64,000 nt of DNA from Bacteroidota bacterium (lineage in GTDB: Bacteria; Bacteroidota; Bacteroidia; UKL13-3), in contig JAIXSO010000062.1 of NCBI GenBank assembly GCA_027484685.1, positions 1-64,000 of the forward strand. The letters run 5' to 3'. Below the pieces are notes generated by a model that worked only from the letters and a program-made list of their open reading frames with translations, was not told the DNA's origin and did not search any database. The translations under genes were made by a program, and so were the position numbers. Below are positions 1 through 64,000 of this stretch, piece by piece (positions within the stretch are counted from its first letter, which is position 1; each line of letters opens with the position of its first letter).

Positions 1-2
1 AC

Positions 3-2102
3 TTAAATGGAACAACAGCAACAAGCCAAAATCCACAAGTACGTTTAACAAGCCCAGTATTATACACTGTACGTTTAACAGCCACCAATGCATTTGGAGT
101 AGATTCAATAACCAAAACATCATTTATACAAATAAATGCGTACCAAACACCAGGTGCAGGTGCAATTTTTTCAAATATAGCTGATGCAACAATGGGTATC
201 AATAGGGTTAGATGTGCTGGTTTAGATACAGGATTCAATAATCCAACAAGCCCAACTTACCAATACATAAACACTACTACTCAGGTAGGAACAGTTTTTA
301 GAGGAGGTAAATATGCTGTAGTAATTGATAGACCAAGACCAGGAACTCCATTAGATTATAAAGTTTGGATTGACTTTAACTTAAATTCGAATTTTGAACC
401 AAGTGAGTTAGTTTTAAATAAAATAAATAATGGAACTACGCAATTAACTGATACATTTACTATTTCATCAACCCAAGCATATGGTAATACTAGAATGCGT
501 GTAGGATTAGATTTAGCAAATTCAACCCAATTTAATTCAGTTTATTCAGTAGTAGGTATGTTTAAAGACTTTAATATATCAATAAATAGAGACTTGATTA
601 AACCTAGTATTACCTTAAATGGTCCTGCTGTATTAAGAACAGAAATTAATAAAACTTTCAATGATCCAAATGCTGTTGCCATTGATAATGTTGAAGGCGA
701 TATTAGTTCAAGAATTCAAAAAGTTACCAATATTGATTTGACTAACATTGGCGTTTATTTTGTAAAATATTTCGTAGTAGATTATTCAGGTAATGTTTCT
801 GATACTTTATACAGAACTGTTATTGTGGAGTTAAATAGTACAGGTCCTTCAATTACATTAAAAGGCAATGCTACTGTTTACACAGATGCAAAAACTACTT
901 TTGTTGATCCAGGTGTAATTGCCTTAGATAATGTTGGTGCTGATATTACACAAAATGTTATTACAACGACTAATTTAAATGAAAACGTTGTTGGAACTTA
1001 CAGTAAGAGATATTCAATTACTGATGCATTTAACTTTACTAAATTTGTAGATAGAACTATTATTGTTCAAGATACAATCCGTCCGGTATTAACTCCTAAA
1101 GAAAGCCCTTACTTGCATCAAGTATTAACAGCATTTGATCCATTACAAGCAATTACTTGGTCTGATAATTATAGTGTAAAAGCTAAGTTAAATCCTACTT
1201 ATGTAGGTTCAATTAATCCTAATGTAATAGGTACTTATTTTATAGTTTATGACTTAAAAGATGAATCAAACAATAGTGCCACTCAATTAAGGTTACAAGT
1301 AAATGTGACTGATAAAGTAAAACCAACTATTTCTATTGGTAATAATCCATTATACGTAGAAGTAAATGAGTCGTTTACTGAAAATGATATTACAATTGCT
1401 GATAACTACTGGCCTTTAAGTGCATTATTCAGAAGCCAAACTAGCAATGTAAGATTAGATTCATTGGGTACTTATGAAATTGTTTATTCTGTAACTGATG
1501 GTTCAGGTAACACTGAAACTGCAATTAGAACTGTGATAGTAAGAGATACAAAAGCTCCAACATTAAAATTAATTGGTAGCCAAACAGTTAACTTACCTCG
1601 TTTCAGTTTATACTTAGATGCAGGTGTTCAAATATTTGATAACTTTAACTCTGATGCTGAGTTACGTGGTAACTTAGTAATAACAAGTAATTTACCTGTT
1701 AATTCAGGTGGTCAATACTTTGGAGATATTGAAGGTTTATATACTGTTCAATATAGAGTTAGAGATTTATCGCATAACACATCTGAACCAATACAAAGAA
1801 CAGTAAATGTAATTGCAAGCACTTCTAGTGTAGAAGATGCAATTAACTCAAACAATATCTTAGCTATTTATCCAAATCCTAGCAATGGTATTTTAAAGGT
1901 TAAATTATTTGAAGCTACTAATGCTGATGTTACTGTAAAAGTGTACAATTCGGTTGGTGCTTTAGCTAAAACTTTAACATTAAACAATAAAGATTTATCT
2001 GAAAAACAATTAGATTTATCAGGCTTTGCAAATGGTGTATACTTAATACAAGTAGAAACTGAAGGTAAAGTTTACACACATAAAATTAGTGTTGTTAAAT
2101 AA
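3..2102 (+). CDS. Secreted multi-Ig-domain protein with type IX secretion sorting domain (5' partial)
   Basis: The reading frame is open from the left edge, so the true start lies outside the window; the first internal ATG (192) is not the start. The visible part begins with the end of a PKD-like domain (YTVRLTATNAFG), then a GEVED-type domain (around YKVWIDFNLNSNFEPSE). Four to five DUF5011/HYR-like Ig repeats of about 75 residues follow, each ending in a G-Y-x-V-x-D-x-SGN type strand. The last ~85 residues are a Por-type C-terminal sorting domain (IYPNPSNG, then FANGVYLIQV and KISVVK), which in Bacteroidota directs export and surface attachment by the type IX secretion system. No catalytic domain is visible in the part seen. 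An adhesin or matrix protein is likely, but an enzyme domain could lie upstream. A terminator hairpin follows the stop. Confidence 0.85.
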   Translation, partial: LNGTTATSQNPQVRLTSPVLYTVRLTATNAFGVDSITKTSFIQINAYQTPGAGAIFSNIADATMGINRVRCAGLDTGFNNPTSPTYQYINTTTQVGTVFRGGKYAVVIDRPRPGTPLDYKVWIDFNLNSNFEPSELVLNKINNGTTQLTDTFTISSTQAYGNTRMRVGLDLANSTQFNSVYSVVGMFKDFNISINRDLIKPSITLNGPAVLRTEINKTFNDPNAVAIDNVEGDISSRIQKVTNIDLTNIGVYFVKYFVVDYSGNVSDTLYRTVIVELNSTGPSITLKGNATVYTDAKTTFVDPGVIALDNVGADITQNVITTTNLNENVVGTYSKRYSITDAFNFTKFVDRTIIVQDTIRPVLTPKESPYLHQVLTAFDPLQAITWSDNYSVKAKLNPTYVGSINPNVIGTYFIVYDLKDESNNSATQLRLQVNVTDKVKPTISIGNNPLYVEVNESFTENDITIADNYWPLSALFRSQTSNVRLDSLGTYEIVYSVTDGSGNTETAIRTVIVRDTKAPTLKLIGSQTVNLPRFSLYLDAGVQIFDNFNSDAELRGNLVITSNLPVNSGGQYFGDIEGLYTVQYRVRDLSHNTSEPIQRTVNVIASTSSVEDAINSNNILAIYPNPSNGILKVKLFEATNADVTVKVYNSVGALAKTLTLNNKDLSEKQLDLSGFANGVYLIQVETEGKVYTHKISVVK

Positions 2103-2121
2103 TTAAACATAAACTTTAAAT

Positions 2122-2157
2122 AAAAAAGGTGCTTTTCGAAAGGAAAGCACCTTTTTT
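2122..2157 (+). terminator. Intrinsic terminator after the secreted Ig-domain gene
   Basis: A 14-bp perfect stem, AAAAAAGGTGCTTT (2122-2135) with AAAGCACCTTTTTT (2144-2157), closes an 8-nt loop and ends in a T run. It lies 20 bp after the stop and 17 bp before the ppx start, so it separates the two transcription units. Confidence 0.85.
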
Positions 2158-2173
2158 ATTTATATTTGAATAA

Positions 2174-3088
2174 ATGAAAGCAGTTATCGATTTAGGTTCA
2201 AATACTTTTAATCTTTTAATAGCAGATATAAAAAATAATCAGCTTAATGTGGCGGTTAACTTAGAGTTTCCTGTAAAAATTGGAAGAGGAGGTTTAGTTG
2301 ATAATGTAATAACAGATGCAGCCATGCAAAGAGCCATAACTGCTTTGAGTCAATTTAAAAATTATCTTGATAGATTTGAAATAACAGATATTACTGCTTT
2401 GGCAACTTCGGCTATTCGCAATGCATCTAATGGTAATTTATTAGCCGAAAAGATTAAGGAAATGTTTGATATAAACATTTCAATAATTGATGGAATAAAA
2501 GAAGCTGAGTTTATTTATAATGGTGCCATTAACTCATTTAAATTGCCTAATGATGAAATTTTAGTAATGGATATTGGTGGTGGAAGTGTAGAGTTTATAA
2601 TTGGAAGAGGTAATCAAATAATTTGGAAACAGAGTTTTGATATTGGTGCTGTTAGACTGGTTGAAATGTTTAGGCCTCGAAATCCGCTAAACCAAACTGA
2701 TATTGAAAACATAAAATTACATATTTTAAAAACACTAAAACCTTTACAAGACGAACTTTTTAAATATCCTTTAAAAACTTTGGTTGGGACTGCGGGTAGT
2801 TTTGAAACAATGGTAGATGTGGTAATTAAAGATTTAAGGGTTATTCCCAATTCCCTATCAAAAAATGCTTTTGAGATTCCGCTTCAGGAATTTGAAGTTT
2901 TTAAAGAAATGATGGTAAAAACAACTATAGAACAACGCTTAAAGTTCAAAGGTATGTTAGATGTTAGAGCAGAATACATTCCGATTGCATCAATTTTAAT
3001 TGAAATAATTATTGAAATGGGTGGTATAAAAAAATTAGTTTGTTCTAACTACTCCATGAAAGAGGGTGCACTATACAGCATGTACTAA
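2174..3088 (+). CDS. ppx: Ppx/GppA-family exopolyphosphatase
   Basis: This 304-residue protein belongs to the Ppx/GppA phosphatase family of the ASKHA fold, which removes terminal phosphates from polyphosphate or pppGpp. The N-terminal phosphate loop AVIDLGSNTFNLLIAD and the second nucleotide-binding loop VMDIGGGSVEFIIG (around residues 125-140) are intact. The C-terminal half (TAGSFETMVDV) completes the second lobe. The length fits the short, two-domain bacterial form that lacks the extra C-terminal HD-like domains of E. coli Ppx. Whether polyphosphate or pppGpp is preferred cannot be read from sequence. The gene converges with maf, and the stop codons overlap by 4 bp. Confidence 0.88.
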   Translation: MKAVIDLGSNTFNLLIADIKNNQLNVAVNLEFPVKIGRGGLVDNVITDAAMQRAITALSQFKNYLDRFEITDITALATSAIRNASNGNLLAEKIKEMFDINISIIDGIKEAEFIYNGAINSFKLPNDEILVMDIGGGSVEFIIGRGNQIIWKQSFDIGAVRLVEMFRPRNPLNQTDIENIKLHILKTLKPLQDELFKYPLKTLVGTAGSFETMVDVVIKDLRVIPNSLSKNAFEIPLQEFEVFKEMMVKTTIEQRLKFKGMLDVRAEYIPIASILIEIIIEMGGIKKLVCSNYSMKEGALYSMY

Positions 3089-3657
3089 AATACTTTTAAA
3101 GCATCGTAAATTTTATTTACAGGTAAACCCATTACATTATAAAAGCATCCATTAATTTTCTCCACGGCTGTATATCCAAACCAATCTTGAATTCCATAGC
3201 TTCCTGCTTTATCGAACGGTTTGTAGTTTTTTATATAATGCCAAATTTCATCATCCAAAAGTTGTTTTATGCTTACCTCACTTCTATCGTAAAGGGTAAC
3301 AGTTTTGTTATTCGATTTTAAGCAAACTCCCGTAAATACTTCATGCGTGGTATCACAAATTTCTTTCAACATCTCAAACGATTCTTGCTCAGTTTCAGGT
3401 TTATTTAAAACATGATTATTTACCCAAACTACGGTGTCGGCAGTTAGTAAAATTTCATTTTCGTTTAGCGTTAAAGGAAATGCATCAGCCTTTTTGTTGG
3501 CCAAATAAGTAGGAATTTCATGTTTAGTTAATTGGCTTGGAAATGATTCATCTACCTCGTAAGTAACTACTTCAAAAGGTAATTCTAATCCTTTAATTAA
3601 CTCTTGTCTTCTTGGCGATTTAGATGCCAAAATTATTTTTATATTGTTTAACAACAT
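3085..3657 (-). CDS. maf: Maf-family nucleotide pyrophosphatase
   Basis: A 190-residue Maf/Ham1-fold protein. Maf proteins hydrolyse dTTP, UTP or modified nucleotides to the monophosphate and are thought to sanitise the pool. The diagnostic N-terminal motif ILASKSPRRQELI and the catalytic region TADTVVW (around residues 70-80) are present, as is the late YGIQDWFG segment typical of the YhdE-like subgroup. It ends convergently with ppx, overlapping by 4 bp. The upstream Ldh-family gene on the same strand stops only 4 bp before the maf start, which suggests co-transcription. Confidence 0.9.
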   Translation of the reverse strand: MLLNNIKIILASKSPRRQELIKGLELPFEVVTYEVDESFPSQLTKHEIPTYLANKKADAFPLTLNENEILLTADTVVWVNNHVLNKPETEQESFEMLKEICDTTHEVFTGVCLKSNNKTVTLYDRSEVSIKQLLDDEIWHYIKNYKPFDKAGSYGIQDWFGYTAVEKINGCFYNVMGLPVNKIYDALKVF

Positions 3658-3661
3658 TTGC

Positions 3662-4714
3662 TTAAAATTCTAATGCTAATTTATTGGCCAATTCTTGTAA
3701 ATCGGTAATTACTTTATCATTTAAAGGAATTCCTGTTTCTAACCTTTCTTTTTCTAATAAAAACTCAGGCTCGCCTGGAATTATTACATGCTGATTCTTG
3801 TCTATTCTGTTCGCATTTTTAAAGGCATCTATCCAATTATCAATATGATTTTTAAAATCATTGGCAGGTCTAAATGCATCAATGCGCATGGCACCTAAAA
3901 AATGGCCAATACCATTTCCTGGTAAATTTTCTAAAGGATTTAAAAAAGCTACAAATGGCGGAACCCAAGGGCCGTAGTTTGCACCACTTAATACACCACA
4001 CAATATATCAACCAAACTAGCTAATCCATAACCTTTATGTCCGCCTAAAGGCAATAACGAGCCTCCATTTGAAAGTTCATTAGCATTGGTTGATTCTTCA
4101 CCATCTTTGGTTTGTACCCAATTGTTAGGAATTGGTTTACCCGTTCGTTGCGCAATTTCAAGCTTTCCATTTGCAGCAGCGCTTGTTGCCATATCAATCA
4201 CAATAGGTAAGTGTTTTCCTGCCGGAAAAGCATAACAAATAGGGTTTGTTCCTAACATACGCTGTTTGCTGTAAGTTGGAGCTACTAATGGACTTGCATT
4301 GGTCATGGCAATTCCAATCATATTATTAGGCAAAGCTTTCATGGCATGGTAAGCAGCTATGCCAAAATGATTGCTGTTTTGAATAGCCACCCAACCTGTG
4401 CCCACGTTTTTAGCTTTTTCTATTGCTATATCCATTGCTTTTGGTGCAACAACCAAACCCAAACCTTGGTCTGCATCAATGGTGGCAGTGCTGGGTGTTT
4501 CATAAATAATTTTATGTTGTGCATTCATATTAGCTCTGTTGGCTTCGTAAAGCCTAACATAGCCACTTAAGCGTGCTACACCGTGTGAATCTATCCCGCG
4601 TAAATCGGCAGCAATAAGCACATCAGCAGCCTGCCTGGCATCTTGCTCATTCATGCCACATTTTATAAAAACTTGTTCGGTAAAGTGTAATAAACGTTGG
4701 TGGGAATAATTCAT
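3662..4714 (-). CDS. Malate/L-lactate dehydrogenase family (Ldh2) oxidoreductase
   Basis: A 350-residue protein of the Ldh_2 family (malate, L-sulfolactate and ureidoglycolate dehydrogenases), NAD(P)-dependent enzymes unrelated to classical LDH. The early catalytic-region motif ADLRGIDSHGVARL (residues 32-45) is intact. Further family landmarks are VAIQNSNHFGIAAYH, GTNPICYAFPA and GGHKGYGLASLVDILCGVLSGA. Cytoplasmic, with no signal peptide. The substrate cannot be decided from sequence, and malate is only the commonest annotation. The gene lies 4 bp upstream of maf on the same strand. Confidence 0.85.
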   Translation of the reverse strand: MNYSHQRLLHFTEQVFIKCGMNEQDARQAADVLIAADLRGIDSHGVARLSGYVRLYEANRANMNAQHKIIYETPSTATIDADQGLGLVVAPKAMDIAIEKAKNVGTGWVAIQNSNHFGIAAYHAMKALPNNMIGIAMTNASPLVAPTYSKQRMLGTNPICYAFPAGKHLPIVIDMATSAAANGKLEIAQRTGKPIPNNWVQTKDGEESTNANELSNGGSLLPLGGHKGYGLASLVDILCGVLSGANYGPWVPPFVAFLNPLENLPGNGIGHFLGAMRIDAFRPANDFKNHIDNWIDAFKNANRIDKNQHVIIPGEPEFLLEKERLETGIPLNDKVITDLQELANKLALEF

Positions 4715-4761
4715 TTATTTGTAAAATATTGTAAAAGAAATTACCATTTTTTGTAAAATAA

Positions 4762-4806
4762 AAAATCTGTGAAAGATGGTTTTTCGTCCATCAATTCACA
4801 GATTTT
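4762..4806 (-). terminator. Intrinsic terminator of the BI-1 family gene
   Basis: AAAATCTGTGAA (4762-4773) pairs with TTCACAGATTTT (4795-4806), and an inner GATGG/CCATC stem (4775-4779 with 4788-4792) extends the hairpin. Read on the minus strand it follows the stop at 4827 and ends in a T run. It separates this gene from the Ldh-family gene downstream. Confidence 0.75.
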
Positions 4807-4826
4807 ATAATCTTTAATTATTTAAA

Positions 4827-5516
4827 TTATTTTCTATCGCCTAATAAGCGTAATAAGTATAAAAATAAATTGATAAAATCAAGGTACAAAGTTAATGCAC
4901 CCATAATTGAACCTTTTTTAGCTTGTTCTCCATCTAACTGAGTAGCCATTATTTTTAGTTTTTGGGTGTCGTAAGCTGTTAATCCTACAAAAATCATTAC
5001 ACCAGCATATGATATAATATAGTTTAACATTGAGCTTTGTAAAAAATAATTAACAATTGTAGCTATAATTAATCCTATTAGACCCATCATCATAATAGCT
5101 CCAAAACCGCTTAAATCTTTTTTGGTAAAAAATCCTGCTAAACTCATTACTGCAAAAGTACCAGCAGTAATAAAAAATGTGGATGCAATAGAACTAGCAG
5201 TATATAAAATGAAAATGCTCGAAAGAGTAATTCCGCTTAAAACTGAATACAAAACAAACATAATGGTAGCGGTTGTGTAACTTAATTTAGAAACACGAGC
5301 ACTTAAATACCAAACTACTCCAAGTTGAGCTATTATTAAACCCATAAACATGTATTTGGTGCCGAATACTATGCTTAATAATTGTTCTGACGAAGCTACA
5401 TACATGGCTACAACACCAGTAATAAATAATGCTAAAGTCATCCATGAATAAACTTTAGTCATAAAAGCACCCACCACACTTTGGGTTTGGGTTGATGAAA
5501 TTTGTGAGTTTTCCAT
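4827..5516 (-). CDS. Bax inhibitor-1/YccA family integral membrane protein
   Basis: A 229-residue membrane protein with about seven hydrophobic segments after a short polar N terminus. It matches the BI-1 (TMBIM) family: TKVYSWMTLALFITGVVAMY at the start, GLTAYDTQKLKIM near residue 185, and a final LYLDFINLFLYLLRLLG segment. Bacterial members such as YccA are inner-membrane proteins. YccA interacts with the FtsH protease, and other members conduct calcium; the function of this one is unknown. It is a single gene with its own terminator on the downstream side. Confidence 0.9.
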   Translation of the reverse strand: MENSQISSTQTQSVVGAFMTKVYSWMTLALFITGVVAMYVASSEQLLSIVFGTKYMFMGLIIAQLGVVWYLSARVSKLSYTTATIMFVLYSVLSGITLSSIFILYTASSIASTFFITAGTFAVMSLAGFFTKKDLSGFGAIMMMGLIGLIIATIVNYFLQSSMLNYIISYAGVMIFVGLTAYDTQKLKIMATQLDGEQAKKGSIMGALTLYLDFINLFLYLLRLLGDRK

Positions 5517-5582
5517 TTTCTTGATTTCTTTTTTGTTTTTTAGTTAAATAATTGATTGCAAAATAAGCTATTTTAAATGAAA

Positions 5583-5876
5583 TTAGTTCATGTGCATTTT
5601 AGGAAATCTAAATATTTCACTATCATGAACCAATATAGGATGTATTTTATAGGTAATAAATTCGTATAAAGGTAGTTGCTGCATAATGGTTTCTGTTTCT
5701 TGTTCCGATTCAGTGTTAAAAATTATCCAACCTTTAGTTCTTTCTTCATTTATGGTATAACTTTGTATTTTACCTTTATTAATTAAAACACTAATAAAAG
5801 CTCGGTGACTCGGAATTTTGCGCATAAAATTATTGTCTATTTCGTAAGGCAATTTTATTTCAACCATGAATACCAT
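5583..5876 (-). CDS. Muconolactone-isomerase-like small protein
   Basis: A 97-residue protein with the length and pattern of the muconolactone delta-isomerase-like ferredoxin fold: an N-terminal strand MVFMVEIKLP, a helical stretch, a central GWIIFNTESEQETETIMQQL segment, and a C-terminal LYEFITYKIHPI strand. Real muconolactone isomerases act in catechol degradation as decamers. No other catechol-pathway gene is nearby, so this is more likely a fold relative of unknown role. The first residues MVFMVEI allow ATG at 5876 or 5867; I keep the former. It is transcribed away from queG. Confidence 0.6.
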   Translation of the reverse strand: MVFMVEIKLPYEIDNNFMRKIPSHRAFISVLINKGKIQSYTINEERTKGWIIFNTESEQETETIMQQLPLYEFITYKIHPILVHDSEIFRFPKMHMN

Positions 5877-5926
5877 AATTTCTTTCTTTTTTATTCAAAT
5901 ATAAGTAACCAATTTTGTCAATTGCT

Positions 5927-6856
5927 ATGCCAAACCAAACTAATTATACAAAATTAATAAAAGACCATGCTTTAAAATTGGGCTTTAGCTTTGTAGGTAT
6001 CAGTAAAGCAGCGTTTTTAGAAACCGAAGCCCCAAAGTTGGAGAAATGGCTCAAGGAAAATAAAAATGGCAAAATGGCTTATATGGAAAATCATTTTGAC
6101 AAGCGTTTAAACCCAACATTATTAGTTGATGATGCCAAATCGGTTATAAGTTTAATGTATAATTATTATACTACTGATAAGCAAAAAGACTCAGCAGCTC
6201 CCCAAATTTCAAAATATGCGTATGGGCAAGATTACCATGATGTTGTAAAAGAAAAATTGGTTGAATTACTATTGTTTATTCAAACCAATATTGGTGAAGT
6301 AGGAGGTAGGTGTTTTGTAGATTCAGCGCCAGTTTTAGAGCGAGCTTGGGCTGCCAAAAGTGGTTTAGGTTGGATAGGCAAAAATGGCAATTTAATTAAT
6401 AAAGGCCATGGTTCGTTTTACTTTTTGGCAGAATTAATTATTGATTTGGAATTAGACTACGATAGTAAATTAGCTACCAATTATTGTGGAACTTGTACAG
6501 CTTGCATTGATGCTTGCCCTACCGAAGCCATAGTTTCGCCAACTGTTGTGGATGGAAGTAAATGCATTAGTTATTTTACCATTGAGTTAAAAGATGCCAT
6601 TCCTGTCGAAATGAAAGGAAAGTTTGATAATTGGGCTTTTGGATGCGATATTTGCCAAAATGTTTGCCCTTGGAATAGGTTTTCGAAACCACACAACGAA
6701 CCCAATTTTTTAGCTAAACCCGAACTTTTAAACATGACTAATAATGATTGGTTAGAGATTACTGAACAAGTATTCAGTGAGTTATTTAAAAAATCGCCAG
6801 TTAAGCGAACCAAATACAACGGATTGAAAAGAAATATTGACTTTATAAGAAACTAA
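5927..6856 (+). CDS. queG: Epoxyqueuosine reductase QueG
   Basis: QueG reduces epoxyqueuosine to queuosine in tRNA, the last step of queuosine synthesis, using cobalamin and two [4Fe-4S] clusters. The protein has the N-terminal cobalamin-binding domain ([17 protein letters not shown], with the conserved GWxGK). The two ferredoxin-like cluster motifs follow: [16 protein letters not shown] and [13 protein letters not shown]. Length is about 309 residues, normal for the shorter forms without HEAT repeats. I chose ATG at 5927; an in-frame TTG at 5915 would add only four residues. The next gene starts 10 bp after the stop, so co-transcription is possible. Confidence 0.92.
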
Positions 6857-6866
6857 TAAAAAGAAA

Positions 6867-8189
6867 ATGACCAAATTTTATAAAATTTTGTTTTTTAGCG
6901 TATTAACTTGTTGTGTTTTTATAAACAAAGCTTTGACGCAAAGCGAAATAATTGAAAAAAAAAATAAATCAATTGATAAGGCTCCACAAAAACTACTTTT
7001 ACATAAAATGGATCCCAATAATTTTAATTTTGGAGTAGGTATTGACGCCAATTTAAATTTAATTGGAACTGAATATGGCAATAGAATAGGAAATTTTATG
7101 CCCAGGTTTAGCGTATTTTTAAGCAAACCTTTAAATAAATATTATGTAAACAGCTTTATTAGTTTATGGGATTACTCTATTGAACCATTAGCCATCAATT
7201 TTATTGAAAGCCGCGATAAATCAACCGATAACCAGTTTGGTGGTTATTATTTTGACCCTTCGTTTGCTTTACATTTAGTGCCCGATAGAAGCAGTAATGA
7301 TTTTAAATTAATGTTTGGTTTGCGACCTTCTTATTTAATGTATAGTTATTCACAAACTTTAGAAAATGGTGCTTATAGATTGATTCAAGGAGGTTTAGAA
7401 TCAAATAAAAATAAAGCTGGCGATATTGATTTAGCAGGAATGATTGGTTTTAGTTTTAAGTTTAGTCAAGTAGGAAATTTTGAAATAAAATATTTGCACA
7501 GCTTTACCAATAATAGCACCGGAAATTATATTGCTGGCAGACCAAATACATTGGAGTTTGGTGTAAGATTAAGTGCTGTACAAATTGGCAAAACACTTTT
7601 TGACATAGATAATGAAGTAAAAAAACAAGTACTTAAATTAAATAAAGGAACGCTGTTGATTATGTTTCCTACACCAAATATTCACGAAATTAATGCACTA
7701 AAACGTGCAGGAAGAAATGATGAAGTAACCCAAATTTATTTTGTGCAACAGCTCAATAATAAAATGGTTATGGATAAAATGAAAAGTGATTATAAATTTA
7801 GTAAAGTGCTGTATCTTTCTGATTCATCTATCAATAAAATATTAGCAAAAGATTTTAACAATGTATTTATTGACGAAAACTATTTACCAATAGAAGCACC
7901 ATTAACTTTCGATTCTACTAATTTTTTAATTGCATCATTTTGTTTCGATATTTCAGAATTTTCGAGCAGAAATAAATTGGCATATGGTTTACATGTGTAT
8001 AACGAAAAAATGCAATTGCTTTCCAAACCCTTTAATGCCATGCGAAACGATATGGGTATGGTTCAAGGCAATAATATTTTTGCCGATTTATTTGGTAAAA
8101 AAGTACTGTTTACACCGCTGGATTACGAAAATGTAATTAAGAAATTTAACGATAGGTTATTACGTTACAAACTAGAAGAAGAGGAGTAA
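6867..8189 (+). CDS. Exported protein with predicted outer-membrane region and unassigned C-terminal domain
   Basis: A 440-residue protein beginning with a signal peptide (MTKFYKILFFSVLTCCVFINKALTQS). Residues about 50-250 alternate polar and hydrophobic strands (FMPRFSVFLSKPL, FEIKYLHSFTNN, LEFGVRLSAVQIG), as in Bacteroidota outer-membrane beta barrels. Residues about 260-440 do not look like a barrel: GTLLIMFPTPNIHEINALKRAG and a region rich in alternating helix and strand suggest a soluble alpha/beta domain exposed in the periplasm. I do not recognise the family. It sits 10 bp behind queG and converges with the vWA gene. Confidence 0.6.
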   Translation: MTKFYKILFFSVLTCCVFINKALTQSEIIEKKNKSIDKAPQKLLLHKMDPNNFNFGVGIDANLNLIGTEYGNRIGNFMPRFSVFLSKPLNKYYVNSFISLWDYSIEPLAINFIESRDKSTDNQFGGYYFDPSFALHLVPDRSSNDFKLMFGLRPSYLMYSYSQTLENGAYRLIQGGLESNKNKAGDIDLAGMIGFSFKFSQVGNFEIKYLHSFTNNSTGNYIAGRPNTLEFGVRLSAVQIGKTLFDIDNEVKKQVLKLNKGTLLIMFPTPNIHEINALKRAGRNDEVTQIYFVQQLNNKMVMDKMKSDYKFSKVLYLSDSSINKILAKDFNNVFIDENYLPIEAPLTFDSTNFLIASFCFDISEFSSRNKLAYGLHVYNEKMQLLSKPFNAMRNDMGMVQGNNIFADLFGKKVLFTPLDYENVIKKFNDRLLRYKLEEEE

Positions 8190-8196
8190 AATTTAA

Positions 8197-9366
8197 TTAT
8201 TTTGCTATTGTTGTTACCCAAGCAAACTCGCCATTTCTAAATAAGAAAATATCATCATCAATGGTAATTTCAGTATTGTCAACCAAGGTTTTCATTTCTA
8301 AATCGGCATTGGCTGTATGAATACTTCCCTTAGTTAAGTAAGCAATTTTTAAATACTCTGAGTTAATGCCTTTGGCCGTTCCGCAAATAATTACGTGTAC
8401 AGGTTTTTTGATACGTTTTAACAGTGCCATATCCCTAACTGGGCTATCATCTGCTACTAAAACTATGTCCCCAAAACCTTTTAAAGTTGTAATAGCTTTG
8501 TAAACCGCCTCTAAATCATTTTCTGGCTCATCGCCTCCTTGGCGCTCACCACCTTTTTTTCGGGTTTCATCTATATCTTTTTTAAATTTTTTAAAATCCT
8601 TAGCTTCAAAACTATATACACCACCTGCAGCACCTGTTTTCTTTAGTTCATCAGCTAATTCGCCACCATCGTTAAACAAGGTATAATACATAATTTTTTC
8701 GCTTTCATAATTTTGCTTGTACCAAATAAGTAATTGTCCAATGTATGGAAACATACTACCCGTCATATCCACCACTAATGATATTTTTTTCCAATGTGGA
8801 TTACGTTTAAAAGCCCTAAAAATGGTAGAATCTTTCAGTTTGTATTCGCCAGTTAAAAATTTATCGAACTTAATGGTAGTAACCGCCTCTTTGGTGGGTG
8901 CTTCGTAAGTTACATATCCTTTTTTATCGTAATGTGCGTAAGAACCTACTAATTCGCCTTTGGCAAAATTACCCTCGGTAAGCATAAATCCTGCTTCATC
9001 GTAACAGCGTTCATAGCCATTTTTTAAACCATCTCGATAAATTTCTTCACAACGGGTGCTACAATTGGGGAAAAATGAAACACTTGGTCCATCCATCACA
9101 CCATTTTTAAAAGTATTGCTTAGTTCAATGCAATCTTGCGCATCGTAAAACTTAATTTCAATACCTTGTTTTTCGTTGTTTTCATAAAATACTTCGTACT
9201 TTAAGTCGCCATTAGGCCAATAGTAGCGCCAAAATCCTTGTTTTTTACCATCTACAGTTACGTTTATGGTATCGCCATCATGCAGTGTAAATGATTGACT
9301 GTTGGCTGTTTTTATTATAAAGCTGATTATTAAAAATAAGGCTAATTTTAAAAAAATATTTTTCAT
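8197..9366 (-). CDS. Exported MORN-repeat plus von Willebrand A domain protein
   Basis: A 389-residue protein with a signal peptide (first ~23 residues, ending NSQS). Residues about 25-160 contain five or six MORN-like repeats of the YwqK type (GFWRYYWPNGDLKYEVFY, GNFAKGELVGSYAHYDKKG). Residues about 190-365 form a vWA-like domain with an intact metal-ion-dependent adhesion motif, VVDMTGSM (D near residue 200), and a later VLVADDSP that fits the third MIDAS position. vWA domains bind metal and protein partners. The combination with MORN-like repeats is unusual, and I know no function for it. It is probably periplasmic or surface located. Confidence 0.7.
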   Translation of the reverse strand: MKNIFLKLALFLIISFIIKTANSQSFTLHDGDTINVTVDGKKQGFWRYYWPNGDLKYEVFYENNEKQGIEIKFYDAQDCIELSNTFKNGVMDGPSVSFFPNCSTRCEEIYRDGLKNGYERCYDEAGFMLTEGNFAKGELVGSYAHYDKKGYVTYEAPTKEAVTTIKFDKFLTGEYKLKDSTIFRAFKRNPHWKKISLVVDMTGSMFPYIGQLLIWYKQNYESEKIMYYTLFNDGGELADELKKTGAAGGVYSFEAKDFKKFKKDIDETRKKGGERQGGDEPENDLEAVYKAITTLKGFGDIVLVADDSPVRDMALLKRIKKPVHVIICGTAKGINSEYLKIAYLTKGSIHTANADLEMKTLVDNTEITIDDDIFLFRNGEFAWVTTIAK

Positions 9367-9384
9367 TTATTAAGATACTAAAAT

Positions 9385-9876
9385 CTAGTTTAATTCAATT
9401 TCTTGGTTAACAATAAAAGTAAAATCTTGGTTAGGTTCAATTAAATATCCTTTAACACCTGCACTGTTAGCGCATGTAACATCTCGTTCTTTATCGCCAA
9501 TCATAAAACTTTTACTTGGGTCAATATTATATTTTGCAATGGCTTTTTCAACCATTAAACTGCTTGGTTTACGGCAAAGGCAAGCACTTGTTTCTGGGTG
9601 GTGCGGGCAATAGTATATTTCAGTAAATTCAAAACCATTTTTTTTACTTTCTTCTTGCAAAAAATCATGCATTTCTGCCAAAGTTTTATGGTTGTATTGT
9701 TGCTTTGCAATGCCCCCTTGGTTGGTAATTACAAAAAGTAAGTACCCTTTTTGGTGCAAATTCTTTAAATTTTCATAAATATGAGGCAATAATTTAAAAT
9801 CACTAAATTGTTTTATATAGTCCCCAATTTCAAGGTTTAACACACCATCACGGTCAAAAAAAGCTGCTTTGTTCAA
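9385..9876 (-). CDS. gmhB: HAD-family heptose-bisphosphate phosphatase-like protein
   Basis: A 163-residue HAD-superfamily phosphatase of the GmhB/HisB-N subgroup. The nucleophile motif AAFFDRDGVLN, the threonine motif FVITNQGG and the acidic motif MIGDKERDV are all intact. The zinc loop YYCPHHPETSACLCRKP carries the Cys/His ligands characteristic of D-glycero-D-manno-heptose 1,7-bisphosphate 7-phosphatase, which acts in the ADP-heptose route to LPS. Histidinol-phosphatase activity is the alternative. It is divergently transcribed from the glycosyltransferase at 9957. Confidence 0.82.
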   Translation of the reverse strand: MNKAAFFDRDGVLNLEIGDYIKQFSDFKLLPHIYENLKNLHQKGYLLFVITNQGGIAKQQYNHKTLAEMHDFLQEESKKNGFEFTEIYYCPHHPETSACLCRKPSSLMVEKAIAKYNIDPSKSFMIGDKERDVTCANSAGVKGYLIEPNQDFTFIVNQEIELN

Positions 9877-9956
9877 AACTATTTTGTAATAAATTTTGCT
9901 TCAATAATAATGTAAATTGTAAAATATTCCGTTTAAGATTATTATTGAAAAAATTT

Positions 9957-10682
9957 ATGAACAATAAAATAGTAATTATACCAACCTATAACGAGATTGA
10001 TAATGCTGAAAATATCATTAGAAAAGTAATGAGTTTGCAGCCCGAATTTGATTTACTGATTGTGGATGATAATTCGCCCGATGGCACGGGTAATATTGTT
10101 ATAAATTTACAAAAAGAGTTTAACAGACTTCACTTGCTTTCGCGTAAAGAAAAAAATGGCTTAGGCACTGCTTATATCGAAGGTTTTAAATGGTGTTTAC
10201 AACGTAAATACGATTATATTTTTGAAATGGATGCCGATTTTAGCCACAATCCTGATGATTTGATTAGGCTTTATAAAGCTTGCGAAGAAGGAGCTGATTT
10301 AGCCATAGGTTCAAGGTATATTACAGGGGTTAATGTGGTAAATTGGCCCATGAATAGGGTTTTAATGAGTTACTATGCAAGTAGTTATGTAAGAATGATT
10401 ACTGGTATGAATATTCGCGATACTACTGCTGGTTTTGTTTGTTATAAACGTAATTTATTAGAAACCATTGAACTTGACAAAATTAAATTTAGAGGTTATG
10501 CTTTTCAAATTGAAATGAAATTTACGGCTTCAAAATATGGTTTTAAAATAGTTGAAGTTCCTATTATTTTTACTGATAGAACGCAAGGCGAATCAAAAAT
10601 GAGCAAAGGAATTTTTAAAGAAGCCATTTTAGGTGTAATTAGTTTAAAAATAAAAAGCTTGTTTAGAAATTATAAAAGATAA
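9957..10682 (+). CDS. Polyprenol-phosphate mannosyltransferase-like GT2 enzyme
   Basis: A family-2 glycosyltransferase of about 241 residues resembling dolichol-phosphate mannose synthase. It transfers a sugar from a nucleotide donor to a polyprenyl phosphate at the cytoplasmic membrane. Motifs visible: VIIPTYNEIDNAENII, LLIVDDNSPDGTG, the metal-binding EMDADFSHNPDDL, and the acceptor region FTDRTQGESKMS. There is no C-terminal membrane domain, as in the soluble/peripheral type. ATG at 9957 is preferred over an in-frame TTG at 9945. nadC follows in the same direction after 37 bp. Confidence 0.88.
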   Translation: MNNKIVIIPTYNEIDNAENIIRKVMSLQPEFDLLIVDDNSPDGTGNIVINLQKEFNRLHLLSRKEKNGLGTAYIEGFKWCLQRKYDYIFEMDADFSHNPDDLIRLYKACEEGADLAIGSRYITGVNVVNWPMNRVLMSYYASSYVRMITGMNIRDTTAGFVCYKRNLLETIELDKIKFRGYAFQIEMKFTASKYGFKIVEVPIIFTDRTQGESKMSKGIFKEAILGVISLKIKSLFRNYKR

Positions 10683-10719
10683 TTAGTAGAAATCTTTTAT
10701 TTATACAATTAAAATATCC

Positions 10720-11574
10720 ATGGAAAATTTATTACGAAACCCTGATGTACAAGCATATATTGATATTGCTTTGAGGGAAGATATTGGCTCAGGCGATCAT
10801 AGTTCATTGGCTTGCATTAGCACAGAAAAAGCTGGTAATGCTTATTGTGTGGCTAAAGACAATGGTGTTATTTGTGGTTTGCCATTAGCCGAATACATTT
10901 TTAAAAAAGTAGATTCTGCTTTGGTTTTTAAGCCAAATTTTAATGATGGTGATGAAATAAAAGTAGGAGATATAGTTTTTACAGTTGAAGGCAAATCTAT
11001 TTCAATTTTAACTGCAGAGCGTTTGGTATTAAATTTTATGCAACGTTTAAGTGGCGTAGCTACGCAAAGTAGGTTTATTAGTAATTTAATTAAAGATTAC
11101 AAAACCAAGGTATTGGATACTAGAAAAACCACTCCAGGTATGCGTTTATTTGAAAAATATGCGGTAAAAGTAGGTGGTAGTTTTAATCACAGAATCGGGC
11201 TTTATGATATGATTATGTTAAAGGATAATCATATTGATTTTGCAGGTGGAATTGCTCAAGCCATTGAAAAAACACATCTTTATTTACAGGATAACAACTT
11301 AGATTTAAAAATAGAAGTTGAAACCCGCAATTTAGATGAAGTAAAACAAGTTTTAAATAAAGGTGGAGTGCACCGAATTATGCTTGATAACTTTACTCCA
11401 GAATTACTAAAAGAAGCAATAGTTTTAATTGACGGAAAATATGAAACCGAAGCCAGTGGTGGAATTACGAAAGAAACCATTGCTAATTTTGCTGCTTCGG
11501 GCGTTGATTTCATTTCTGTTGGAGCATTAACTCACTCTGCAAAAAGTATTGACCTGAGTTTGAAAGTTTCTTAG
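10720..11574 (+). CDS. nadC: Nicotinate-nucleotide pyrophosphorylase (carboxylating)
   Basis: Quinolinate phosphoribosyltransferase makes nicotinate mononucleotide from quinolinate and PRPP in de novo NAD synthesis. The 284-residue length is standard. Signature stretches are LREDIGSGDHSS near the start, FMQRLSGVATQSRFI, the substrate-binding DTRKTTPGMRLFEKYAVKVG, MLKDNHI, and the barrel end EASGGITKETIANFAASGVDFISVGALTHS. No nadA or nadB lies nearby. Confidence 0.95.
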   Translation: MENLLRNPDVQAYIDIALREDIGSGDHSSLACISTEKAGNAYCVAKDNGVICGLPLAEYIFKKVDSALVFKPNFNDGDEIKVGDIVFTVEGKSISILTAERLVLNFMQRLSGVATQSRFISNLIKDYKTKVLDTRKTTPGMRLFEKYAVKVGGSFNHRIGLYDMIMLKDNHIDFAGGIAQAIEKTHLYLQDNNLDLKIEVETRNLDEVKQVLNKGGVHRIMLDNFTPELLKEAIVLIDGKYETEASGGITKETIANFAASGVDFISVGALTHSAKSIDLSLKVS

Positions 11575-11658
11575 TTTAAAAAGTGTTAAAGTGTTTATGT
11601 TTTTAGGTGCATATAATTAATCTATTTTATTCTTAATTCAACATTCATAATTTCAAAA

Positions 11659-12561
11659 GTGTGGAACTCATACATAACAGGTTTTAAGGCATATTTACAG
11701 TTAGAAAAATCGCTAGCAACAAATAGTATTGAAGCTTATGTAAGAGATGTTGAAAAACTTTGTCAATATTTAACTATAAAAAACATTGAATTACAGCCCA
11801 ATGAACTTACCATTCATGTTTTTAGAGATTTTTTAAAATTTATAAACGAGTTAGGAATAAATAATACCAGCCAAGCCAGGATTATTAGTGGTTTAAAAGC
11901 TTTTTTTCATTTTTTAGAAATGGAAGATTTAATTAAAAATAATCCCATTACTTTAATTGAAAGCCCAAAAGTTACTCGTAAAATACCTGATACTTTAGAT
12001 GTGTATGAAATAGATTTAATGCTTGCCACATTAGATTTAAGTAAGGATGAAGCCACTCGAAATCATGCCATCATTGAAACCATGTTTAGTTGTGGTTTGC
12101 GAGTAAGCGAAGTAATTAATTTAAAACTTACCGATATTTATGCTACTGATGAATTTATAAGGGTAATTGGTAAGGGTAATAAAGAGCGCTTGGTGCCTAT
12201 TTCTGAAAGAGCGTTAAAAGAAATTGATATTTATACCAATAGCATCAGAAATAAATTAACCATTGATAAGGATTGCACTGATATTATTTTTTTAAACAAA
12301 AGAGGTAAAAAACTAAGTAGAGTTTATATTTTTTTAATAATTAAAGAAATGGCTGCTATGGCTGGAATTAAGAAAAATATTAGCCCGCATACTTTGCGTC
12401 ATTCATTTGCTACCAGTTTGGTAGAGGCAGGTGCCGATTTGCGCTCTGTGCAGCAAATGCTTGGTCATGAAAGTATTACTACAACCGAAATTTACACACA
12501 TATTAGCAAAGAATATTTGCATGAAGTGATTACAAATTTTCATCCACGCGGTAAAGTATAA
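11659..12561 (+). CDS. xerD: Tyrosine recombinase XerD
   Basis: A 300-residue tyrosine recombinase of the Xer type, which resolves chromosome dimers at dif with FtsK. The N-terminal SAM-like DNA-binding domain (KSLATNSIEAYVRDVEKL) is followed by the catalytic domain. That domain carries R in CGLRVSEV, K in GKGNKERLVP, HxxR in SPHTLRHSFATSL, H in LGHESITTTEIYTH, and the nucleophilic Y in the same stretch. The start is GTG at 11659: the N-terminal helix needs these residues and no ATG is in frame upstream. The backbone setting and standard length argue for housekeeping XerD rather than an island integrase. Confidence 0.88.
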   Translation: MWNSYITGFKAYLQLEKSLATNSIEAYVRDVEKLCQYLTIKNIELQPNELTIHVFRDFLKFINELGINNTSQARIISGLKAFFHFLEMEDLIKNNPITLIESPKVTRKIPDTLDVYEIDLMLATLDLSKDEATRNHAIIETMFSCGLRVSEVINLKLTDIYATDEFIRVIGKGNKERLVPISERALKEIDIYTNSIRNKLTIDKDCTDIIFLNKRGKKLSRVYIFLIIKEMAAMAGIKKNISPHTLRHSFATSLVEAGADLRSVQQMLGHESITTTEIYTHISKEYLHEVITNFHPRGKV

Positions 12562-12591
12562 TTCCCTATTTTTGAAATTCAATTGTTAAAT

Positions 12592-13257
12592 ATGATAAAA
12601 CGTAATTTTAAAGCCATACTTTTTTTTAGTCTTTTATTCATTGCATTTTCTTTTGCTCAAAAGCCAACTGTAAAAATTGCCAAACTCAAGTACAATGGTG
12701 GTGGCGATTGGTATGCCAATAAAACATCTTTGCCTAATTTAATTAAGTTTTGCAACGATAATTTAAAAATGGGTTTGGTACCAGAAGAAGATATTGTTGA
12801 AGTTGGTAGTAAAGACATTTTCAACTATCCTTTTATTCATTTAACTGGGCATGGCAATATTGTTTTTAATAAACAAGAGGCCGAAAATTTGCGCAATTAT
12901 TTAATGGCAGGTGGCTTTTTACATGCTGATGATAATTATGGTTTAAACTTGTTTTTTAGAAGAGAAATGAAAAAAGTTTTTCCTGAATTAGAGTTTGTAG
13001 AATTACCGTGGAGTCATCCTATTTACCATCAAAAATTTGATTTTAACAAAGGATTACCGAAAGTGCATGAGCACGATGGTAAATCACCACAAGGCTTTGG
13101 ATTAATTTATAAAGGTAAATTGGTATGTTTTTATACTTATGAATGTGATTTAGGTAACGGTTGGGAAGACCAAGATATTTACAACGACCCAGAACCAGTA
13201 AGACAGCAAGCTTTAAAAATGGGTGCAAATATCTTGCAATATGCTTTTATTCAATAG
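12592..13257 (+). CDS. DUF4159 domain exported protein
   Basis: A protein of about 221 residues with an N-terminal signal peptide (to about FAQK) followed by a complete DUF4159 domain. The hallmarks are AKLKYNGGGDWYANKTSLPN at the beginning, FIHLTGHGN, the GGFLHADDNYG loop and LPWSHPIYH. The fold is thought to resemble a glutamine-amidotransferase-like domain. It is common in Bacteroidota and of unknown function. I chose ATG at 12592; an in-frame TTG lies 9 bp upstream. It follows xerD after 30 bp and may share its transcript. Confidence 0.82.
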   Translation: MIKRNFKAILFFSLLFIAFSFAQKPTVKIAKLKYNGGGDWYANKTSLPNLIKFCNDNLKMGLVPEEDIVEVGSKDIFNYPFIHLTGHGNIVFNKQEAENLRNYLMAGGFLHADDNYGLNLFFRREMKKVFPELEFVELPWSHPIYHQKFDFNKGLPKVHEHDGKSPQGFGLIYKGKLVCFYTYECDLGNGWEDQDIYNDPEPVRQQALKMGANILQYAFIQ

Positions 13258-13357
13258 TTTTAAAAAAATTACATCATTTTTTTGTTATTTTAAAATTATT
13301 TCTATAAATCTGCATTTTGAAGTAAATTAAACACAATCTAAATTAATAAACTAAACA

Positions 13358-14191
13358 ATGAAAAACAGATTTTTACAATTATCAATGGTTGCTTTAACAG
13401 CTGGTTCGTTATTATTTGCTAGCTGTAGCAAGGAAGAGTCTTCATCAAGTACTCCAGCAGATACAGGAATCGCTGTGTCAGAAACAAACACATCTGTAAT
13501 TAATAAGTACACTGGATCAAGATGCGGTCCTTGTGGAAGTTGGGGATGGGATATGGCTATTGAACTTATTGATTACTCTCCAAAAGCATGTTATGTTGGA
13601 ACATTTAGTCAAAACTTTGTAGCAGAAGAATTTATTACTCCAACTGCAACAGCATGGGATGATGAATTAGGAGTTACTGGTTATCCTACATTTGCAGTTA
13701 ATCATGTATTACAATTAGATAGAACTAGCGGTGTAAATGTAACTTCTGAAAAAGCAAAATGTAAGGCTGCAATTGATGCGCACGCTGCTGCGGCTGTTCA
13801 AGCTAATGTTGGATTCAAGACTTCTTGGACACAAGATGCAGAAGGTTTTTGGACAGTTGCTGTAGATTCTAGAACTAAATTTTTCAAAGACAATTCAGGT
13901 GATTATTATGTTGGTTGTTATTTGCTTGAAGATAAAGCAATTGGTAAGCAATCAGGTCATACTCCTTCTGTTGGTGTTGAACATCACCACGTTTTAAGAC
14001 AAGCATTCGAAGGTTTAAATTATGGTTATTTAGCTGCTAGTGATCCAAAAGCAGGTAAAACAATTGATAAAAAATATACTATGATCTTGCCTAAAAATTA
14101 CGTGAAAGAAAATATTGAAATCCTTTTTGTTATTTGGAAGAAAAATGGCTCAAAATATACTTTTGTTAACGCTAGTACAGACCAAAAGTAA
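13358..14191 (+). CDS. Omp28-related lipoprotein with thioredoxin-like motif
   Basis: A 277-residue protein with a lipoprotein signal peptide (lipobox LLFASC, then Lys and acidic residues typical of surface export in Bacteroidota). It resembles the Omp28 family of outer-membrane proteins. Early in the mature part it has YTGSRCGPCGSWGW, a CxxC arrangement like a thioredoxin active site, and then a TPTATAWDDELGVTGYPTFA segment that parallels the cis-proline loop of thioredoxins. A redox or disulfide function is therefore conceivable but unproven. A terminator follows the stop. Confidence 0.75.
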   Translation: MKNRFLQLSMVALTAGSLLFASCSKEESSSSTPADTGIAVSETNTSVINKYTGSRCGPCGSWGWDMAIELIDYSPKACYVGTFSQNFVAEEFITPTATAWDDELGVTGYPTFAVNHVLQLDRTSGVNVTSEKAKCKAAIDAHAAAAVQANVGFKTSWTQDAEGFWTVAVDSRTKFFKDNSGDYYVGCYLLEDKAIGKQSGHTPSVGVEHHHVLRQAFEGLNYGYLAASDPKAGKTIDKKYTMILPKNYVKENIEILFVIWKKNGSKYTFVNASTDQK

Positions 14192-14206
14192 TAAGAAAAC
14201 ATTCTT

Positions 14207-14242
14207 AAAAAACCTTACTTTAGAAATAAAGTAAGGTTTTTT
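14207..14242. terminator. Bidirectional terminator between the Omp28-like gene and rnhB
   Basis: AAAAAACCTTACTTTA (14207-14222) and TAAAGTAAGGTTTTTT (14227-14242) form a 16-bp perfect stem with a GAAA loop. It lies between two convergent genes and has A/T runs at both ends, so it can end transcription from either side. Confidence 0.88.
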
Positions 14243-14246
14243 TGTT

Positions 14247-14846
14247 TTAAAACAACTCCAACTGCTCTTTTAAAAGCCTGAACGTTTTTCTATGATAAGG
14301 CGTAATGCCATATTTTTCAATGGCTGCTCTGTGTTTTAAAGTGCCATAGCCTTTGTTTTCATTCCAAGCATAATTAGGAAATTCAGCATGGTATTTTAGC
14401 ATCAGGTCATCTCTATGTGTTTTGGCTAAAATAGATGCAGCCGCAATGCTTTGGTATTTGGCATCACCTTTAATTATGCAAGTATGTGGAATGTTTTGGT
14501 AAAGAATAAACCGGTTTCCATCTATAATTAAATGTTCAGGTTTTATTGCTAACTTATCAATGGCTTTGTGCATACTCAAAAACGAAGCTTTTAAAATATT
14601 TACTTCATCTATTTGTTCGTTTGTAAAACTTGCCACCGCCCAAGCCAATGCTTTTTCTTCAATTTCAAACCTCAATTCTTCACGTTGCGAATGTGTTAAT
14701 TTTTTTGAATCGTCTAAATATTTAATGCGTTTGTGTTTATCTAAAATAACTGCTGCTGCAAATACAGGTCCAGCTAAGCAGCCTCGTCCAGCCTCATCGC
14801 AGCCAGCTTCTAATACATTGGTTTGGTAAAATTTAGTTAAAGCCAT
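14247..14846 (-). CDS. rnhB: Ribonuclease HII
   Basis: RNase HII cleaves RNA in RNA/DNA hybrids and starts ribonucleotide excision repair. The 199-residue protein has the catalytic start AGCDEAGRGCLAGPVFAAAV with the Asp-Glu pair, the IIDGNRF motif holding the third acidic residue, and SIAAASILAKTHRDDLM with the fourth. Length and order are standard. Its start overlaps the stop of the upstream TPR gene by one base, so the two are translationally coupled. Confidence 0.95.
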   Translation of the reverse strand: MALTKFYQTNVLEAGCDEAGRGCLAGPVFAAAVILDKHKRIKYLDDSKKLTHSQREELRFEIEEKALAWAVASFTNEQIDEVNILKASFLSMHKAIDKLAIKPEHLIIDGNRFILYQNIPHTCIIKGDAKYQSIAAASILAKTHRDDLMLKYHAEFPNYAWNENKGYGTLKHRAAIEKYGITPYHRKTFRLLKEQLELF

Positions 14847-15163
14847 TAGTATAAAATTTCGTCAATTAAAGCCCTAAATTCATTGGTAGTTTTTAAATCT
14901 TTTTGTTGTTTGGCAATTTCAATACCTTTTTCTAAAAATAAAATAGCTTTATCATTTTCGTTGCGTTCACTTAATAAAACCCCTAATTGGTATAAGCTAG
15001 CTACATGATTTTCGTCAAGCAGCAACACATTATTCAGCTGTTCAATGGTTTTATCAATTAGGTTAAGTCCTTTGTATTCCATAGCCAAAGCGTAATTTAA
15101 AAAAATATCGTTGGGCGTTTCTGCCAACATTTCTTGTAGTTTTAATAATCTGTTATTTTGCAT
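14846..15163 (-). CDS. Small tetratricopeptide-repeat protein
   Basis: A 105-residue protein made of about three TPR helix pairs (NYALAMEYKGLNLIDKTIEQ, SLYQLGVLLSERNENDKAIL). It has no signal peptide, so it is presumably cytoplasmic, and probably mediates a protein contact. It is coupled to rnhB by a one-base stop/start overlap and lies opposite etfB. No specific function can be assigned. Confidence 0.75.
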   Translation of the reverse strand: MQNNRLLKLQEMLAETPNDIFLNYALAMEYKGLNLIDKTIEQLNNVLLLDENHVASLYQLGVLLSERNENDKAILFLEKGIEIAKQQKDLKTTNEFRALIDEILY

Positions 15164-15224
15164 TAGGCTAAAAACAATTTTTAGATAATTTTGCTGCTCT
15201 TTTTAACAACAAAATTATCATTAT

Positions 15225-15962
15225 ATGAAGATATTAGTTTGTGTTAGCAATGTGCCAGACACCACAACAAAAGTAACTTTTACTGAAAACAATACCCAAT
15301 TTAATACAGCGGGTGTTCAGTTTATTATTAATCCTTACGATGAATTGTCGTTAACTCGTGGTTTGGAATTAACTGAAAAATTAGGTGGAACAGTTACAAC
15401 TATTACTGTAGGATTGGCTGATACAGAAGCTAGTATAAGAAAAGCATTAGCTATTGGAGCAACTGATGCAGTGCGTATTAATGCTGTGCCAACCGATGCT
15501 TATTTTGTAGCAGAGCAAATTGCTGCTTATGCCAAAGCCGAAAATTTTGATTTAATTTTTACAGGCCGCGAAAGCATTGATTACAATGGAGGACAAGTTT
15601 GTGGTTTATTAGCCGAAATGTTAGGCCTACCCTCGGTAAATGTAATTACTAGCATTGAAATTGATGGAACTACTGCTACCATGGAACGCGATATTGATGG
15701 TGGAAGAGAAAAACTAACAGCTAATTTACCTTTGGTAGTTAGTGCTCAAAAAGAGTTAACCGAACCAAGAATTCCTAATATGCGTGGTATTATGGCTGCA
15801 AGAACCAAACCTTTAAAAGTGGTAGAACCAGTTGCTTCTGAATTAACAAGCGCAGCAGTTGGTTTTGAATTACCAGCGCCAAAAGGTTCAGTTAAATTAA
15901 TTTCGGTAGAAGAAGCAGGTTCATTAATCAGCATTTTACATAACGAAGCGAAAATCATCTAA
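15225..15962 (+). CDS. etfB: Electron transfer flavoprotein beta subunit
   Basis: EtfB pairs with EtfA and takes electrons from acyl-CoA dehydrogenases towards the quinone pool; the beta subunit carries AMP. The 245-residue length fits. Diagnostic stretches are MKILVCVSNVPDTTTKV at the start, IINPYDELSLTRGLEL, the nucleotide-binding TGRESIDYNGGQVCGLLAEMLGLPSV, and the late PNMRGIMAARTKPLKVV signature. etfA follows after a 109-bp spacer that contains a repeated inverted element, which is unusual inside an etf operon. Confidence 0.95.
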   Translation: MKILVCVSNVPDTTTKVTFTENNTQFNTAGVQFIINPYDELSLTRGLELTEKLGGTVTTITVGLADTEASIRKALAIGATDAVRINAVPTDAYFVAEQIAAYAKAENFDLIFTGRESIDYNGGQVCGLLAEMLGLPSVNVITSIEIDGTTATMERDIDGGREKLTANLPLVVSAQKELTEPRIPNMRGIMAARTKPLKVVEPVASELTSAAVGFELPAPKGSVKLISVEEAGSLISILHNEAKII

Positions 15963-15964
15963 TT

Positions 15965-16054
15965 TAGCAACTAGCCTCTAGCTTCTAGCTACTGGCAAGA
16001 AAATATAAGTTTAACAATTAATAAAAAATCGCCAGAGGCCAGCTGCTAGCTGCC
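15965..16054. repeat. Interspersed inverted-repeat element, copy 1 (etfB-etfA spacer)
   Basis: AGCAACTAGCCTCTAGCTTC (from 15965) and GCCAGAGGCCAGCTGCTAGC (from 16031) are near-complementary arms around an AT-rich core. The same arms recur at 31117-31201. It lies between two genes that should be co-transcribed, so it would form a hairpin within the etf mRNA. Confidence 0.7.
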
Positions 16055-16071
16055 AAAGGCCTTACAAAAAA

Positions 16072-17043
16072 ATGAATATATTAGTATTTGCAGAACAAAT
16101 TGATGGTAGCTTTAAAAAATCGGCTTTTGAGGCCGTTAGTTATGCTAGCCAAATTGCACAAGCACATAATGGAACAGTTACCGCAGTAGTGCCTGGTAAT
16201 GTAGCCGATGATAAATTAGCCGAATTGGCAAAATTTGGTGCTAACAAAATAGTTAGTATCAAACATGATAATTTAAATGGATTTAACGCTGAAACTTACG
16301 CTAAAGTTATTTGCAACACAGCAACAGCCGAAGGGTCAAGTATTGTAGTTATTTCAAACACTTATTCAGGTAAATCAGTTGCGCCTCGTGTAGCTGCTCG
16401 TTTAAAAGCGGGTATTGCTAGCGGTGTAATTTCAATGCCAAACACAAGTGCAGGTTTTGTGGTTCGTAGAGGTGTGTTTTCAGGTAAAGCATTTGCCGAT
16501 GTAAACTTAACTACAACTGTAAAAGTGTTGGCTATTACTCCAAATACTTTTAACACTTTAGAAAATGCACAAGCAGTTAATATTGTGAATGCCGAAGCAG
16601 GTTTGGCTGATGCTGATTTTACAACAAAATCGGTAGAAATAAACAGAGTAACAGGTAAAATTCCATTAACTGAAGCTGAAATTGTTATCAGTGGTGGACG
16701 TGGTTTAAAAGGTCCCGAAAACTGGCACTTAGTAGAAGATTTAGCCAATGCTTTAGGTGCTGCAACTGCTTGTAGCAAACCTGTAAGCGATATGCACTGG
16801 AGACCACATAGCGAACACGTTGGTCAAACTGGAATTACCATTAAACCTAATTTGTACATTGCTATTGGTATTTCGGGCGCTATTCAGCATTTAGCTGGAG
16901 TTAGTTCTAGTAAAGTTATTGTAGCCATTAATAAAGATGCGGAAGCACCATTCTTTAAAGCTGCCGATTATGGAATAGTTGGAGATGCTTTTGAAATTAT
17001 GCCTAAAATTATTGAAGCAGCTAAGGCTTTTAAAGCTAACTAG
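16072..17043 (+). CDS. etfA: Electron transfer flavoprotein alpha subunit
   Basis: EtfA holds FAD and forms a heterodimer with EtfB in fatty-acid and amino-acid oxidation. The 323-residue protein has the N-terminal ETF domain (MNILVFAEQIDGSFKKSAFE). Its C-terminal FAD domain has ISGGRGLKGPENWHLVEDLA, HVGQTGITIKPNLYIAIGIS, GAIQHLAGVSSSKVIVAINK and YGIVGDAFEIMPKI. All are canonical. It is downstream of etfB in the same direction. Confidence 0.96.
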   Translation: MNILVFAEQIDGSFKKSAFEAVSYASQIAQAHNGTVTAVVPGNVADDKLAELAKFGANKIVSIKHDNLNGFNAETYAKVICNTATAEGSSIVVISNTYSGKSVAPRVAARLKAGIASGVISMPNTSAGFVVRRGVFSGKAFADVNLTTTVKVLAITPNTFNTLENAQAVNIVNAEAGLADADFTTKSVEINRVTGKIPLTEAEIVISGGRGLKGPENWHLVEDLANALGAATACSKPVSDMHWRPHSEHVGQTGITIKPNLYIAIGISGAIQHLAGVSSSKVIVAINKDAEAPFFKAADYGIVGDAFEIMPKIIEAAKAFKAN

Positions 17044-17075
17044 TTGTTAGTTGATGGTTGTCAGTTGATAGACCA
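17041..17075. repeat. Interspersed TTGTCAGTTGATAGACCA element, copy 1
   Basis: The stretch begins at the etfA stop codon and contains TTGTTAGTTGATGGTTGTCA and then GTTGATAGACCA. Close copies lie at 26926, 36411 and 41931, each directly behind a gene's stop codon region. Confidence 0.65.
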
Positions 17076-17076
17076 T

Positions 17077-17120
17077 AGCCTAAACGTTCACTGAGCGAAG
17101 TCGAAGTGCACGTTTAGGCT
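17077..17120. repeat. Intergenic inverted repeat with CGAAGTCGAAGTG core
   Basis: AGCCTAAACGT (17077-17087) pairs with ACGTTTAGGCT (17110-17120). The loop contains CACTGAGCGAAGTCGAAGTG, which itself begins and ends with complementary CACT and AGTG. Related arms occur at 26992-27053 and around 47205-47248. Confidence 0.75.
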
Positions 17121-17139
17121 CCGTTCAACGACCATATTG

Positions 17140-17203
17140 CCAAGGTTGGAACCATTTCAAACCTTCAAAAAAGTTCAATCATTTATTTGGTTGAACTTTT
17201 TTT
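17140..17203 (+). repeat. Terminator-bearing direct repeat, left copy, before the SdpI-family gene
   Basis: It starts with CCAAGGTTGG and ends with the hairpin AAAAAGTTCAA / TTGAACTTTTTTT around a 12-nt loop, a plausible terminator for etfA. The last 33 or so bases are identical to the copy at 17592-17653, so the SdpI-family gene is bracketed by direct repeats. Confidence 0.85.
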
Positions 17204-17231
17204 GTTTTTGTAAATCAATAAAATACATTTG
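17201..17231 (+). promoter_or_regulatory. Bacteroidota-type promoter for the SdpI-family gene
   Basis: TTTG at 17201-17204 (-33) and TACATTTG at 17224-17231 (-7, consensus TAnnTTTG) are separated by 19 bp, the consensus distance for the Bacteroidota housekeeping sigma factor. The gene starts 18 bp downstream. Confidence 0.55.
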
Positions 17232-17248
17232 TTTAAAATAATCACCAC

Positions 17249-17569
17249 ATGGATAAAACATTTTATGCATCAATCATTTTATTAACTGTAAGCATAATAT
17301 TTAAGGTTTTTAACCCTAAAGAAATAAATAAATTTTTCGGTTATAGAACTTTTCAATCAATGAGTTCGAAAGAAAATTGGATTTATGCCAATAAATTATC
17401 AGCTAAATTTTCCATATATACTTTTTCTTTATTATTGCTAGTTTCACTAATTGGAAATTTGTTAAGTTTAGATTATGAAAAATATTATTGGGCAATTTGT
17501 GGAGGAGGTATTTTAATATCAATGTTTTACATTGAATATAAATTGAAATTTGGTGAGAAAAAGTTTTAA
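17249..17569 (+). CDS. SdpI/YhfL-family small membrane protein
   Basis: A 106-residue protein with three predicted membrane segments (residues about 5-20, 53-71 and 80-98). The loop GYRTFQSMSSKENWIYAN between the first two matches the SdpI family signature. Bacillus SdpI is an immunity protein and signal transducer for the SdpC toxin, but most family members have no known toxin partner and none is visible here. The gene has its own promoter and is bracketed by 62-64 bp direct repeats, each ending in a terminator, so it is an isolated cassette. Confidence 0.8.
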   Translation: MDKTFYASIILLTVSIIFKVFNPKEINKFFGYRTFQSMSSKENWIYANKLSAKFSIYTFSLLLLVSLIGNLLSLDYEKYYWAICGGGILISMFYIEYKLKFGEKKF

Positions 17570-17591
17570 TTACTACAATAACAATTTTTAA

Positions 17592-17653
17592 CCAAGGTTG
17601 GTATCTTTACCAACCTTAAAAAGTTCAATCATTTATTTGGTTGAACTTTTTTT
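17592..17653 (+). repeat. Terminator-bearing direct repeat, right copy, after the SdpI-family gene
   Basis: CCAAGGTTGG (17592-17601) is followed by a CCAACC segment and then the same AAAAAGTTCAA / TTGAACTTTTTTT hairpin as at 17140-17203. It can serve as the terminator of the SdpI-family gene. Confidence 0.85.
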
Positions 17654-17758
17654 ATAATAAATACCTTTAAAATACTGTTATTTGTAGCCATTATTTAACA
17701 AACACTTATTTTATAAATTCAGTGTAATCTGTGAAATCTGTGGCTAAACAATACAACA

Positions 17759-19168
17759 TTGAGCAAGAGAAAATTTAAACCATACGTTTTAGAAAATATT
17801 GAAATAATTAGTGCTGGTAGTGAGGGAAAAGCCATTGCAAAGCACGAAGGACAAGTAATTTTTGTTGATTTTGCTGTTCCTGGTGATATAGTAGATTTAT
17901 ATGTTCATAATAAAAAGAAAAGTTTTTGTTTTGCACGAATTCATAAAATTGTAAAACCATCAGATGAACGTATTGAGCCTTTTTGCGCTCATTTTGGAAC
18001 TTGTGGTGGCTGTAAATGGCAGCACATGAGTTACCCAATTCAATTAAAATACAAGCAACAGCAAGTAATTGATGCTTTTGAACGCATTGGTAAATTTCCT
18101 TTTTCAACTCCTGAAAATATTATTGGTTCAGCTCAAACTCAGTATTACAGAAATAAATTAGAGTTTACATTTACAGATAAAAAATGGCTTGAAACACTTG
18201 ATAACAAAGACGAATTAAGCGTGGCCGAACATAAAGGTTTAGGTTTTCATATTCCTGGAAAATTTGATAAGATTTTAGACGTTCAAAAATGTTATTTGAT
18301 GGACGATTTCCACAATCAAATAAGAAATACCATTAAACAATTTTGTGTAAATCAAGGATTTGATTTCTTTAACGCCCGCAGCCAAGAAGGATTTATGCGC
18401 AATATGATTTTGCGTAATACCAGCTTAAACGAGTGGATGTTGATAGTTGTTTTTAAACAAAACGATGAAGAAAAAATCAATATTTTGATGGAATATTTAA
18501 AAAACACTTTCCCTCAAATAACCTCATTGTTATATGTGGTAAACGATAAAATGAACGACACCATTCACGATTTGGATGTGCATGTTTATGCAGGAAAATC
18601 ATACATGGTGGAGCAATTAGAAGATTTGAAATTTAATATTCAACCTAAATCGTTTTTTCAAACCAATACTGAGCAAACTTTTAATTTATACAACGAAGCG
18701 CGTAAAATGGCCAATATCCAAAGCCATGAAACCGTTTACGATTTATATACTGGTGTGGGTTCAATAGCTAATTTTGTAGCTAAACAAGCACTTACGGTGG
18801 TAGGTATAGAATATGTGGAGCAAGCAATTATTGATGCTAAAGAAAACTCAGCAATCAATCAAATAAACAATACACACTTTTATGCAGGCGATATGAAAGA
18901 TGTGTTGAATGATGAATTGATTGCAAAGCATGGCAAACCTGATGTAATAATTACTGATCCACCTCGTGCAGGAATGCATCCTGATGTAATCAATAAAATG
19001 TTGGAATTACGTGCTCCTAAAATTGTGTACGTAAGCTGTAATCCTGCTAGCCAAGCGCGTGATATAGCTATGATGCAAGAAGTTTATAAAGTAACCAAAG
19101 TGCAAGCGGTAGATATGTTTCCGCATACGCATCATGTGGAGTGTGTTGCGCTATTAGAGTTGATTTAA
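17759..19168 (+). CDS. rlmD: 23S rRNA (uracil-5-)-methyltransferase RlmD-type
   Basis: A 469-residue TrmA/RumA-family enzyme that makes 5-methyluridine in 23S rRNA (U1939 in E. coli) with SAM. It has an N-terminal TRAM domain (residues ~10-65). A Cys cluster for [4Fe-4S] (FCAHFGTCGGCKWQ) comes next, followed by the methyltransferase domain with VYDLYTGVGSIANFVA, DPPRAGMHPDVI and the nucleophile VSCNPASQARD. The start is TTG at 17759: a stop lies in frame 25 bp upstream and no ATG precedes the TRAM domain. Confidence 0.92.
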   Translation: MSKRKFKPYVLENIEIISAGSEGKAIAKHEGQVIFVDFAVPGDIVDLYVHNKKKSFCFARIHKIVKPSDERIEPFCAHFGTCGGCKWQHMSYPIQLKYKQQQVIDAFERIGKFPFSTPENIIGSAQTQYYRNKLEFTFTDKKWLETLDNKDELSVAEHKGLGFHIPGKFDKILDVQKCYLMDDFHNQIRNTIKQFCVNQGFDFFNARSQEGFMRNMILRNTSLNEWMLIVVFKQNDEEKINILMEYLKNTFPQITSLLYVVNDKMNDTIHDLDVHVYAGKSYMVEQLEDLKFNIQPKSFFQTNTEQTFNLYNEARKMANIQSHETVYDLYTGVGSIANFVAKQALTVVGIEYVEQAIIDAKENSAINQINNTHFYAGDMKDVLNDELIAKHGKPDVIITDPPRAGMHPDVINKMLELRAPKIVYVSCNPASQARDIAMMQEVYKVTKVQAVDMFPHTHHVECVALLELI

Positions 19169-19241
19169 GGATTTTTGATGTGTGAAATGTGAGATGAGAA
19201 TTGAGAAATGGGAGTTGAGAGAGATGAGTGCTGAGAACATG

Positions 19242-19300
19242 AACCTTGTAATTTTTCTAACCTTGTAATCTTCTAATTTTTCTAACCTTTCAATCTTCCA
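19242..19300. repeat. Short tandem-like repeat upstream of folK
   Basis: AACCTTGTAATTTTTCT (from 19242), AACCTTGTAATCTTCT (from 19259), AATTTTTCTAACCTTTCAATCTTC in succession. The rest of the 158-bp gap (19169-19241) is purine-rich with GAGATGAGAATTGAGAAATG-like units. The same vocabulary (TTGTAATCTT, TTTTAATTTT) recurs at 44587-44645. Confidence 0.55.
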
Positions 19301-19326
19301 AATGAAAAAAACACTAAATAAAAAGT

Positions 19327-19812
19327 ATGAATAGAGCTTATATCTTGTTGGGAACCAATTTAGGTGATAAAATGGATAATTTGCAAGAATCTATTTCATT
19401 GATTGAGAAGAGTTTGATTGTAATTATTTCTAAATCAAGTGTTTACGAGACTGCGGCTTGGGGCAATACCAATCAAGATAATTTTTACAACCAAGTAATT
19501 GAGGTTAATACTGAATTATCGGCTACAGATTTATTAAAAACGCTTTTGCAAATAGAAACCCAAATGGGCAGAGTACGCAATCAAAAATGGGAAGCCAGGA
19601 TAATTGATTTGGATATTTTGTATTTTAACCATGAAATAATTGATACTGAAAATTTAAAAGTTCCTCATCCTTATCTACATGTGCGCAGGTTTACATTAGC
19701 ACCATTGGTTCAAATTGCTCCCGAGTTTTTGCATCCTGTTTTTAATAAAACCAATACAGTACTTTTAGAAAATTGTAGCGATAATAGTGAGGTGAAATTG
19801 GTTGTTACCTAA
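19327..19812 (+). CDS. folK: 2-amino-4-hydroxy-6-hydroxymethyldihydropteridine diphosphokinase
   Basis: HPPK transfers pyrophosphate from ATP to 6-hydroxymethyl-dihydropterin in folate synthesis. The 161-residue protein shows AYILLGTNLGDKMDNLQESI at the start, VYETAAWG, NQVIEVNTELSATDLLKTLL and the signature RNQKWEARIIDLDILYFN, whose two Asp residues bind magnesium. VPHPYLHVRRFTLAPLVQIA follows. Its stop overlaps the stop of the convergent Uma2-family gene by 4 bp. Confidence 0.93.
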   Translation: MNRAYILLGTNLGDKMDNLQESISLIEKSLIVIISKSSVYETAAWGNTNQDNFYNQVIEVNTELSATDLLKTLLQIETQMGRVRNQKWEARIIDLDILYFNHEIIDTENLKVPHPYLHVRRFTLAPLVQIAPEFLHPVFNKTNTVLLENCSDNSEVKLVVT

Positions 19813-20393
19813 TCTAAATTGGCAAAAACCTCGTCTAAATTTAAAACAAAACCGGGTAAAATAGGGGTGATAATTTTATCGCCAAGCGTAAGTAGTTTAG
19901 AAGGTTGGTATTTTCCATTTACCAAAGTATAAACCAACATGGTTTGGCTTTCAGGCTCAATTACCCAATATTCTTTTACGCCTGATTCTTCGTAAACTTC
20001 GTATTTATTTTGAAGTTCCTTTTTATTATTTCCTTTCGATAAAATTTCAATAATTAAATCAGGAGCTCCAATGCAGCCAGCATCGTCTAATTTAGTTGGA
20101 TCGCAAATTACACAAATATCTGGTTGAACTACTGTAAATATATCTTCGTTTTTTCTAGATTTTATCGGTAATCGCACATCAAAAGGTGCAGAATAAACTT
20201 TACATTTTTGTCCTTCTAAATGGTTATAAAGTTTATTAAAAGTATTACCTGAAATACTTTGGTGCACTCTTTTTGGCGCGCTTAGTTTATAAACTCTTCC
20301 TTTAATAATTTCAACCATTTCTTCCATGGTCCATTTAAGGTAATCGGCATACGAGTGGTTACCATACGATAAGTCAGGCTCATTTACTTCCAT
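19809..20393 (-). CDS. Uma2-family (DUF820) PD-(D/E)XK nuclease-like protein
   Basis: A 194-residue Uma2/DUF820 protein. The family has a PD-(D/E)XK restriction-endonuclease fold. The core VQPDICVICD, GAPDLIIEILSKGNNKKELQNKYEVY and KEYWVIEPESQTMLVY, with the spaced acidic residues and the Lys, is present. Such genes are plentiful in cyanobacteria and some Bacteroidota, often as scattered copies with no known role. It is a single gene converging on folK. Confidence 0.85.
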   Translation of the reverse strand: MEVNEPDLSYGNHSYADYLKWTMEEMVEIIKGRVYKLSAPKRVHQSISGNTFNKLYNHLEGQKCKVYSAPFDVRLPIKSRKNEDIFTVVQPDICVICDPTKLDDAGCIGAPDLIIEILSKGNNKKELQNKYEVYEESGVKEYWVIEPESQTMLVYTLVNGKYQPSKLLTLGDKIITPILPGFVLNLDEVFANLD

Positions 20394-20439
20394 AGATTGA
20401 TTGATTTTTATTGTTCAAAAATAGAATAAATTTATTGAA

Positions 20440-22032
20440 CTACAAGTCCATTTTAACTTGTTCAACAACCTTTTTACTTACCTTTTTTGTAGCCTTTTTC
20501 TTCCGTTTAAATGTTGATTCTCTATCCACTACACCATCGCCAAGTTTAACTTCTTCTTCCGAATTTCGGTGTGATAATTTGTTCAAAATTTCATTTATTT
20601 TACTCTTCGATGCATACGATTTTTTGAGTGCCCACAAATTATTGCTAGCCATTTTGGTGCTTGTTTTTAAATCAACTATTGGGGCTGAATAATCTTTACC
20701 AATTATACAATTAAATGTTTGTTGCTGTTCCAAATTCATCAACCAAGGTTCATGTATAAATTCTTTGGGAACATTAGATAACTCAGGAATCCATTGTTTA
20801 ATAAATTCGCCATTTTCATCGTGGTCGTACGATTGTTTAATGGGGTTATAGGTTCTAATTATATGAACGCCCATGGTGGCAGCTTGCATTTGAAACTGTG
20901 GGTAATGTATGCCAGGTTCAAAATCCAAAAATTGTTGGGCTAAATGATGCACTCCAAAACGCCAATCTTGCCATAAATTATGCGTTAAAAAACTAACCAA
21001 CATGGCCCGCATTCTAAAGTTTAAATAACCTGTTGCGGTAACTGAACGCATACAAGCATCAATTAGCGGATAACCCGTATTTCCTGTTTTCCATGCGGTA
21101 ATAAAAGCCTCATTTTTTTCGGTTCTAATTGAATTGTAAGCTGAGTTTACATTATTAAACTCCATACTACAATCGGTTTCAAATTTTTGAATAAAATGGC
21201 AATGCCAATGCAATCGAGCTATAAAAAAGTTAATAGCTCTTTTGTTAGCATTAGGTTTATTTTTAGTGGCCATTACTGCTTGGTAAACCATGCGCATACT
21301 TAAATTTCCCCACGCCAAGTAAGGTGAAAGGCGGCTACAACTTTTACGAGCCAAAGCTGGTTTTGAAATATGTTTGGCATAATTGATATGCCTGGTTTCA
21401 ACAAAAGACTGCAAATATTGTAAAGCATAACTTTCGCCTCCAGGTTGAAAATTTTTGCTGTATATTTTTATGGTTTTATCAATATTATAAAAATGAAGTT
21501 CATGGAGTAATCTTTCATTTGGAATAAGTAAATTAAGGTCAAAACCAAATTGAGGTGCGCTCATGGTTTCAATCCATTTTTTATTCCAATCATTTGGGCG
21601 GTATTTTAAACCTCTAATAATGCCATCGCGTTTGCATTCGGTCCAAGTAATATTGTTTTGCTCAAACCAATTTGCCATTAGCTTATCGCGAGAATAACTT
21701 AAGCTGTTTCCAATTTCTTGATGGCTAAATACATATTTTACATCAAACTCATTGCAAAGCAAACTAAAAACTTCACTTGCCTCTTGGTAAGCAATAAAAA
21801 TATTGTTTTCCATACCCGAAAATGTTTGCAGTCTTTTATTCATATCAGTTAAACTTTGCCACACAAACTGATGATGGCGCAAGCTGCTATCGGCATATTG
21901 CATTAAGCTAGGTTCAAAAATATAAAGCAAAATAGTATCCATTCCATTAGCATTGGCAAGGGCTAGTGGTTCATGGTCGCTTAAACGTAAATCACGTTTT
22001 AGCCAAACTATATTGATGGTTTTTTTGCTCAA
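20440..22032 (-). CDS. Cryptochrome/DNA photolyase family protein
   Basis: A 530-residue flavoprotein. It has an N-terminal photolyase alpha/beta domain (INIVWLKRDLRLSDHEPLA) and a C-terminal FAD-binding domain with NTGYPLIDACMRSVTATGYL, MRAMLVSFLTHNLWQDWRFG, and the Trp-containing QQFLDFEPGIHYPQFQMQAA. The last ~50 residues are a Lys-rich tail (KRKKKATKKVSKKVV) not needed for the core fold; it may bind nucleic acid. Either repair of UV lesions or cryptochrome signalling is possible. The start is TTG at 22032, matched to the family N terminus. The TIGR03643 and DUF2256 genes diverge from its start, a neighbourhood seen in many bacteria. Confidence 0.88.
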   Translation of the reverse strand: MSKKTINIVWLKRDLRLSDHEPLALANANGMDTILLYIFEPSLMQYADSSLRHHQFVWQSLTDMNKRLQTFSGMENNIFIAYQEASEVFSLLCNEFDVKYVFSHQEIGNSLSYSRDKLMANWFEQNNITWTECKRDGIIRGLKYRPNDWNKKWIETMSAPQFGFDLNLLIPNERLLHELHFYNIDKTIKIYSKNFQPGGESYALQYLQSFVETRHINYAKHISKPALARKSCSRLSPYLAWGNLSMRMVYQAVMATKNKPNANKRAINFFIARLHWHCHFIQKFETDCSMEFNNVNSAYNSIRTEKNEAFITAWKTGNTGYPLIDACMRSVTATGYLNFRMRAMLVSFLTHNLWQDWRFGVHHLAQQFLDFEPGIHYPQFQMQAATMGVHIIRTYNPIKQSYDHDENGEFIKQWIPELSNVPKEFIHEPWLMNLEQQQTFNCIIGKDYSAPIVDLKTSTKMASNNLWALKKSYASKSKINEILNKLSHRNSEEEVKLGDGVVDRESTFKRKKKATKKVSKKVVEQVKMDL

Positions 22033-22089
22033 ATTTTATTTGATTATTATTTTTAAACAACAACTGCTGTTTTGTGTTTCAATTAAAGT

Positions 22090-22368
22090 ATGAATAATTT
22101 AACCGAAGTAGAAATTGATAGAATTATAGAAATGGCTTGGGAAGATAGAACTCCTTTTGATGCCATTAAATTTCAGTTTGGTGTAAGCGAAGCTGAAGTT
22201 ATAAAGCTGATGCGTAATCAATTAAAACCAAGTAGTTGGAGGCTTTGGCGTAAAAGAGTTAATCAAGGTGTTTCGCAAAAACATGCCAAAAAACGTAATC
22301 CTGAAATTGATCGTTTTAAGTGTACCTTACAACGACAAATTACAGGTAATAAAATGAGCAAACGATAA
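22090..22368 (+). CDS. TIGR03643/DUF2805 family protein
   Basis: A 92-residue basic protein with the family pattern IDRIIEMAWEDRTPFDAIKF followed by FGVSEAEVIKLMR, LKPSSWRLWRKRV and a Lys/Arg-rich tail. The first half looks like a helix-turn-helix. It is regularly found beside photolyase/cryptochrome genes, as here, where it diverges from the photolyase with a 57-bp gap. Function unknown; a DNA-binding helper of the photolyase is a guess. Its TAA is immediately followed by the ATG of the DUF2256 gene. Confidence 0.85.
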   Translation: MNNLTEVEIDRIIEMAWEDRTPFDAIKFQFGVSEAEVIKLMRNQLKPSSWRLWRKRVNQGVSQKHAKKRNPEIDRFKCTLQRQITGNKMSKR

Positions 22369-22506
22369 ATGAAAGGGGTAAAAAAGCAGCATTTACCTTC
22401 TAAAATTTGTGTTACCTGCGGACGCCCATTCACTTGGCGCAAAAAATGGGAAAAAGTGTGGAACGAGGTGAAATATTGCAGCGATAAATGTCGTTCAAAA
22501 GGTTAA
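22369..22506 (+). CDS. DUF2256 small zinc-finger-like protein
   Basis: A 45-residue protein that is easily missed because of its size. It starts at the base after the TIGR03643 stop. Four cysteines form a CxxC...CxxxC pattern: ICVTCGRPF early and [12 protein letters not shown] at the end, with the conserved [19 protein letters not shown] core of DUF2256. A structural zinc site is likely. The photolyase, TIGR03643 and DUF2256 trio is a recurrent cluster, which supports the call strongly despite the length. Confidence 0.88.
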
Positions 22507-22547
22507 AATTTGTTTTTTATATAAAGCAAAATTTTCAAAAAATGTTT

Positions 22548-22577
22548 TTTGTATTTAACATTTTGTTATTATATTTG
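22548..22577 (+). promoter_or_regulatory. Bacteroidota-type promoter for the DUF4143 ATPase
   Basis: TTTG (22548-22551) and TATATTTG (22570-22577, TAnnTTTG) with an 18-bp spacer. The gene starts 20 bp downstream. Confidence 0.5.
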
Positions 22578-22597
22578 TTTTTTAAAATAAACAAAAT

Positions 22598-23827
22598 ATG
22601 GAAAAAGGTACTTATAAAACAGACGAATTAGAAATAAAACGGATGTTTAATAATTTTTTGCTGCGCATAAAAAGAACCAAAGTTGAATATGTTAGAAACC
22701 TAATTAATGAAATAAATTGGAACGATAGGTTTATTGCCATAAAAGGTCCACGAGGTTGTGGTAAAACCACTTTTTTACATCAATATATCAAACAAAATTT
22801 GCCATTGAATGAAAGTATTATTTACGTTTCGCTCGATGATGTTTTTTTTAGTAATAACCGTTTAATTGATTTTGTAGATGATTTTGTGGCTAATGGCGGC
22901 ACACATTTATTTTTAGATGAAGTACATAAATATCCAACTTGGAGTTTGGAATTGAAAAGCATTTACGATAATCACATTGATTTAAAAATTATTTTTACCA
23001 GTTCATCTGTTTTAGAAATTTATAAAGGCAGTGCCGATTTAAGCCGCAGGGTAGTGGCTTACGATATGGAAGCACTTTCGTTTAGGGAGTTTATTTTGCT
23101 CAATAATGGCATCAATTTGCCTATTATCCCTTTACCCGATTTATTGGAAAATCATATTGCATTAGCACTTTCCATTTCTGAAAAAATAAAGATTATTCCT
23201 GCGTTTAAAAATTACTTAGAACACGGTGTTTACCCATTCTTTATGGAAGGTAGCAGCAGTTATTCGCATAAATTAGGCAATACCGTAAACTTAATTTTAG
23301 AAACTGATTTGCCCGCTGTTTATAATATGGAGTATAAAAATGTATTTAAACTAAAAAAACTCCTTCATTTTTTAGCTGTTTCAGGTCCGTATAAGCCTGA
23401 TATTACTAAGCTTGCTGCGCAATTAGAAATTTCGAGAAATACACTTTTAGCCTTTTTAAATTATTTACATACAGCCAAATTGATTAACTTGCTTAAAACC
23501 GATAAAGGTGCTGAAAGTATTTTAACCAAACCCGAAAAAATTTATTTGAACAATACTAACTTAATGCATGCTTTGGCTGGCGAACCTAATGATATTGGCG
23601 CAGTTCGCGAAGTTTTTTTCTTTAATCAATTGGCAGTAAAACATACAGTCAGGTTTACTCCAACAGGCGATTTTTTAATTGATAATAAGTTGCTTTTTGA
23701 AGTGGGTGGTAAAAACAAAACTTTTAACCAAATAAAAGACATAACAAATGCCTATTTGGCCATTGATGGGGTGGAGTTGGGAATGGGTAATAAAATTCCT
23801 TTATGGCTATTTGGTTTTAGTTATTAG
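22598..23827 (+). CDS. AAA-family ATP-binding protein with DUF4143 domain
   Basis: A 409-residue P-loop ATPase of the AAA_14/DUF4143 type, widespread orphan ATPases of unknown function. The Walker A motif GPRGCGKTTFLHQYI lies near residue 50, Walker B is HLFLDEVHKYP, and sensor IFTSSSVLEIYKGSADLSRR follows. The C-terminal third contains a winged-helix segment and the DUF4143 nuclease-like end (DFLIDNKLLFEVGGKNKT). It has its own consensus promoter. Such ATPases are sometimes grouped with toxin-like or mobile genes, but nothing nearby supports that here. Confidence 0.85.
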   Translation: MEKGTYKTDELEIKRMFNNFLLRIKRTKVEYVRNLINEINWNDRFIAIKGPRGCGKTTFLHQYIKQNLPLNESIIYVSLDDVFFSNNRLIDFVDDFVANGGTHLFLDEVHKYPTWSLELKSIYDNHIDLKIIFTSSSVLEIYKGSADLSRRVVAYDMEALSFREFILLNNGINLPIIPLPDLLENHIALALSISEKIKIIPAFKNYLEHGVYPFFMEGSSSYSHKLGNTVNLILETDLPAVYNMEYKNVFKLKKLLHFLAVSGPYKPDITKLAAQLEISRNTLLAFLNYLHTAKLINLLKTDKGAESILTKPEKIYLNNTNLMHALAGEPNDIGAVREVFFFNQLAVKHTVRFTPTGDFLIDNKLLFEVGGKNKTFNQIKDITNAYLAIDGVELGMGNKIPLWLFGFSY

Positions 23828-23869
23828 TTAAATATTCAAATTTCCTTACTTTCGAATTTTTATAAAAAT

Positions 23870-26800
23870 ATGAAGAAGACTTTCCTGAAAATATTCCTTT
23901 TTGCTTTTTGTTTATTGCCTATTGCCAATTATTCAATTGCGCAAACCAATTATGCTAAAATAGTAAATCCTTTTATTGGTACAGGTGGACATGGACATAC
24001 TTTTCCTGGTGCGGTAGCTCCATTTGGAATGGTGCAAGTGAGTCCAGATACGCGCATAGATGGCAGTTGGGACGGTTGCAGTGGTTACCATCACAGCGAT
24101 TCAATTATTTATGGTTTTAGCCACACGCATTTAAGTGGAACGGGTTGCAGCGATTATGGCGATATTATGATTATGCCTATGATGGGTGAATCAAGTTTTG
24201 AAAACAAAAAATATTCATCCAAATATTCTCACCAAAATGAAAAAGCAAATGCCGGTTATTACAGTGTACATTTAGATGATGATGATATTGATGTAGAATT
24301 GACAACAACAACTAGAGTTGGTATGCATAAATACACGTTTAATAAATCGGGTAAAATGAATATTATTTTAGATTTATTGCATCGCGATAAGTTGTTGGAA
24401 GGAAATATAAAAATAGTAAATGGTACCACTTTAGAGGGTTATAGAAGAAGTGAAGCGTGGGCAAAAGATCAAATAGTTTTTTATAGAATTGAATTTTCAA
24501 AACCTTTTAATGGAAGGTCGTTGCGTAATGATGGAAAAACAACAGTTAACGCTGGTGCATTTGAATTTGATGTAAAAAAAGGTGAGCAAATTTTTGTAAA
24601 AGTTTCCATCAGTGGGCTAGATGAAGAAGGTGCAGCCAAGAACATGCAAGCCGAATTGCCTCATTGGAATTTTGAAAAAGTAAGAACCGATTGCGAAGCT
24701 TTATGGAACAAAGAATTAGATAAAATTCAAGTAAAAGGTGGCACTGCCGACCAAAGAATTATTTTTTACACAGCACTTTACCATTGCTTTATTCACCCAA
24801 GTATTTATAATGATGTAGATGGAAGATACCTTGGCCGTGACATGAAAATTCACAAGGCAGAAGGCTTTAATTATTATACGGTTTTTAGCCTTTGGGACAC
24901 TTTTAGGGCATTGCATCCTTTGTTTAATATTGTACAACGTGAACGAAACTTAGATTTTATCAAAACATTTTTGGAGCAATACAAACAAGTTGGTAGATTA
25001 CCAATGTGGGAGTTAAGCAGCAACGAAACCAATTGTATGATTGGCAACCATGCCATCAGCGTAATAGCCGATGCGTATGCCAAAGGAATAAGAGGTTTTG
25101 ATATAAATTTAGCAATTGAAGCATGTGAAAAAACTGCCAATATAGCCCATTTAGGAATGCCTGAATTTAGAAAAAAAGGTTATTTAGAAGTAGAAGATGA
25201 ACATGAAAGTGTAAGTAAAACTTTGGAATATGCTTATAATGATTGGTGTATTGAAATGCTAAAAGGTGAACAAGATAGAAATAGTTATGATCTTTTAAAG
25301 CAATTTAAACTTACAACTTATAAACCAGATGCTTGGAAAGAACTTTATGATGTAGATGCTAAATTTATGCGACCTCGTTCTAATGGAGGTTGGTATAGTC
25401 CGTTTAATCCATCAGAAGTAAATAACCATTTTACCGAAGCCAATTCTTGGCAATATTCTTTTTTTGTTCCTCATGATATTGATGGAATGATTTATTATTC
25501 TGGAGGAAAAGAAAAATTTGAAAAAAGACTGGATGATTTATTCAATGCTTCCACTAAAACCAGTGGAAGAGAACAAGCAGATATTACGGGCTTAATTGGC
25601 CAATATGCGCACGGAAATGAACCAAGTCACCACATGGCTTATTTGTATAATTATATTGGTAAACCCGATAAAACGCAGGCACGAGTAAATCAAATTTTGA
25701 AAGAAATGTATGCCAATGCGCCTGATGGATTAGCTGGAAATGAAGACTGCGGACAAATGAGTGCATGGTATGTAATGAGTGCAATGGGTATTTATGATGT
25801 TTGTCCGGGAGGCAAGGAATACAATTTGGGATATTCAATATTTGATGAAGTATCTTTATTGATAAATAACAAAAAAATAAAACTTTTTAAAGAGGGTAGT
25901 TTATTAAAGTTAGAAAAAGATATCAAAGGTAAAAAGCCAGTAAATACTCGTCATTTTATTGATACTAGTCTTGTGAGTTCTAATATTTTTAATACTTATT
26001 ATTTATTTGATCGTGATTTATATAACACATCAATTGTTTTCAATGATGATTTTTACCAAAGAACTGTTGAAGTTATTACTGAGTATTGGTCTGATGCAGG
26101 TGCAAGTGGAGATACAATAGTTGGATATAGTGGTCAATATACTTTTGACCCTTACCTAAAAGCTCCTCTCATTTTAGCTAATACCAAAAACTTTAAAGAT
26201 AGCTTGCAATTAACTATTAAAACATTCAACGATTATTATTCAAAAATATATTTAATCAACACCAAAGGCGATACTTCAACGGTGGTTAAAGACAAAGCAA
26301 ATGATTTGAATTTAACCATTAACCAAGCCACAAACGTTTTGGTAAAAAGTTACAATGATTGCGCAGTTAGAGAAGATGGAAAAAGTTGCAGAGACAGTTC
26401 TTATGCTTTTGCATCATTTTATAAAATCCCCAATAACTGGACTGTAAAACTCAATTGTAAATATAACAAACAATACACTGCTGGTGGCGATGCTGGCATA
26501 ATTGATGGCTTAGCCGGTTATAAAGATTGGCGAAAAGGTGGTTGGCAAGGTTACCAAAGTCAAGATTTTGAGGCGGTGGTAGATTTACAAGCAAAGAAAG
26601 AAATCAGTGAAATTTCGTCTAATTATTTACAAGATTCTCGCTCATGGATTTTGCTACCAAAAGAAGTAGAATATTTTATTTCAAATGATGGTATCAACTT
26701 TAAAAGTGTTGGAACATTGAATCATAATTTGGCTTGGAATACAGAAGAAACATTTACCAAAAACTTTGTTTACCAATTACCTAAAAAAGTAAAAGCGCGT

Positions 26801-26902
26801 TACATAAAAGTAGTAGCTAAAAACTTTGGCGTATTACCTCAAGGTCACCAAGGTGCCGGTGGCGATGCATTTATTTTTGTGGATGAGATTGAAGTGAAGT
26901 AG
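23870..26902 (+). CDS. GH92-family alpha-mannosidase-like protein with C-terminal discoidin domain
   Basis: A 1010-residue exported protein (signal peptide to about SIAQ). The N-terminal part begins NPFIGTGGHGHTFPGAVAPF, diagnostic of glycoside hydrolase family 92 (calcium-dependent exo-alpha-mannosidases). Other family stretches are SGYHHSD, the TVFSLWDTFRALHPL segment, WELSSNETNCMIGNHAIS, HGNEPSHHMAYLYNYIG and GNEDCGQMSAWYVMSAMGIY. After about residue 670 the sequence departs from the usual GH92 end. About 200 residues with a possible chitobiase-C-like part come first, then a discoidin/F5-8-C-like module (residues ~870-1010). No SusC/SusD genes lie nearby, so this is not a classical polysaccharide utilisation locus. 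Confidence 0.85.
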   Translation: MKKTFLKIFLFAFCLLPIANYSIAQTNYAKIVNPFIGTGGHGHTFPGAVAPFGMVQVSPDTRIDGSWDGCSGYHHSDSIIYGFSHTHLSGTGCSDYGDIMIMPMMGESSFENKKYSSKYSHQNEKANAGYYSVHLDDDDIDVELTTTTRVGMHKYTFNKSGKMNIILDLLHRDKLLEGNIKIVNGTTLEGYRRSEAWAKDQIVFYRIEFSKPFNGRSLRNDGKTTVNAGAFEFDVKKGEQIFVKVSISGLDEEGAAKNMQAELPHWNFEKVRTDCEALWNKELDKIQVKGGTADQRIIFYTALYHCFIHPSIYNDVDGRYLGRDMKIHKAEGFNYYTVFSLWDTFRALHPLFNIVQRERNLDFIKTFLEQYKQVGRLPMWELSSNETNCMIGNHAISVIADAYAKGIRGFDINLAIEACEKTANIAHLGMPEFRKKGYLEVEDEHESVSKTLEYAYNDWCIEMLKGEQDRNSYDLLKQFKLTTYKPDAWKELYDVDAKFMRPRSNGGWYSPFNPSEVNNHFTEANSWQYSFFVPHDIDGMIYYSGGKEKFEKRLDDLFNASTKTSGREQADITGLIGQYAHGNEPSHHMAYLYNYIGKPDKTQARVNQILKEMYANAPDGLAGNEDCGQMSAWYVMSAMGIYDVCPGGKEYNLGYSIFDEVSLLINNKKIKLFKEGSLLKLEKDIKGKKPVNTRHFIDTSLVSSNIFNTYYLFDRDLYNTSIVFNDDFYQRTVEVITEYWSDAGASGDTIVGYSGQYTFDPYLKAPLILANTKNFKDSLQLTIKTFNDYYSKIYLINTKGDTSTVVKDKANDLNLTINQATNVLVKSYNDCAVREDGKSCRDSSYAFASFYKIPNNWTVKLNCKYNKQYTAGGDAGIIDGLAGYKDWRKGGWQGYQSQDFEAVVDLQAKKEISEISSNYLQDSRSWILLPKEVEYFISNDGINFKSVGTLNHNLAWNTEETFTKNFVYQLPKKVKARYIKVVAKNFGVLPQGHQGAGGDAFIFVDEIEVK

Positions 26903-26907
26903 TTTAT

Positions 26908-26922
26908 TCACGCCTTGCGTGA
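26908..26922. repeat. TCACGCCTTGCGTGA palindrome, copy 1
   Basis: A 15-bp interrupted palindrome just behind the GH92 stop. Identical at 45686-45700 and with one change at 49673-49687. Confidence 0.7.
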
Positions 26923-26925
26923 TTT

Positions 26926-26959
26926 AGTTGTCAGTTGTTGGTTGTCAGTTGATAGACCA
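26926..26959. repeat. Interspersed TTGTCAGTTGATAGACCA element, copy 2
   Basis: Two tandem TTGTCAGTTG units followed by GTTGATAGACCA, as at 17041-17075. It lies 24 bp after the GH92 stop. Confidence 0.65.
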
Positions 26960-26991
26960 AGGTTTAAGTTATGATTTATTATTAATCACAC

Positions 26992-27053
26992 TTCGACAAG
27001 CTCAGTGTCCGTTGTCTTTGAGCCATTCAAAAGCGGTCATTGAGCTTGTCGAA
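26992..27053. repeat. Inverted repeat TTCGACAAGCTCA between GH92 and porD-like genes
   Basis: TTCGACAAGCTCAGTGTCCG (26992-27011) and CGGTCATTGAGCTTGTCGAA (27034-27053) match as inverted copies at 18 of 20 positions. It lies in a 255-bp gap between convergent genes and may act as a two-way terminator or as a non-autonomous repeat. The rest of the gap up to 27157 ends in TTCATAATTCAACATTCATA-like sequence, also seen at 11632-11655. Confidence 0.75.
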
Positions 27054-27157
27054 ATGATTTGTAGAACGTAGAATAACTTTATGTATAACTTTTTGATTGT
27101 TAAATCTAGAAATAGCAAAGTAAATTTAATTCATAATTCAACATTCATAATTCAAAA

Positions 27158-28066
27158 TTATTTCGCTTGTGTAATCGCTTCGTATTTAGTGGCGTTGGTA
27201 ATATCTAATTCGTTTAGTAAGTCAACAGCTTTTGGTTTTTCTATGGCTGTAGCCCCTTTGTAAATATTGATTATTTCATCGCGTTTGGCATCAAAAAATA
27301 GCAATAACATGACTGTATTGGGTGCAATGGTAAAAACCTTTTTTACTTCTTCTAATGCTTTAAAAATTTGTTTTCTGGCTTCCAATGGCTTCTTTTGAAA
27401 AACATCCATCCCTTTTCTGTGGTAGATATAATAGGCAGTTCTTATAGGTCTGAAGCGTTCGTTTAAAATATTATCAATTAAGTTATAGCGTGTTCTCAAA
27501 TTACGTCCAAAAGCGGTCCAACCTGCACCAGCACCTTTGGCTTGTGCAAGCGAAAGTATTTGTGCCGATTTGTTAAAATAAGGAGTTCCTCCTTCGGGCG
27601 AAAAACTATCATAATCAAGGCCTAGTGCATAATAACAATAAAATGCCAACAGGCCCGTAATTTCAGTTCCATATTGCCCATCTATATAGTCAAAACGTTG
27701 TTGGTCTAGGTAAACAAAGTTAAAATTTTCGTCCCTAAAGTTTAATAAAATAGTATTGTAATTACTTCCGTAAACGGGTCTTCTGCATTGAATCATAGCC
27801 ACAGCTGTAATGGCACCACTAGTTTGGTCGTAAGCTGAAGGAATAATTTCAATACTTAAATCAAACAACTCATTGGGCATTACTTTATCTAAACACCATT
27901 TTTGATTTGAAATAAATGTTTTAATATCTTGTTCTAATCTTCTAAAAATACTTCTATCAGTAATTTCAATCTGATTATCGGTAACTCTTACTTGAACATT
28001 AAAGTCGGGTTGCGCTTGCGCTACTAAGCTAATAAACAAGCAAATAATAAAAAGTAATTTACGCAT
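27158..28066 (-). CDS. porD: DUF4835 family exported protein (PorD-like, type IX secretion associated)
   Basis: A 302-residue protein with a signal peptide (MRKLLFIICLFISLVAQAQ) and the DUF4835 pattern: FNVQVRVTDNQIEITD, IQCRRPVYGSNYNTILLNF, and LLAFYCYYALGLDYDSFSPEGGTPYF. Proteins of this family have been linked to type IX secretion under the name PorD; I state this from memory and with moderate certainty. Its start overlaps the end of coaBC by 8 bp, the usual order in Bacteroidota (bamD, rpoZ, coaBC, porD). Confidence 0.78.
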   Translation of the reverse strand: MRKLLFIICLFISLVAQAQPDFNVQVRVTDNQIEITDRSIFRRLEQDIKTFISNQKWCLDKVMPNELFDLSIEIIPSAYDQTSGAITAVAMIQCRRPVYGSNYNTILLNFRDENFNFVYLDQQRFDYIDGQYGTEITGLLAFYCYYALGLDYDSFSPEGGTPYFNKSAQILSLAQAKGAGAGWTAFGRNLRTRYNLIDNILNERFRPIRTAYYIYHRKGMDVFQKKPLEARKQIFKALEEVKKVFTIAPNTVMLLLFFDAKRDEIINIYKGATAIEKPKAVDLLNELDITNATKYEAITQAK

Positions 28067-29270
28067 GTAGGTTTTGAATTGTTTTAACTACTTCATTAAC
28101 GATATCAATGGCAACATCGTGTTTCGATTTTAATTGATAAGCTAATTTTTCACCATTATTTTTTAAAATAGTAATTTGGTTGGTATCATGTCTAAATCCT
28201 GCGCCAGGTGTTTGCATTGAATTTAACACTATAAAATCAGCATTTTTTTCTCTTAATTTTTTTAGGGCATTGGCTTCTTCATCGTTGGTTTCAAGAGCAA
28301 AACCAACCACTACTTGTTTTTTTGTTTTTAAGTTACCTATATGTTTTAAAATGTCTTTGGTCTTTTTTAACTGAATGGTTAAGCCATCGTCATTTTGTTT
28401 TTTTATTTTTTTATCAGCTACTTCAATGGGCGTATAATCAGCTACAGCAGCGCTCATAATAGCCAAATCAATATTTTCAAAATGCTCGTTAACAGCATCA
28501 AACATTTGTTCTGCCGAACGAACATTTATTCTAGTAATATTAGTATGGTGGTGTTTTAAATCAACCGGGCCAGCTATTAAAGTTACCAAAGCACCTCTAT
28601 TGGCCAATTCTTCGGCTATAGCAAAACCCATTTTCCCACTTGAATAATTACCTACAAAACGCACAGGATCAATATTTTCGTAAGTTGGTCCAGCAGTAAT
28701 TAAAGCTGTTTTACCAATTAAATCTTGCTTCGAAATAAAATGTTTTTCAATTACATCAAGTATTTCTTCTGGTTCAGCCATTCTTCCTTTGCCACTTAAA
28801 CCACTAGCTAGTTCACCTTCGTTGGCATCTATTAATATATTGCCATACGATTTTAGTTTATTGATATTGGCAGTGGTGCTTGGGTGCACAAACATATCCA
28901 AATCCATAGCTGGTGCAAACATTACAGGGCATTTAGCCGAAAGATAAGTTGCAATGAGCAGATTATCACAAATGCCATTTGCCATTTTAGCCAAAGTATT
29001 GGCACTAGCTGGCGCTATAACCATTAAATCTGCCCAAAGGCCAAGTTCTACATGGTTGGTCCACTCACCATTTTCATTTAACACAAATTTGCTGTAAACA
29101 GGATTTTTGCTTAAAGTACTTAATGTGAGTGGTGTAACAAATTCTTGCGCACTTGGTGTTAAAATTACTTTTACCTCTGCCCCTTGTTTTACTAGTAACC
29201 TAAGCAAAAAAGCCGCTTTGTAGGCGGCTATGCTGGCACTAATGGCTAAAATTATTTTTTTATTTTTCAT
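28059..29270 (-). CDS. coaBC: Bifunctional phosphopantothenoylcysteine decarboxylase/phosphopantothenate-cysteine ligase
   Basis: CoaBC carries out two successive steps of coenzyme A synthesis. The N-terminal flavin decarboxylase half shows LAISASIAAYKAAFLLR, the catalytic-His region TNHVELGLWADLMVIAPASA and FAPAMDLDMFVHPST. The C-terminal synthetase half (from about residue 185) shows ALITAGPTYENIDPVRFVGN, SSGKMGFAIAEELANRGA, MSAAVADYTP and VGFALETND. The 403-residue length is normal. It lies in a minus-strand cluster with rpoZ, bamD and the porD-like gene. Confidence 0.95.
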   Translation of the reverse strand: MKNKKIILAISASIAAYKAAFLLRLLVKQGAEVKVILTPSAQEFVTPLTLSTLSKNPVYSKFVLNENGEWTNHVELGLWADLMVIAPASANTLAKMANGICDNLLIATYLSAKCPVMFAPAMDLDMFVHPSTTANINKLKSYGNILIDANEGELASGLSGKGRMAEPEEILDVIEKHFISKQDLIGKTALITAGPTYENIDPVRFVGNYSSGKMGFAIAEELANRGALVTLIAGPVDLKHHHTNITRINVRSAEQMFDAVNEHFENIDLAIMSAAVADYTPIEVADKKIKKQNDDGLTIQLKKTKDILKHIGNLKTKKQVVVGFALETNDEEANALKKLREKNADFIVLNSMQTPGAGFRHDTNQITILKNNGEKLAYQLKSKHDVAIDIVNEVVKTIQNLHA

Positions 29271-29312
29271 ATTACTCTTTAAAAAAGAAGTAAATTTTGG
29301 TATGAAAAAAAG

Positions 29313-29660
29313 TTAGAATTGTTTTCCAGTTCCTGTTTTAGCAGGGTTGTTGTAATAAACCTTGTCGTTCATAAACTCTTCAGTAGCTATTAACGTAGGT
29401 TTAGGTAATTTTTCGTAGAAATTTGAAATCTCAATTTGTTCGCGGTTTTCGAAAATTTCTTCTAAAGTATCGTTATCGTTATCAAATTCGTTCAATTTGC
29501 TGTGTAATTCTTCCTTCATTTGAGCACCAATTTGGTTAGCTCTTTTAGCAATAATTGCAATTGTTTCGTACAAGTTTCCTGTTTCTGCTTCTAATTTACG
29601 TAAGTCGCGGGTAACAGTAGTAGTAGGTACGTTTTGGTAATTGTGATTTAAGTTTGCCAT
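29313..29660 (-). CDS. rpoZ: RNA polymerase omega/Rpb6-like subunit, Bacteroidota type
   Basis: A 115-residue protein matching the Bacteroidota Rpb6-like family that takes the place of RpoZ. Its pattern is VTRDLRKLEAETGNLYETIA, then IIAKRANQIGAQMKEELHSK and an acidic middle (FDNDNDTLEEIFENREQIEI). Omega helps fold and stabilise the beta-prime subunit. It begins one base after the bamD stop, so the genes are coupled, as in most Bacteroidota. Confidence 0.88.
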   Translation of the reverse strand: MANLNHNYQNVPTTTVTRDLRKLEAETGNLYETIAIIAKRANQIGAQMKEELHSKLNEFDNDNDTLEEIFENREQIEISNFYEKLPKPTLIATEEFMNDKVYYNNPAKTGTGKQF

Positions 29661-30470
29661 TTATTTTTGTTTGTTTATTTTTTTTAATGCTATAACTGCT
29701 TTTTCTTTTATTTGCCTAGCACTGTTCATGTATTTACTGCTTTCGGTATAGTATTCAGTAAATTCATCAAAAGCGTTGATAGTTTCTTGAAAACGTTCTA
29801 CTTGTTTTTCAGGAATACTATTTTCGGCTAATAAATAATTTGATTTTAAAATTAAAAAATCAATTTCTTCTCTTTGGGCTATTTCAGGGAAATCGTTCAC
29901 TACATTTCTGAGCGAAACAATTGCACTTTTATAAGCTCCAATATTATAATACAACTTAGCATTATTAAATGCTTTTTGCGATAATTTATTTCTTAGTTTA
30001 TCTAAATATTTGTTGCATTCCTCTACGTATTTGCTTTCAGGATATACATTTACAAATATTTTAAAAGTTTCTACCGCTTTGTAAGTATCGGTTTGGTCTA
30101 GCTCCGAATCTTGCGATTCTAAAAAAATACAATACGCATTTCTGTACAAAGCTTCTTCTGCATTTGGGCTAGTTGGGTAAGTTTCATAATAAATTTTATA
30201 TCTGTAACCAGCTAACGAATACATTTTTAAACCAAAATCACACTCTGCTTGATAAAACAAAATTTTCTCTGCCAAAGGAGTATTGGCAACCTCATTTTCT
30301 ATTTGATCAAATAATGTTTGGGCTCTGTAAAAATCTTTCTTTTTAAAGAAATACTCAGCCACCTCTAATTTTTTCTTAGGGTCAGGATTTTTTATAGCTT
30401 TTTGAAACTTGCTTTTACAACTTCCAAATGCTAAAATTAATATAAGAGTTAATAAACTTAAATACTTCAT
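29661..30470 (-). CDS. bamD: Outer membrane assembly lipoprotein BamD
   Basis: BamD is the essential TPR lipoprotein of the outer-membrane protein insertion complex. The chosen start (30470) gives 269 residues beginning MKYLSLLTLILILAFGSCKS, a clear lipoprotein signal with lipobox FGSC. The frame is open 47 codons further upstream, but those residues are not part of the family and precede the signal peptide. Five TPR-like helix pairs follow (KKKLEVAEYFFKKKDFYRAQ, YPTSPNAEEALYRNAYCIF). It leads the bamD-rpoZ-coaBC-porD cluster and is divergent from the NlpC/P60 gene. Confidence 0.88.
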   Translation of the reverse strand: MKYLSLLTLILILAFGSCKSKFQKAIKNPDPKKKLEVAEYFFKKKDFYRAQTLFDQIENEVANTPLAEKILFYQAECDFGLKMYSLAGYRYKIYYETYPTSPNAEEALYRNAYCIFLESQDSELDQTDTYKAVETFKIFVNVYPESKYVEECNKYLDKLRNKLSQKAFNNAKLYYNIGAYKSAIVSLRNVVNDFPEIAQREEIDFLILKSNYLLAENSIPEKQVERFQETINAFDEFTEYYTESSKYMNSARQIKEKAVIALKKINKQK

Positions 30471-30535
30471 TTTTACAGAACTGCGAAAGTATGTTTTTTG
30501 ATTTAAAATAGAAAACTTATTTTCGTTAATTAGAA

Positions 30536-31108
30536 ATGGGCAAAATTTGGACTTCAATATCAATATGTGGTGTATGTATCTTTTTGATATTGTGCTGTTT
30601 AGATTCTTCATCTCAGTCAGTAAATAAGGTTAAAGTTGATTCGTTATCAGCCACCTTAAACGATTCTTTGACTCAAAAAGTTACAGTTTGGGGACTTAAA
30701 CCTAAAAATTTTGTAGCTGATTCCATGATTAATTTTGGAAAAAAATATATTGGTTTACATTACAGGCGTGGCGGAACCAGCAATAGAGGTTATGATTGCA
30801 GTGGATATACCATGATGGTTTTTGCAAAATATGGCATTAGATTGCCTCATACCAGTGCAGGACAAGCATTGATAGGCATTGAGGTAAATAGTAAAAATAT
30901 TCAAAAAGGAGATTTAATATTTTTTAAAGGACGCAGTAGGAGAGGCCGCAGAATTGGCCATGTGGGTATCGTAATTTCAGAACGTGGTCAACCAGTTAGG
31001 TTTATTCATTCATCGGTAAGTGATGGTGTTAGAGAGGACTGGTTATCAAGCGATTATTATAAAAAACGTTTTGTAAAAGTAATGCGTGTTAAACAATGGG
31101 AGCAATGA
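30536..31108 (+). CDS. NlpC/P60-family peptidoglycan peptidase
   Basis: A 190-residue exported C40 cysteine peptidase that cuts stem peptides of peptidoglycan. After a hydrophobic export signal (to about SSSQS) it has the catalytic Cys in GYDCSGYTMMVF, the His in RIGHVGIVISE and the third polar residue in RFIHSSVSDGV. The pattern RLPHTSAGQALIGIEV is typical. It is divergently transcribed from bamD with only 65 bp between the starts, so the two promoters must be close together. Confidence 0.9.
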   Translation: MGKIWTSISICGVCIFLILCCLDSSSQSVNKVKVDSLSATLNDSLTQKVTVWGLKPKNFVADSMINFGKKYIGLHYRRGGTSNRGYDCSGYTMMVFAKYGIRLPHTSAGQALIGIEVNSKNIQKGDLIFFKGRSRRGRRIGHVGIVISERGQPVRFIHSSVSDGVREDWLSSDYYKKRFVKVMRVKQWEQ

Positions 31109-31116
31109 TGGCCTAT

Positions 31117-31201
31117 AGCAACTAGCTTCTAGCCTCTGGCAAAGAATTAAATTAAAAAATGGTGCTGGATAAAATTTGCTAGAAGCTAGCAGCCAGTTGC
31201 C
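31117..31201. repeat. Interspersed inverted-repeat element, copy 2 (behind the NlpC/P60 gene)
   Basis: AGCAACTAGCTTCTAGCCTC (from 31117) and GCTAGAAGCTAGCAGCCAGT (from 31178) are opposed arms of the element first seen at 15965-16054, here with an AT core of about 37 bp. It sits in the 161-bp gap before the permease gene. Confidence 0.72.
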
Positions 31202-31269
31202 TAAAAAAAATCCTTCTTGTATAATTTGCTTTACTCATTATATTGCCATTCAAATTATAGAAATAAAAT

Positions 31270-32754
31270 ATGAGCGTTTGGCGAAAAAAACCAATTAGCG
31301 CCTTTGAGGCCGAAATGAAAAAAAGCGGTTTAAACCGCGTATTAACTCGTTGGGGATTAACATCTTTAGGAATTGGAGCCATTATTGGCGGTGGAATTTT
31401 TACATTAACAGGTATTGCTGCACACGATTATGCTGGTCCTGCATTAGCGTTATCGTTTGTTATTGCAGGTATAGGTTGTTTATTTGCATCGCTTTGTTAT
31501 GCCGAGTTTGCTTCGGTATTACCAGTTGAAGGAAGTGCTTATAGTTATGCTTATGGAACTGTAGGCGAATTATTTGCATGGTTCATTGGTTGGAACTTAA
31601 TTTTAGAATACATGATGGGTGCAACTACCGTTGCTGTTGCTTGGAGCGGCTATTTTGTAAAATTGCTTCATTTATTTCATATAGATTTTCCTATTTGGCT
31701 TTGTAATGATTTTGCAACTGCTACTGAAAAATGCTTAAAAGCTGGCATGGAAGCTCCAAGTTTTGCTGTAAATTTACCTGCGTTTGTTATTACTTGGGTT
31801 GTAACTTCGGTTTTGGTTAAGGGAATAAAAGAGGCTGCTAGCACCAATAATATTATTGTTATTTTAAAAATTTCGGTAGTACTTTTTGTAATTATAGCTG
31901 GCGCATTTTATATCAATGTAGAAAATTGGACTCCTTTTATACCTAATGAAGTAGCCGAACTAGATGCAAATGGAGTTGCTACAGGAAAAATGAATTTTGG
32001 ATTTGGTGGTGTGTTAACCGCTGCCACTATTGTTTTCTTTGCTTATATTGGTTTTGATGCAGTTTCAACCCAAGCTGGAGAGGCTGTTAATCCTAAGAAA
32101 GATGTTCCTTTTGCCATTATAGCTTCATTGGTAATTTGTACTGTTTTGTATATTTTAGTTTCGTTGGTTTTAACAGGAATGGTAAAATATGATGTACTTG
32201 ATAAAGCTGCTCCTGTAGCTTCGGCATTTAGCGAAAAAGGATTAACTTGGGCTGTGTTTATTATTACCATTGCAGCTACAGCTGGTTTAACATCGGTTAT
32301 GTTGGTTATGATGTTAGGTCAAACTCGTATATTTTTGGGTATGGCTAAAGATGGTTTATTACCGCAGTTCTTTAAAACATTACATCCAGTTTTTAAAACA
32401 CCTCATAAAAGTACCATTTTAGTGGGAGGTGTAATTTCTATTGTTGCTGCATTAACTCCAATTGATAAGGTAAGCGAAATGTGTAGCATGGGAACTTTAC
32501 TTGCCTTTGCCATGGTTTGTGTTGCAGTAATGTTGTTAAGATTTAAAAAACCTGAATTAGAAAGACCATATAAAGCTCCGGCAGTTTATTTGGTTGGAAC
32601 TTTAGGTGTTGCTTTCAACTTATTTTTGATGGCTTACGTTCGTAAAGAAACTTGGTTTGCATTTTTGATTTGGGGAACATTAGGCGTATTGGTGTATTTC
32701 CTTTACAGTCGCCAAAATAGTAATTTGCATAACGCTTCTGACGAATCTCTTTAA
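31270..32754 (+). CDS. APC-family amino acid permease
   Basis: A 494-residue inner-membrane transporter with 12 or more hydrophobic segments, of the cationic amino-acid transporter-like branch of the APC superfamily. Typical stretches are the first helix LTSLGIGAIIGGGIFTLTG, the EFASVLPVEGSAYSYAYGTV signature, FFAYIGFDAVSTQAGEAVNP and the cytoplasmic loop LGQTRIFLGMAKDGLLP. The first 28 residues are polar. The substrate cannot be set from sequence. A truncated sensor kinase gene follows after 18 bp. Confidence 0.9.
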   Translation: MSVWRKKPISAFEAEMKKSGLNRVLTRWGLTSLGIGAIIGGGIFTLTGIAAHDYAGPALALSFVIAGIGCLFASLCYAEFASVLPVEGSAYSYAYGTVGELFAWFIGWNLILEYMMGATTVAVAWSGYFVKLLHLFHIDFPIWLCNDFATATEKCLKAGMEAPSFAVNLPAFVITWVVTSVLVKGIKEAASTNNIIVILKISVVLFVIIAGAFYINVENWTPFIPNEVAELDANGVATGKMNFGFGGVLTAATIVFFAYIGFDAVSTQAGEAVNPKKDVPFAIIASLVICTVLYILVSLVLTGMVKYDVLDKAAPVASAFSEKGLTWAVFIITIAATAGLTSVMLVMMLGQTRIFLGMAKDGLLPQFFKTLHPVFKTPHKSTILVGGVISIVAALTPIDKVSEMCSMGTLLAFAMVCVAVMLLRFKKPELERPYKAPAVYLVGTLGVAFNLFLMAYVRKETWFAFLIWGTLGVLVYFLYSRQNSNLHNASDESL

Positions 32755-32772
32755 GGCTTAAATAAGCATAAA

Positions 32773-33651
32773 ATGAGTGAATTGTGTTTTAAGATAAACA
32801 AAAAAGGTATTGTTACTGAATGCTTAAGTCACTTTGATGAAAGTGGCTTAAGTGTTTTAGTCAATAAACATTTATCTGAACAAAATTTACCCAAAGTAAT
32901 TACTGATTTAATAAATAAGTATTTACACGAAAATAACTACCACTGTTTTAGAAATGTAGCAGCTGATAGTCATTTTTTTAATTTCAGATTTCTTGGAGGT
33001 ACTGATGAGTGTACTTGTATCATCAATAATATTACCGACAGAGTTAAACGATATTCCGAATTTGACCATAATAATAATCAATTCAAAGCGCTGGTAGATA
33101 GTACTTTTGAAATCATTTGGTCGTTTGATACCAATTATATTTTAACAGCTGCCAATAAAGCATTTTTCGATTTAAGAAAACGAGTTTTTAATTCTAATAT
33201 TCAAATTGGGGATAGCTTTTTTAAAGATGTTACAGAAGGTAGAATGGATAAATGGAAACCCATTTATGAACAAGTTTTAGCTGGTAAAAAGTTGTATTTT
33301 GAGGATGAAAGAATGATTGGTAATCAGGTTGATTATGCTGAAATAAACTTAAACCCTGTTTATAATAGAAAAGGACAAATAATTGGCTGTATGGGTATTA
33401 CGCGTGATATCAATATGCGTAAAAAGAACGAAATTGAATTAAAAGAATACACCCAAAAACTAGAAAAATTTGCTTTTAAAACATCGCATGAACTAAGACG
33501 CCCTTTGGCAAATATTTTAGGCATTGTGTCGTTATTGAAAAACGAAAACAATCCACAAGAAGTAAAAGAGCTTTTAGAGGCCTTATTCAAATCGGCCGAT
33601 GAACTAGATTTGGAAGTAAAAGCTATGAATGATACTATTAATAACCAATAA
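32773..33651 (+). CDS. PAS-domain protein ending in a HisKA dimerisation domain without a kinase ATPase domain
   Basis: A 292-residue cytoplasmic protein. Residues about 95-220 form a PAS domain (LVDSTFEIIWSFDTNYILTA ... CMGITRDINMRKKNE). Residues about 225-290 form a HisKA dimerisation domain with the phospho-acceptor box FKTSHELRRPLANILGIVSL (His near 239). The protein then stops, with an intrinsic terminator directly behind it, so the HATPase catalytic domain is missing. It could be phosphorylated in trans, or act as a dominant partner. It is probably co-transcribed with the permease. The N-terminal ~90 residues are unassigned. Confidence 0.78.
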   Translation: MSELCFKINKKGIVTECLSHFDESGLSVLVNKHLSEQNLPKVITDLINKYLHENNYHCFRNVAADSHFFNFRFLGGTDECTCIINNITDRVKRYSEFDHNNNQFKALVDSTFEIIWSFDTNYILTAANKAFFDLRKRVFNSNIQIGDSFFKDVTEGRMDKWKPIYEQVLAGKKLYFEDERMIGNQVDYAEINLNPVYNRKGQIIGCMGITRDINMRKKNEIELKEYTQKLEKFAFKTSHELRRPLANILGIVSLLKNENNPQEVKELLEALFKSADELDLEVKAMNDTINNQ

Positions 33652-33677
33652 AAAAAGCCTCAATAGAGGCTTTTTTT
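33650..33677. terminator. Bidirectional terminator between the PAS-HisKA gene and metF
   Basis: AAAAAAAGCCTC (33650-33661) and GAGGCTTTTTTT (33666-33677) form a 12-bp stem with a 4-nt loop between convergent genes. It overlaps the end of the TAA stop codon of the first gene. Confidence 0.85.
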
Positions 33678-33680
33678 ATT

Positions 33681-34634
33681 TTAAAATACTTTACTTGCTA
33701 TTTGCTTAGTGGTTTCAGCTAAGCCCATGGTATAATAGTGTAAAACAGGTGTTCCAATTGCTTTTAACTCTTTCGATTGTTGAATGGCCCATTCAATTCC
33801 AACTTGTTTTACTGCTTTATCATCTTTGCATTTATCAATTTCGTTGGTTAATTCTACAGGAATATCTATATGGAATATTTTAGGTAAAATACTTAATTGT
33901 TTTTTATTAGTAATTGGTTTTAAACCGGGAATAATTGGTACATCAATTCCCATGCTTCTAACTGTGGCTACAAAATCAATAAACTTTTTGTTGTCAAAAA
34001 ACATTTGAGTAACAATATATTCAGCACCTGCATCAATTTTGGCTTTTAACCACTTTAAATCACTGTTCATATTTGGTGCTTCAAAGTGTTTTTCAGGATA
34101 GCCCGATACTGAAATACAGAAGTTAGAAGGAGTAGCGTTTTCTAAATCTGGGTCCAAGTAAATGCCATTGTTCATATTCTTTACTTGTTTTAAAAGTTCT
34201 AACGAGTCTTTATTTCCATCAGGTTCAGGTACAAAATTCGATTCGTTTTTAACATTATCACCTCTTAAAACCAATACATTATCTACACCTAAAAAGTTAA
34301 GTTCAATTAAGGCATTTTCGGTTTCTTCTTTGCTAAATCCACCACAAATTAAATGAGGAACAGTATCAATTTTATAATGATTCATTAAAGCTGCACAAAT
34401 AGCAACTGTTCCAGGGCGTTTGCGGGTATAAACTTTATCAAAGCCTCCATCGGTACGCTTACGTAACACAAACTCTTCGCGGTGGTAAGTAACATCAATA
34501 AAAGCTGGCTTAAATTCCATTAATGGATCTATTCCGTTGTAAACAGATTTAATATCTTTACCTTTTAAAGGCGGCAATATTTCAATTGAAAAAAGGGTTT
34601 CTTTGGCGTTTTTTATTATATCGGTTACTTTCAT
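33681..34634 (-). CDS. metF: Methylenetetrahydrofolate reductase
   Basis: MetF reduces 5,10-methylene-THF to 5-methyl-THF for methionine synthesis, using FAD. The 317-residue TIM barrel shows LFSIEILPPLKGK with the catalytic-site Glu, FIDVTYHREE, TVPHLICGGFSKEETENALI, the VLVLRGD strand, FCISVSGYPEKH and IVTQMFFDNKKFIDFV. It is a single gene here. No SAM riboswitch could be made out in the 172 bp upstream (34635-34806). Confidence 0.94.
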   Translation of the reverse strand: MKVTDIIKNAKETLFSIEILPPLKGKDIKSVYNGIDPLMEFKPAFIDVTYHREEFVLRKRTDGGFDKVYTRKRPGTVAICAALMNHYKIDTVPHLICGGFSKEETENALIELNFLGVDNVLVLRGDNVKNESNFVPEPDGNKDSLELLKQVKNMNNGIYLDPDLENATPSNFCISVSGYPEKHFEAPNMNSDLKWLKAKIDAGAEYIVTQMFFDNKKFIDFVATVRSMGIDVPIIPGLKPITNKKQLSILPKIFHIDIPVELTNEIDKCKDDKAVKQVGIEWAIQQSKELKAIGTPVLHYYTMGLAETTKQIASKVF

Positions 34635-34806
34635 TTAGTATATTACTAATTTGCTAATATGGGTTACAATTATAAGTTATTATTACTTATACATCAATTT
34701 AAAGCAAATGTTTTATGGTAATTTTTCTCAAAAAATATTTTTAGTTCAAAATCAAAACAATTAGTCGTTTAAGTTTTTTATAATTGTATAAAATATTAAC
34801 CAAATC

Positions 34807-35271
34807 ATGGCAAAGGCAAATTTATTGTTAATTGAAGCGTTTAGAACCACAGCTAAAAATCTTAGAAATGGTAAGCCTTACGAATGGGGGCATATGGGTA
34901 ATTGCAATTGTGGTAATTTAGCTCAAACTTTATTAAATATTGATAAAAAAACCATTCACGAGTATGCATTAGTGGGAGTGGGCGATTGGAGCGAACAAGT
35001 TAACGATTACTGCCCAACCAGTGGTTTGCAAATGGATAAGATGATATTTGGCTTGCTTGAAAAAGGTTTAAGTACTGATGATTTAAAAAACCTAGAGTAT
35101 TTATCAGACCCATTTGTGTTAGCTAATTTGCCTCAAAATACGCCTCCTTTAAAAAATAATAATCGTGAAGATGTAGCTCTTTACCTAGAAACTTGGGCAA
35201 AAATCCTTGAAAATTGCTTATTAGAAAACATAGAATTACCTCAAAATGAAGGAGTTTTGATGTTTTTATAG
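34807..35271 (+). CDS. Hypothetical protein with a CxC-rich motif
   Basis: A 154-residue soluble protein without export signal. I do not recognise the family. A compact motif, YEWGHMGNCNCGNLAQTLLN, gives two close Cys plus His, and a third Cys lies in VNDYCPTSGLQMDKMIFGLL. The C-terminal half is helical and acidic (REDVALYLETWAKILENCLL). The Cys/His spacing could bind metal, but the number of ligands is small. It is a lone gene between metF (divergent) and fbp. Confidence 0.6.
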   Translation: MAKANLLLIEAFRTTAKNLRNGKPYEWGHMGNCNCGNLAQTLLNIDKKTIHEYALVGVGDWSEQVNDYCPTSGLQMDKMIFGLLEKGLSTDDLKNLEYLSDPFVLANLPQNTPPLKNNNREDVALYLETWAKILENCLLENIELPQNEGVLMFL

Positions 35272-35409
35272 TGATTTTCAATTTGCTGAATATCAAATAT
35301 TTATATTTATTGCTTTTCCTTTGTTTTCTGTAAAATGCTGCTTTTAGTCAAGCCTATGCGCAGTTTAGATAGTTTATATTATAATTGCTAAAATTATTAA
35401 ATAAATTTT

Positions 35410-36411
35410 ATGGAAAACGTTACTACCCTAGGTCAATTTGTTATTGAAAAACAAAAAGATTTTCCCTTTGCTAAAGGTGAACTTTCTCGCTTATTACGCG
35501 ATATTGGAATTGCTTCTAAAATAATTAGTAGAGAGGTTAATAAAGCCGGATTAACCAATATTTTAGGCGATCATGGCAGTGTAAATGTACAAGAAGAAGA
35601 TGTAAAAAAATTAGATATTATTGGTAATGAAACTTTCATTTCTACCTTTAGTAAAGGTGGCGAAGTTTGTGTAATAGCAAGCGAAGAGAATGAAGGAATT
35701 ATTCCATTAAAAGGTACTTTTTCTAAAAATGGAAAATATGTAATTTGTATGGATCCGTTAGATGGTTCTTCTAATATTGATGTAAATGTTTCAATTGGTA
35801 CCATTTTTTCAATCTACAAACGTGTAACTCCTGAAGGTACTGAGCCTACAGAAGCAGATGTATTGCAAGCTGGAAATAAATTAGTTGCAGCAGGATATGT
35901 ACTTTATGGAACTTCTACCATGTTGGTATTTAGCACAGGAAATGGTGTAAATGCCTTTACTTTAGATCCAAGTATTGGAGAGTTTTGTTTAAGTCATGCT
36001 GATATTAAAACCAGTGAAAACGGTAAGATTTATTCGATTAACGAAGGTAATGCTGCTGAATTTCCACAAGGAGTGAAAGATTATTTAACTTGGGTAAAAG
36101 AAACTGATAAAGCTACAAGCAGACCTTATACAGCTCGTTACATAGGTTCAATGGTAGCCGATTTTCACCGTAATTTGTTAAAAGGTGGTGTGTTTATTTA
36201 TCCGCCTACGGCTAAAAGCCCAAATGGAAAATTACGTTTGTTATTTGAAGGAATTCCTATGAGTTTTATTGCAGAACAAGCTGGTGGATTAGCTACTACT
36301 GGAACAACAAGAATTTTAGACGTAGAACCAACATCCATTCACCAACGTGTACCTATTATTATGGGTTCAAAAAACATGGTGAACAAAGTAGTTGAGTTCA
36401 TGAATAAGTAG
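35410..36411 (+). CDS. fbp: Class I fructose-1,6-bisphosphatase
   Basis: FBPase is the gluconeogenic step from fructose-1,6-bisphosphate to fructose-6-phosphate. The 333-residue protein has the class I signature with the metal-binding core [20 protein letters not shown], the upstream EEN motif ([10 protein letters not shown]) and the substrate-binding [40 protein letters not shown] follows. An interspersed repeat begins directly at its stop codon. Confidence 0.95.
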
Positions 36412-36452
36412 TTGTTAGTTGTCAGTTGACGGCTGATAGACGATGGACCATA
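36411..36452. repeat. Interspersed TTGTCAGTTGATAGACCA-type element, copy 3
   Basis: GTTGTTAGTTGTCAGTTGAC then GGCTGATAGACGATGGACCA, beginning at the last base of the fbp stop codon. Related to the copies at 17041, 26926 and 41931. Confidence 0.62.
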
Positions 36453-36473
36453 GATTATTCTAATATAATAGCA

Positions 36474-36515
36474 AAAAACTAAGTACTAAAAACTAAGTAC
36501 TAAAAACTAAGTACT
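36474..36515. repeat. Three perfect 14-bp tandem repeats
   Basis: The unit AAAAACTAAGTACT occurs three times in a row without change, with a broken fourth copy (AAGAACTA) behind it. It lies 15 bp before the yraN start, in the leader of that gene. Confidence 0.88.
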
Positions 36516-36529
36516 AAGAACTATAAAAA

Positions 36530-36898
36530 ATGAAGCATAACAACAAAGTCACAGGTGAAATTGGAGAGCAATTAGCTTGTGACTTTTTGTTGAATAAGGG
36601 TTACCAAATTTTAGAACGAAATTACCAACAGCAAAAAACGGAGGTTGATATCATTGCAAAGCACCAAAATTGTTTAGTAATAGTGGAAGTAAAAACACGT
36701 TCAAGTAATTTTATAAATCCTGAAAATGCAGTAAGTAAGGCCAAACAAAAAACTTTGGTGGAAGCTGCTGTTTTGTATCAAGAAAAACATGCAATAAAAA
36801 GCGAAATTCGTTTCGATATTATTGCCATTATTAAAACCAAACAAGAAACCGAAATTTTGCATTTTGAAGATGCATTTTATCCATATACCACCTATTAA
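36530..36898 (+). CDS. YraN/UPF0102 family endonuclease-like protein
   Basis: A 122-residue protein of the UPF0102 family, with a Holliday-junction-resolvase-like PD-(D/E)XK fold and unproven function. Visible landmarks are TGEIGEQLACDFLLNKGYQI, ERNYQQQKTEVDIIAKHQ with the catalytic-type Asp, and VIVEVKTRSSNFI with the E-x-K pair. The next gene starts 3 bp after the stop, so the two are probably co-transcribed. Confidence 0.9.
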   Translation: MKHNNKVTGEIGEQLACDFLLNKGYQILERNYQQQKTEVDIIAKHQNCLVIVEVKTRSSNFINPENAVSKAKQKTLVEAAVLYQEKHAIKSEIRFDIIAIIKTKQETEILHFEDAFYPYTTY

Positions 36899-36901
36899 AT
36901 T

Positions 36902-37762
36902 ATGGCTATTAAAATAATTGAATGTCCGCGCGATGCCATGCAAGGCTTGCACAATTTTATTCCAACTCAAACCAAAATTAATTATATCAATCAATTGTTA
37001 AAAGTAGGTTTTGATACCATTGATTTTGGAAGTTTTGTATCGCCAAAGGCCATTCCGCAAATGGCTGATACCACTGAGGTTTTGGCGGGTTTAGATTTAA
37101 GCAATACCAAAAGTAAATTATTGGCCATTATAGCTAATTTAAAAGGTGCCGAAAATGCTGTTCAGCATGAACAAATTAAGTATTTGGGTTTTCCTTTTTC
37201 CATAAGCGAAACTTTTCAAATGCGAAATACCAATAGCAGCATTGCCCAAAGTTTAGAAACTGTAAAGGCTATTCAAGCTTTATGTGTAAAGCATAACAAA
37301 GAATTGGTGGTATATATTTCTATGGGTTTTGGAAATCCGTATGGCGATGTTTGGAATACCGAAATAGTTGAAAAATGGGTGATGGAAATGCACTTGTTGG
37401 ATATCAAAATTATTTCATTGAGCGATACCATTGGCATTGCCAATCCTGAATCAATTAGTTATTTATTCAAATACTTAATTCCAACTTTTAAAACCGTTGA
37501 GTTTGGAGCACATTTGCATACCACTCCCAATACTTGGCAAGAAAAAATAGATGCGGCCTACCAAAATGGTTGTTTGCGTTTTGATGGCGCTATGAAAGGT
37601 TTTGGTGGTTGCCCAATGGCAGCCGATGATTTAACAGGAAATATGCCTACCGAAAATATGTTCTTTTATTTTGAGGAACAAAAACTACAAACGGGCTTAA
37701 ACAATTCAGAATTTTTAAATGCTTTGCAATTAGCCAATCAAGTATTTGAAAATGCACACTAA
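36902..37762 (+). CDS. Hydroxymethylglutaryl-CoA lyase-like protein
   Basis: A 286-residue HMGL-like TIM-barrel enzyme. HMG-CoA lyase splits HMG-CoA into acetyl-CoA and acetoacetate in leucine breakdown. The metal/active-site start IIECPRDAMQG is present, as are DFGSFVSPKAIPQMADT, ISLSDTIGIANP, and the end GAMKGFGGCPMAADDLTGN holding the conserved catalytic-type Cys and Asn region. Other DRE-TIM lyases remain possible. It overlaps the following GNAT gene by 11 bp. Confidence 0.85.
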   Translation: MAIKIIECPRDAMQGLHNFIPTQTKINYINQLLKVGFDTIDFGSFVSPKAIPQMADTTEVLAGLDLSNTKSKLLAIIANLKGAENAVQHEQIKYLGFPFSISETFQMRNTNSSIAQSLETVKAIQALCVKHNKELVVYISMGFGNPYGDVWNTEIVEKWVMEMHLLDIKIISLSDTIGIANPESISYLFKYLIPTFKTVEFGAHLHTTPNTWQEKIDAAYQNGCLRFDGAMKGFGGCPMAADDLTGNMPTENMFFYFEEQKLQTGLNNSEFLNALQLANQVFENAH

Positions 37763-38252
37763 TTACACTTTACGCATGGCTGAAATAGCCGATGTTCAGC
37801 AAATAACCGATATTTATAACGATGCGGTTTTAAATGGTACTGCTACCTTCGATATTGAACCAAAAACTGTAGCACAAATGACAGATTGGTTTGATGCGCA
37901 TAATGAAAAGTATTGTGTAGTAGTTTGCCAAATAGGCAATGAAATTGCAGGTTGGGCAAGTTTAACACGATACAGCGATAGAACAGCTTACGATAGAACC
38001 GCAGAGTTTAGTATTTATTTGCACCCTAATTTTAAAGGACAAAAACTTAGTAAACCTTTAATGGAATATTGCTTGCAGCAAGGCATAAAACATGGCATAA
38101 AAGCTGTATTGGCTCGCATTACCGAAGGCAATGATATTAGTATAAAACTGCATCAGCATTTTGGCTTTTTTATGGTAGGTATTTTAAAACAAGTAGGTGT
38201 AAAGTTTAATAAAGTGTTAGACGTAAATTTGATGCAATTGTTGGTAGAATAG
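37752..38252 (+). CDS. GNAT-family N-acetyltransferase, phosphinothricin-acetyltransferase-like
   Basis: A GNAT acetyltransferase of about 166 residues using acetyl-CoA. It matches the PAT/YncA group: MAEIADVQQITDIYNDAVLN, TATFDIEPKT, EIAGWASLTRYSDRTAYDRT, EFSIYLHPNFKGQKLSKPLM (acetyl-CoA pyrophosphate loop region) and KLHQHFGFFMVGILKQVGVK. Substrate unknown. ATG at 37752 is preferred over an in-frame TTG at 37746. It overlaps the lyase gene and shares its transcript. Confidence 0.85.
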   Translation: MHTNYTLRMAEIADVQQITDIYNDAVLNGTATFDIEPKTVAQMTDWFDAHNEKYCVVVCQIGNEIAGWASLTRYSDRTAYDRTAEFSIYLHPNFKGQKLSKPLMEYCLQQGIKHGIKAVLARITEGNDISIKLHQHFGFFMVGILKQVGVKFNKVLDVNLMQLLVE

Positions 38253-38300
38253 GATTGTAATAAATAAATCAAAAATTCGTTTATAAGCAAACTTAACCTC

Positions 38301-38978
38301 ATGAAATCAAAAATAGTAATTGTTTTATTTTTTGCTTTTGCAATTTTGATTTCTTGTAGTAAAAAGGTTGAGCAAAAAGTTGTAGTTCCACTAAAGAAAG
38401 ATACATTAACTTATGACCTTGATGTGAAGTTGGAGATTTTGAAGAAAGATAAAGATTTTGAAAAAAAACCTATTTATGTAGTTTCAATAACAATCACTAA
38501 TTTATCAAATGATACTTTTACTATATCTTTCAATCAAGTTTATATTGATGAATTATTTGAGTTTTATCCGCCAATAATTGAAGATTACAACAAAAGAATC
38601 GTAAGTGATGAATTTAGTTTTCCAGTTGGTTTTTTATTAAAAAATCAAAATACAATTTTCCAAACAACTATAAGAAATCCTGATCAATTTTGGTATTTGA
38701 ATAATTTACAAAATATCAGAATCGGCTACCGTTTAAAAAGGATAAAAGTGAACAATAAATTGATAACTTTAAGTAAAGAAAAACAACAAGTTTATTGGAG
38801 CAATTTTGTAAATTTAAACTCAACTATTCCAAGTTATCGTTTTTATAACGAAAATATTTTCTTTTATGATTCGACAGGAAATGAAGCAAAAAATTATTTT
38901 AGATATGGCATAAGTTTCAATATTGATGATTACAATAACTACTTGAAGGAAAGATGGGGAAAACGGCTAATCAAATGA
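38301..38978 (+). CDS. Hypothetical lipoprotein, tandem paralogue 1
   Basis: A 225-residue lipoprotein (signal peptide with lipobox AILISC). The mature part contains LTYDLDVKLEILKK, a beta-rich middle and QQVYWSNFVNLNSTIPSYRF. The neighbour at 38975 repeats these stretches nearly word for word, so the pair arose by duplication. No known domain is recognised. The stop overlaps the neighbour's ATG as ATGA. Confidence 0.7.
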   Translation: MKSKIVIVLFFAFAILISCSKKVEQKVVVPLKKDTLTYDLDVKLEILKKDKDFEKKPIYVVSITITNLSNDTFTISFNQVYIDELFEFYPPIIEDYNKRIVSDEFSFPVGFLLKNQNTIFQTTIRNPDQFWYLNNLQNIRIGYRLKRIKVNNKLITLSKEKQQVYWSNFVNLNSTIPSYRFYNENIFFYDSTGNEAKNYFRYGISFNIDDYNNYLKERWGKRLIK

Positions 38979-39643
38979 AATCAAAACAAATCATTGACTT
39001 ATTAATTGCGTTTGCAATCATGGTTTCTTGCGGTAAACAGATTGAGAAAACTTTACCTAATCCAAAAGCAACTGCTTTACAAATAAAAGATTCTTTAACT
39101 TATAATCTTGATGTAAAGTTAGAGATTTTGAAAAAAGGAATAAACATTTATGAAACTTTTCCCCCGTCAGGAAAGCATATTCCAATGTATTTTGTTGCAA
39201 TAAGTATCAAAAATCTTTCAAAAGATACATTTCCTATCTCATATTGGAATTGTTCTTTTGAAAAGTCATTTGTTTTCGAGCCATATGTAAATACAGGATT
39301 TAAAATTTGTGATGGAAACTATATTGAGGCTGGTTTTCTGCTTCAATATCAGAGAATTGTATTTTTTACTAAAGTTCTTGACCCAACACAATTTTGGTAT
39401 ATGCAAAATAATGATAGTTTAAGAGTTGGGTTTATTTTAGAGAAAATAAAAGAGGGAAATAAATTCATTAACTTAAGTGTAAATAAGCGTCAAATTTATT
39501 GGAGCAATTCAGTAAACTTAAAAAAAAACATACCTAGTTTTCATTTATACAAGAGAAACAATAAAGATGTTTTATTCCTTGATTCTCTAAATAATAAACT
39601 GGATAATTATTTTAGATACAATGTTTGTGTTGGTTATGATTAA
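38975..39643 (+). CDS. Hypothetical lipoprotein, tandem paralogue 2
   Basis: A lipoprotein of about 222 residues (lipobox AIMVSC) with the same core as its upstream neighbour: LTYNLDVKLEILKKG and RQIYWSNSVNLKKNIPSFHL. I place the start at ATG 38975, which overlaps the upstream stop (ATGA) and begins directly with the signal peptide MKSKQIIDLLIAFAIMVSC. An ATG at 38954 would add seven residues in front of it. Family unknown. Confidence 0.7.
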   Translation: MKSKQIIDLLIAFAIMVSCGKQIEKTLPNPKATALQIKDSLTYNLDVKLEILKKGINIYETFPPSGKHIPMYFVAISIKNLSKDTFPISYWNCSFEKSFVFEPYVNTGFKICDGNYIEAGFLLQYQRIVFFTKVLDPTQFWYMQNNDSLRVGFILEKIKEGNKFINLSVNKRQIYWSNSVNLKKNIPSFHLYKRNNKDVLFLDSLNNKLDNYFRYNVCVGYD

Positions 39644-39691
39644 TGGATTTTACTACAAAATCCATTCAACATCCAACATCCAAAATTTCAT

Positions 39692-40444
39692 TTAATCTTC
39701 ATAATCATCCACATTAAACTTTTCGGCTGTTTTGCTAGATGTGGCTACCATTTTCATAATACCATCTAATTCTTGTGGAGTAAACTCACGCCATTCGCCT
39801 AGCTTTAAATTTTTAAGCCCAATATTCATAATTCTAACCCGTTTAAGTTTGCGCACTTCATACCCACAAAAGCTGCACATTCTGCGTATTTGGCGGTTTA
39901 AACCTTGGGTAAGTATTATTTTAAAAACATAATTACTAAGCATTTCTACATGGCATTTATGGGTAACAGTTCCAAGCATTGGAATGCCATTGCTCATACG
40001 TTCAATAAATTTTTCGTTAATGGGTTTATCAACAGTTACAATGTATTCCTTTTCGTGGTTATTGCCAGCACGCAAAATTTTGTTAACTATATTACCATCG
40101 TTGGTTAAAAAAATCAATCCTTCACTTTCCTTGTCTAATCGACCAATAGGAAACATCCGTTTAGGATGATTAATGTATTGAATAATATTGTTTTTTACCT
40201 TTAACTCGGTAGTACAAATAATGCCAACAGGCTTGTTAAAAGCTATATAAATATCGTTAGTAGTAGTTTTTAGTTTTTCACCATCTACCTTTACCACATC
40301 GCCAGGATTTACTCTATTGCCCAATTTGGCAATTTTGTTATTGATGGTAACTCGTTCATCTACAATATATTTCTCGGCTTCGCGTCTTGAGCACATGCCA
40401 GTATCACTAATAAACTTATTGATATTAATCCCGCTATTATCCAT
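39692..40444 (-). CDS. rluF: 23S rRNA pseudouridine synthase, RluF-like
   Basis: A 250-residue pseudouridine synthase of the RsuA/RluF group. It has an N-terminal S4 RNA-binding domain (NKFISDTGMCSRREAEKYIV), the catalytic Asp motif GRLDKESEGLIFLTNDG, and ILTQGLNRQIRRMCSFCGYE. RluF modifies U2604 of 23S rRNA in E. coli. RluB, RluE or RsuA specificity cannot be excluded, but the short C terminus and the TQGLNRQIRRM sequence fit RluF. Single gene. Confidence 0.87.
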   Translation of the reverse strand: MDNSGININKFISDTGMCSRREAEKYIVDERVTINNKIAKLGNRVNPGDVVKVDGEKLKTTTNDIYIAFNKPVGIICTTELKVKNNIIQYINHPKRMFPIGRLDKESEGLIFLTNDGNIVNKILRAGNNHEKEYIVTVDKPINEKFIERMSNGIPMLGTVTHKCHVEMLSNYVFKIILTQGLNRQIRRMCSFCGYEVRKLKRVRIMNIGLKNLKLGEWREFTPQELDGIMKMVATSSKTAEKFNVDDYED

Positions 40445-40562
40445 TGCTTCAAAACTAATTATTCTGTAATAATTTTGTGGTATTATGAAACTATTTTTTT
40501 AAACCAATTGTATTGATTTATTTGCAAGGCTTACAAAGCAAAAAAATATATTTAATAAGTAA

Positions 40563-41933
40563 ATGGCAGTAAAATTAAATTTCTTTATAAAATGGCTTTG
40601 TTTGGTAATTTTTTCAATTACCTTTTCATCGTGCGATAGTTCATTGCAGTATATAAAATTGGCTGATAAACTTGCTTTAGACGGTAACTATAGCGATGCT
40701 GCCGATAATTATTATACAGCTTTAATAATTAAACCTCAAAATATTAAAGCCAAACAGGGTTTACAAAAAAATGCACAATTGGTGTTAGATGGAAAGTTTA
40801 GCGCCTTTGCAAAATATGTGGTAGATGGCAATAGTGAACAAGCTTTAAGGCAATACAGTTATTGTAAAGATTACTTTAATAATTTAAAAAATATTGGAGT
40901 TGATTTAAATTGGTTGGCCTATTTTGATCCACTTTACGAGGAAACTAAGCAAGAGTTTATAAGCAAACAGTACGAATTAGGTTTAAGTCAAATAAATGAA
41001 AATAAATTTGATAAAGCTGAGTTTACTTTTGCTAAAATTGTAGAGTTTGATAGCAGTTATAAAAATGTTTCGGTATTGCGCATGCAAAGTGTATTGGAGC
41101 CTTTGTATAACCAAGGGTTAAAGTACGTAGAAGCAGAAAATTACAAAGCTGCTTACAAAACCTTTAAGCAGGTTTCTACCTTTGATGCTACTTTTAAAAA
41201 TACTTTACAAATGCTTAAATATGCTTTGGAAAAAGCCAGTCTTCCAATTGCAGCTGTTTTAGTGGGTAAGGAGCAAAATTCTAATTACAATGATTTATCT
41301 TTTTATCAGGCATTGGTGGCTAAATTTGGTAATACTAAAAATCCATTTTTAAAAATTATTGATAAAAATAATTTAGATAAATTATTAAACCAACAAGCTG
41401 ATTCTATAACCATAACCGATGCTGAAACAGCAGCTAAAGCAGGCAAGTTAATTGGTGCTAAATATTTTTTATTGATTAATGTAAACGAGGTAAAGTTTGA
41501 TGAATTAAAACCAACTACTACCGATGAACCCGCTTATCAATCGTTTAGCGAAAGGGTAGTTGGTGCTAATGGAGAAAGTCAATCGGTTATTAAATTTAAA
41601 AAAGTAACTTATGCCGAAACCAAAAAATACCGAAAAGTTGAAGCTAAAGTTACTTATCAATTGGTATCGGTGCAAAGTGGGCAAATTGTATCGTCAGAAA
41701 CATTTAGTTCTGAGCAATACGATGTGCATGTTTTTGCAAGGTATAATGGCAATATTGATAACTTATATCCAAGTTTGCCAGCAGGTAATTTTATGCCCGA
41801 TGCACCTACCGAATGGAAAGAAAAGTTTTTTGAACTAAACCGCGAATTGATTGCCAGCCAAACACTAGCCGATCAAGCTTTTGCCGAAATTAGCCAAAAA
41901 ATTATGGACGATATTGATTTGTATATTCAGTAG
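40563..41933 (+). CDS. TPR lipoprotein with CsgG/FlgO-like C-terminal region
   Basis: A 456-residue lipoprotein (lipobox TFSSC). Residues about 30-230 are TPR-like (KLALDGNYSDAADNYYTALI, GLSQINENKFDKAEFTFAKI, YVEAENYKAAYKTFKQVSTF). The C-terminal half contains FLKIIDKNNLDKLLNQQADS and AKAGKLIGAKYFLLINVNEV, which resembles the part of CsgG/curli-assembly-type proteins where an enzyme-like 'which version am I' test precedes a periplasmic beta domain. That similarity is from memory and only local. It is probably a periplasmic envelope protein. A repeat element begins at its stop codon. Confidence 0.65.
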   Translation: MAVKLNFFIKWLCLVIFSITFSSCDSSLQYIKLADKLALDGNYSDAADNYYTALIIKPQNIKAKQGLQKNAQLVLDGKFSAFAKYVVDGNSEQALRQYSYCKDYFNNLKNIGVDLNWLAYFDPLYEETKQEFISKQYELGLSQINENKFDKAEFTFAKIVEFDSSYKNVSVLRMQSVLEPLYNQGLKYVEAENYKAAYKTFKQVSTFDATFKNTLQMLKYALEKASLPIAAVLVGKEQNSNYNDLSFYQALVAKFGNTKNPFLKIIDKNNLDKLLNQQADSITITDAETAAKAGKLIGAKYFLLINVNEVKFDELKPTTTDEPAYQSFSERVVGANGESQSVIKFKKVTYAETKKYRKVEAKVTYQLVSVQSGQIVSSETFSSEQYDVHVFARYNGNIDNLYPSLPAGNFMPDAPTEWKEKFFELNRELIASQTLADQAFAEISQKIMDDIDLYIQ

Positions 41934-41954
41934 TTGATAGTTGTCGGTTGATAG
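41931..41954. repeat. Interspersed TTGTCAGTTGATAG-type element, copy 4
   Basis: TAGTTGATAGTTGTCGGTTGATAG starts with the stop codon of the preceding gene. It is the shortest member of the family. Confidence 0.55.
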
Positions 41955-42054
41955 TTTTTGGATAATTGAAGTAAACCGTGTTTGCAATAATGGTTTATTA
42001 TTTCATTTGATTTTTTTGTTAAAAAAACTCAAGAATAAGTATTGGTGAAAAATA

Positions 42055-42672
42055 TTACCAAAACTTCCACCAATTTCTCTTATAAACCATAAACTTTGTA
42101 TTGTAAAGAAGTTCATCAGCTTCATCTAATGGAACTCCAAAATATCTTGAACAAATTTTTAAGGCAAATTCTTCGCCAACTTCTTCTTCTGTAGCCTCTT
42201 CATCATTAAAAACATACATTTTTTCACCGTCAGGTGTTAAAACTAAATTTTTATAAATTTCTTTTTCTTCATTTAAAATTTCTCCAAATTCATCAACCAC
42301 ATTTGTTCCTTCTCCATACGAAATTCTTTTCCTAATTACTTTACCATTATCAATAATTTTATAACCAGCAAAATTTATAGTACTTACCAGTTGTAGGAAA
42401 CAGATTTCTGAATTTGGAAATTTGTTTGTCAGTATTTTTTCAAAATTTGAATTTTCATTCTTTATTACATTTTCTACATTTTTCCAATCATAAATTATTA
42501 AGTTATCTTTATAATAGCCAATGTAAATGGTATTCAATAAATAATCAAAAGAATTTTCAAAAGTGGCATCTTCTTTTTTAGATAATTTTTTAAAACCTAA
42601 TTCTTGTAAAAGTTGTTTTGGTTCAATTTGGGCAGCCTTTTTTACTATAATTATCGATGTTTTTAATCCCAT
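42055..42672 (-). CDS. Hypothetical cytoplasmic protein ending in an aromatic tail
   Basis: A 205-residue protein without signal peptide. It begins MGLKTSIIIVKKA, which recalls a family of uncharacterised proteins, and ends YKRNWWKFW. The middle is rich in acidic residues (NDEEATEEEVGEEFALKICS). I do not recognise a domain. It is the first of three minus-strand genes without assigned function in this stretch. Confidence 0.6.
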   Translation of the reverse strand: MGLKTSIIIVKKAAQIEPKQLLQELGFKKLSKKEDATFENSFDYLLNTIYIGYYKDNLIIYDWKNVENVIKNENSNFEKILTNKFPNSEICFLQLVSTINFAGYKIIDNGKVIRKRISYGEGTNVVDEFGEILNEEKEIYKNLVLTPDGEKMYVFNDEEATEEEVGEEFALKICSRYFGVPLDEADELLYNTKFMVYKRNWWKFW

Positions 42673-42831
42673 ATTTTAAATTTAATTTAGTGGCAAAGTA
42701 ATCTATTATAATAAGTATGGTTTACCCTCAACTTAAGGAATATTATACGTTGTAATAAAATTTTATTCAATATTATAAGTGTTATATCTTTATCATCTTA
42801 CTGTTAAAAGCTCTTAACTAAATATTGATGG

Positions 42832-43467
42832 TTATCTAAGTTTAACGTACTTACCCTTTAGCGAATTTTCCGAAACATATTCTAAAGGTGTGTTACCATT
42901 TGCAGTAGCTATACAATGTTCTAAAAAATCTTTTGTTAAATTTTTATCCCAACCAGCACAAGCTGCTGCTATTCCATACCTAGGGTCGCTATAACCAGAG
43001 TCGTAATCTTTATGTTTATGTAAATCCCAAGTTAGTTTAATTAGTTCGTTAATTTGGTTTTCGTTAGGTAGCATTTTGTCGTAACCTAATGGGTTTAAAC
43101 AACCGCTAACAATTGATAGGCCGCCAAACTTTAAAAGTTCAAGAACGGGAGTAGCATCATTAAGTGAATTTCTTTTTAGCCTAACATAGGTTTGCGCTGC
43201 TGCGTAGGTAATCATATCATGCGAAATATTGGCTCTTACTATTTGTTCAATTTGCGGTAGTGCATTTTTAAAATCAAGCACGCCAAGTGCTAAAATCATT
43301 TCTACTTGTGTTTCCCAAGTTCTTTTATCTGCAATTTCTTTTAAATAGGCATTATACAAATCATCGGCTAAAAGGGTCAAATTTTGTTTGCCAATTTCTT
43401 TTGCAGCGCGTTTACGGTCGCCCGATTTTTTGGAGAATAGTTTTATTTTTATATCGTCTAATGTCAT
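42832..43467 (-). CDS. HEAT-repeat-like hypothetical protein
   Basis: A 211-residue helical protein. KLFSKKSGDRKRAAKEIGKQ, then TQVEMILALGVLDFKNALPQ and YAAAQTYVRLKRNSLNDATP, follow the helix-turn-helix pattern of HEAT/armadillo repeats (residues ~10-120). The C-terminal part (GIAAACAGWDKNLTKDFLEH) continues the solenoid. It has no export signal. Likely a protein-binding scaffold, partner unknown. Confidence 0.65.
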   Translation of the reverse strand: MTLDDIKIKLFSKKSGDRKRAAKEIGKQNLTLLADDLYNAYLKEIADKRTWETQVEMILALGVLDFKNALPQIEQIVRANISHDMITYAAAQTYVRLKRNSLNDATPVLELLKFGGLSIVSGCLNPLGYDKMLPNENQINELIKLTWDLHKHKDYDSGYSDPRYGIAAACAGWDKNLTKDFLEHCIATANGNTPLEYVSENSLKGKYVKLR

Positions 43468-43750
43468 AGTTGTTTTATGTTTTAAACCAAAATAAGGTTT
43501 TGATTAAACAATAACAAAACTAAAGTTTCAATTACAAATTAAAAAAATTGTTTATTGTTGAATAATAAAATCTTTAATTGCCTGTTGGTCAAATTTGCAT
43601 TTCAGTAATCAATTTTAACTTATAGTTTTTTAAGCTGTAATAGCTCTTCAAAATTTTATAACTAATTTTTACAATATTTTCTTGGTTTATGAATTGATAT
43701 TTAACATACCAGTTTATCCATCTGCTAACCTTAAATAAGTTAAATTTTCT

Positions 43751-44263
43751 TTATGTTTTAAAATATGTCAACTTGATGTATTTGGTTTCCAAAGTATTTA
43801 TAGAAATAACTAATGTTGGAATGGTATCAGTAGCTGATTTATAAAATGTAGTTTTTGTTGTTTCACTTTCTGTTTTCCCTTTATCAAAATCAGGCGTTAA
43901 TAGTTTTATGATTCGCTGAAATTCCAATTCAACTGAAATTGCATCATATTTTTCGAAGATTGCTTCAACACTTACACTATCATAATCTTTCATTGAATCA
44001 TTAGTAATAGTTTCTTCATTACCAACATGTAGTTCAATAAAGGTATTGGTAGGTTTAAGTCTAAAAAATTTACCTTTTATAATTTCACCTTTAAAATTAT
44101 TTTCTGTTTGCTGAATTATCTTAAAGGTTTTGCTGTTGCTAGCAGCAATAATTATTTGTTTTATAGGGAGCAGAATTGGCAAGTTCCCAAATAAAAAACT
44201 CATGTTTGAATAATAACTTTCTTGTTCATAACCAATACGTTCTGATAACAAAAGGGAAGTCAT
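43751..44263 (-). CDS. Hypothetical protein
   Basis: A 170-residue protein of beta-rich character. No domain recognised and no signal peptide, although residues 22-42 (NMSFLFGNLPILLPIKQIII) are hydrophobic. The preceding gap (43468-43750) is AT-rich with nothing recognised. Coding is supported by the open length in an AT-rich region and sensible amino-acid use, but a decayed gene is possible. Confidence 0.5.
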   Translation of the reverse strand: MTSLLLSERIGYEQESYYSNMSFLFGNLPILLPIKQIIIAASNSKTFKIIQQTENNFKGEIIKGKFFRLKPTNTFIELHVGNEETITNDSMKDYDSVSVEAIFEKYDAISVELEFQRIIKLLTPDFDKGKTESETTKTTFYKSATDTIPTLVISINTLETKYIKLTYFKT

Positions 44264-44654
44264 AGTTTGATTGTATTTTTAGATAATTGTTTAACAATAA
44301 ATAGTTGAATTAATTATTTTAATAAATAACTCAATTAGATTTTTGTTTTAAATAACCATAAAAATTTGTGATGATTTTTTGCGCCAGGAATTACTTGGGC
44401 AAACAAGATTGTGTTTAAAAAAACTAATTAGCACAAACTTTAATATATAACTACAATTGAATGGCCACCTGCTTTAATCAGTTTGAAACTAAAAATCTAT
44501 TTATTATTAGCTTTGTTTAATAAATTAGTTAACAAAAACCATCTTTATTAAACCATTTAACTTTATAAATTTGTAACAATAAATCTTTGTCATGTTACAA
44601 TCTCATAATTTTTGTAATCTTACAATTTTAAAATCTTTTAATTTTATAATAGCT
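44264..44654. other. Gene-free AT-rich gap with a repeat-like 3' end
   Basis: 391 bases between divergent genes. From 44587 to about 44645 it contains TTACAATCTCATAATTTTTG, TAATCTTACAATTTTAAAAT and similar units, related to those at 19242-19300. Earlier in the gap I see no gene, hairpin or clear promoter. The frame of the next gene is open back to 44592, but these bases are repeat, not coding. Confidence 0.5.
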
Positions 44655-45584
44655 ATGAAAAAAATAAGTATTTTAGCATTTGCAGCCCTTACCTTTTGGG
44701 CTTGTGGCAATGGCAATAATGCTCCTAAAGAAACGGTAGATAATTCCCGCATAAAAATAGCTGTAGATGAAAGTTTACGTCCAGTAATTGAAGCGGAGGA
44801 AATGGTTTTTGAATCAATAAACGATAAAAAACACTTGGACTTTATATATACAAGTCCGGCAGAAGCCATGCGCTTAATGCTTGCCGATAGTGTTAAGTTA
44901 GCCATTATACCACGAAAAGCTACCAAAGAGGAACAAGCAGTAATAGATAAAGATGCATTTAAATTTGTTCAGGCTAAAATAGCCATTGATGCATTGGCAT
45001 TTATTACCAATAAAGCCAATCCTGATACCGTGTTTACAGTAAATCAAATAAAGCAATTAATGGATGGAACAGCTACCGATTGGAGCCAAGTATTTGCTAA
45101 AAACAATGTGGGTAAAATTCAGGTGGTGTTCGATAATCCTGCATCAGGTGCTACGCAATATTTTAAAGATTCGTTATTAGATGGAAAAGAAGTAGGCAAA
45201 CATTGTTTTGCGGTTAACTCAAATCCTGAGGTAATTGATTATGTAGAAAAAAACAAAAATGCCATTGGTGTAATTGGGTTAAATTGGATAAGCGATAAAG
45301 ACGATAGTAAAATGAAAGGCTTTTTAGACCGCATAAAAGTAGCTGAAATTATTCCACGTAAAATCAGTTACGAATCGTTAACGTATAAGCCTATTCAGGC
45401 CAATGTTGCTATTAGGCAATATCCATTTTGCAGAGAAATTTACATCATTGGTAGGCAAGCCACTTTAAGTTTGGGCAACGATTTTGTTAATTTTATCAAT
45501 GGTGATCAAGGTCAACGAATCATTTTAAAAGCAGGTTTGGTTCCAGCTAAAGCACCTATTAGAATTTTACAAGTAACTAAATAG
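44655..45584 (+). CDS. PstS-like substrate-binding lipoprotein
   Basis: A 309-residue lipoprotein (start at ATG 44655, lipobox FWAC) of the phosphate-binding PstS/SphX-like periplasmic binding fold. Landmarks are RIKIAVDESLRPVIEAEEMV, PAEAMRLMLADSVKLAIIPR, VNQIKQLMDGTATDWSQVF, the ligand loop FDNPASGATQYFKDSLLDGK and NPEVIDYVEKNKNAIGVIGLNW. No pstC, pstA or pstB gene is nearby, so it is an orphan binding protein here. Phosphate is the family's usual ligand, but the ligand is unproven. Confidence 0.8.
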   Translation: MKKISILAFAALTFWACGNGNNAPKETVDNSRIKIAVDESLRPVIEAEEMVFESINDKKHLDFIYTSPAEAMRLMLADSVKLAIIPRKATKEEQAVIDKDAFKFVQAKIAIDALAFITNKANPDTVFTVNQIKQLMDGTATDWSQVFAKNNVGKIQVVFDNPASGATQYFKDSLLDGKEVGKHCFAVNSNPEVIDYVEKNKNAIGVIGLNWISDKDDSKMKGFLDRIKVAEIIPRKISYESLTYKPIQANVAIRQYPFCREIYIIGRQATLSLGNDFVNFINGDQGQRIILKAGLVPAKAPIRILQVTK

Positions 45585-45593
45585 ACAATTGAT

Positions 45594-45636
45594 AATGGGC
45601 AATTGACAATTGACAATTGACAATTAGTAATAAGCA
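45594..45636. repeat. GACAATTGACAATT tandem repeat
   Basis: GACAATTGATAATGGGCAAT followed by three TTGACAATTGACAATTGACAA-like 7-bp units, then AGTAATAAGCAATTTAACAA. It lies 9 bp after the PstS-like stop. The gap to the next gene ends with the TCACGCCTTGCGTGA palindrome. Confidence 0.75.
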
Positions 45637-45685
45637 ATTTAACAATTCAACCATCCAACTATCAAACAATAAATCTCCAAATCAA

Positions 45686-45700
45686 TCACGCCTTGCGTGA
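45686..45700. repeat. TCACGCCTTGCGTGA palindrome, copy 2
   Basis: Identical to the copy at 26908-26922. It ends 21 bp before the start codon of the FAD-oxidase gene, where it would be in the leader. Confidence 0.7.
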
Positions 45701-45721
45701 CAAAAATCAACAAATCTCTAA

Positions 45722-47119
45722 ATGTCCTATAAAACCATTACCTCAACCGATATTCAATATTTTGAAAATATAGTAGGAAAAAATTTTGTTTTGGTTCAAA
45801 ACGATGATAAACAAGACTATACTCACGACTATACTGAAGATTTAAGTTTTATGCCTGATGTGGTGGTAAAACCTGCAAACGAAAATGAGGTTTCGGCTAT
45901 TTTAAAATATTGCAATGAGCAAAAAATTATTGTTACTCCTCGTGGAGCTGGAACAGGCTTAAGTGGTGGTGCATTGGCGGTAAATGGGGGCGTGGTTTTG
46001 GCTATGGAGCGTTTCAATAAAATCATAGCAATTGATGAACGTAACTTTCAAGCAACTGTGGAACCAGGAGTCATTAACGAAGCTTTTCAGCAAGCAGTTA
46101 AAGAAAAAGGTTTGTTTTATCCACCCGATCCTGCCAGTAAAGGAAGCTGTTTTTTAGGTGGAAATTTAGCTCATAGCAGTGGCGGTCCACGAGCATTAAA
46201 GTATGGCACTACACGCGATTATGTATTAAACATTCAAGTAGTTTTAACCAATGGCGAAATTATTTGGACAGGAGCTAATACTTTAAAATATTCAACCGGT
46301 TATAACTTAACGCATTTAATGATTGGCAGTGAAGGCACGTTAGGTGTGATTACCAAAATGGTATTGAAATTAATTCCGTTTCCAACTCAAACTTTATTAA
46401 TGTTAGCACCATTTAGCTCGCCCGAAAAAGCTTGCGAGGCTGTAGGAGCTATTTTTAGAGCAGGTTGTAATCCATCAGTTTGTGAGTTTGTAGAGCCTGA
46501 TGGTTTTAAACTTTCGGCCGCTTTGCTCAATATTAATTTTGATATTCCATCACATATTGGGGCTTATTTGTTGATAGAAGTTGATGGTAATAATTTAGAT
46601 ACCATGATGCTAGAGTGCGAAGCCATTAGCAATGTACTTTACGCGCATGAATGCGATGAAGTATTGTTTGCTGAAAGCTCAGAACAGAAAGAATATTTTT
46701 GGAAATTGCGCAGAAGTATTGGCGAAGCCACCAAACATAACAATACTTATAAAGAAGAGGATACGGTAGTGCCAAGAGCTGAACTACCCATTTTATTTAA
46801 AGGCGTTAAAGAAATAGGAGCAAGGTATCAATTTAGAACCATTTGTTATGGACACGCAGGTGATGGAAATTTGCATGTTAATATTTTAAAAGACGACCTA
46901 AGCGATGAATATTGGAACAATAACATTACGCCCGGCATTGTTGAAATATTTGAGCTTTGTAAAAAACTAGGTGGAACCATCAGTGGGGAACATGGCATTG
47001 GTTATGTACAGAAAAAGTTCATGCCCATTATGTTTAGTGAAAATCATTTAAACCTAATGCGCCAAATAAAACTAGCTTTTGACCCCAATATGATTTTAAA
47101 TCCAGGGAAAATATTTTAG
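45722..47119 (+). CDS. FAD-linked oxidase, glycolate/D-lactate dehydrogenase (GlcD) type
   Basis: A 465-residue FAD-dependent dehydrogenase of the GlcD/D-lactate dehydrogenase family. The FAD PCMH domain has the VTPRGAGTGLSGGALAVNGG pyrophosphate loop, PDPASKGSCFLGGNLAHSSG and SEGTLGVITKMVL. The C-terminal FAD-oxidase domain has the catalytic CYGHAGDGNLHVNIL and GGTISGEHGIGYVQKK. Substrate could be glycolate, D-lactate or D-2-hydroxyglutarate. It likely passes electrons to the membrane. Single gene. Confidence 0.9.
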   Translation: MSYKTITSTDIQYFENIVGKNFVLVQNDDKQDYTHDYTEDLSFMPDVVVKPANENEVSAILKYCNEQKIIVTPRGAGTGLSGGALAVNGGVVLAMERFNKIIAIDERNFQATVEPGVINEAFQQAVKEKGLFYPPDPASKGSCFLGGNLAHSSGGPRALKYGTTRDYVLNIQVVLTNGEIIWTGANTLKYSTGYNLTHLMIGSEGTLGVITKMVLKLIPFPTQTLLMLAPFSSPEKACEAVGAIFRAGCNPSVCEFVEPDGFKLSAALLNINFDIPSHIGAYLLIEVDGNNLDTMMLECEAISNVLYAHECDEVLFAESSEQKEYFWKLRRSIGEATKHNNTYKEEDTVVPRAELPILFKGVKEIGARYQFRTICYGHAGDGNLHVNILKDDLSDEYWNNNITPGIVEIFELCKKLGGTISGEHGIGYVQKKFMPIMFSENHLNLMRQIKLAFDPNMILNPGKIF

Positions 47120-47180
47120 GAAATTACAGGCTCAGGCGCATTGTAATTAATTTAAGAAATAATTACACCCATTTATAATT

Positions 47181-47251
47181 TCTCGTCCGATAGCTATCGG
47201 ACTACGCTCGAAATGACTTTAAGTAGAGTCAGTTCGAGCGAAGTCGAGAAC
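47181..47251. repeat. Intergenic palindrome and inverted repeat
   Basis: GTCCGATAGCTATCGGAC (47185-47202) is a perfect 18-bp palindrome. Around it, TACGCTCGAAATGACTTTAA (from 47203) and GTAGAGTCAGTTCGAGCGAA (from 47223) repeat the TTCGAGCG/CGCTCGAA pair. This belongs to the CGAAGTCGA family of intergenic repeats seen at 17077 and 26992. Confidence 0.72.
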
Positions 47252-47276
47252 CGTAACTAAAAAATATTTTCGATTT

Positions 47277-47329
47277 AAAAACCCTCAACTAATGACATTG
47301 TGCAATAGTCTGCAATTAAAAGGGTTTTT
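47277..47329. terminator. Possible terminator behind mazG
   Basis: AAAAACCCT (47277-47285) and AGGGTTTTT (47321-47329) can pair across a 35-nt loop that contains ATTGTGCAAT. It lies between the FAD-oxidase and mazG, whose stops face each other. The large loop makes this weak. Confidence 0.35.
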
Positions 47330-47341
47330 ATAATAATAAGG

Positions 47342-48124
47342 CTACCTAAATGTTGATTTGCTTTCGTTCCAAATGGCATCCATTTCCTCTAGGCTCATGT
47401 CAATCATATTTTTATCAAGCTGTTTGGCTTTTTCTTCAATATACATAAACCTATTTCTGAATTTTTTATTGGTGTATTCCAAAGCATCATCGGGGTTTAT
47501 GCCATTTTTTCTTGCTAAGTTTACCAAGGCAAAAAGTAAATCGCCAAACTCTTTTTCGGTTTTTTCTTTGTTATTTGGCTTTGCCAATTCAATTTTAAAC
47601 TCTTCAAGTTCTTCGTTAATTTTACCCCAAACTTGGTCGGCCGTTTCCCAATCAAAACCTACTTGTGCAGCTTTTTCTTGAATACGGTAAGCTTTTACCA
47701 AACTTGGAATACCATTGCTCACGCCACTTAACACCGATTTATTTCCCTCTTTCAGTTTTATTTGTTCCCAGTTTTCTTTTACTTGTTCTTCCGTTTCGGC
47801 TTTTACATCGCCATAAATATGAGGGTGGCGAACAATTAATTTATCGCACAAGGTGTTTAATACATCTGCTATATCGAAATGATTGGTTTCGCTGGCTATT
47901 TTGGCATAAAAAATAATATGTAACAATACATCGCCTAACTCTTTTTTTAGCTCAGGTAAATCATTGTTTAAAATGGCTTCACTCAATTCGTAAGTTTCTT
48001 CAATGGTTAAATGGCGCAAACTTTCTAAAGTTTGTTTTTTATCCCAAGGGCATTTGGCTCTCAAATCGTCCATAATTTGTAAAGTACGCTCAAAAGCCTT
48101 CAATTTATCATTTATCGAATTCAT
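47342..48124 (-). CDS. mazG: Nucleoside triphosphate pyrophosphohydrolase MazG
   Basis: MazG hydrolyses NTPs to NMP and PPi and lowers (p)ppGpp-type stress signals. The 260-residue protein carries two MazG domains: KCPWDKKQTLESLRHLTIEE followed by TYELSEAI and ELGDVLLHIIFYAKIASE in the first, then VWGKINEELEEFKIELA with EKEFGDLLFALVNLARKNGI in the second. I chose ATG at 48124; the frame is open to a TTG nine codons upstream. It is divergent from the rpsF operon. Confidence 0.9.
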   Translation of the reverse strand: MNSINDKLKAFERTLQIMDDLRAKCPWDKKQTLESLRHLTIEETYELSEAILNNDLPELKKELGDVLLHIIFYAKIASETNHFDIADVLNTLCDKLIVRHPHIYGDVKAETEEQVKENWEQIKLKEGNKSVLSGVSNGIPSLVKAYRIQEKAAQVGFDWETADQVWGKINEELEEFKIELAKPNNKEKTEKEFGDLLFALVNLARKNGINPDDALEYTNKKFRNRFMYIEEKAKQLDKNMIDMSLEEMDAIWNESKSTFR

Positions 48125-48247
48125 ATTTTTAATTCCAATTACAGCGCTCAAATATAGCTAATTACAGCATTTTCGCTACTTTTGGCAAATTGATTGCGGC
48201 TAAAAAGTAAAAAAGAAGCATAAAAATGTACTTTTTTTGAGAGTTGG

Positions 48248-48278
48248 TTTGTATTACTAAATAAAATTTCTATTTTCG
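48248..48278 (+). promoter_or_regulatory. Bacteroidota-type promoter of rpsF-rpsR-rplI
   Basis: TTTG (48248-48251) and TATTTTCG (48271-48278, one change from TAnnTTTG) with a 19-bp spacer. rpsF begins 33 bp later. Confidence 0.5.
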
Positions 48279-48310
48279 CAGCCCAAAATTTTTAAAAATA
48301 ACAGTTTAAA

Positions 48311-48724
48311 ATGGCAACCAAAACAACAAAAACTAAAGAAGAGAGTGTTGTCCTTAACAACTATGAGTCTGTGATTATTTTCACACCCGTACTCTCTGAA
48401 GAACAGCTGAAAGACGCTGTAGCCAAATACCGTAAAATGATTACGGATAATGGCGGAGAGCTGATTCATGAAGAAAACTGGGGGTTAACCAAATTGGCTT
48501 ACCCTATTCAAAAGAAAAGTACAGGCTTTTACCACATTTATGAGTACAAAGCACCAGCTTCTTTTGTAAGTACCTTCGAATTAGCTTTCAGACGTGATGA
48601 GCGCATTATGCGTTTCTTATCAACAGTTTTAGATAAACACGCAATTCATTACAACGTACGTAAACGTAATGGCGAGTTTAATCAAGGCAAAAATTCACCT
48701 AAACAACAGGAGGCTAAAAAGTAA
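48311..48724 (+). CDS. rpsF: 30S ribosomal protein S6
   Basis: S6 of the small ribosomal subunit, 137 residues with Lys-rich tails. The core NYESVIIFTPVLSEEQLKDA, NWGLTKLAYPIQKKSTGFYH and RRDERIMRFLSTVLDKHAI are intact. The last 25 residues and the first 12 are basic and disordered, longer than in E. coli. Its TAA overlaps the rpsR ATG by one base (TAATG), so the two are translationally coupled. Confidence 0.96.
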   Translation: MATKTTKTKEESVVLNNYESVIIFTPVLSEEQLKDAVAKYRKMITDNGGELIHEENWGLTKLAYPIQKKSTGFYHIYEYKAPASFVSTFELAFRRDERIMRFLSTVLDKHAIHYNVRKRNGEFNQGKNSPKQQEAKK

Positions 48725-49002
48725 TGGCAAAACCACAAAACAAATATACTGGTTCGTCAGTATTTAACACTACGCCAGATGCTACACAACGCAAAAAATA
48801 CTGTCGTTTTAAAAAGAATGGTATCAAATATATTGATTATAAAGATGCTAACTTCTTATTGAAATTTGTAAACGATCAAGGTAAAATTTTGCCTCGTAGA
48901 TTAACAGGTACTTCTTTAAAATACCAACGTAAAATATCTCAAGCAGTTAAACGTGCTCGTCATATTGCAGTTTTACCTTTTACAGGAGATATGATTAAAT
49001 AA
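48724..49002 (+). CDS. rpsR: 30S ribosomal protein S18
   Basis: S18, 92 residues, partner of S6 on the platform of the small subunit. YCRFKKNGIKYIDYKDANFL and RRLTGTSLKYQRKISQAVKRARHIAVLP are diagnostic in length and order. The RRLTG and RHIA motifs contact 16S rRNA. The coupled position between rpsF and rplI is the standard operon. Confidence 0.96.
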   Translation: MAKPQNKYTGSSVFNTTPDATQRKKYCRFKKNGIKYIDYKDANFLLKFVNDQGKILPRRLTGTSLKYQRKISQAVKRARHIAVLPFTGDMIK

Positions 49003-49028
49003 TTTAAATTGAAGGAGAAACAACAGAG

Positions 49029-49469
49029 ATGAAAATTATTTTAAAAGAAAACATGAAAAACCTTGGAAAACAAGGTGAAGTAGTAATGGTTAAAGATGGT
49101 TACGCAAACAACTTTTTGTTCCCTAAAGGTATGGCTATTTTAGCTACTCCTGGTAACATTAAGATGATGGAAGAAAATAACCGTCAAGGTGCTATGAAGC
49201 GCGAGAAAATGAAAGCTGATGCTTTAGCTACAAGCGAAAGTATGAAAGATATGGTTATCACTATTGCTACTAAAGCAGGTGCTAATGGTAAAATCTTCGG
49301 TTCAATTACTCCACTTCAAGTAGCTCAAGCGCTTAAAGTTAAAGGTTACGAAATTGACAGACGTAAAATTGAAATTGATGATGTAAAAGTATTAGGTAGC
49401 TACGAAGCTATTGTAAACTTACATCGCGAAGTTTCGGTTACTATTAAAGTTGAAGTAGTATCAGAATAA
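49029..49469 (+). CDS. rplI: 50S ribosomal protein L9
   Basis: L9, 146 residues, spans two domains joined by a long helix. The N-terminal RNA-binding domain MKIILKENMKNLGKQGEVVM with VKDGYANNFLFPKGMAILAT is clear. The C-terminal domain has KIFGSITPLQVAQALKVKGY. It follows rpsR after 26 bp with a GGAG sequence just upstream (AAGGAGAAAC around 49011). A terminator-like hairpin follows. Confidence 0.96.
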   Translation: MKIILKENMKNLGKQGEVVMVKDGYANNFLFPKGMAILATPGNIKMMEENNRQGAMKREKMKADALATSESMKDMVITIATKAGANGKIFGSITPLQVAQALKVKGYEIDRRKIEIDDVKVLGSYEAIVNLHREVSVTIKVEVVSE

Positions 49470-49481
49470 TATATTGAAAGT

Positions 49482-49517
49482 AAATCCTCATCAACCTTGG
49501 TGGGTGAGGATTTATTT
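49482..49517 (+). terminator. Terminator of the rpsF-rplI operon
   Basis: AAATCCTCA (49482-49490) and TGAGGATTT (49505-49513) form the base of a hairpin with partial CAACC/GGTGG pairing above it, followed by TATTTT. The loop region is imperfect. Confidence 0.6.
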
Positions 49518-49672
49518 TAAGTAACTAAAATCCAAAAAATTGCAAGTATTTGTATAAAAAGTTGTTGTAAAAGACAGTATTTTTATCTTTATTTGCACCA
49601 AGTAAAAACAGGCATTTACAATGTTTTTAACATCTTAAAAGTTAGTTCTTACAAACCAATAATTGTTCCTTA

Positions 49673-49687
49673 TCACGCCTAGCGTGA
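49673..49687. repeat. TCACGCCTAGCGTGA palindrome, copy 3
   Basis: One base differs from the copies at 26908 and 45686 and makes the palindrome more symmetric. It ends 16 bp before the tRNA-Arg gene. Confidence 0.65.
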
Positions 49688-49703
49688 TGAATATAGAATA
49701 AAT

Positions 49704-49777
49704 GGTTCCTTAGCTCAGCTGGATAGAGCAACGGTTTTCTAAACCGTAGGTCGAAGGTTCGAGTCCTTCAGGGACTA
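49704..49777 (+). tRNA. tRNA-Arg (anticodon TCT)
   Basis: A complete cloverleaf can be drawn: acceptor GGTTCCT with AGGGACT (two wobbles), D stem GCTC/GAGC, anticodon stem ACGGT/ACCGT around loop TTTCTAA with anticodon TCT at 49738-49740, T stem GAAGG/CCTTC with loop TTCGAGT, discriminator A. CCA is not encoded. It reads AGA and AGG codons. The gene marks the left edge of the accessory region. Confidence 0.92.
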
Positions 49778-49791
49778 CTAGGAAGTAGTCT

Positions 49792-49828
49792 AAATGCACT
49801 GTAAATCAAGTATTTACGGTGCATTTTT
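49792..49828 (+). terminator. Terminator of the tRNA-Arg gene
   Basis: AAATGCACTGTAAAT (49792-49806) and ATTTACGGTGCATTT (49812-49826) pair with one G-T wobble around a 5-nt loop, followed by T residues. Confidence 0.75.
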
Positions 49829-49849
49829 CATTTTGGGGTAAACATTTAG

Positions 49850-50140
49850 TATAACAAATCTGCCAAATACTATATGAGTGGTTTGATTTATAATCAATAG
49901 GTAACTGTTGAAACTGATAAAAAAGACAGATATGGTAGAAATATTGGCGTAGTAAAAATGGCGAATGGTAAGATACTAAATGAAGAGATTTTAAAAAGTG
50001 GATTTGCTTGGCATTACCTAGAATATGATACCAATCCGCTATGGACAGATATGGAAAATAGTGCCAAAATAGCTAAAATTGGTTTATGGGCTGATAGTAG
50101 TCCAATGGCTCCTTGGATTTGGAGGAAAATGAAAAAATAG
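49850..50140 (+). pseudogene. Remnant of a staphylococcal-nuclease-like (thermonuclease) gene
   Basis: From 49850 the frame encodes an SNase-like stretch: SAKYYMSGLIYNQ, then an in-frame TAG at 49898-49900, then VTVETDKKDRYGRNIGVVKM, ILNEEILKSGFAWHYLEYDT and KIGLWADSSPMAPWIWRKMK to the stop at 50140. Everything before the Ala-Lys region is absent, including the first half of the domain and any signal peptide. The catalytic Arg/Glu region is partly lost and the last stretch is nearly perfect. The 60-residue open frame starting at 49958 is only the tail of this gene. It is a truncated, stop-containing pseudogene immediately after the tRNA-Arg gene. Confidence 0.8.
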
Positions 50141-50174
50141 GATTTACATGAATATTTTAAGCTTCAAATAAGGT

Positions 50175-50208
50175 TGCGCAAATATTATTTGCGCATGCGC
50201 AATGCGCA
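50175..50208. repeat. TGCGCA cluster 1
   Basis: Four TGCGCA hexamers (50175, 50190, 50196 and 50203) in 34 bp, two of them joined as TTTGCGCATGCGCAA. Confidence 0.75.
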
Positions 50209-50211
50209 AAT

Positions 50212-50247
50212 TTACGCAGTAATAAAATTATTTTTATTACTGCGTAA
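50212..50247. repeat. Perfect 16-bp inverted repeat
   Basis: TTACGCAGTAATAAAA (50212-50227) and TTTTATTACTGCGTAA (50232-50247) are exact complements around a TTAT loop. The A/T-rich ends let it act as a terminator, but it is 72 bp after the pseudogene stop and 263 bp before the next gene. Confidence 0.8.
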
Positions 50248-50371
50248 CTAAGTCATATCCTAGCCAATTAATAGGGGCTAATTATTTATTTTAACTCAAT
50301 CATTCGATAATAATTTATATTTTTAACAAGAGATTTTGTTAGTATCTATGGAAATTTGTAGTTTTTTCATA

Positions 50372-50415
50372 TTTGCGCAATCATAATATTAGTGCGCAAT
50401 AATTACAGTTGCGCA
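50372..50415. repeat. TGCGCA cluster 2
   Basis: TTTGCGCAA (50372), TGCGCAA (50393) and TTGCGCA (50409), about 20 bp apart, upstream of the lipoprotein pair. Confidence 0.7.
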
Positions 50416-50510
50416 CAAATATTTCCGATTTTGCTAATTTGAACTTTTCAGTAAATTAAAATATTACTGTCTAATAAAAGAAATTTAATATATTCGTTTA
50501 GCTAAACTAA

Positions 50511-51230
50511 ATGAATAAATTATCACTATTTCTTGTTTTTTTAATTGCTTCCTGTTCTAGATATTCAGATGGCTATCCATGTGATGGTCCTAATTTAAAC
50601 AATACACAAGATCGACTTGATTCATTAGTTGGTACTTATTATTTAAGCGATTCTACAAATTTTTGGACCCAAAGAGATTCTCTTAAAAGGGTTACTTTTA
50701 TTAATGATAAAGGGTTCAAAACTGAATTTTCCTTTTTTTCTAAAGATTATGATGCAAAAATTCCTGAAACACTAAATTATAGAACTGTTACTACTAATAA
50801 ATATTGTGGAAATAAAGACATAATAAACTTATATAATTATGCAAGAAAATGCAATGAAGTAACCAGATATACATCAAATAACTTAGATTTTTATTATCAA
50901 TACCATCGATATAACACATTACAGCCAAAATATTACAGAGATTCTATAATAAGTATTACTAGTGAAGACCATCTCCTCATTTTCTTTAGCGCTAACTATA
51001 AATACAATTTTGATTTCCATGTGGATTTTAATAAAACAAGTTCTTATGGTTGTATTTATAATGATACCATAACTTTAAGGGGTAAATTATATAGTGAAGT
51101 GTATAGTTATCAAATAGATACTAATAGTATTAATAAAAATTACATTCAGCCTATTGGTCTTTATTTAAACAAGGATATTGGCTTAATAGGTTTTTATTAC
51201 AATAATGGAGAAAAATGGTTAATAGAATAA
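50511..51230 (+). CDS. Hypothetical lipoprotein of the island (first of a pair)
   Basis: A 239-residue lipoprotein (MNKLSLFLVFLIASCSRY, lipobox LIASC). The mature part is rich in Asn, Tyr, Asp and Ser, and the C terminus is IGFYYNNGEKWLIE. No known domain is recognised. Its stop overlaps the next gene by 16 bp. TGCGCA clusters lie before and after the pair. The partner's C terminus (IIQFKKRDGTTWTIEPK) is similar in shape, so the two may be divergent paralogues. Confidence 0.65.
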   Translation: MNKLSLFLVFLIASCSRYSDGYPCDGPNLNNTQDRLDSLVGTYYLSDSTNFWTQRDSLKRVTFINDKGFKTEFSFFSKDYDAKIPETLNYRTVTTNKYCGNKDIINLYNYARKCNEVTRYTSNNLDFYYQYHRYNTLQPKYYRDSIISITSEDHLLIFFSANYKYNFDFHVDFNKTSSYGCIYNDTITLRGKLYSEVYSYQIDTNSINKNYIQPIGLYLNKDIGLIGFYYNNGEKWLIE

Positions 51231-51991
51231 AACTTCATATTGCTACTAAATTGATTTTTTATGTGGCTTTGGTCTATTTTTCTTCATGCAGAAAAGATAC
51301 CATTGTATCAAAAAAAGAGCCATGCATACCAGAAACGTTTAACTATTATCTACCAGATAGTTTTTATAATTGGTATACAGATATAGTTGATACTACCTCT
51401 AACCAACGATTCTTCATCTTAAAGTCAAATAGTGGGTTAACAGAAACAATTGAAGCAAATAAGGCTTCACCCTTCAATGTTTATGAAGATGGCTTTTTTA
51501 GTTCAAAGTGCGATAAATACAATTATTGGGGGTGCTTTTATTCCTACAGATCAAATCTATACAAACACTATTTTTCTATCAATGTTGATTTTCAATATGA
51601 TGATGTTGATGCGAATAGATACACTTATGGTAAAGCTTATACTGATACAGTTAACTTAGTACTTAACTACGTAACTTACAACTCAAATACAGTTTGGAAT
51701 ACACACGTTTTTATGGTGCAACAGCTTATACCTTTTAAATCAAACAAGTTAAAAATGGTATATTTTACTGCTGACCAACCAACAATTACTGAAATATGTG
51801 ATACGTGCATACAAGATGTTGGAGAGGTGAAGCAGGGAAATAATGTGTATTCTAATGTAACAAGGTACTTGAGTACTTTTAACGAAAGTATTAGTTCCAC
51901 AGTAGTGAGTGAGTTCCTAATTGATAAGAAATATGGCATCATTCAATTCAAAAAAAGGGATGGAACAACTTGGACAATTGAACCTAAGTAA
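51215..51991 (+). CDS. Hypothetical lipoprotein of the island (second of a pair)
   Basis: A 258-residue lipoprotein (lipobox VYFSSC after a longer N-terminal stretch, MVNRIKLHIATKLIFYVALV). The mature part is also rich in Asp, Tyr and Asn with several Cys (CIPETF, SSKCDKYNYWGC, CDTCIQDVG). The C terminus resembles that of the upstream gene. No known domain is recognised. It overlaps the upstream gene by 16 bp; start at ATG 51215. Confidence 0.6.
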   Translation: MVNRIKLHIATKLIFYVALVYFSSCRKDTIVSKKEPCIPETFNYYLPDSFYNWYTDIVDTTSNQRFFILKSNSGLTETIEANKASPFNVYEDGFFSSKCDKYNYWGCFYSYRSNLYKHYFSINVDFQYDDVDANRYTYGKAYTDTVNLVLNYVTYNSNTVWNTHVFMVQQLIPFKSNKLKMVYFTADQPTITEICDTCIQDVGEVKQGNNVYSNVTRYLSTFNESISSTVVSEFLIDKKYGIIQFKKRDGTTWTIEPK

Positions 51992-52014
51992 GAAGTTTTC
52001 TAAATAAATTTACG

Positions 52015-52056
52015 TGCGCAAAATTTAGGTTTGCGCACTGCGCAAAATTACGCAAC
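52015..52056. repeat. TGCGCA cluster 3
   Basis: TGCGCA at 52015, 52032 and 52039 plus the relic TACGCAA at 52050, just downstream of the lipoprotein pair. Confidence 0.7.
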
Positions 52057-52201
52057 AATTATCTATGACTCGTACTAAAAAAAACTGGACATTTACTTAA
52101 ACAGTTATTCGCTATTAGTTAAATTATATTAAACCTGTTGCTGTTTTTGGTTTTTGTTAATAGTTTGCAGCCATATAAAGAACCTCCATTAATTTTACTA
52201 A

Positions 52202-52897
52202 ATGCAAATAATAAAAGGCATCATTTTAGATAGTTATTTGGCAGCTGGATATTACCGCTGGCAAAGCAGTATTTTTACTGATAATTGTTGTTACGATGCA
52301 GCTTCTGACAATATTGTGGATGTATTTTGGTTAAGAACCAATTTAGCTAAAGTGAGTGATATTAAAAATCTATCTATTTACCGCAAAAACAAACGCTTTT
52401 TGGTAAACTTAACTGAGGCAATTATTACAACTGAAATAGAAGAATTATACGAAAAGTACAAAACACATATCACATTCAATGCGCCTGAATCGGTTAATCA
52501 AATACTAAATGGTAATCCTGATGTGGAGCCAACTGCCGTATTTGACACCCAAATGATAACCATTAGAGATGGTGAAAAGCTGATTGCAGCTAGTTATTTT
52601 GATTTGGGTAAATTAACCATGATGGACATAGTTAATTTTTACGACCCCGATTACAAAAAATACAGCCTGAGCAAATACATGATGTTGTTAAAAATGGAAT
52701 ATGGAATAACGCAAAAAATGACTTATTACTTTCCTGGTTATATGGCATTAAACACCACTGTATTTGATTATAAAATCTTCCCAAATTCCGATGCTATGGA
52801 AGTGCTTTTAACGGATGGGAAATGGTATCCATACAACAAATTTGGCAAGGAAGGACTCATTCCTTATGGTTTTTATGCTACGTTTGAATTGGATTAG
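52202..52897 (+). CDS. Arginyl-tRNA-protein transferase-like (ATE/Bpt fold) protein
   Basis: A 231-residue cytoplasmic protein. The central and C-terminal stretches IRDGEKLIAASYFDLGKLTM, FYDPDYKKYSLSKYMMLLKM and KMTYYFPGYMALNTTVFDY correspond to the C-terminal domain of bacterial aspartate/glutamate leucyltransferases (Bpt) and arginyltransferases, which add an amino acid to protein N termini for ClpS/ClpP degradation. The N-terminal Cys region is only partly conserved (DNCCYDAAS). The activity is uncertain. TGCGCA elements (52015-52044) lie upstream. Confidence 0.6.
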   Translation: MQIIKGIILDSYLAAGYYRWQSSIFTDNCCYDAASDNIVDVFWLRTNLAKVSDIKNLSIYRKNKRFLVNLTEAIITTEIEELYEKYKTHITFNAPESVNQILNGNPDVEPTAVFDTQMITIRDGEKLIAASYFDLGKLTMMDIVNFYDPDYKKYSLSKYMMLLKMEYGITQKMTYYFPGYMALNTTVFDYKIFPNSDAMEVLLTDGKWYPYNKFGKEGLIPYGFYATFELD

Positions 52898-53011
52898 TTT
52901 GGCTAATAAAAACCATGTTTAGATTGTATTAGTGTCATGGAAAAAACAATTTGCTAATTATTAGTAGTTAAAAAAAATAAGTTAAGACTGACTTTAATTA
53001 AAATTTTCTAA

Positions 53012-53019
53012 TACATTTG
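53012..53019 (+). promoter_or_regulatory. Candidate -7 element before hsdM
   Basis: TACATTTG fits the Bacteroidota -7 consensus TAnnTTTG, 45 bp before the hsdM start. I find no well-placed TTTG at -33. Confidence 0.35.
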
Positions 53020-53063
53020 AAACACTTACCAAAATTTTCAGGTAAGTTTCTATAAATTTATTA

Positions 53064-55550
53064 ATGGCAATAAAAAAATCTGAGTTATATAGCTCTCTTT
53101 GGGCTAGTTGTGATAAGTTAAGAGGTTCAATGGAGCCAAGCCAATACAAAGATTATGTATTGGTTTTATTATTCGTAAAATACGTTAGCGATAAGTATGC
53201 TAACGATGCCAATGCGCTTATAAGTATTCCTGTTGGTGGAAGTTTTAAAGATATGCAAGCCTTAAAAGGGCAAAAGGATATTGGAGAAAAAATAGACATG
53301 GCAATTACCAAATTAGCCAAAGAAAATGATTTGGTAAACGTAATTGATGTTATTAGTTTTCAGGATGAAGAAAAACTAGGCAAGGGCAAAGAAATGGTCG
53401 ATAAGTTAACTGACTTAATTACCATTTTTGAGAACCCTGCTTTAGACTTTAGTAAAAACCGTGCAGAAGGCGATGATATTTTAGGTGATGCTTACGAATA
53501 TTTGATGCGTCATTTTGCTTCGGAGAGTGGCAAAAGTAAAGGCGAGTTTTATACACCTGCTGAGGTAAGCAGAGTATTGGCTAAAGTTATTGGTGTAAAA
53601 AAGGTTAGTAAAGAAAAACAAACCATTTATGACCCTACCTGTGGTTCGGGTTCGCTTTTGCTGAAAGTGGCCGAAGAAGCAGAAACCAAAGTAAATTTAT
53701 ATGGGCAAGAAAAAACAGTAGTTACTGCTGCTTTGGCTCGTATGAATATGATTTTGCATAACAACCCTGAAGCTGTAATTGAAAAAGGCCAAAGCACCCT
53801 TTCTAATCCATTACATAAAAACGAATTAGGTAATTTAAAAACCTTTGATTTTGTGGTGGCTAATCCTCCTTTTTCGTCAAAAAATTGGACTGATGGTTTT
53901 GACCCTGCAAACGATATTTTTAACAGATTTAATATCGATACCATTCCACCTGCTAAAAATGGTGATTATGCTTTTTTATTGCATATTATTAAATCGCTAA
54001 AAAGTACTGGTAAAGGTACATGTATTCTGCCACATGGTGTATTGTTTAGAGGAAATGTAGAAGCCGAAATACGCAAACAATTAATCAATAATAACTATAT
54101 AAAAGGCATTATTGGTTTGCCTGCAAACTTGTTTTATGGTACCGGAATACCTGCTTGTATTATAGTTATTGATATGGAGCATGCTGCTGCTAGTACTGTT
54201 GTAAACAATGATGATGAACGCGGTATTTTTATGGTAGATGCTAGCAAAGGATTTATTAAAGATGGAAATAAAAACAGGTTACGAGAACAAGACATTCACA
54301 AAATAACCGATGTGTTTAACAAACAAATTCCCATAAAAGGATATAGCCGTTTTGTAACATTTACCGAAATAAGCGACCCTAAAAACGATTTTAATTTAAA
54401 TATTCCACGTTATATTGATAGTCAAGAAACAAAGGATGTACAAGATATTGAAGCTCATTTATTAGGCGATATTCCAAATGCTGACATTGAAGCATTGGAA
54501 GAATATTGGCAGGTTTATCCTACGCTTAGAAAGCAACTTTTTAAGGATGGAAGGCCAAACTATTCTCAATTAAACATTGAAACTGCTTATATAAAAAGTA
54601 CTATTTTTTCGCACCCCGAGTTTATAAAATTTAGTGCTGAAATGGATGCTTTGTTTACTGAATGGAAAATTAAAAACACGGCTGTTTTAAAAGATTTAAC
54701 AAAGGGTATTAAGCCAAAAGCGGTAATTAACCACCTTTCAGAAGATGCGCTAACTACCTATTCTCAAAAGCCTTTGCTTGATAAATACGATGTGTACCAG
54801 CATGTAATGAATTATTGGAACGAGGTAATGCAAGATGATTGTTATTTAATAGCTGTGGATGGTTGGAAAGCCGAACCTTACCGCATTATTGTAACAACTA
54901 AAGTTAAAGGCAAGGAAGATAAACAAGTGGATAAAGGTTGGGCTTGCGATTTGGTTCCTAAAACTTTAGTAATTGACCGATACTTTTTAGCAGAGAAAAA
55001 AGCCATTGAAGCTTTAGAAGCTAAGAAAGAAACTATTGTTACCGAGCTTGCCGAATTAGAAGAAGAACACAGTAGCGAAGATGGTTATTTTGCCGATTTT
55101 GATAAGGTAAATAAACAATCTGTAACTGTTGAGTTGAAGAAATTAATTACTCTAATAAATAAAGATATAGGTAGAGATACAAAGGAGCGCAGAGACTGGA
55201 AGAAAGTTGCAGAAGTTTACGAAAAATTTTTAAAACTCATTGACGACCAAGCCGAGCTCACTAAAAAAATTAAAGCAGCTGAGGATAAATTAGATTTATT
55301 AGCACTAAATAGATATAAAACACTTACTGAAGGGGAGATAAAACAATTGGTGGTGGACGATAAATGGATGACAAGCATGGAGCGAAATGTAAAAACCGAA
55401 ATGGAACGCATTAGCCAGCGCCTTACCCAACGCATAAAAGAACTTGGTGAACGCTACGAAACACCCTTACCAAAACAAACTACTGATGTAGCCGAACTAG
55501 AAGCTAAAGTTACTGCTCATCTTCAAAAAATGGGATTTGTATGGAGTTAG
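53064..55550 (+). CDS. hsdM: Type I restriction-modification methyltransferase subunit HsdM
   Basis: An 828-residue HsdM: N6-adenine methyltransferase of a type I restriction-modification system, which needs HsdS for target recognition. The N-terminal HsdM-N helical domain (SLWASCDKLRGSMEPSQYKD) is followed by the methyltransferase domain. This has GEFYTPAEVSRVLAKVIG, motif I DPTCGSGSLLLKVAEEA (near residue 190) and the catalytic NPPF motif (VANPPFSSKNW, near 267). About 250 residues of C-terminal coiled-coil-rich sequence extend beyond the usual ~500-residue core. It overlaps the next gene by 10 bp. No hsdR is found in the window. Confidence 0.93.
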   Translation: MAIKKSELYSSLWASCDKLRGSMEPSQYKDYVLVLLFVKYVSDKYANDANALISIPVGGSFKDMQALKGQKDIGEKIDMAITKLAKENDLVNVIDVISFQDEEKLGKGKEMVDKLTDLITIFENPALDFSKNRAEGDDILGDAYEYLMRHFASESGKSKGEFYTPAEVSRVLAKVIGVKKVSKEKQTIYDPTCGSGSLLLKVAEEAETKVNLYGQEKTVVTAALARMNMILHNNPEAVIEKGQSTLSNPLHKNELGNLKTFDFVVANPPFSSKNWTDGFDPANDIFNRFNIDTIPPAKNGDYAFLLHIIKSLKSTGKGTCILPHGVLFRGNVEAEIRKQLINNNYIKGIIGLPANLFYGTGIPACIIVIDMEHAAASTVVNNDDERGIFMVDASKGFIKDGNKNRLREQDIHKITDVFNKQIPIKGYSRFVTFTEISDPKNDFNLNIPRYIDSQETKDVQDIEAHLLGDIPNADIEALEEYWQVYPTLRKQLFKDGRPNYSQLNIETAYIKSTIFSHPEFIKFSAEMDALFTEWKIKNTAVLKDLTKGIKPKAVINHLSEDALTTYSQKPLLDKYDVYQHVMNYWNEVMQDDCYLIAVDGWKAEPYRIIVTTKVKGKEDKQVDKGWACDLVPKTLVIDRYFLAEKKAIEALEAKKETIVTELAELEEEHSSEDGYFADFDKVNKQSVTVELKKLITLINKDIGRDTKERRDWKKVAEVYEKFLKLIDDQAELTKKIKAAEDKLDLLALNRYKTLTEGEIKQLVVDDKWMTSMERNVKTEMERISQRLTQRIKELGERYETPLPKQTTDVAELEAKVTAHLQKMGFVWS

Positions 55551-56113
55551 ATAATACCAGAAAACAAAAAGGAAAACCCAAAAACGAAGTAGTTTTTCCT
55601 GTGCCTGAGGCATTGTTAAACATGCCTGAAGGATATCATTCTTTTATTAGTAAATTGAAAGAGCGAATCTCTCAAGAGCGTATCAAAACTGTTTTATCTG
55701 CAAATGCATCTATGATAATGATGTATTATGAAATTGGGAAAAACATTTTAACACAACAAAAACAAGAAGGTTGGGGAACAAAGGTAATTGATAGAATGTT
55801 GTACGACTTAAAACAAGCCTTTCCTGATATGACAGGATTTTCGCCAAGAAACCTTAAATACATGCGTAAATTTGCCGAGGTTTGGCCCAATATTGAAATT
55901 GTGCAACGCACCGTTGCACAAATACCTTGGCGCAGCAATATTACCTTGTTAGACAAATTGAATGATTTGGAAACAAGATTTTGGTATGCTCAAAAAACCA
56001 TTGAAAATGGTTTTGGAAAAGATATGTTAGCTTCTTTACCCGAAAACCTAAAAAACAGCCTACCTAGTATTGAAGAAATAGAAAAAGAACTAGCCAATGA
56101 CGACAATGAGTAA
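55541..56113 (+). CDS. DUF1016/YhcG-family protein lacking its nuclease domain
   Basis: A 190-residue protein in the hsdM-hsdS operon. Residues ~30-155 are the N-terminal YhcG domain in excellent condition: MMYYEIGKNILTQQKQEGWG, IDRMLYDLKQAFPDMTGFSP, RNLKYMRKFAEVWP, VAQIPWRSNITLLDKLND, then WYAQKTIENG. The last residues LPENLKNSLPSIEEIEKELA match the very end of full YhcG proteins. The region in between, the PD-(D/E)XK nuclease domain of ~150-180 residues that normally follows WYAQKTIENGW, is absent. The frame continues across the join. Overlaps hsdM by 10 and hsdS by 17 bp. Confidence 0.82.
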   Translation: MELDNTRKQKGKPKNEVVFPVPEALLNMPEGYHSFISKLKERISQERIKTVLSANASMIMMYYEIGKNILTQQKQEGWGTKVIDRMLYDLKQAFPDMTGFSPRNLKYMRKFAEVWPNIEIVQRTVAQIPWRSNITLLDKLNDLETRFWYAQKTIENGFGKDMLASLPENLKNSLPSIEEIEKELANDDNE

Positions 56114-57314
56114 TACAAAAACAGGTTACAAACAAACAGAAGTTGGCTTAATTCCTGGTGATTGGAAGGTATTTAAGTTAGGTCAATGCTTACTAAAAAA
56201 TCCTGATTATGGTATCAATGCAGCAGCAGTTGAATATGATGATACTCTACCAACATATCTAAGAATAACAGACATTTCAGAAGATGGGAAATTTATAAGT
56301 TCCAATAAAGCATCTGTAAATAATTCACTTTCAAATTCTTATTATTTAGAAAAAGGAGATATTGTTTTTGCAAGAACTGGTGCGAGTGTTGGAAAAACAT
56401 ACCTGTATAATGAAAATGACGGTAGATTAGTTTTTGCAGGTTTCTTGATAAGAATTAAAGCTAATCCAGAAGTTGTAGATTATCGTTATTTAATTTACTT
56501 AACTCAAACTAAAACTTATTGGGCTTGGGTTTCTGCAAATTCTATGAGAAGTGGGCAGCCAGGTTTGAATAGTAATGAATATAAATCGTTTCAAATTCCT
56601 CTTCCACCGACAATAGCCGAACAAACCGCCATAGCAAACGCTTTAATCGATGCCGATGCCTTGATAAGTGGTTTAGAAAAACTGATAGCAAAAAAACGCA
56701 ATATCAAGCAAGGGGCCATGCAAAAATTGTTACAACCAAAAGAGGGATGGGAAGTGAAGAAGTTGGGGGAAATTTGTGAATTTACACAAGGTATCCAAAT
56801 TCCTATGTCGGATCTAAATAAACAATCAAATGAAGGACTTATTCGTTACTTATATATAAGAGATTTCTTTACAGATGACTTTCAATGGTATGTTGCGAAT
56901 ATCTATCCTTCTAAAATTATGGAACGAACAGATATAATGATGATAAATACTGGCAATACTGCTGGTAAAGTATATTCCGGTGCATATGGAGTTTTGAGTA
57001 ATAATGCTTTTAAAATAAGCTTTAATCAAAATGTTGTTGATAGAAATTATTTATTCGAACTCTTGAAGAGTAAATTTGTACAAAGTTCAATTCAGGAATT
57101 ATTTAATTCTTCAGGTCAACCACATGTTGGCCATAAAAATATCGCAAAAGTAATAATTCCATTTCCACCAAAAGATGAACAAACCCACATAGCCACCATT
57201 CTTTCAGATATGGAGTCCGAGATAAGTGCCTTAGAAACCAAATTAGAGAAATACAAAAAAGTAAAATTAGGTATGATGCAAAATTTATTAACTGGTAAAA
57301 TTAGGTTGGTATAG
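56097..57314 (+). CDS. hsdS: Type I restriction specificity subunit HsdS
   Basis: A 405-residue HsdS with two target-recognition domains. TRD1 is residues ~1-180, from GLIPGDWKVFKLGQCL to FQIPLPPTIAEQTAIA. A central conserved coiled coil (ISGLEKLIAKKRNIKQGAMQ) follows. TRD2 runs from GWEVKKLGEICEFTQGIQIP to IIPFPPKDEQTHIATILSDM. The C-terminal coiled coil SALETKLEKYKKVKLGMMQN is followed by a short LLTGKIRLV end. HsdS sets the DNA sequence recognised by HsdM. An internal ATG at 56106 is an alternative start. Its 3' end is repeated downstream at 57948-58097 and in part at 59678-59716. Confidence 0.93.
   Translation: MTTMSNTKTGYKQTEVGLIPGDWKVFKLGQCLLKNPDYGINAAAVEYDDTLPTYLRITDISEDGKFISSNKASVNNSLSNSYYLEKGDIVFARTGASVGKTYLYNENDGRLVFAGFLIRIKANPEVVDYRYLIYLTQTKTYWAWVSANSMRSGQPGLNSNEYKSFQIPLPPTIAEQTAIANALIDADALISGLEKLIAKKRNIKQGAMQKLLQPKEGWEVKKLGEICEFTQGIQIPMSDLNKQSNEGLIRYLYIRDFFTDDFQWYVANIYPSKIMERTDIMMINTGNTAGKVYSGAYGVLSNNAFKISFNQNVVDRNYLFELLKSKFVQSSIQELFNSSGQPHVGHKNIAKVIIPFPPKDEQTHIATILSDMESEISALETKLEKYKKVKLGMMQNLLTGKIRLV
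57227..57314 (+). repeat. hsdS 3'-end module, copy 1 (genuine hsdS end)
   Basis: The segment encodes SALETKLEKYKKVKLGMMQN then LLTGKIRLV and stop, followed by RTATG that starts the next gene. A 25-nt block (57227-57251) is identical to 58011-58035, and the LLTG...RLV block (57278-57311) matches 59681-59714 at about 27 of 34 positions. Confidence 0.85.
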
Positions 57315-57315
57315 T

Positions 57316-57951
57316 ATGGCAAAATTTCAAAACAAATACCGCAGCGAAACAGCAAGGGCACCTTGGTGGAATTATGCCAACGATGGGGCGTATTTTATTA
57401 CCATTTGCACAGCAGGTAGGGAAATGATATTTGGCGAAATTTTTAACAATGAAATGTACCTTTCGCCCATTGGCGAAATAGTAAATGAGGAATGGAATAT
57501 TTCATTTGATATGCGTGCCGAATTATTTTGCGACACATTTGTAATAATGCCAAACCATATCCACGCCATATTGCGGATTGATAATGGTATTGTTGGGTCG
57601 CACGGTATTGTTAATACGCACGGTATTGTAGAGACGCACGGCCGTGCGTCTCTACGGGCAACCCCACAAACCCCACAAACGCCATCCCCACCACCCAATA
57701 CAGGTGTTGCCTATCGTTCGCCAAAATCAATATCATCGTTTGTTGGAGGCTTTAAATCGGCAGCCACCAAACGGATAAACGAATATCGTAAGGACGCACG
57801 GCCTTGCATCCCCACAGGCCCCGTTTGGCAAACCCGTTTTCACGACCATATTATTCGTAATGAAGAGGAATACCAACGAATTTATAATTATATAGAAACC
57901 AATATTGAAAATTGGGAAAAAGATAAATTTTTCAAAAAAGAAGAACTATGA
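57316..57951 (+). CDS. REP-associated tyrosine transposase-like protein (RAYT)
   Basis: A 211-residue Y1/HUH transposase of the TnpA-REP type, which processes single-stranded REP hairpins. The N terminus is NKYRSETARAPWWNYANDGA YFITIC (split here to show the family opening). The HUH motif is VIMPNHIHAILR. The catalytic-Tyr helix region is RNEEEYQRIYNYIETN near the end. An insertion of about 50 residues with GIVGSHGIVNTHGIVETHGR follows the HUH motif; its DNA contains three 18-bp repeats and a 28-bp palindrome. It starts 1 bp after the hsdS stop and ends in ATGA overlapping the hsdS fragment. Confidence 0.85.
   Translation: MAKFQNKYRSETARAPWWNYANDGAYFITICTAGREMIFGEIFNNEMYLSPIGEIVNEEWNISFDMRAELFCDTFVIMPNHIHAILRIDNGIVGSHGIVNTHGIVETHGRASLRATPQTPQTPSPPPNTGVAYRSPKSISSFVGGFKSAATKRINEYRKDARPCIPTGPVWQTRFHDHIIRNEEEYQRIYNYIETNIENWEKDKFFKKEEL
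57586..57639 (+). repeat. Three 18-bp repeats inside the RAYT gene
   Basis: GGTATTGTTGGGTCGCAC, GGTATTGTTAATACGCAC and GGTATTGTAGAGACGCAC follow each other without gap. They encode (N/H)GIV(G/N/E)(S/T) three times and lead into the palindrome at 57628. Confidence 0.85.
57628..57655. repeat. 28-bp perfect palindrome (REP-like) inside the RAYT gene
   Basis: GTAGAGACGCACGGCCGTGC (from 57628) continues with GTCTCTAC to 57655 and reads the same on both strands over 28 bases. It is much more GC-rich than its surroundings. A second GGACGCACGGCC core lies at 57792-57803 in the same gene. Confidence 0.9.
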
Positions 57952-58097
57952 GTAAAATAAACAAAATATATAATGACTCCATTATTTCCGATTTACATAC
58001 CAAGATTACTGCCTTAGAAACCAAATTAGAGAAATGCAAAAAGGTGAAATTAGGTATAATGCAGAAGTTATTAAATGGGGAGATAAGGTTGGTATGA
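57948..58097 (+). pseudogene. hsdS C-terminal fragment (copy 2 of the hsdS 3' end)
   Basis: A 49-codon open frame whose ATG overlaps the transposase stop (ATGA). It encodes MSKINKIYNDSIISDLH and then TALETKLEKCKKVKLGIMQK LLNGEIRLV, matching the last ~36 residues of HsdS. It lacks both recognition domains. The fragment could be a translated coiled-coil peptide or simply a scar. The next gene starts 1 bp after its stop, exactly as behind the true hsdS. Confidence 0.85.
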
Positions 58098-58098
58098 T

Positions 58099-59025
58099 AT
58101 GGAAAAGAAAGAGACAAACCAATCTGAACTAATAACAGGTAAAACCGTAATTTGGCGAAAACTAACAGAGGCAGCAATTAGTAGCTCCAAGTCTTATGTT
58201 GCTGTTGCCTATTTCTCGAAAAATGCATCTAAAATGCTGCCTTTAGCTAAAGGTAGCATACTGGTAGTAGATGCAAGCGAAAATGCTGTCAAGTCAGGTC
58301 AAACCTGCCCAGAAGAATTACTAAAACTAGAAAAGTTAGGAGTGAAAATATTTTCATTCACAGGATTGCATGCTAAAGTATTTGTTTTTGATAATGTTCT
58401 GTATATTGGTTCTACTAATGTTTCAGCTCATTCTGCAAACTATTTAGAAGAAGCAATTTTAAAAACGAATGAGAAAAAAGTGGTTAATGAATCGGTTGCT
58501 TTTATCAAATCACTTTTGATAAAGCAGCTAACTCAAAACGAACTAATTGAGTTGAATAAAATCTATAAAGAACCCAAGTTTTTCTCACCAAAGTCAAGCA
58601 AAAAACAAAACATACAAAATGGACATGAGCAAGTAGTGTACGTAGTAAAACTAAGAACCTTGAAAAAAGAGTTTAAAAATGAACAAGAAGATTATGATAA
58701 AGGAAAGAAAATAGCTTTGGAAAAACTTGAAGAAGGACAAGAGTTGGAAGCATATCGCCATGTAGTTACTCATAAACCCAAAATTGGAGATTTGGTAATT
58801 AGAATTACAAAGGATGACAACAGAACTCGTGTTGCAGCGCCAGCTACGATTTTGAATATTAAGCCAATTAAAAACTCAAACAGAATTTATGTTTATGTAG
58901 CAGCTCCGAAATTAAAAGAAAAAAGCTTAAAAGAAATTGAGAAAAAACTAGGCACTACAGAACTGAAAAAGGCAGGTTTGAAAAAAAGCAGTTTAGCAGC
59001 TAAAATAAATTCAATGTGGATATAA
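58099..59025 (+). CDS. Phospholipase D-like protein with a single HKD motif
   Basis: A 308-residue cytoplasmic protein. Residues ~10-140 form half of a PLD-superfamily domain: AAISSSKSYVAVAYFSKNAS, then GLHAKVFVFDNVLYIGSTNV with the His-x-Lys and Asn positions (near residues 90-107) and SANYLEEAIL. Single-HKD proteins of this type (Nuc, restriction endonuclease BfiI) work as dimers. Residues ~170-308 are unassigned, Lys-rich and contain THKPKIGDLVIRITKDDN and ATILNIKPIKNSNRIYVYVA. A nuclease role in the restriction locus is inferred from family and place. The following gene overlaps its end by 10 bp. Confidence 0.8.
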   Translation: MEKKETNQSELITGKTVIWRKLTEAAISSSKSYVAVAYFSKNASKMLPLAKGSILVVDASENAVKSGQTCPEELLKLEKLGVKIFSFTGLHAKVFVFDNVLYIGSTNVSAHSANYLEEAILKTNEKKVVNESVAFIKSLLIKQLTQNELIELNKIYKEPKFFSPKSSKKQNIQNGHEQVVYVVKLRTLKKEFKNEQEDYDKGKKIALEKLEEGQELEAYRHVVTHKPKIGDLVIRITKDDNRTRVAAPATILNIKPIKNSNRIYVYVAAPKLKEKSLKEIEKKLGTTELKKAGLKKSSLAAKINSMWI

Positions 59026-59663
59026 ATATGGGATGTGAACACAAATTTTCAGAATATCTAAATCTTGAAAAAATAGATTTTAAACCAACAACCTTGATAG
59101 TTGGAACCTTTAACCCATCATGGCCAGCAGGCAATAATGCCGAGTGGTTTTATGGGAGAACAGCAAGAAATTATCTTTGGGATGTATTGCCAAGATTATA
59201 TTTTCCAAACTTAAATTTAAGGCAACAAACTCATTTACAATGGAAAGAATTTTGTAGCAATAATAGGATTGCCTTAACGGATATTATATCAAAAATAAAT
59301 GATGCAAATGAAGCAAACGAAGAACACCAAGAAATTCTTCGAACTTATTTAGACACCTCCATCGCAGATTATTTTGCGGATTTTCAATTTACAAATTTAG
59401 AACAGTTAGTAAATAATAATCCAACAATAACAAATATATATTTAACAAGGCAAAATGGAGTTGATTTATTTGATAATAGATGGGCTTTGTTAGAAGAATA
59501 TGCTTTAGCAAATCCTCAAAGAAATTTACGATTAAGAAAACTAATGACGCCATCAGCAAGTGCAAGATTTCAAATTAGAGCATATAGATTAGCAAATCCT
59601 AACGACCCAACTCCGCTTAGGAATTTTATTTTTGAAAGTTGGAGAGATGAATGGCATTTTTAA
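59016..59663 (+). CDS. Uracil-DNA-glycosylase-fold protein of unknown specificity
   Basis: A 215-residue protein. It shows the pattern of the UDG superfamily: TTLIVGTFNPSWPAGNNAEW followed by FYGRTARNYLWDVLPRL (strand, short active-site loop, then a helix with an aromatic) and a late RLRKLMTPSASARF loop similar to the family's PSPS-type motif. Canonical uracil-excising residues cannot be assigned with confidence, so the base or function is open. The start is ATG 59016 (overlaps the PLD gene by 10 bp) or ATG 59028, 3 bp after it. Translation is likely coupled to the PLD-like gene. Confidence 0.7.
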   Translation: MDINMGCEHKFSEYLNLEKIDFKPTTLIVGTFNPSWPAGNNAEWFYGRTARNYLWDVLPRLYFPNLNLRQQTHLQWKEFCSNNRIALTDIISKINDANEANEEHQEILRTYLDTSIADYFADFQFTNLEQLVNNNPTITNIYLTRQNGVDLFDNRWALLEEYALANPQRNLRLRKLMTPSASARFQIRAYRLANPNDPTPLRNFIFESWRDEWHF

Positions 59664-59677
59664 AATAAATACTATTG

Positions 59678-59716
59678 ATGGAAAATTTATTAACAAGAAA
59701 AGATAGGTTGGTTTAA
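59678..59716 (+). pseudogene. hsdS 3'-end remnant (copy 3)
   Basis: ATG GAA AAT and the following codons encode MENLLTRKDRLV and a stop. It matches the HsdS end MQNLLTGKIRLV, with the blocks AAAATTTATTAAC and TAGGTTGGT identical. It lies in the 159-bp gap behind the UDG-like gene. The rest of the gap, to 59822, is AT-rich without recognised features. Confidence 0.65.
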
Positions 59717-59822
59717 TAATAAATTTCTTATGAAAATAATTACAGCCTATAAATCAGAAAAAAACAGATAGAATTGTTATTATCAAAATATTGACAATCA
59801 ATCCAATTTAGTAAATAAAGTA

Positions 59823-61661
59823 ATGATGAATGATAATTTTAAAAAAATTGAAGAACTTTTAGGTTACAATTTTAAAATTGACTCGTATCAACGTGGTTAT
59901 AGGTGGGACACTTCACAAGTATTTAGTTTGCTAAATGATATACAAGAATTTAAACTTGAATATCAGTCTTTTTATTGTTTACAACCATTGGTTGTTAAAA
60001 AGCTTGATGAAATTACTTTTGAACTTATTGATGGTCAACAAAGAATGACAACTATTTTTCTGATACTCATGTTTTTTAATTCAAATAGGTTTCAACTTTT
60101 ATATTCTACAAGAAATACAGAAGAAAACGGGATTAATTCTTTTTTAGAAAGCATAGTTAATTTATCTATTCCTAATTTTCAATTATCTGAGGAAATAGAA
60201 GATTTTACTCAAGTTGATACTGAAATTTCGGTGCATTGGAAAGAGCTCATTACTAATAATGATTCCATAATTAACAGTGTTGATAATTTCTATTTTTACA
60301 GAAGTTATTGTGTTATTACAAATTGGTTCAATCATTTTGATAAAATATCTAAAGATGAATTTTTACGCAAATTATTGACGCATACAAGGCTGATATGGTA
60401 TGTTGAAAATGAAGATTCATCAGATAAAAAAATAATAAAAAAATTTATTGACTTTAACGATGGGAAAATTGAACTTGAGCAAGCTGAATTAATAAAAGCA
60501 CTATTTGTACTTGATATAATTCAAACTCCAAATATAATGCAACGACAATATGAAGAAAATAAGTTTGCCGATGATTGGAATTTGATAGAACATCAAATGA
60601 GTGATAAAAAGTTTTGGCAATTTATTTCTAACAATAAAAACGATATAAATGTTGCCAATAAAATTAACTTGTTGTTTCAACTATACAATGGATATGGTAA
60701 AGCAGAAGATCGATTTTATAATTATAGAAAATTTGAAAAATCTTTTAAAAACAAAACTGAATTAGATAGACCAAATTGGGATAACATCACAACTCAATAC
60801 AATAGTTTAGAGGAATGGTTTTTTGACAGAACTACATATCATTTAACAGGAGCAATTATTCACTTGACGAATTCTAATATTTCTAAAATACTTGAAATAG
60901 CAAAAAAAGCAGATAGCAAAATTGAATTTCGAAATATGTTAAAAGATATTTTAAAAAACTATTTTATGGAAAACAATAATTGGAAAAAAGAATACGATCC
61001 TCATACAATAAAATACAACGAAGGAGGAGTTTTTAAAATGTTGTTTCTATATAATATTGCACTTACGGAAATTGATGAGCCAGATTCCTTTTTTCCTTTT
61101 TATCGTTTTTACAACACCAATAATTGGAATATTGAACACATTTTAGCAAAGAATGATGATGGGTTAGATAAGCTCGAAGAATTTGGCAGTTTCTATGATG
61201 ATATTAAACATTTAATCAATGCATTAGCTGATGACGAAATTAGTAATGAAAATAGAGGAATACTCAGTAAATTATCAGATGATTTGTATACTTCAATTGA
61301 AGAGAAAAAGAAAGGGGAAAGCAAAAAGAAAATTAGGGAAATAAATGAAAAAATGAATGAATTTTTTAGCATTGATGATTTTAATAATTTGTGCCTTTTA
61401 GATCAATCAACAAATATTAAAGTAGGTAAAAAGCCTTTTCGTAGAAAGCGGGATATTGTTTTAAATTTAGATGAAGAAATAGAAATCAACAACGATGCTT
61501 TTATTCCAATTGGAACACAATATGTTTTTTCGAAAAAATCAACTCCTTCTAAATCATATCAAATTAATTATTGGAGTTTACTGGATAGAAATAATTACCA
61601 AAAAATAGTAATTAATACGATAAATGATTTTTTAAAACACGAAAAAAATGGAACTAACTAA
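59823..61661 (+). CDS. DUF262-DUF1524 (GmrSD-like) restriction-family protein
   Basis: A 612-residue protein. The N-terminal DUF262 domain has the ParB/GmrS-like nucleotide-site motifs DSYQRGYRW (near residue 20-27) and ELIDGQQRMTTIFLILMF (near 70-85). Residues ~400-470 resemble the HNH-type DUF1524 domain (NTNNWNIEHILAKNDDGLDK, with the conserved His). GmrSD proteins cut DNA with modified bases. The charged tail (EKKKGESKKKIREINEKMNE) is helical. It overlaps the next DUF262 gene by 14 bp. Other functions for DUF262 pairs are possible. Confidence 0.8.
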   Translation: MMNDNFKKIEELLGYNFKIDSYQRGYRWDTSQVFSLLNDIQEFKLEYQSFYCLQPLVVKKLDEITFELIDGQQRMTTIFLILMFFNSNRFQLLYSTRNTEENGINSFLESIVNLSIPNFQLSEEIEDFTQVDTEISVHWKELITNNDSIINSVDNFYFYRSYCVITNWFNHFDKISKDEFLRKLLTHTRLIWYVENEDSSDKKIIKKFIDFNDGKIELEQAELIKALFVLDIIQTPNIMQRQYEENKFADDWNLIEHQMSDKKFWQFISNNKNDINVANKINLLFQLYNGYGKAEDRFYNYRKFEKSFKNKTELDRPNWDNITTQYNSLEEWFFDRTTYHLTGAIIHLTNSNISKILEIAKKADSKIEFRNMLKDILKNYFMENNNWKKEYDPHTIKYNEGGVFKMLFLYNIALTEIDEPDSFFPFYRFYNTNNWNIEHILAKNDDGLDKLEEFGSFYDDIKHLINALADDEISNENRGILSKLSDDLYTSIEEKKKGESKKKIREINEKMNEFFSIDDFNNLCLLDQSTNIKVGKKPFRRKRDIVLNLDEEIEINNDAFIPIGTQYVFSKKSTPSKSYQINYWSLLDRNNYQKIVINTINDFLKHEKNGTN

Positions 61662-64000
61662 ATCTTTTTATGAAATTATAAGTAAATATATTATTGAGGT
61701 TCCAATAATACAGCGAGAATATGCTCAAGGTAGAAATACCGAAAAAGTAATATCTATCCGAAAAAGATTTGTAAATGATCTTGTAACAGCAATTTTAACT
61801 GATGATAAGATTCATCTAGGTTTTGTGTATGGAAAAATTGAAGGTAAAGAAAATATTAGACGAAAAATTTTAAATAAAGAGGCTGTATCATCAATACTTG
61901 ATGCTGTAAAATTTTATGCAAATAATTTTGACTTACGTATAACTGCAAATATTGAAGAAACCGAGAATGAAGTTAATAATGTAAATCTTTTGAAATTTAT
62001 TCCATTAGATGGACAACAGAGACTTACAACTTTATATATGCTCAATTGGTACTTATACTATAAAGGAGCTAAATCTCAAGACATTGAATGGTTAAATCAT
62101 TTTAAGTATTCAAATAGAAAGTCTTCTTTAGCATTTTGTAGAGAATTAGTTAATGAAAAAAATATTTCTATTTTAAAACAAAAACATTTAAAAAACAAAG
62201 AGACTAATATTAAGGAGTTAATTAGTAATTCTAGCTTTTTTTTAAAAAAATGGAATAAAGATGCCACTGTAAGTGGTATGCTTGAAATGTTGTTATCTAT
62301 TGAAATAGCTTTCGATTCAAATTTTGATTTCTCAAAAATTGATATTGAAAATCTGCCTTTTTCGTTCGATTTTATGGATTTAGATTCACTAAATCAAACA
62401 GATGAATTGTATGTAAAAATGAATTCAAGAGGCAAACAATTATCTGACTATGAACATTTCAAATCTTGGCTTCAAGAAAAGTACAGTGATAATTCTGATA
62501 AAGATTGGATGGATTCTTTTTGGTTAAAACTGGATACTGTTTGGTTAAATTACTTTTGGAGAAACATTGATACAGATTTCAATAATTTGGATAATTTTTA
62601 TTATCATTATATCAAGAATCTCGCCTTAATGCATTGTCTAGCAAACAATACAGAAATTCCTTTTGAAAAATTAAAGGGCATTTATAGTTTGATAAGAAAT
62701 ACAGAAGTATACGATAATCTAAAAGTATCATATATCTCTTTAGAAAATTATCTGATAAAATGGTGTAATAGCGAAAACGAAGAAAAAGAATTCTTTATGT
62801 TCAATATAGAAACATTGAAATTTATAGAAAAATCATTTGATTCATTAATTTATTTGGAGCAAAATGAAGTTCTTCAGAATCTGGATTTAAAACAGATAAT
62901 TTGTAAGCCATTTATTGAAAATCCCATTAATGATTTTTTCTTAAAAGCTAATCTTTTTACTCCGACATTATGGAATTCAAATTTTTATTATTCATTTATT
63001 ATTTTTATCAATGATAGAGAAAATGAAAATTTTACTGTTAATGCTATGAAAGAATGGTTAAGATTTACAAGAAATATTATTTATAATACTCAAATTCAAA
63101 GTCCTGAAAACTTCAATAATGCTTTAAAACAAATCAATAAATTATCATTATTTAAATTTAACATTTCTGATTCCATAATAAATAACAAAGTAGAGAATGT
63201 TTTTTTTGAAAATACTCAATTTGAAGAAGAGAAAGTAAAGTTGCAACTTCTAACTAATGAAGAATGGATAAAACCAATTTTTGAGGCAGAAAATCATACT
63301 TATTTTTATGGACAGATAAAGTTTCTATTAGATTTCTCAAAAGATGAATTTGGTAATTATAACGTTCAAAACTTTATAAAATATAGCAACAACATTTCAA
63401 AACTATATAAAAAAGAAATAAGAAAGTCCAATGAAAAAACCTTGGAACGGTTTTTACTTTGTGAAGACTTTTACCTACCTCATTATAAGTCAGATTATAT
63501 ATTCTGTAGCGCATCATCGGGGAATTTAAGAACTAAAAATGAAAATTGGCGTCAATTTTTCAAAGGAGATAAGGTTATAGCTTTAAAAAATGCTATTGAT
63601 AAATTAAATGGTCAAGAAATAAGTAATGAACTTTTAATAGACTATATTAACGAATACATAAAAAACAACAATTTAGGATCATCCAATTGGAAATATTTGT
63701 TTTTAAAGTATCCTCAAGCAATTAATTATTGTAAAGAAAGTGCTATTAGATGGATTTCTGATAATGATATTCGATTGTTGAAAGGGTTTCCAATAACTGC
63801 CTATCATTCTGAATTGAGGAGCTATTGTTTTTATTTACAACATAAGCACTCAGAATCCATAAATAAGGATGTAATTAGTCACTATAAATTTTCACCATTT
63901 ACAGAATTTCGGTTTTTCGAAGATAAAAACACGGAAGGTCATCCAGGTTTATATTTAAAAGGGTTTATTTATTTAAAAAAGGAATATAAGCTTGAGATAA
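61648..64000 (+). CDS. Second DUF262 protein (3' end cut by the window)
   Basis: The frame is open from ATG 61648 to the window end, at least 784 codons. The N-terminal DUF262 part shows IIEVPIIQREYAQGRNTEKV (residues ~15-35), FIPLDGQQRLTTLYMLNWYL (residues ~117-137) and YVKMNSRGKQLSDYEHFKSW. No DUF1524 segment is visible yet; the last 300 residues are a long helical, Asn- and Lys-rich region. It overlaps the upstream DUF262 gene by 14 bp, so both are translated from one message. It resembles hsd-linked DUF262 proteins such as RloF. Confidence 0.8.
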   Translation, partial: MELTKSFYEIISKYIIEVPIIQREYAQGRNTEKVISIRKRFVNDLVTAILTDDKIHLGFVYGKIEGKENIRRKILNKEAVSSILDAVKFYANNFDLRITANIEETENEVNNVNLLKFIPLDGQQRLTTLYMLNWYLYYKGAKSQDIEWLNHFKYSNRKSSLAFCRELVNEKNISILKQKHLKNKETNIKELISNSSFFLKKWNKDATVSGMLEMLLSIEIAFDSNFDFSKIDIENLPFSFDFMDLDSLNQTDELYVKMNSRGKQLSDYEHFKSWLQEKYSDNSDKDWMDSFWLKLDTVWLNYFWRNIDTDFNNLDNFYYHYIKNLALMHCLANNTEIPFEKLKGIYSLIRNTEVYDNLKVSYISLENYLIKWCNSENEEKEFFMFNIETLKFIEKSFDSLIYLEQNEVLQNLDLKQIICKPFIENPINDFFLKANLFTPTLWNSNFYYSFIIFINDRENENFTVNAMKEWLRFTRNIIYNTQIQSPENFNNALKQINKLSLFKFNISDSIINNKVENVFFENTQFEEEKVKLQLLTNEEWIKPIFEAENHTYFYGQIKFLLDFSKDEFGNYNVQNFIKYSNNISKLYKKEIRKSNEKTLERFLLCEDFYLPHYKSDYIFCSASSGNLRTKNENWRQFFKGDKVIALKNAIDKLNGQEISNELLIDYINEYIKNNNLGSSNWKYLFLKYPQAINYCKESAIRWISDNDIRLLKGFPITAYHSELRSYCFYLQHKHSESINKDVISHYKFSPFTEFRFFEDKNTEGHPGLYLKGFIYLKKEYKLEI

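Follow-up and report, generated by a model that had tools for sequence, protein, structure and literature searches.

Remnant hsdS 3' ends among the cargo genes of a type I restriction operon suggest successive replacement of the specificity gene together with its neighbors

The window (the whole stretch of 64,000 nucleotides analyzed here, from a Bacteroidota bacterium) carries a type I restriction-modification operon that continues beyond its right edge. The genes and repeats of this locus are as follows.

53064..55550, + strand, hsdM, type I methyltransferase subunit (N6_Mtase and HsdM_N domains; PADLOC MTase_I)
55541..56113, + strand, DUF1016_N gene, cargo between hsdM and hsdS (DUF1016_N is its sole domain match)
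56097..57314, + strand, hsdS, complete specificity subunit (two Methylase_S stretches, 405 aa)
57196..57323, + strand, copy 1, the hsdS 3' end running on into the start of the RAYT-like gene (direct repeat)
57316..57951, + strand, RAYT-like Y1 transposase gene, cargo 1 (Y1_Tnp)
57948..58097, + strand, 49-codon open reading frame (ORF), about 10 codons fused to an hsdS tail
57979..58106, + strand, copy 2, an hsdS tail sharing 81% of its bases with copy 1 (direct repeat)
58099..59025, + strand, PLD-like gene, cargo 2a (PLDc_2)
59028..59663, + strand, UDG-like gene, cargo 2b (49% identical to the gene in the same slot of locus L218)
59676..59718, + strand, copy 3, a 43-nt hsdS tail (from alignment to the hsdS end)
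59823..61661, + strand, DUF262/GmrSD_N gene 1, upstream member of a pair with TgvAB-like architecture (GmrSD_N; 74% identical to its L133 counterpart)
61648..64000, + strand, DUF262/GmrSD_N gene 2 (GmrSD_N), continuing beyond the window
Contig positions 64338-68134, hsdR and a metallopeptidase-like gene, after DUF262 gene 2

The operon encodes an HsdM with an N6 methylase domain, an HsdS with two recognition domains, and downstream a full-length HsdR, an ORF of 1025 aa that, used as a query, matched an E. coli ORF annotated as subunit R. It also has the layout described for embedded defense genes, with foreign genes in the hsdS-hsdR interval and a metallopeptidase-type gene after hsdR. The cargo calls of the first-pass annotation fared unequally. 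Domain matches upheld the RAYT and PLD calls, although the RAYT-like protein scored 66.7 bits against the model for REP-associated transposases (RAYT), under the cut-off of 80. The protein encoded at 59028-59663 had no match in Pfam or NCBIfam; its L218 relative gave a weak hit (28 bits, against a cut-off of 80) to a model for DNA-deoxyinosine glycosylase, and because this is the sole model match, and reached through the relative, the label "UDG-like" serves only as a lead. No YhcG nuclease domain was matched in the DUF1016_N protein (compare the YhcG proteins of loci L022 and L045). PADLOC returned no match for the RAYT-like gene, the UDG-like gene, or DUF262 gene 2, and its matches for the PLD-like gene were weak. 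As had been noted at first pass, no site-specific recombinase was visible among the nine window proteins scanned for Pfam-type domains.

The hsdS 3' end occurs three times in the operon, with the RAYT-like gene between copies 1 and 2 and the PLD-like and UDG-like genes between copies 2 and 3, an arrangement first proposed from the sequence and now borne out by repeat alignment and a genome search. Copies 1 and 2 form an ungapped direct repeat of 128 nt with 81% identity, within which the longest identical block is 26 nt, not 25 as first reported. Copy 3 is likewise real, its extent revised from 27 of 34 matching bases to 35 of 43. Behind copies 1 and 2, the start codon of the next gene lies at the same distance, as originally noticed, with the ATG 1 nt past the stop codon in each case (57316 and 58099). 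No gene abuts copy 3; the start taken for the next gene is 106 nt further on. The ATG of the 49-codon ORF overlaps the stop codon of the RAYT-like gene by 4 nt, and its first ~10 codons are possibly the start of a donor gene. Could the short third copy be a chance match? It scored 46 when the 3.56 kb that follow copy 2 were searched, a value that none of 1,000 dinucleotide shuffles reached (best, 45), and scores of 34 or less were obtained in 32 control pieces of the window, 17 of them reverse and 15 forward ones drawn from bases 1-52000. When the whole genome was searched for the hsdS end, at least 3 places had E ≤ 0.001, copy 3 among them (E = 7.7e-5); of 84 first-look candidates, 40 were scored.

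Recurrence of such tails was assessed in a set of 152 hsdS genes. Because the samples overlap (some GTDB contigs appear both under the handles L018-L097 and under G handles), the genes were reduced to 139 non-redundant ones, of which 131 had at least 400 nt of downstream sequence. A same-strand downstream copy of the tail scoring at least 40, the threshold for the count, was present for 10 of these 131 genes, the window included; since the sample was picked by likeness to the window HsdM or HsdS, and partly to the hsdS tail, this fraction is not an unbiased rate. The same regions, reverse-complemented, gave a maximum of 34 (none reached 40), and upstream regions gave a maximum of 39. Six of the 10 tails scored low, between 40 and 50 (L218, L266, L045, L059, L264, and L035). 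The tails are about 25-130 nt long with identities of 73-95%, their left boundaries ranging from -25 to about -135. Two further sets of candidates add little to the count: the tail of L056 was weak at the protein level (E of 0.014-0.026), had no DNA match, and was left out, and among nine loci reached from short hsdS-like ORFs (L178-L186) only L182 was counted. In the others, which were disrupted or incomplete loci, ends of contigs, or overlaps of reading frames, no complete hsdS precedes a separate tail.

The same 3' module stands beside different cargo in other genomes, a pattern that the first-pass annotation had proposed to look for. Between hsdS and tail lie a HigB toxin and an HTH gene in L022 (Runella zeae), a GxxExxY gene (PDDEXK_3) in L130, which has McrB-McrC behind the tail, a UDG gene and one other gene in L035, a YhcG gene in L045, a KilA-N gene in L059, and an AAA gene in L182, where the start of a second AAA gene follows the tail. 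Parts of the window order also recur: hsdS is directly followed by a RAYT gene in L227, and a RAYT relative lies directly behind a probable hsdS in L217, the hsdS label there being a weak profile match. In L215 a PLD gene, 31% identical to that of the window, stands two genes behind hsdS in the hsdS-hsdR gap. The two DUF262 genes share 74% and 70% identity with the pair of L133, while the HsdM proteins are only 50% identical. The hsdS-hsdR gap exceeds 300 nt in 61 of 78 M-S-R loci, a set that was not made non-redundant. These observations back the original suggestion of repeated cargo arrival at, or recombination through, the hsdS end. The ordinary alternative raised with it, full-length hsdS genes in a chain and shortened stepwise, was not seen within 8 kb downstream of the 131 hsdS genes: a second hsdS-like ORF of at least 330 aa occurred in 1 of 131 (a weak match), and further hsdS-like matches comprised none of 70-329 aa and seven shorter than 70 aa. 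No pair of close strains with and without a given insertion was found: 11 of 70 genomes of the G324 family (G324 included) matched the query and none had the same locus, so that neither a donor nor an empty site came from these 70 genomes. Among the nine listed genomes of the same genus, only one had any match to the hsdS end, a weak one of 35 nt.

Are hsdS tails the only ends that leave remnants? The gene ends that face the cargo slot carried remnants in 16 of 449 cases, compared to 0 of 213 for the outer ends (Fisher P = 0.002). The inner cases were hsdS tails (10/131), hsdR heads (3/97), hsdS heads (2/110), and an hsdM tail (1/111), so that hsdS heads and hsdM tails amount to one or two cases each; the outer ends were hsdM heads (0/101) and hsdR tails (0/112). 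For the hsdM and hsdR end counts, only identical ends were removed. The hsdR heads of L225 (38) and L226 (35) lie above the reverse-strand maximum of 31 and under the threshold of 40, and were not counted; neither was the hsdS head of L084 (score 37). A supposed hsdS-head remnant in L073, also scoring 37, proved to be an hsdS with a stop codon in its head. Some remnants are chimeric. In Runella zeae L022, the start of hsdR is fused to the hsdS tail, with 40 of 41 aligned nucleotides identical to the resident hsdR head. The joint of L084 combines an 18-nt hsdS start with an hsdM tail of ~65 codons, between two DUF1016/YhcG genes. In Emticicia L018, whose HsdM is the closest (77%), the hsdR start has a near-identical second copy (score of 120 over 65 nt), and a Fic gene lies between the two. 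These data show that the process also acts on other gene ends facing the cargo slot, hsdS tails being the commonest. Because other ends leave remnants and the left boundaries vary, the initial description of the accretion as site-specific does not hold. Microhomology between hsdS tails and hsdR heads is not supported as the cause of the left boundaries; the longest shared word averaged 6.5, versus 6.2 (P = 0.1) and 6.3 (P = 0.3) in the two controls.

The least decayed tails speak to the origin of the sequence. In L022 and L130 together, the fresh tails differ from the resident hsdS by 16.5 synonymous and 8.5 nonsynonymous changes (dN/dS of about 0.14), which departs from what a neutrally evolving copy of the resident end would give (P = 6e-6), also when half of the changes are assigned to the constrained hsdS (P = 0.0017). 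Since they differ mostly at synonymous sites, these two tails come from other hsdS alleles, and copying of the resident tail in situ is disfavored there. The strong result comes from these two loci; the window copy alone (P = 0.29) and seven other tails pooled (P = 0.17) are both compatible with half-neutral divergence. Scored with a profile of genuine HsdS C termini, six of eight tails outrank only 0-7 of 94 genuine sequences and look decayed.

We hold with moderate confidence that the copies are scars of successive, partly illegitimate replacement, in which hsdS and adjacent cargo came in from other type I loci. The ancestral order would have been hsdM-hsdS-DUF262-DUF262-hsdR. In a first replacement, an incoming hsdS' with the PLD-like and UDG-like genes, from another type I locus, would have ousted the old hsdS. 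The right joint of this event would have fallen within the last few dozen bases of the old hsdS and would therefore have left the old tail in front of the DUF262 genes; copy 3 would thus be the oldest scar. A later replacement, by the present hsdS and the RAYT-like gene, would have ousted hsdS' and left copy 2 before the PLD-like gene. The left joint was probably made by ordinary homologous recombination in hsdM/hsdS, and the right joint would be illegitimate. In homology-facilitated illegitimate recombination, one homologous anchor and one illegitimate joint would yield such leftover ends; the joints of L022 and L084 are chimeric, and no excess of microhomology was found. The scars would not be expected to act as proteins and may persist because they are short and adjoin the start of the next gene. 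Together, these data suggest that such operons swap hsdS together with its neighbors and that the scars record the order of events.

Alternatively, arriving cargo could have duplicated the last 25-135 nt of the resident gene, in the manner of a large target-site duplication, with hsdS retained. The tight packing of cargo between hsdS and tail agrees with this, and the hsdR-head copy of Emticicia is so close to the resident sequence that duplication in situ is possible there. However, the predominantly synonymous differences of the L022 and L130 tails, the hsdR or hsdM sequence held at the joints of L022 and L084, tail lengths that vary widely, unlike the target duplications of insertion sequences, and the lack of any transposase match among the scanned cargo proteins of other loci make this explanation unlikely.

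Could the tails instead guide an exchange of cassettes, in which cargo plus tail is excised as a circle and re-enters other hsdS ends by general recombination, with no recombinase of its own? Cargo in the window and nine other loci is flanked by tails arranged as direct repeats, and the allelic origin of the tails would fit as well. Excision and reintegration through direct repeats, partly independent of the local recombinase, has been described for the pneumococcal tvr locus (PMC6265443). With lengths of about 25-130 nt and identities of 73-95%, though, the tails are poor substrates, most of them look decayed, and joints that hold hsdR heads or an hsdM tail demand illegitimate events in any case; we consider such exchange very unlikely. 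The broader proposal, that hsdS tails are recurrent recombinase-free cassette junctions, usable at the 3' end of any hsdS of the family, through which operons grow ordered defense arrays with scars readable as a chronology, seems quite improbable.

Least probable, and by our estimate hardly credible, is the retention of the tails as small genes, whose HsdS C-terminal helix peptides would act on HsdS/HsdM assembly or whose translation would be coupled to the next gene. The tails of copy 2, L022, and L130 have in-frame ATG codons (ORFs of 49, 57, and 49 codons), and for 6 of 11 tails the start codon that follows is no more than about 15 nt away. Yet the profile ranks given above carry no sign of purifying selection, the L059 tail contains in-frame stops, copy 3 and the L035 tail have only 12-15 codons, and the start of the L022 ORF is that of hsdR. 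Both cassette exchange and a functional peptide are thus less likely than replacement scars. Insertion of a RAYT or IS200-IS605 transposon is rejected, as cargo is bounded by hsdS tails, 43-128 nt long with 81% identity, and not by transposon ends with no or a short, uniform target duplication. A recombinase-driven hsdS shuffling locus, such as pneumococcal SpnIII, reportedly a phase-variable hsdS locus with inversions, is rejected as well: the nine proteins scanned include no site-specific recombinase, and the remnants lack target recognition domains (TRDs).

Embedded defense genes in type I operons are known; remnant ends at the joints would add molecular evidence of replacement. They suggest that specificity genes travel with neighboring defense genes, that the order of acquisition may be read within a single operon, and that scanning for scars could be an easy way to trace which type I loci served as donors and which as recipients.

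Embedding of defense genes between hsdS and hsdR is published (PMC12255303 and PMC11411939), and the interval has been described as a possible recombination hotspot. The novelty claimed at first pass therefore applies to the scars, since no description of remnant gene ends in type I operons was found in the portions of the open-licence PMC literature consulted, and not to the embedding itself. The RptR-type RMS-DarTG2-M48 island of E. coli (PMC12255303) shares the order hsdM-hsdS-cargo-hsdR-M48 peptidase; the passages describing it mention no hsdS or hsdR remnants, whereas the window has two stacked, scarred inserts. In the annotated E. coli loci that we fetched, the hsdS-hsdR slot is occupied by DarTG-type genes or by a DUF262 pair; nine loci were examined, two of which (L194 and L198) lack a complete hsdS, and none of the nine belongs to the ten loci with tails. 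The DarTG-type locus was matched in 266 of 5426 E. coli genomes, in 242 over at least 80% of the locus (60 of 272 records listed). In the pneumococcal tvr locus, too, a single type I locus holds multiple hsdS pieces as well as repeats; there, a recombinase shuffles TRD-encoding segments (PMC6265443), while the window pieces are terminal ends without TRDs. TgvAB, embedded in the V. cholerae VPI-2 type I operon, and C. jejuni RloF are DUF262 proteins inside an hsd operon (PMC11411939), as in the window from 59823 onward; in the window, an hsdS tail and more cargo precede the DUF262 pair.

The 3' end of hsdS occurs three times in the type I restriction operon, with cargo (embedded defence-type genes) between the copies, as the first-pass annotation had claimed and as repeat alignment and a genome search confirmed. 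The gene order is hsdM, a DUF1016_N gene, hsdS, a RAYT-like Y1 transposase gene, a PLD-like gene, a UDG-like gene, and two DUF262/GmrSD_N genes, with hsdR and then a metallopeptidase-like gene beyond the window end. Forward-strand coordinates are as follows.

55541-56113: DUF1016 gene, matched in its N-terminal domain only; the YhcG nuclease domain of its relatives had no match
56097-57314: hsdS, whose end is copy 1
57586-57659 and 57784-57819: tandem array of three 18-nt units, and a 28-nt palindrome whose two 14-nt arms match perfectly, within the RAYT coding region
57979-58106: copy 2, repeating the last ~128 nt of hsdS (81% identity)
59676-59718: copy 3, repeating 43 nt of the hsdS end (81% identity)

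In the 4.5-Mb genome, the hsdS end matched these three places only at E ≤ 0.001 (among the 40 of 84 first-look candidates scored). Copy 3 is above chance: its score of 46 was reached by none of 1,000 shuffles (best, 45), and 32 real control pieces scored at most 34. The 20-base core of the RAYT palindrome had no second exact match in the genome; the RAYT gene of another locus (L227) carries a different palindrome within its coding region, identified by eye.

Is the same 3' module found beside different cargo elsewhere, as had been proposed? We gathered hsd loci by similarity to the window HsdM (80 loci), to HsdS, and to the tail itself (the downstream copy of the hsdS end), and added plasmid and E. 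coli records; the sample is thus one selected by similarity, tail included among the queries. Removal of near-identical hsdS genes left 139, of which 131 had at least 400 nt downstream. A same-strand downstream copy scoring at least 40 was present in 10 of these 131, the window included, with scores of only 40 to 50 in six of the ten; the maxima were 34 on the opposite strand of the same regions and 39 upstream of hsdS. A protein profile recovered six of the ten plus one doubtful extra locus (L056). Besides the window, L264 and L266, the tail-bearing loci were those listed here, and their cargo varied.

Cargo between hsdS and tail
L022 (Runella zeae): HigB toxin and an HTH gene
L130: GxxExxY; McrB-McrC downstream of the tail
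L035: UDG and one other gene
L045: YhcG
L059: KilA-N
L182: AAA gene; first 60 codons of a second AAA gene downstream of the tail
L218: UDG-like gene among others; two GmrSD-type ORFs downstream of the tail, the first confirmed as GmrSD_N

Gene order around the L218 tail is of the same kind as around copy 3. The right end of each tail copy coincides with the hsdS stop codon or lies close to it, and the left end is at -25 to about -135; in L130, the resident hsdS extends ~18 codons beyond the end of the copy. The next start codon lay within about 15 nt of the tail in 6 of 11 cases (window copy 2, L130, L035, L045, L182, and L264). Separately, one genome (G324) has GxxExxY-type genes in two more hsdM/hsdR loci, directly 3' of hsdS (L211, 4393-4869) and between hsdM and a probable hsdS (L217, 7337-7816; RAYT precedes hsdR there); those of L212-L214 lie outside hsd operons.

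The accretion had been thought site specific to the hsdS end, which the survey did not support. With a single threshold applied to every gene end, remnants were found at the inner ends, which face the cargo slot (hsdS tail, 10/131; hsdR head, 3/97; hsdS head, 2/110; hsdM tail, 1/111), and at neither outer end (hsdM head, 0/101; hsdR tail, 0/112; Fisher P = 0.002, inner versus outer). Since remnants occur at several inner ends and at no outer one, the process that makes these scars is a property of cargo slots, with the hsdS tail preferred (P = 0.009 versus the remaining inner ends).

Chimeric joints were also found. In Runella zeae, a 57-codon ORF consists of an hsdR start fused to an hsdS tail, with 40 of 41 aligned bases matching the resident hsdR; the incoming piece may have ended within the donor hsdR and been fused there with the old hsdS end. 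An 18-nt hsdS start is joined to a ~65-codon hsdM tail between two DUF1016/YhcG genes in L084. The Emticicia locus with the closest HsdM (L018, 77%) has a Fic gene flanked by two nearly identical hsdR starts. The truncated hsdR start of L227 (4803-4961; ~48 codons matched), which follows hsdS-RAYT and lies ahead of one more gene and a second, different hsdR, is another scar type. The window copy-2 ORF starts in a 4-nt overlap with the RAYT stop, and its first codons spell MSKI, as in the hsdR-start consensus, a match too short to serve as proof.

Where do the tails come from? In the two fresh tails (L022 and L130), 16.5 synonymous and 8.5 nonsynonymous changes separate tail from resident hsdS (dN/dS, ~0.14), a deficit of nonsynonymous changes that is strong in these two loci only (P = 6e-6 if the tail were a copy of the resident one evolving neutrally; P = 0.0017 if half of the changes fell on constrained hsdS). 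The corresponding P values were 0.037 and 0.29 for window copy 2 (8.5 synonymous, 12.5 nonsynonymous) and 0.0003 and 0.17 for seven other tails pooled. In a profile ranking with 94 genuine C-termini, only 0 to 7 of these fell below each of six tails among the eight ranked; for the two fresh tails, the numbers were 72 and 77. The synonymous excess and the low rank of most tails thus indicate that tails originate as ends of other hsdS alleles and decay later. Microhomology between hsdS tails and hsdR heads failed the test as a cause of the boundaries, and searches of same-genus genomes and the G324 family found no empty/filled strain pair. We infer one-sided recombination.

The operon is a mosaic. 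Its two DUF262 proteins share 74% and 70% identity with the L133 pair, whereas the HsdM proteins of these loci share just 50%, and relatives of its PLD and RAYT genes occupy the same slot in L215, L227, and, behind a probable hsdS, L217. The first half of its HsdS (residues 23-215; 56163-56741) is 74% identical to the second half of an Emticicia HsdS (L018, 11204-11779), a sign of domain exchange in which a recognition domain changed place. In two other loci, L043 (~7380-7440) and L073 (~7170), the hsdS start is cut short where TGA stands at the tryptophan position in the conserved IPxDW motif.

Such accretion on a specificity gene had been put forward as new. In the parts of the literature that we searched, this applies to the scars and not to the kind of locus, which is already known: PMC12255303 reports the hsdS-hsdR interval as a place where defence genes are embedded and as a possible recombination hotspot, PMC11411939 describes TgvAB, two DUF262 genes that lie inside a type I operon, and PMC6265443 describes the pneumococcal tvr locus, where hsdS is shuffled by a recombinase. 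None of the results of these searches described hsd remnants separating embedded genes, and the scars, with what they tell of how such loci grow, appear to be new.
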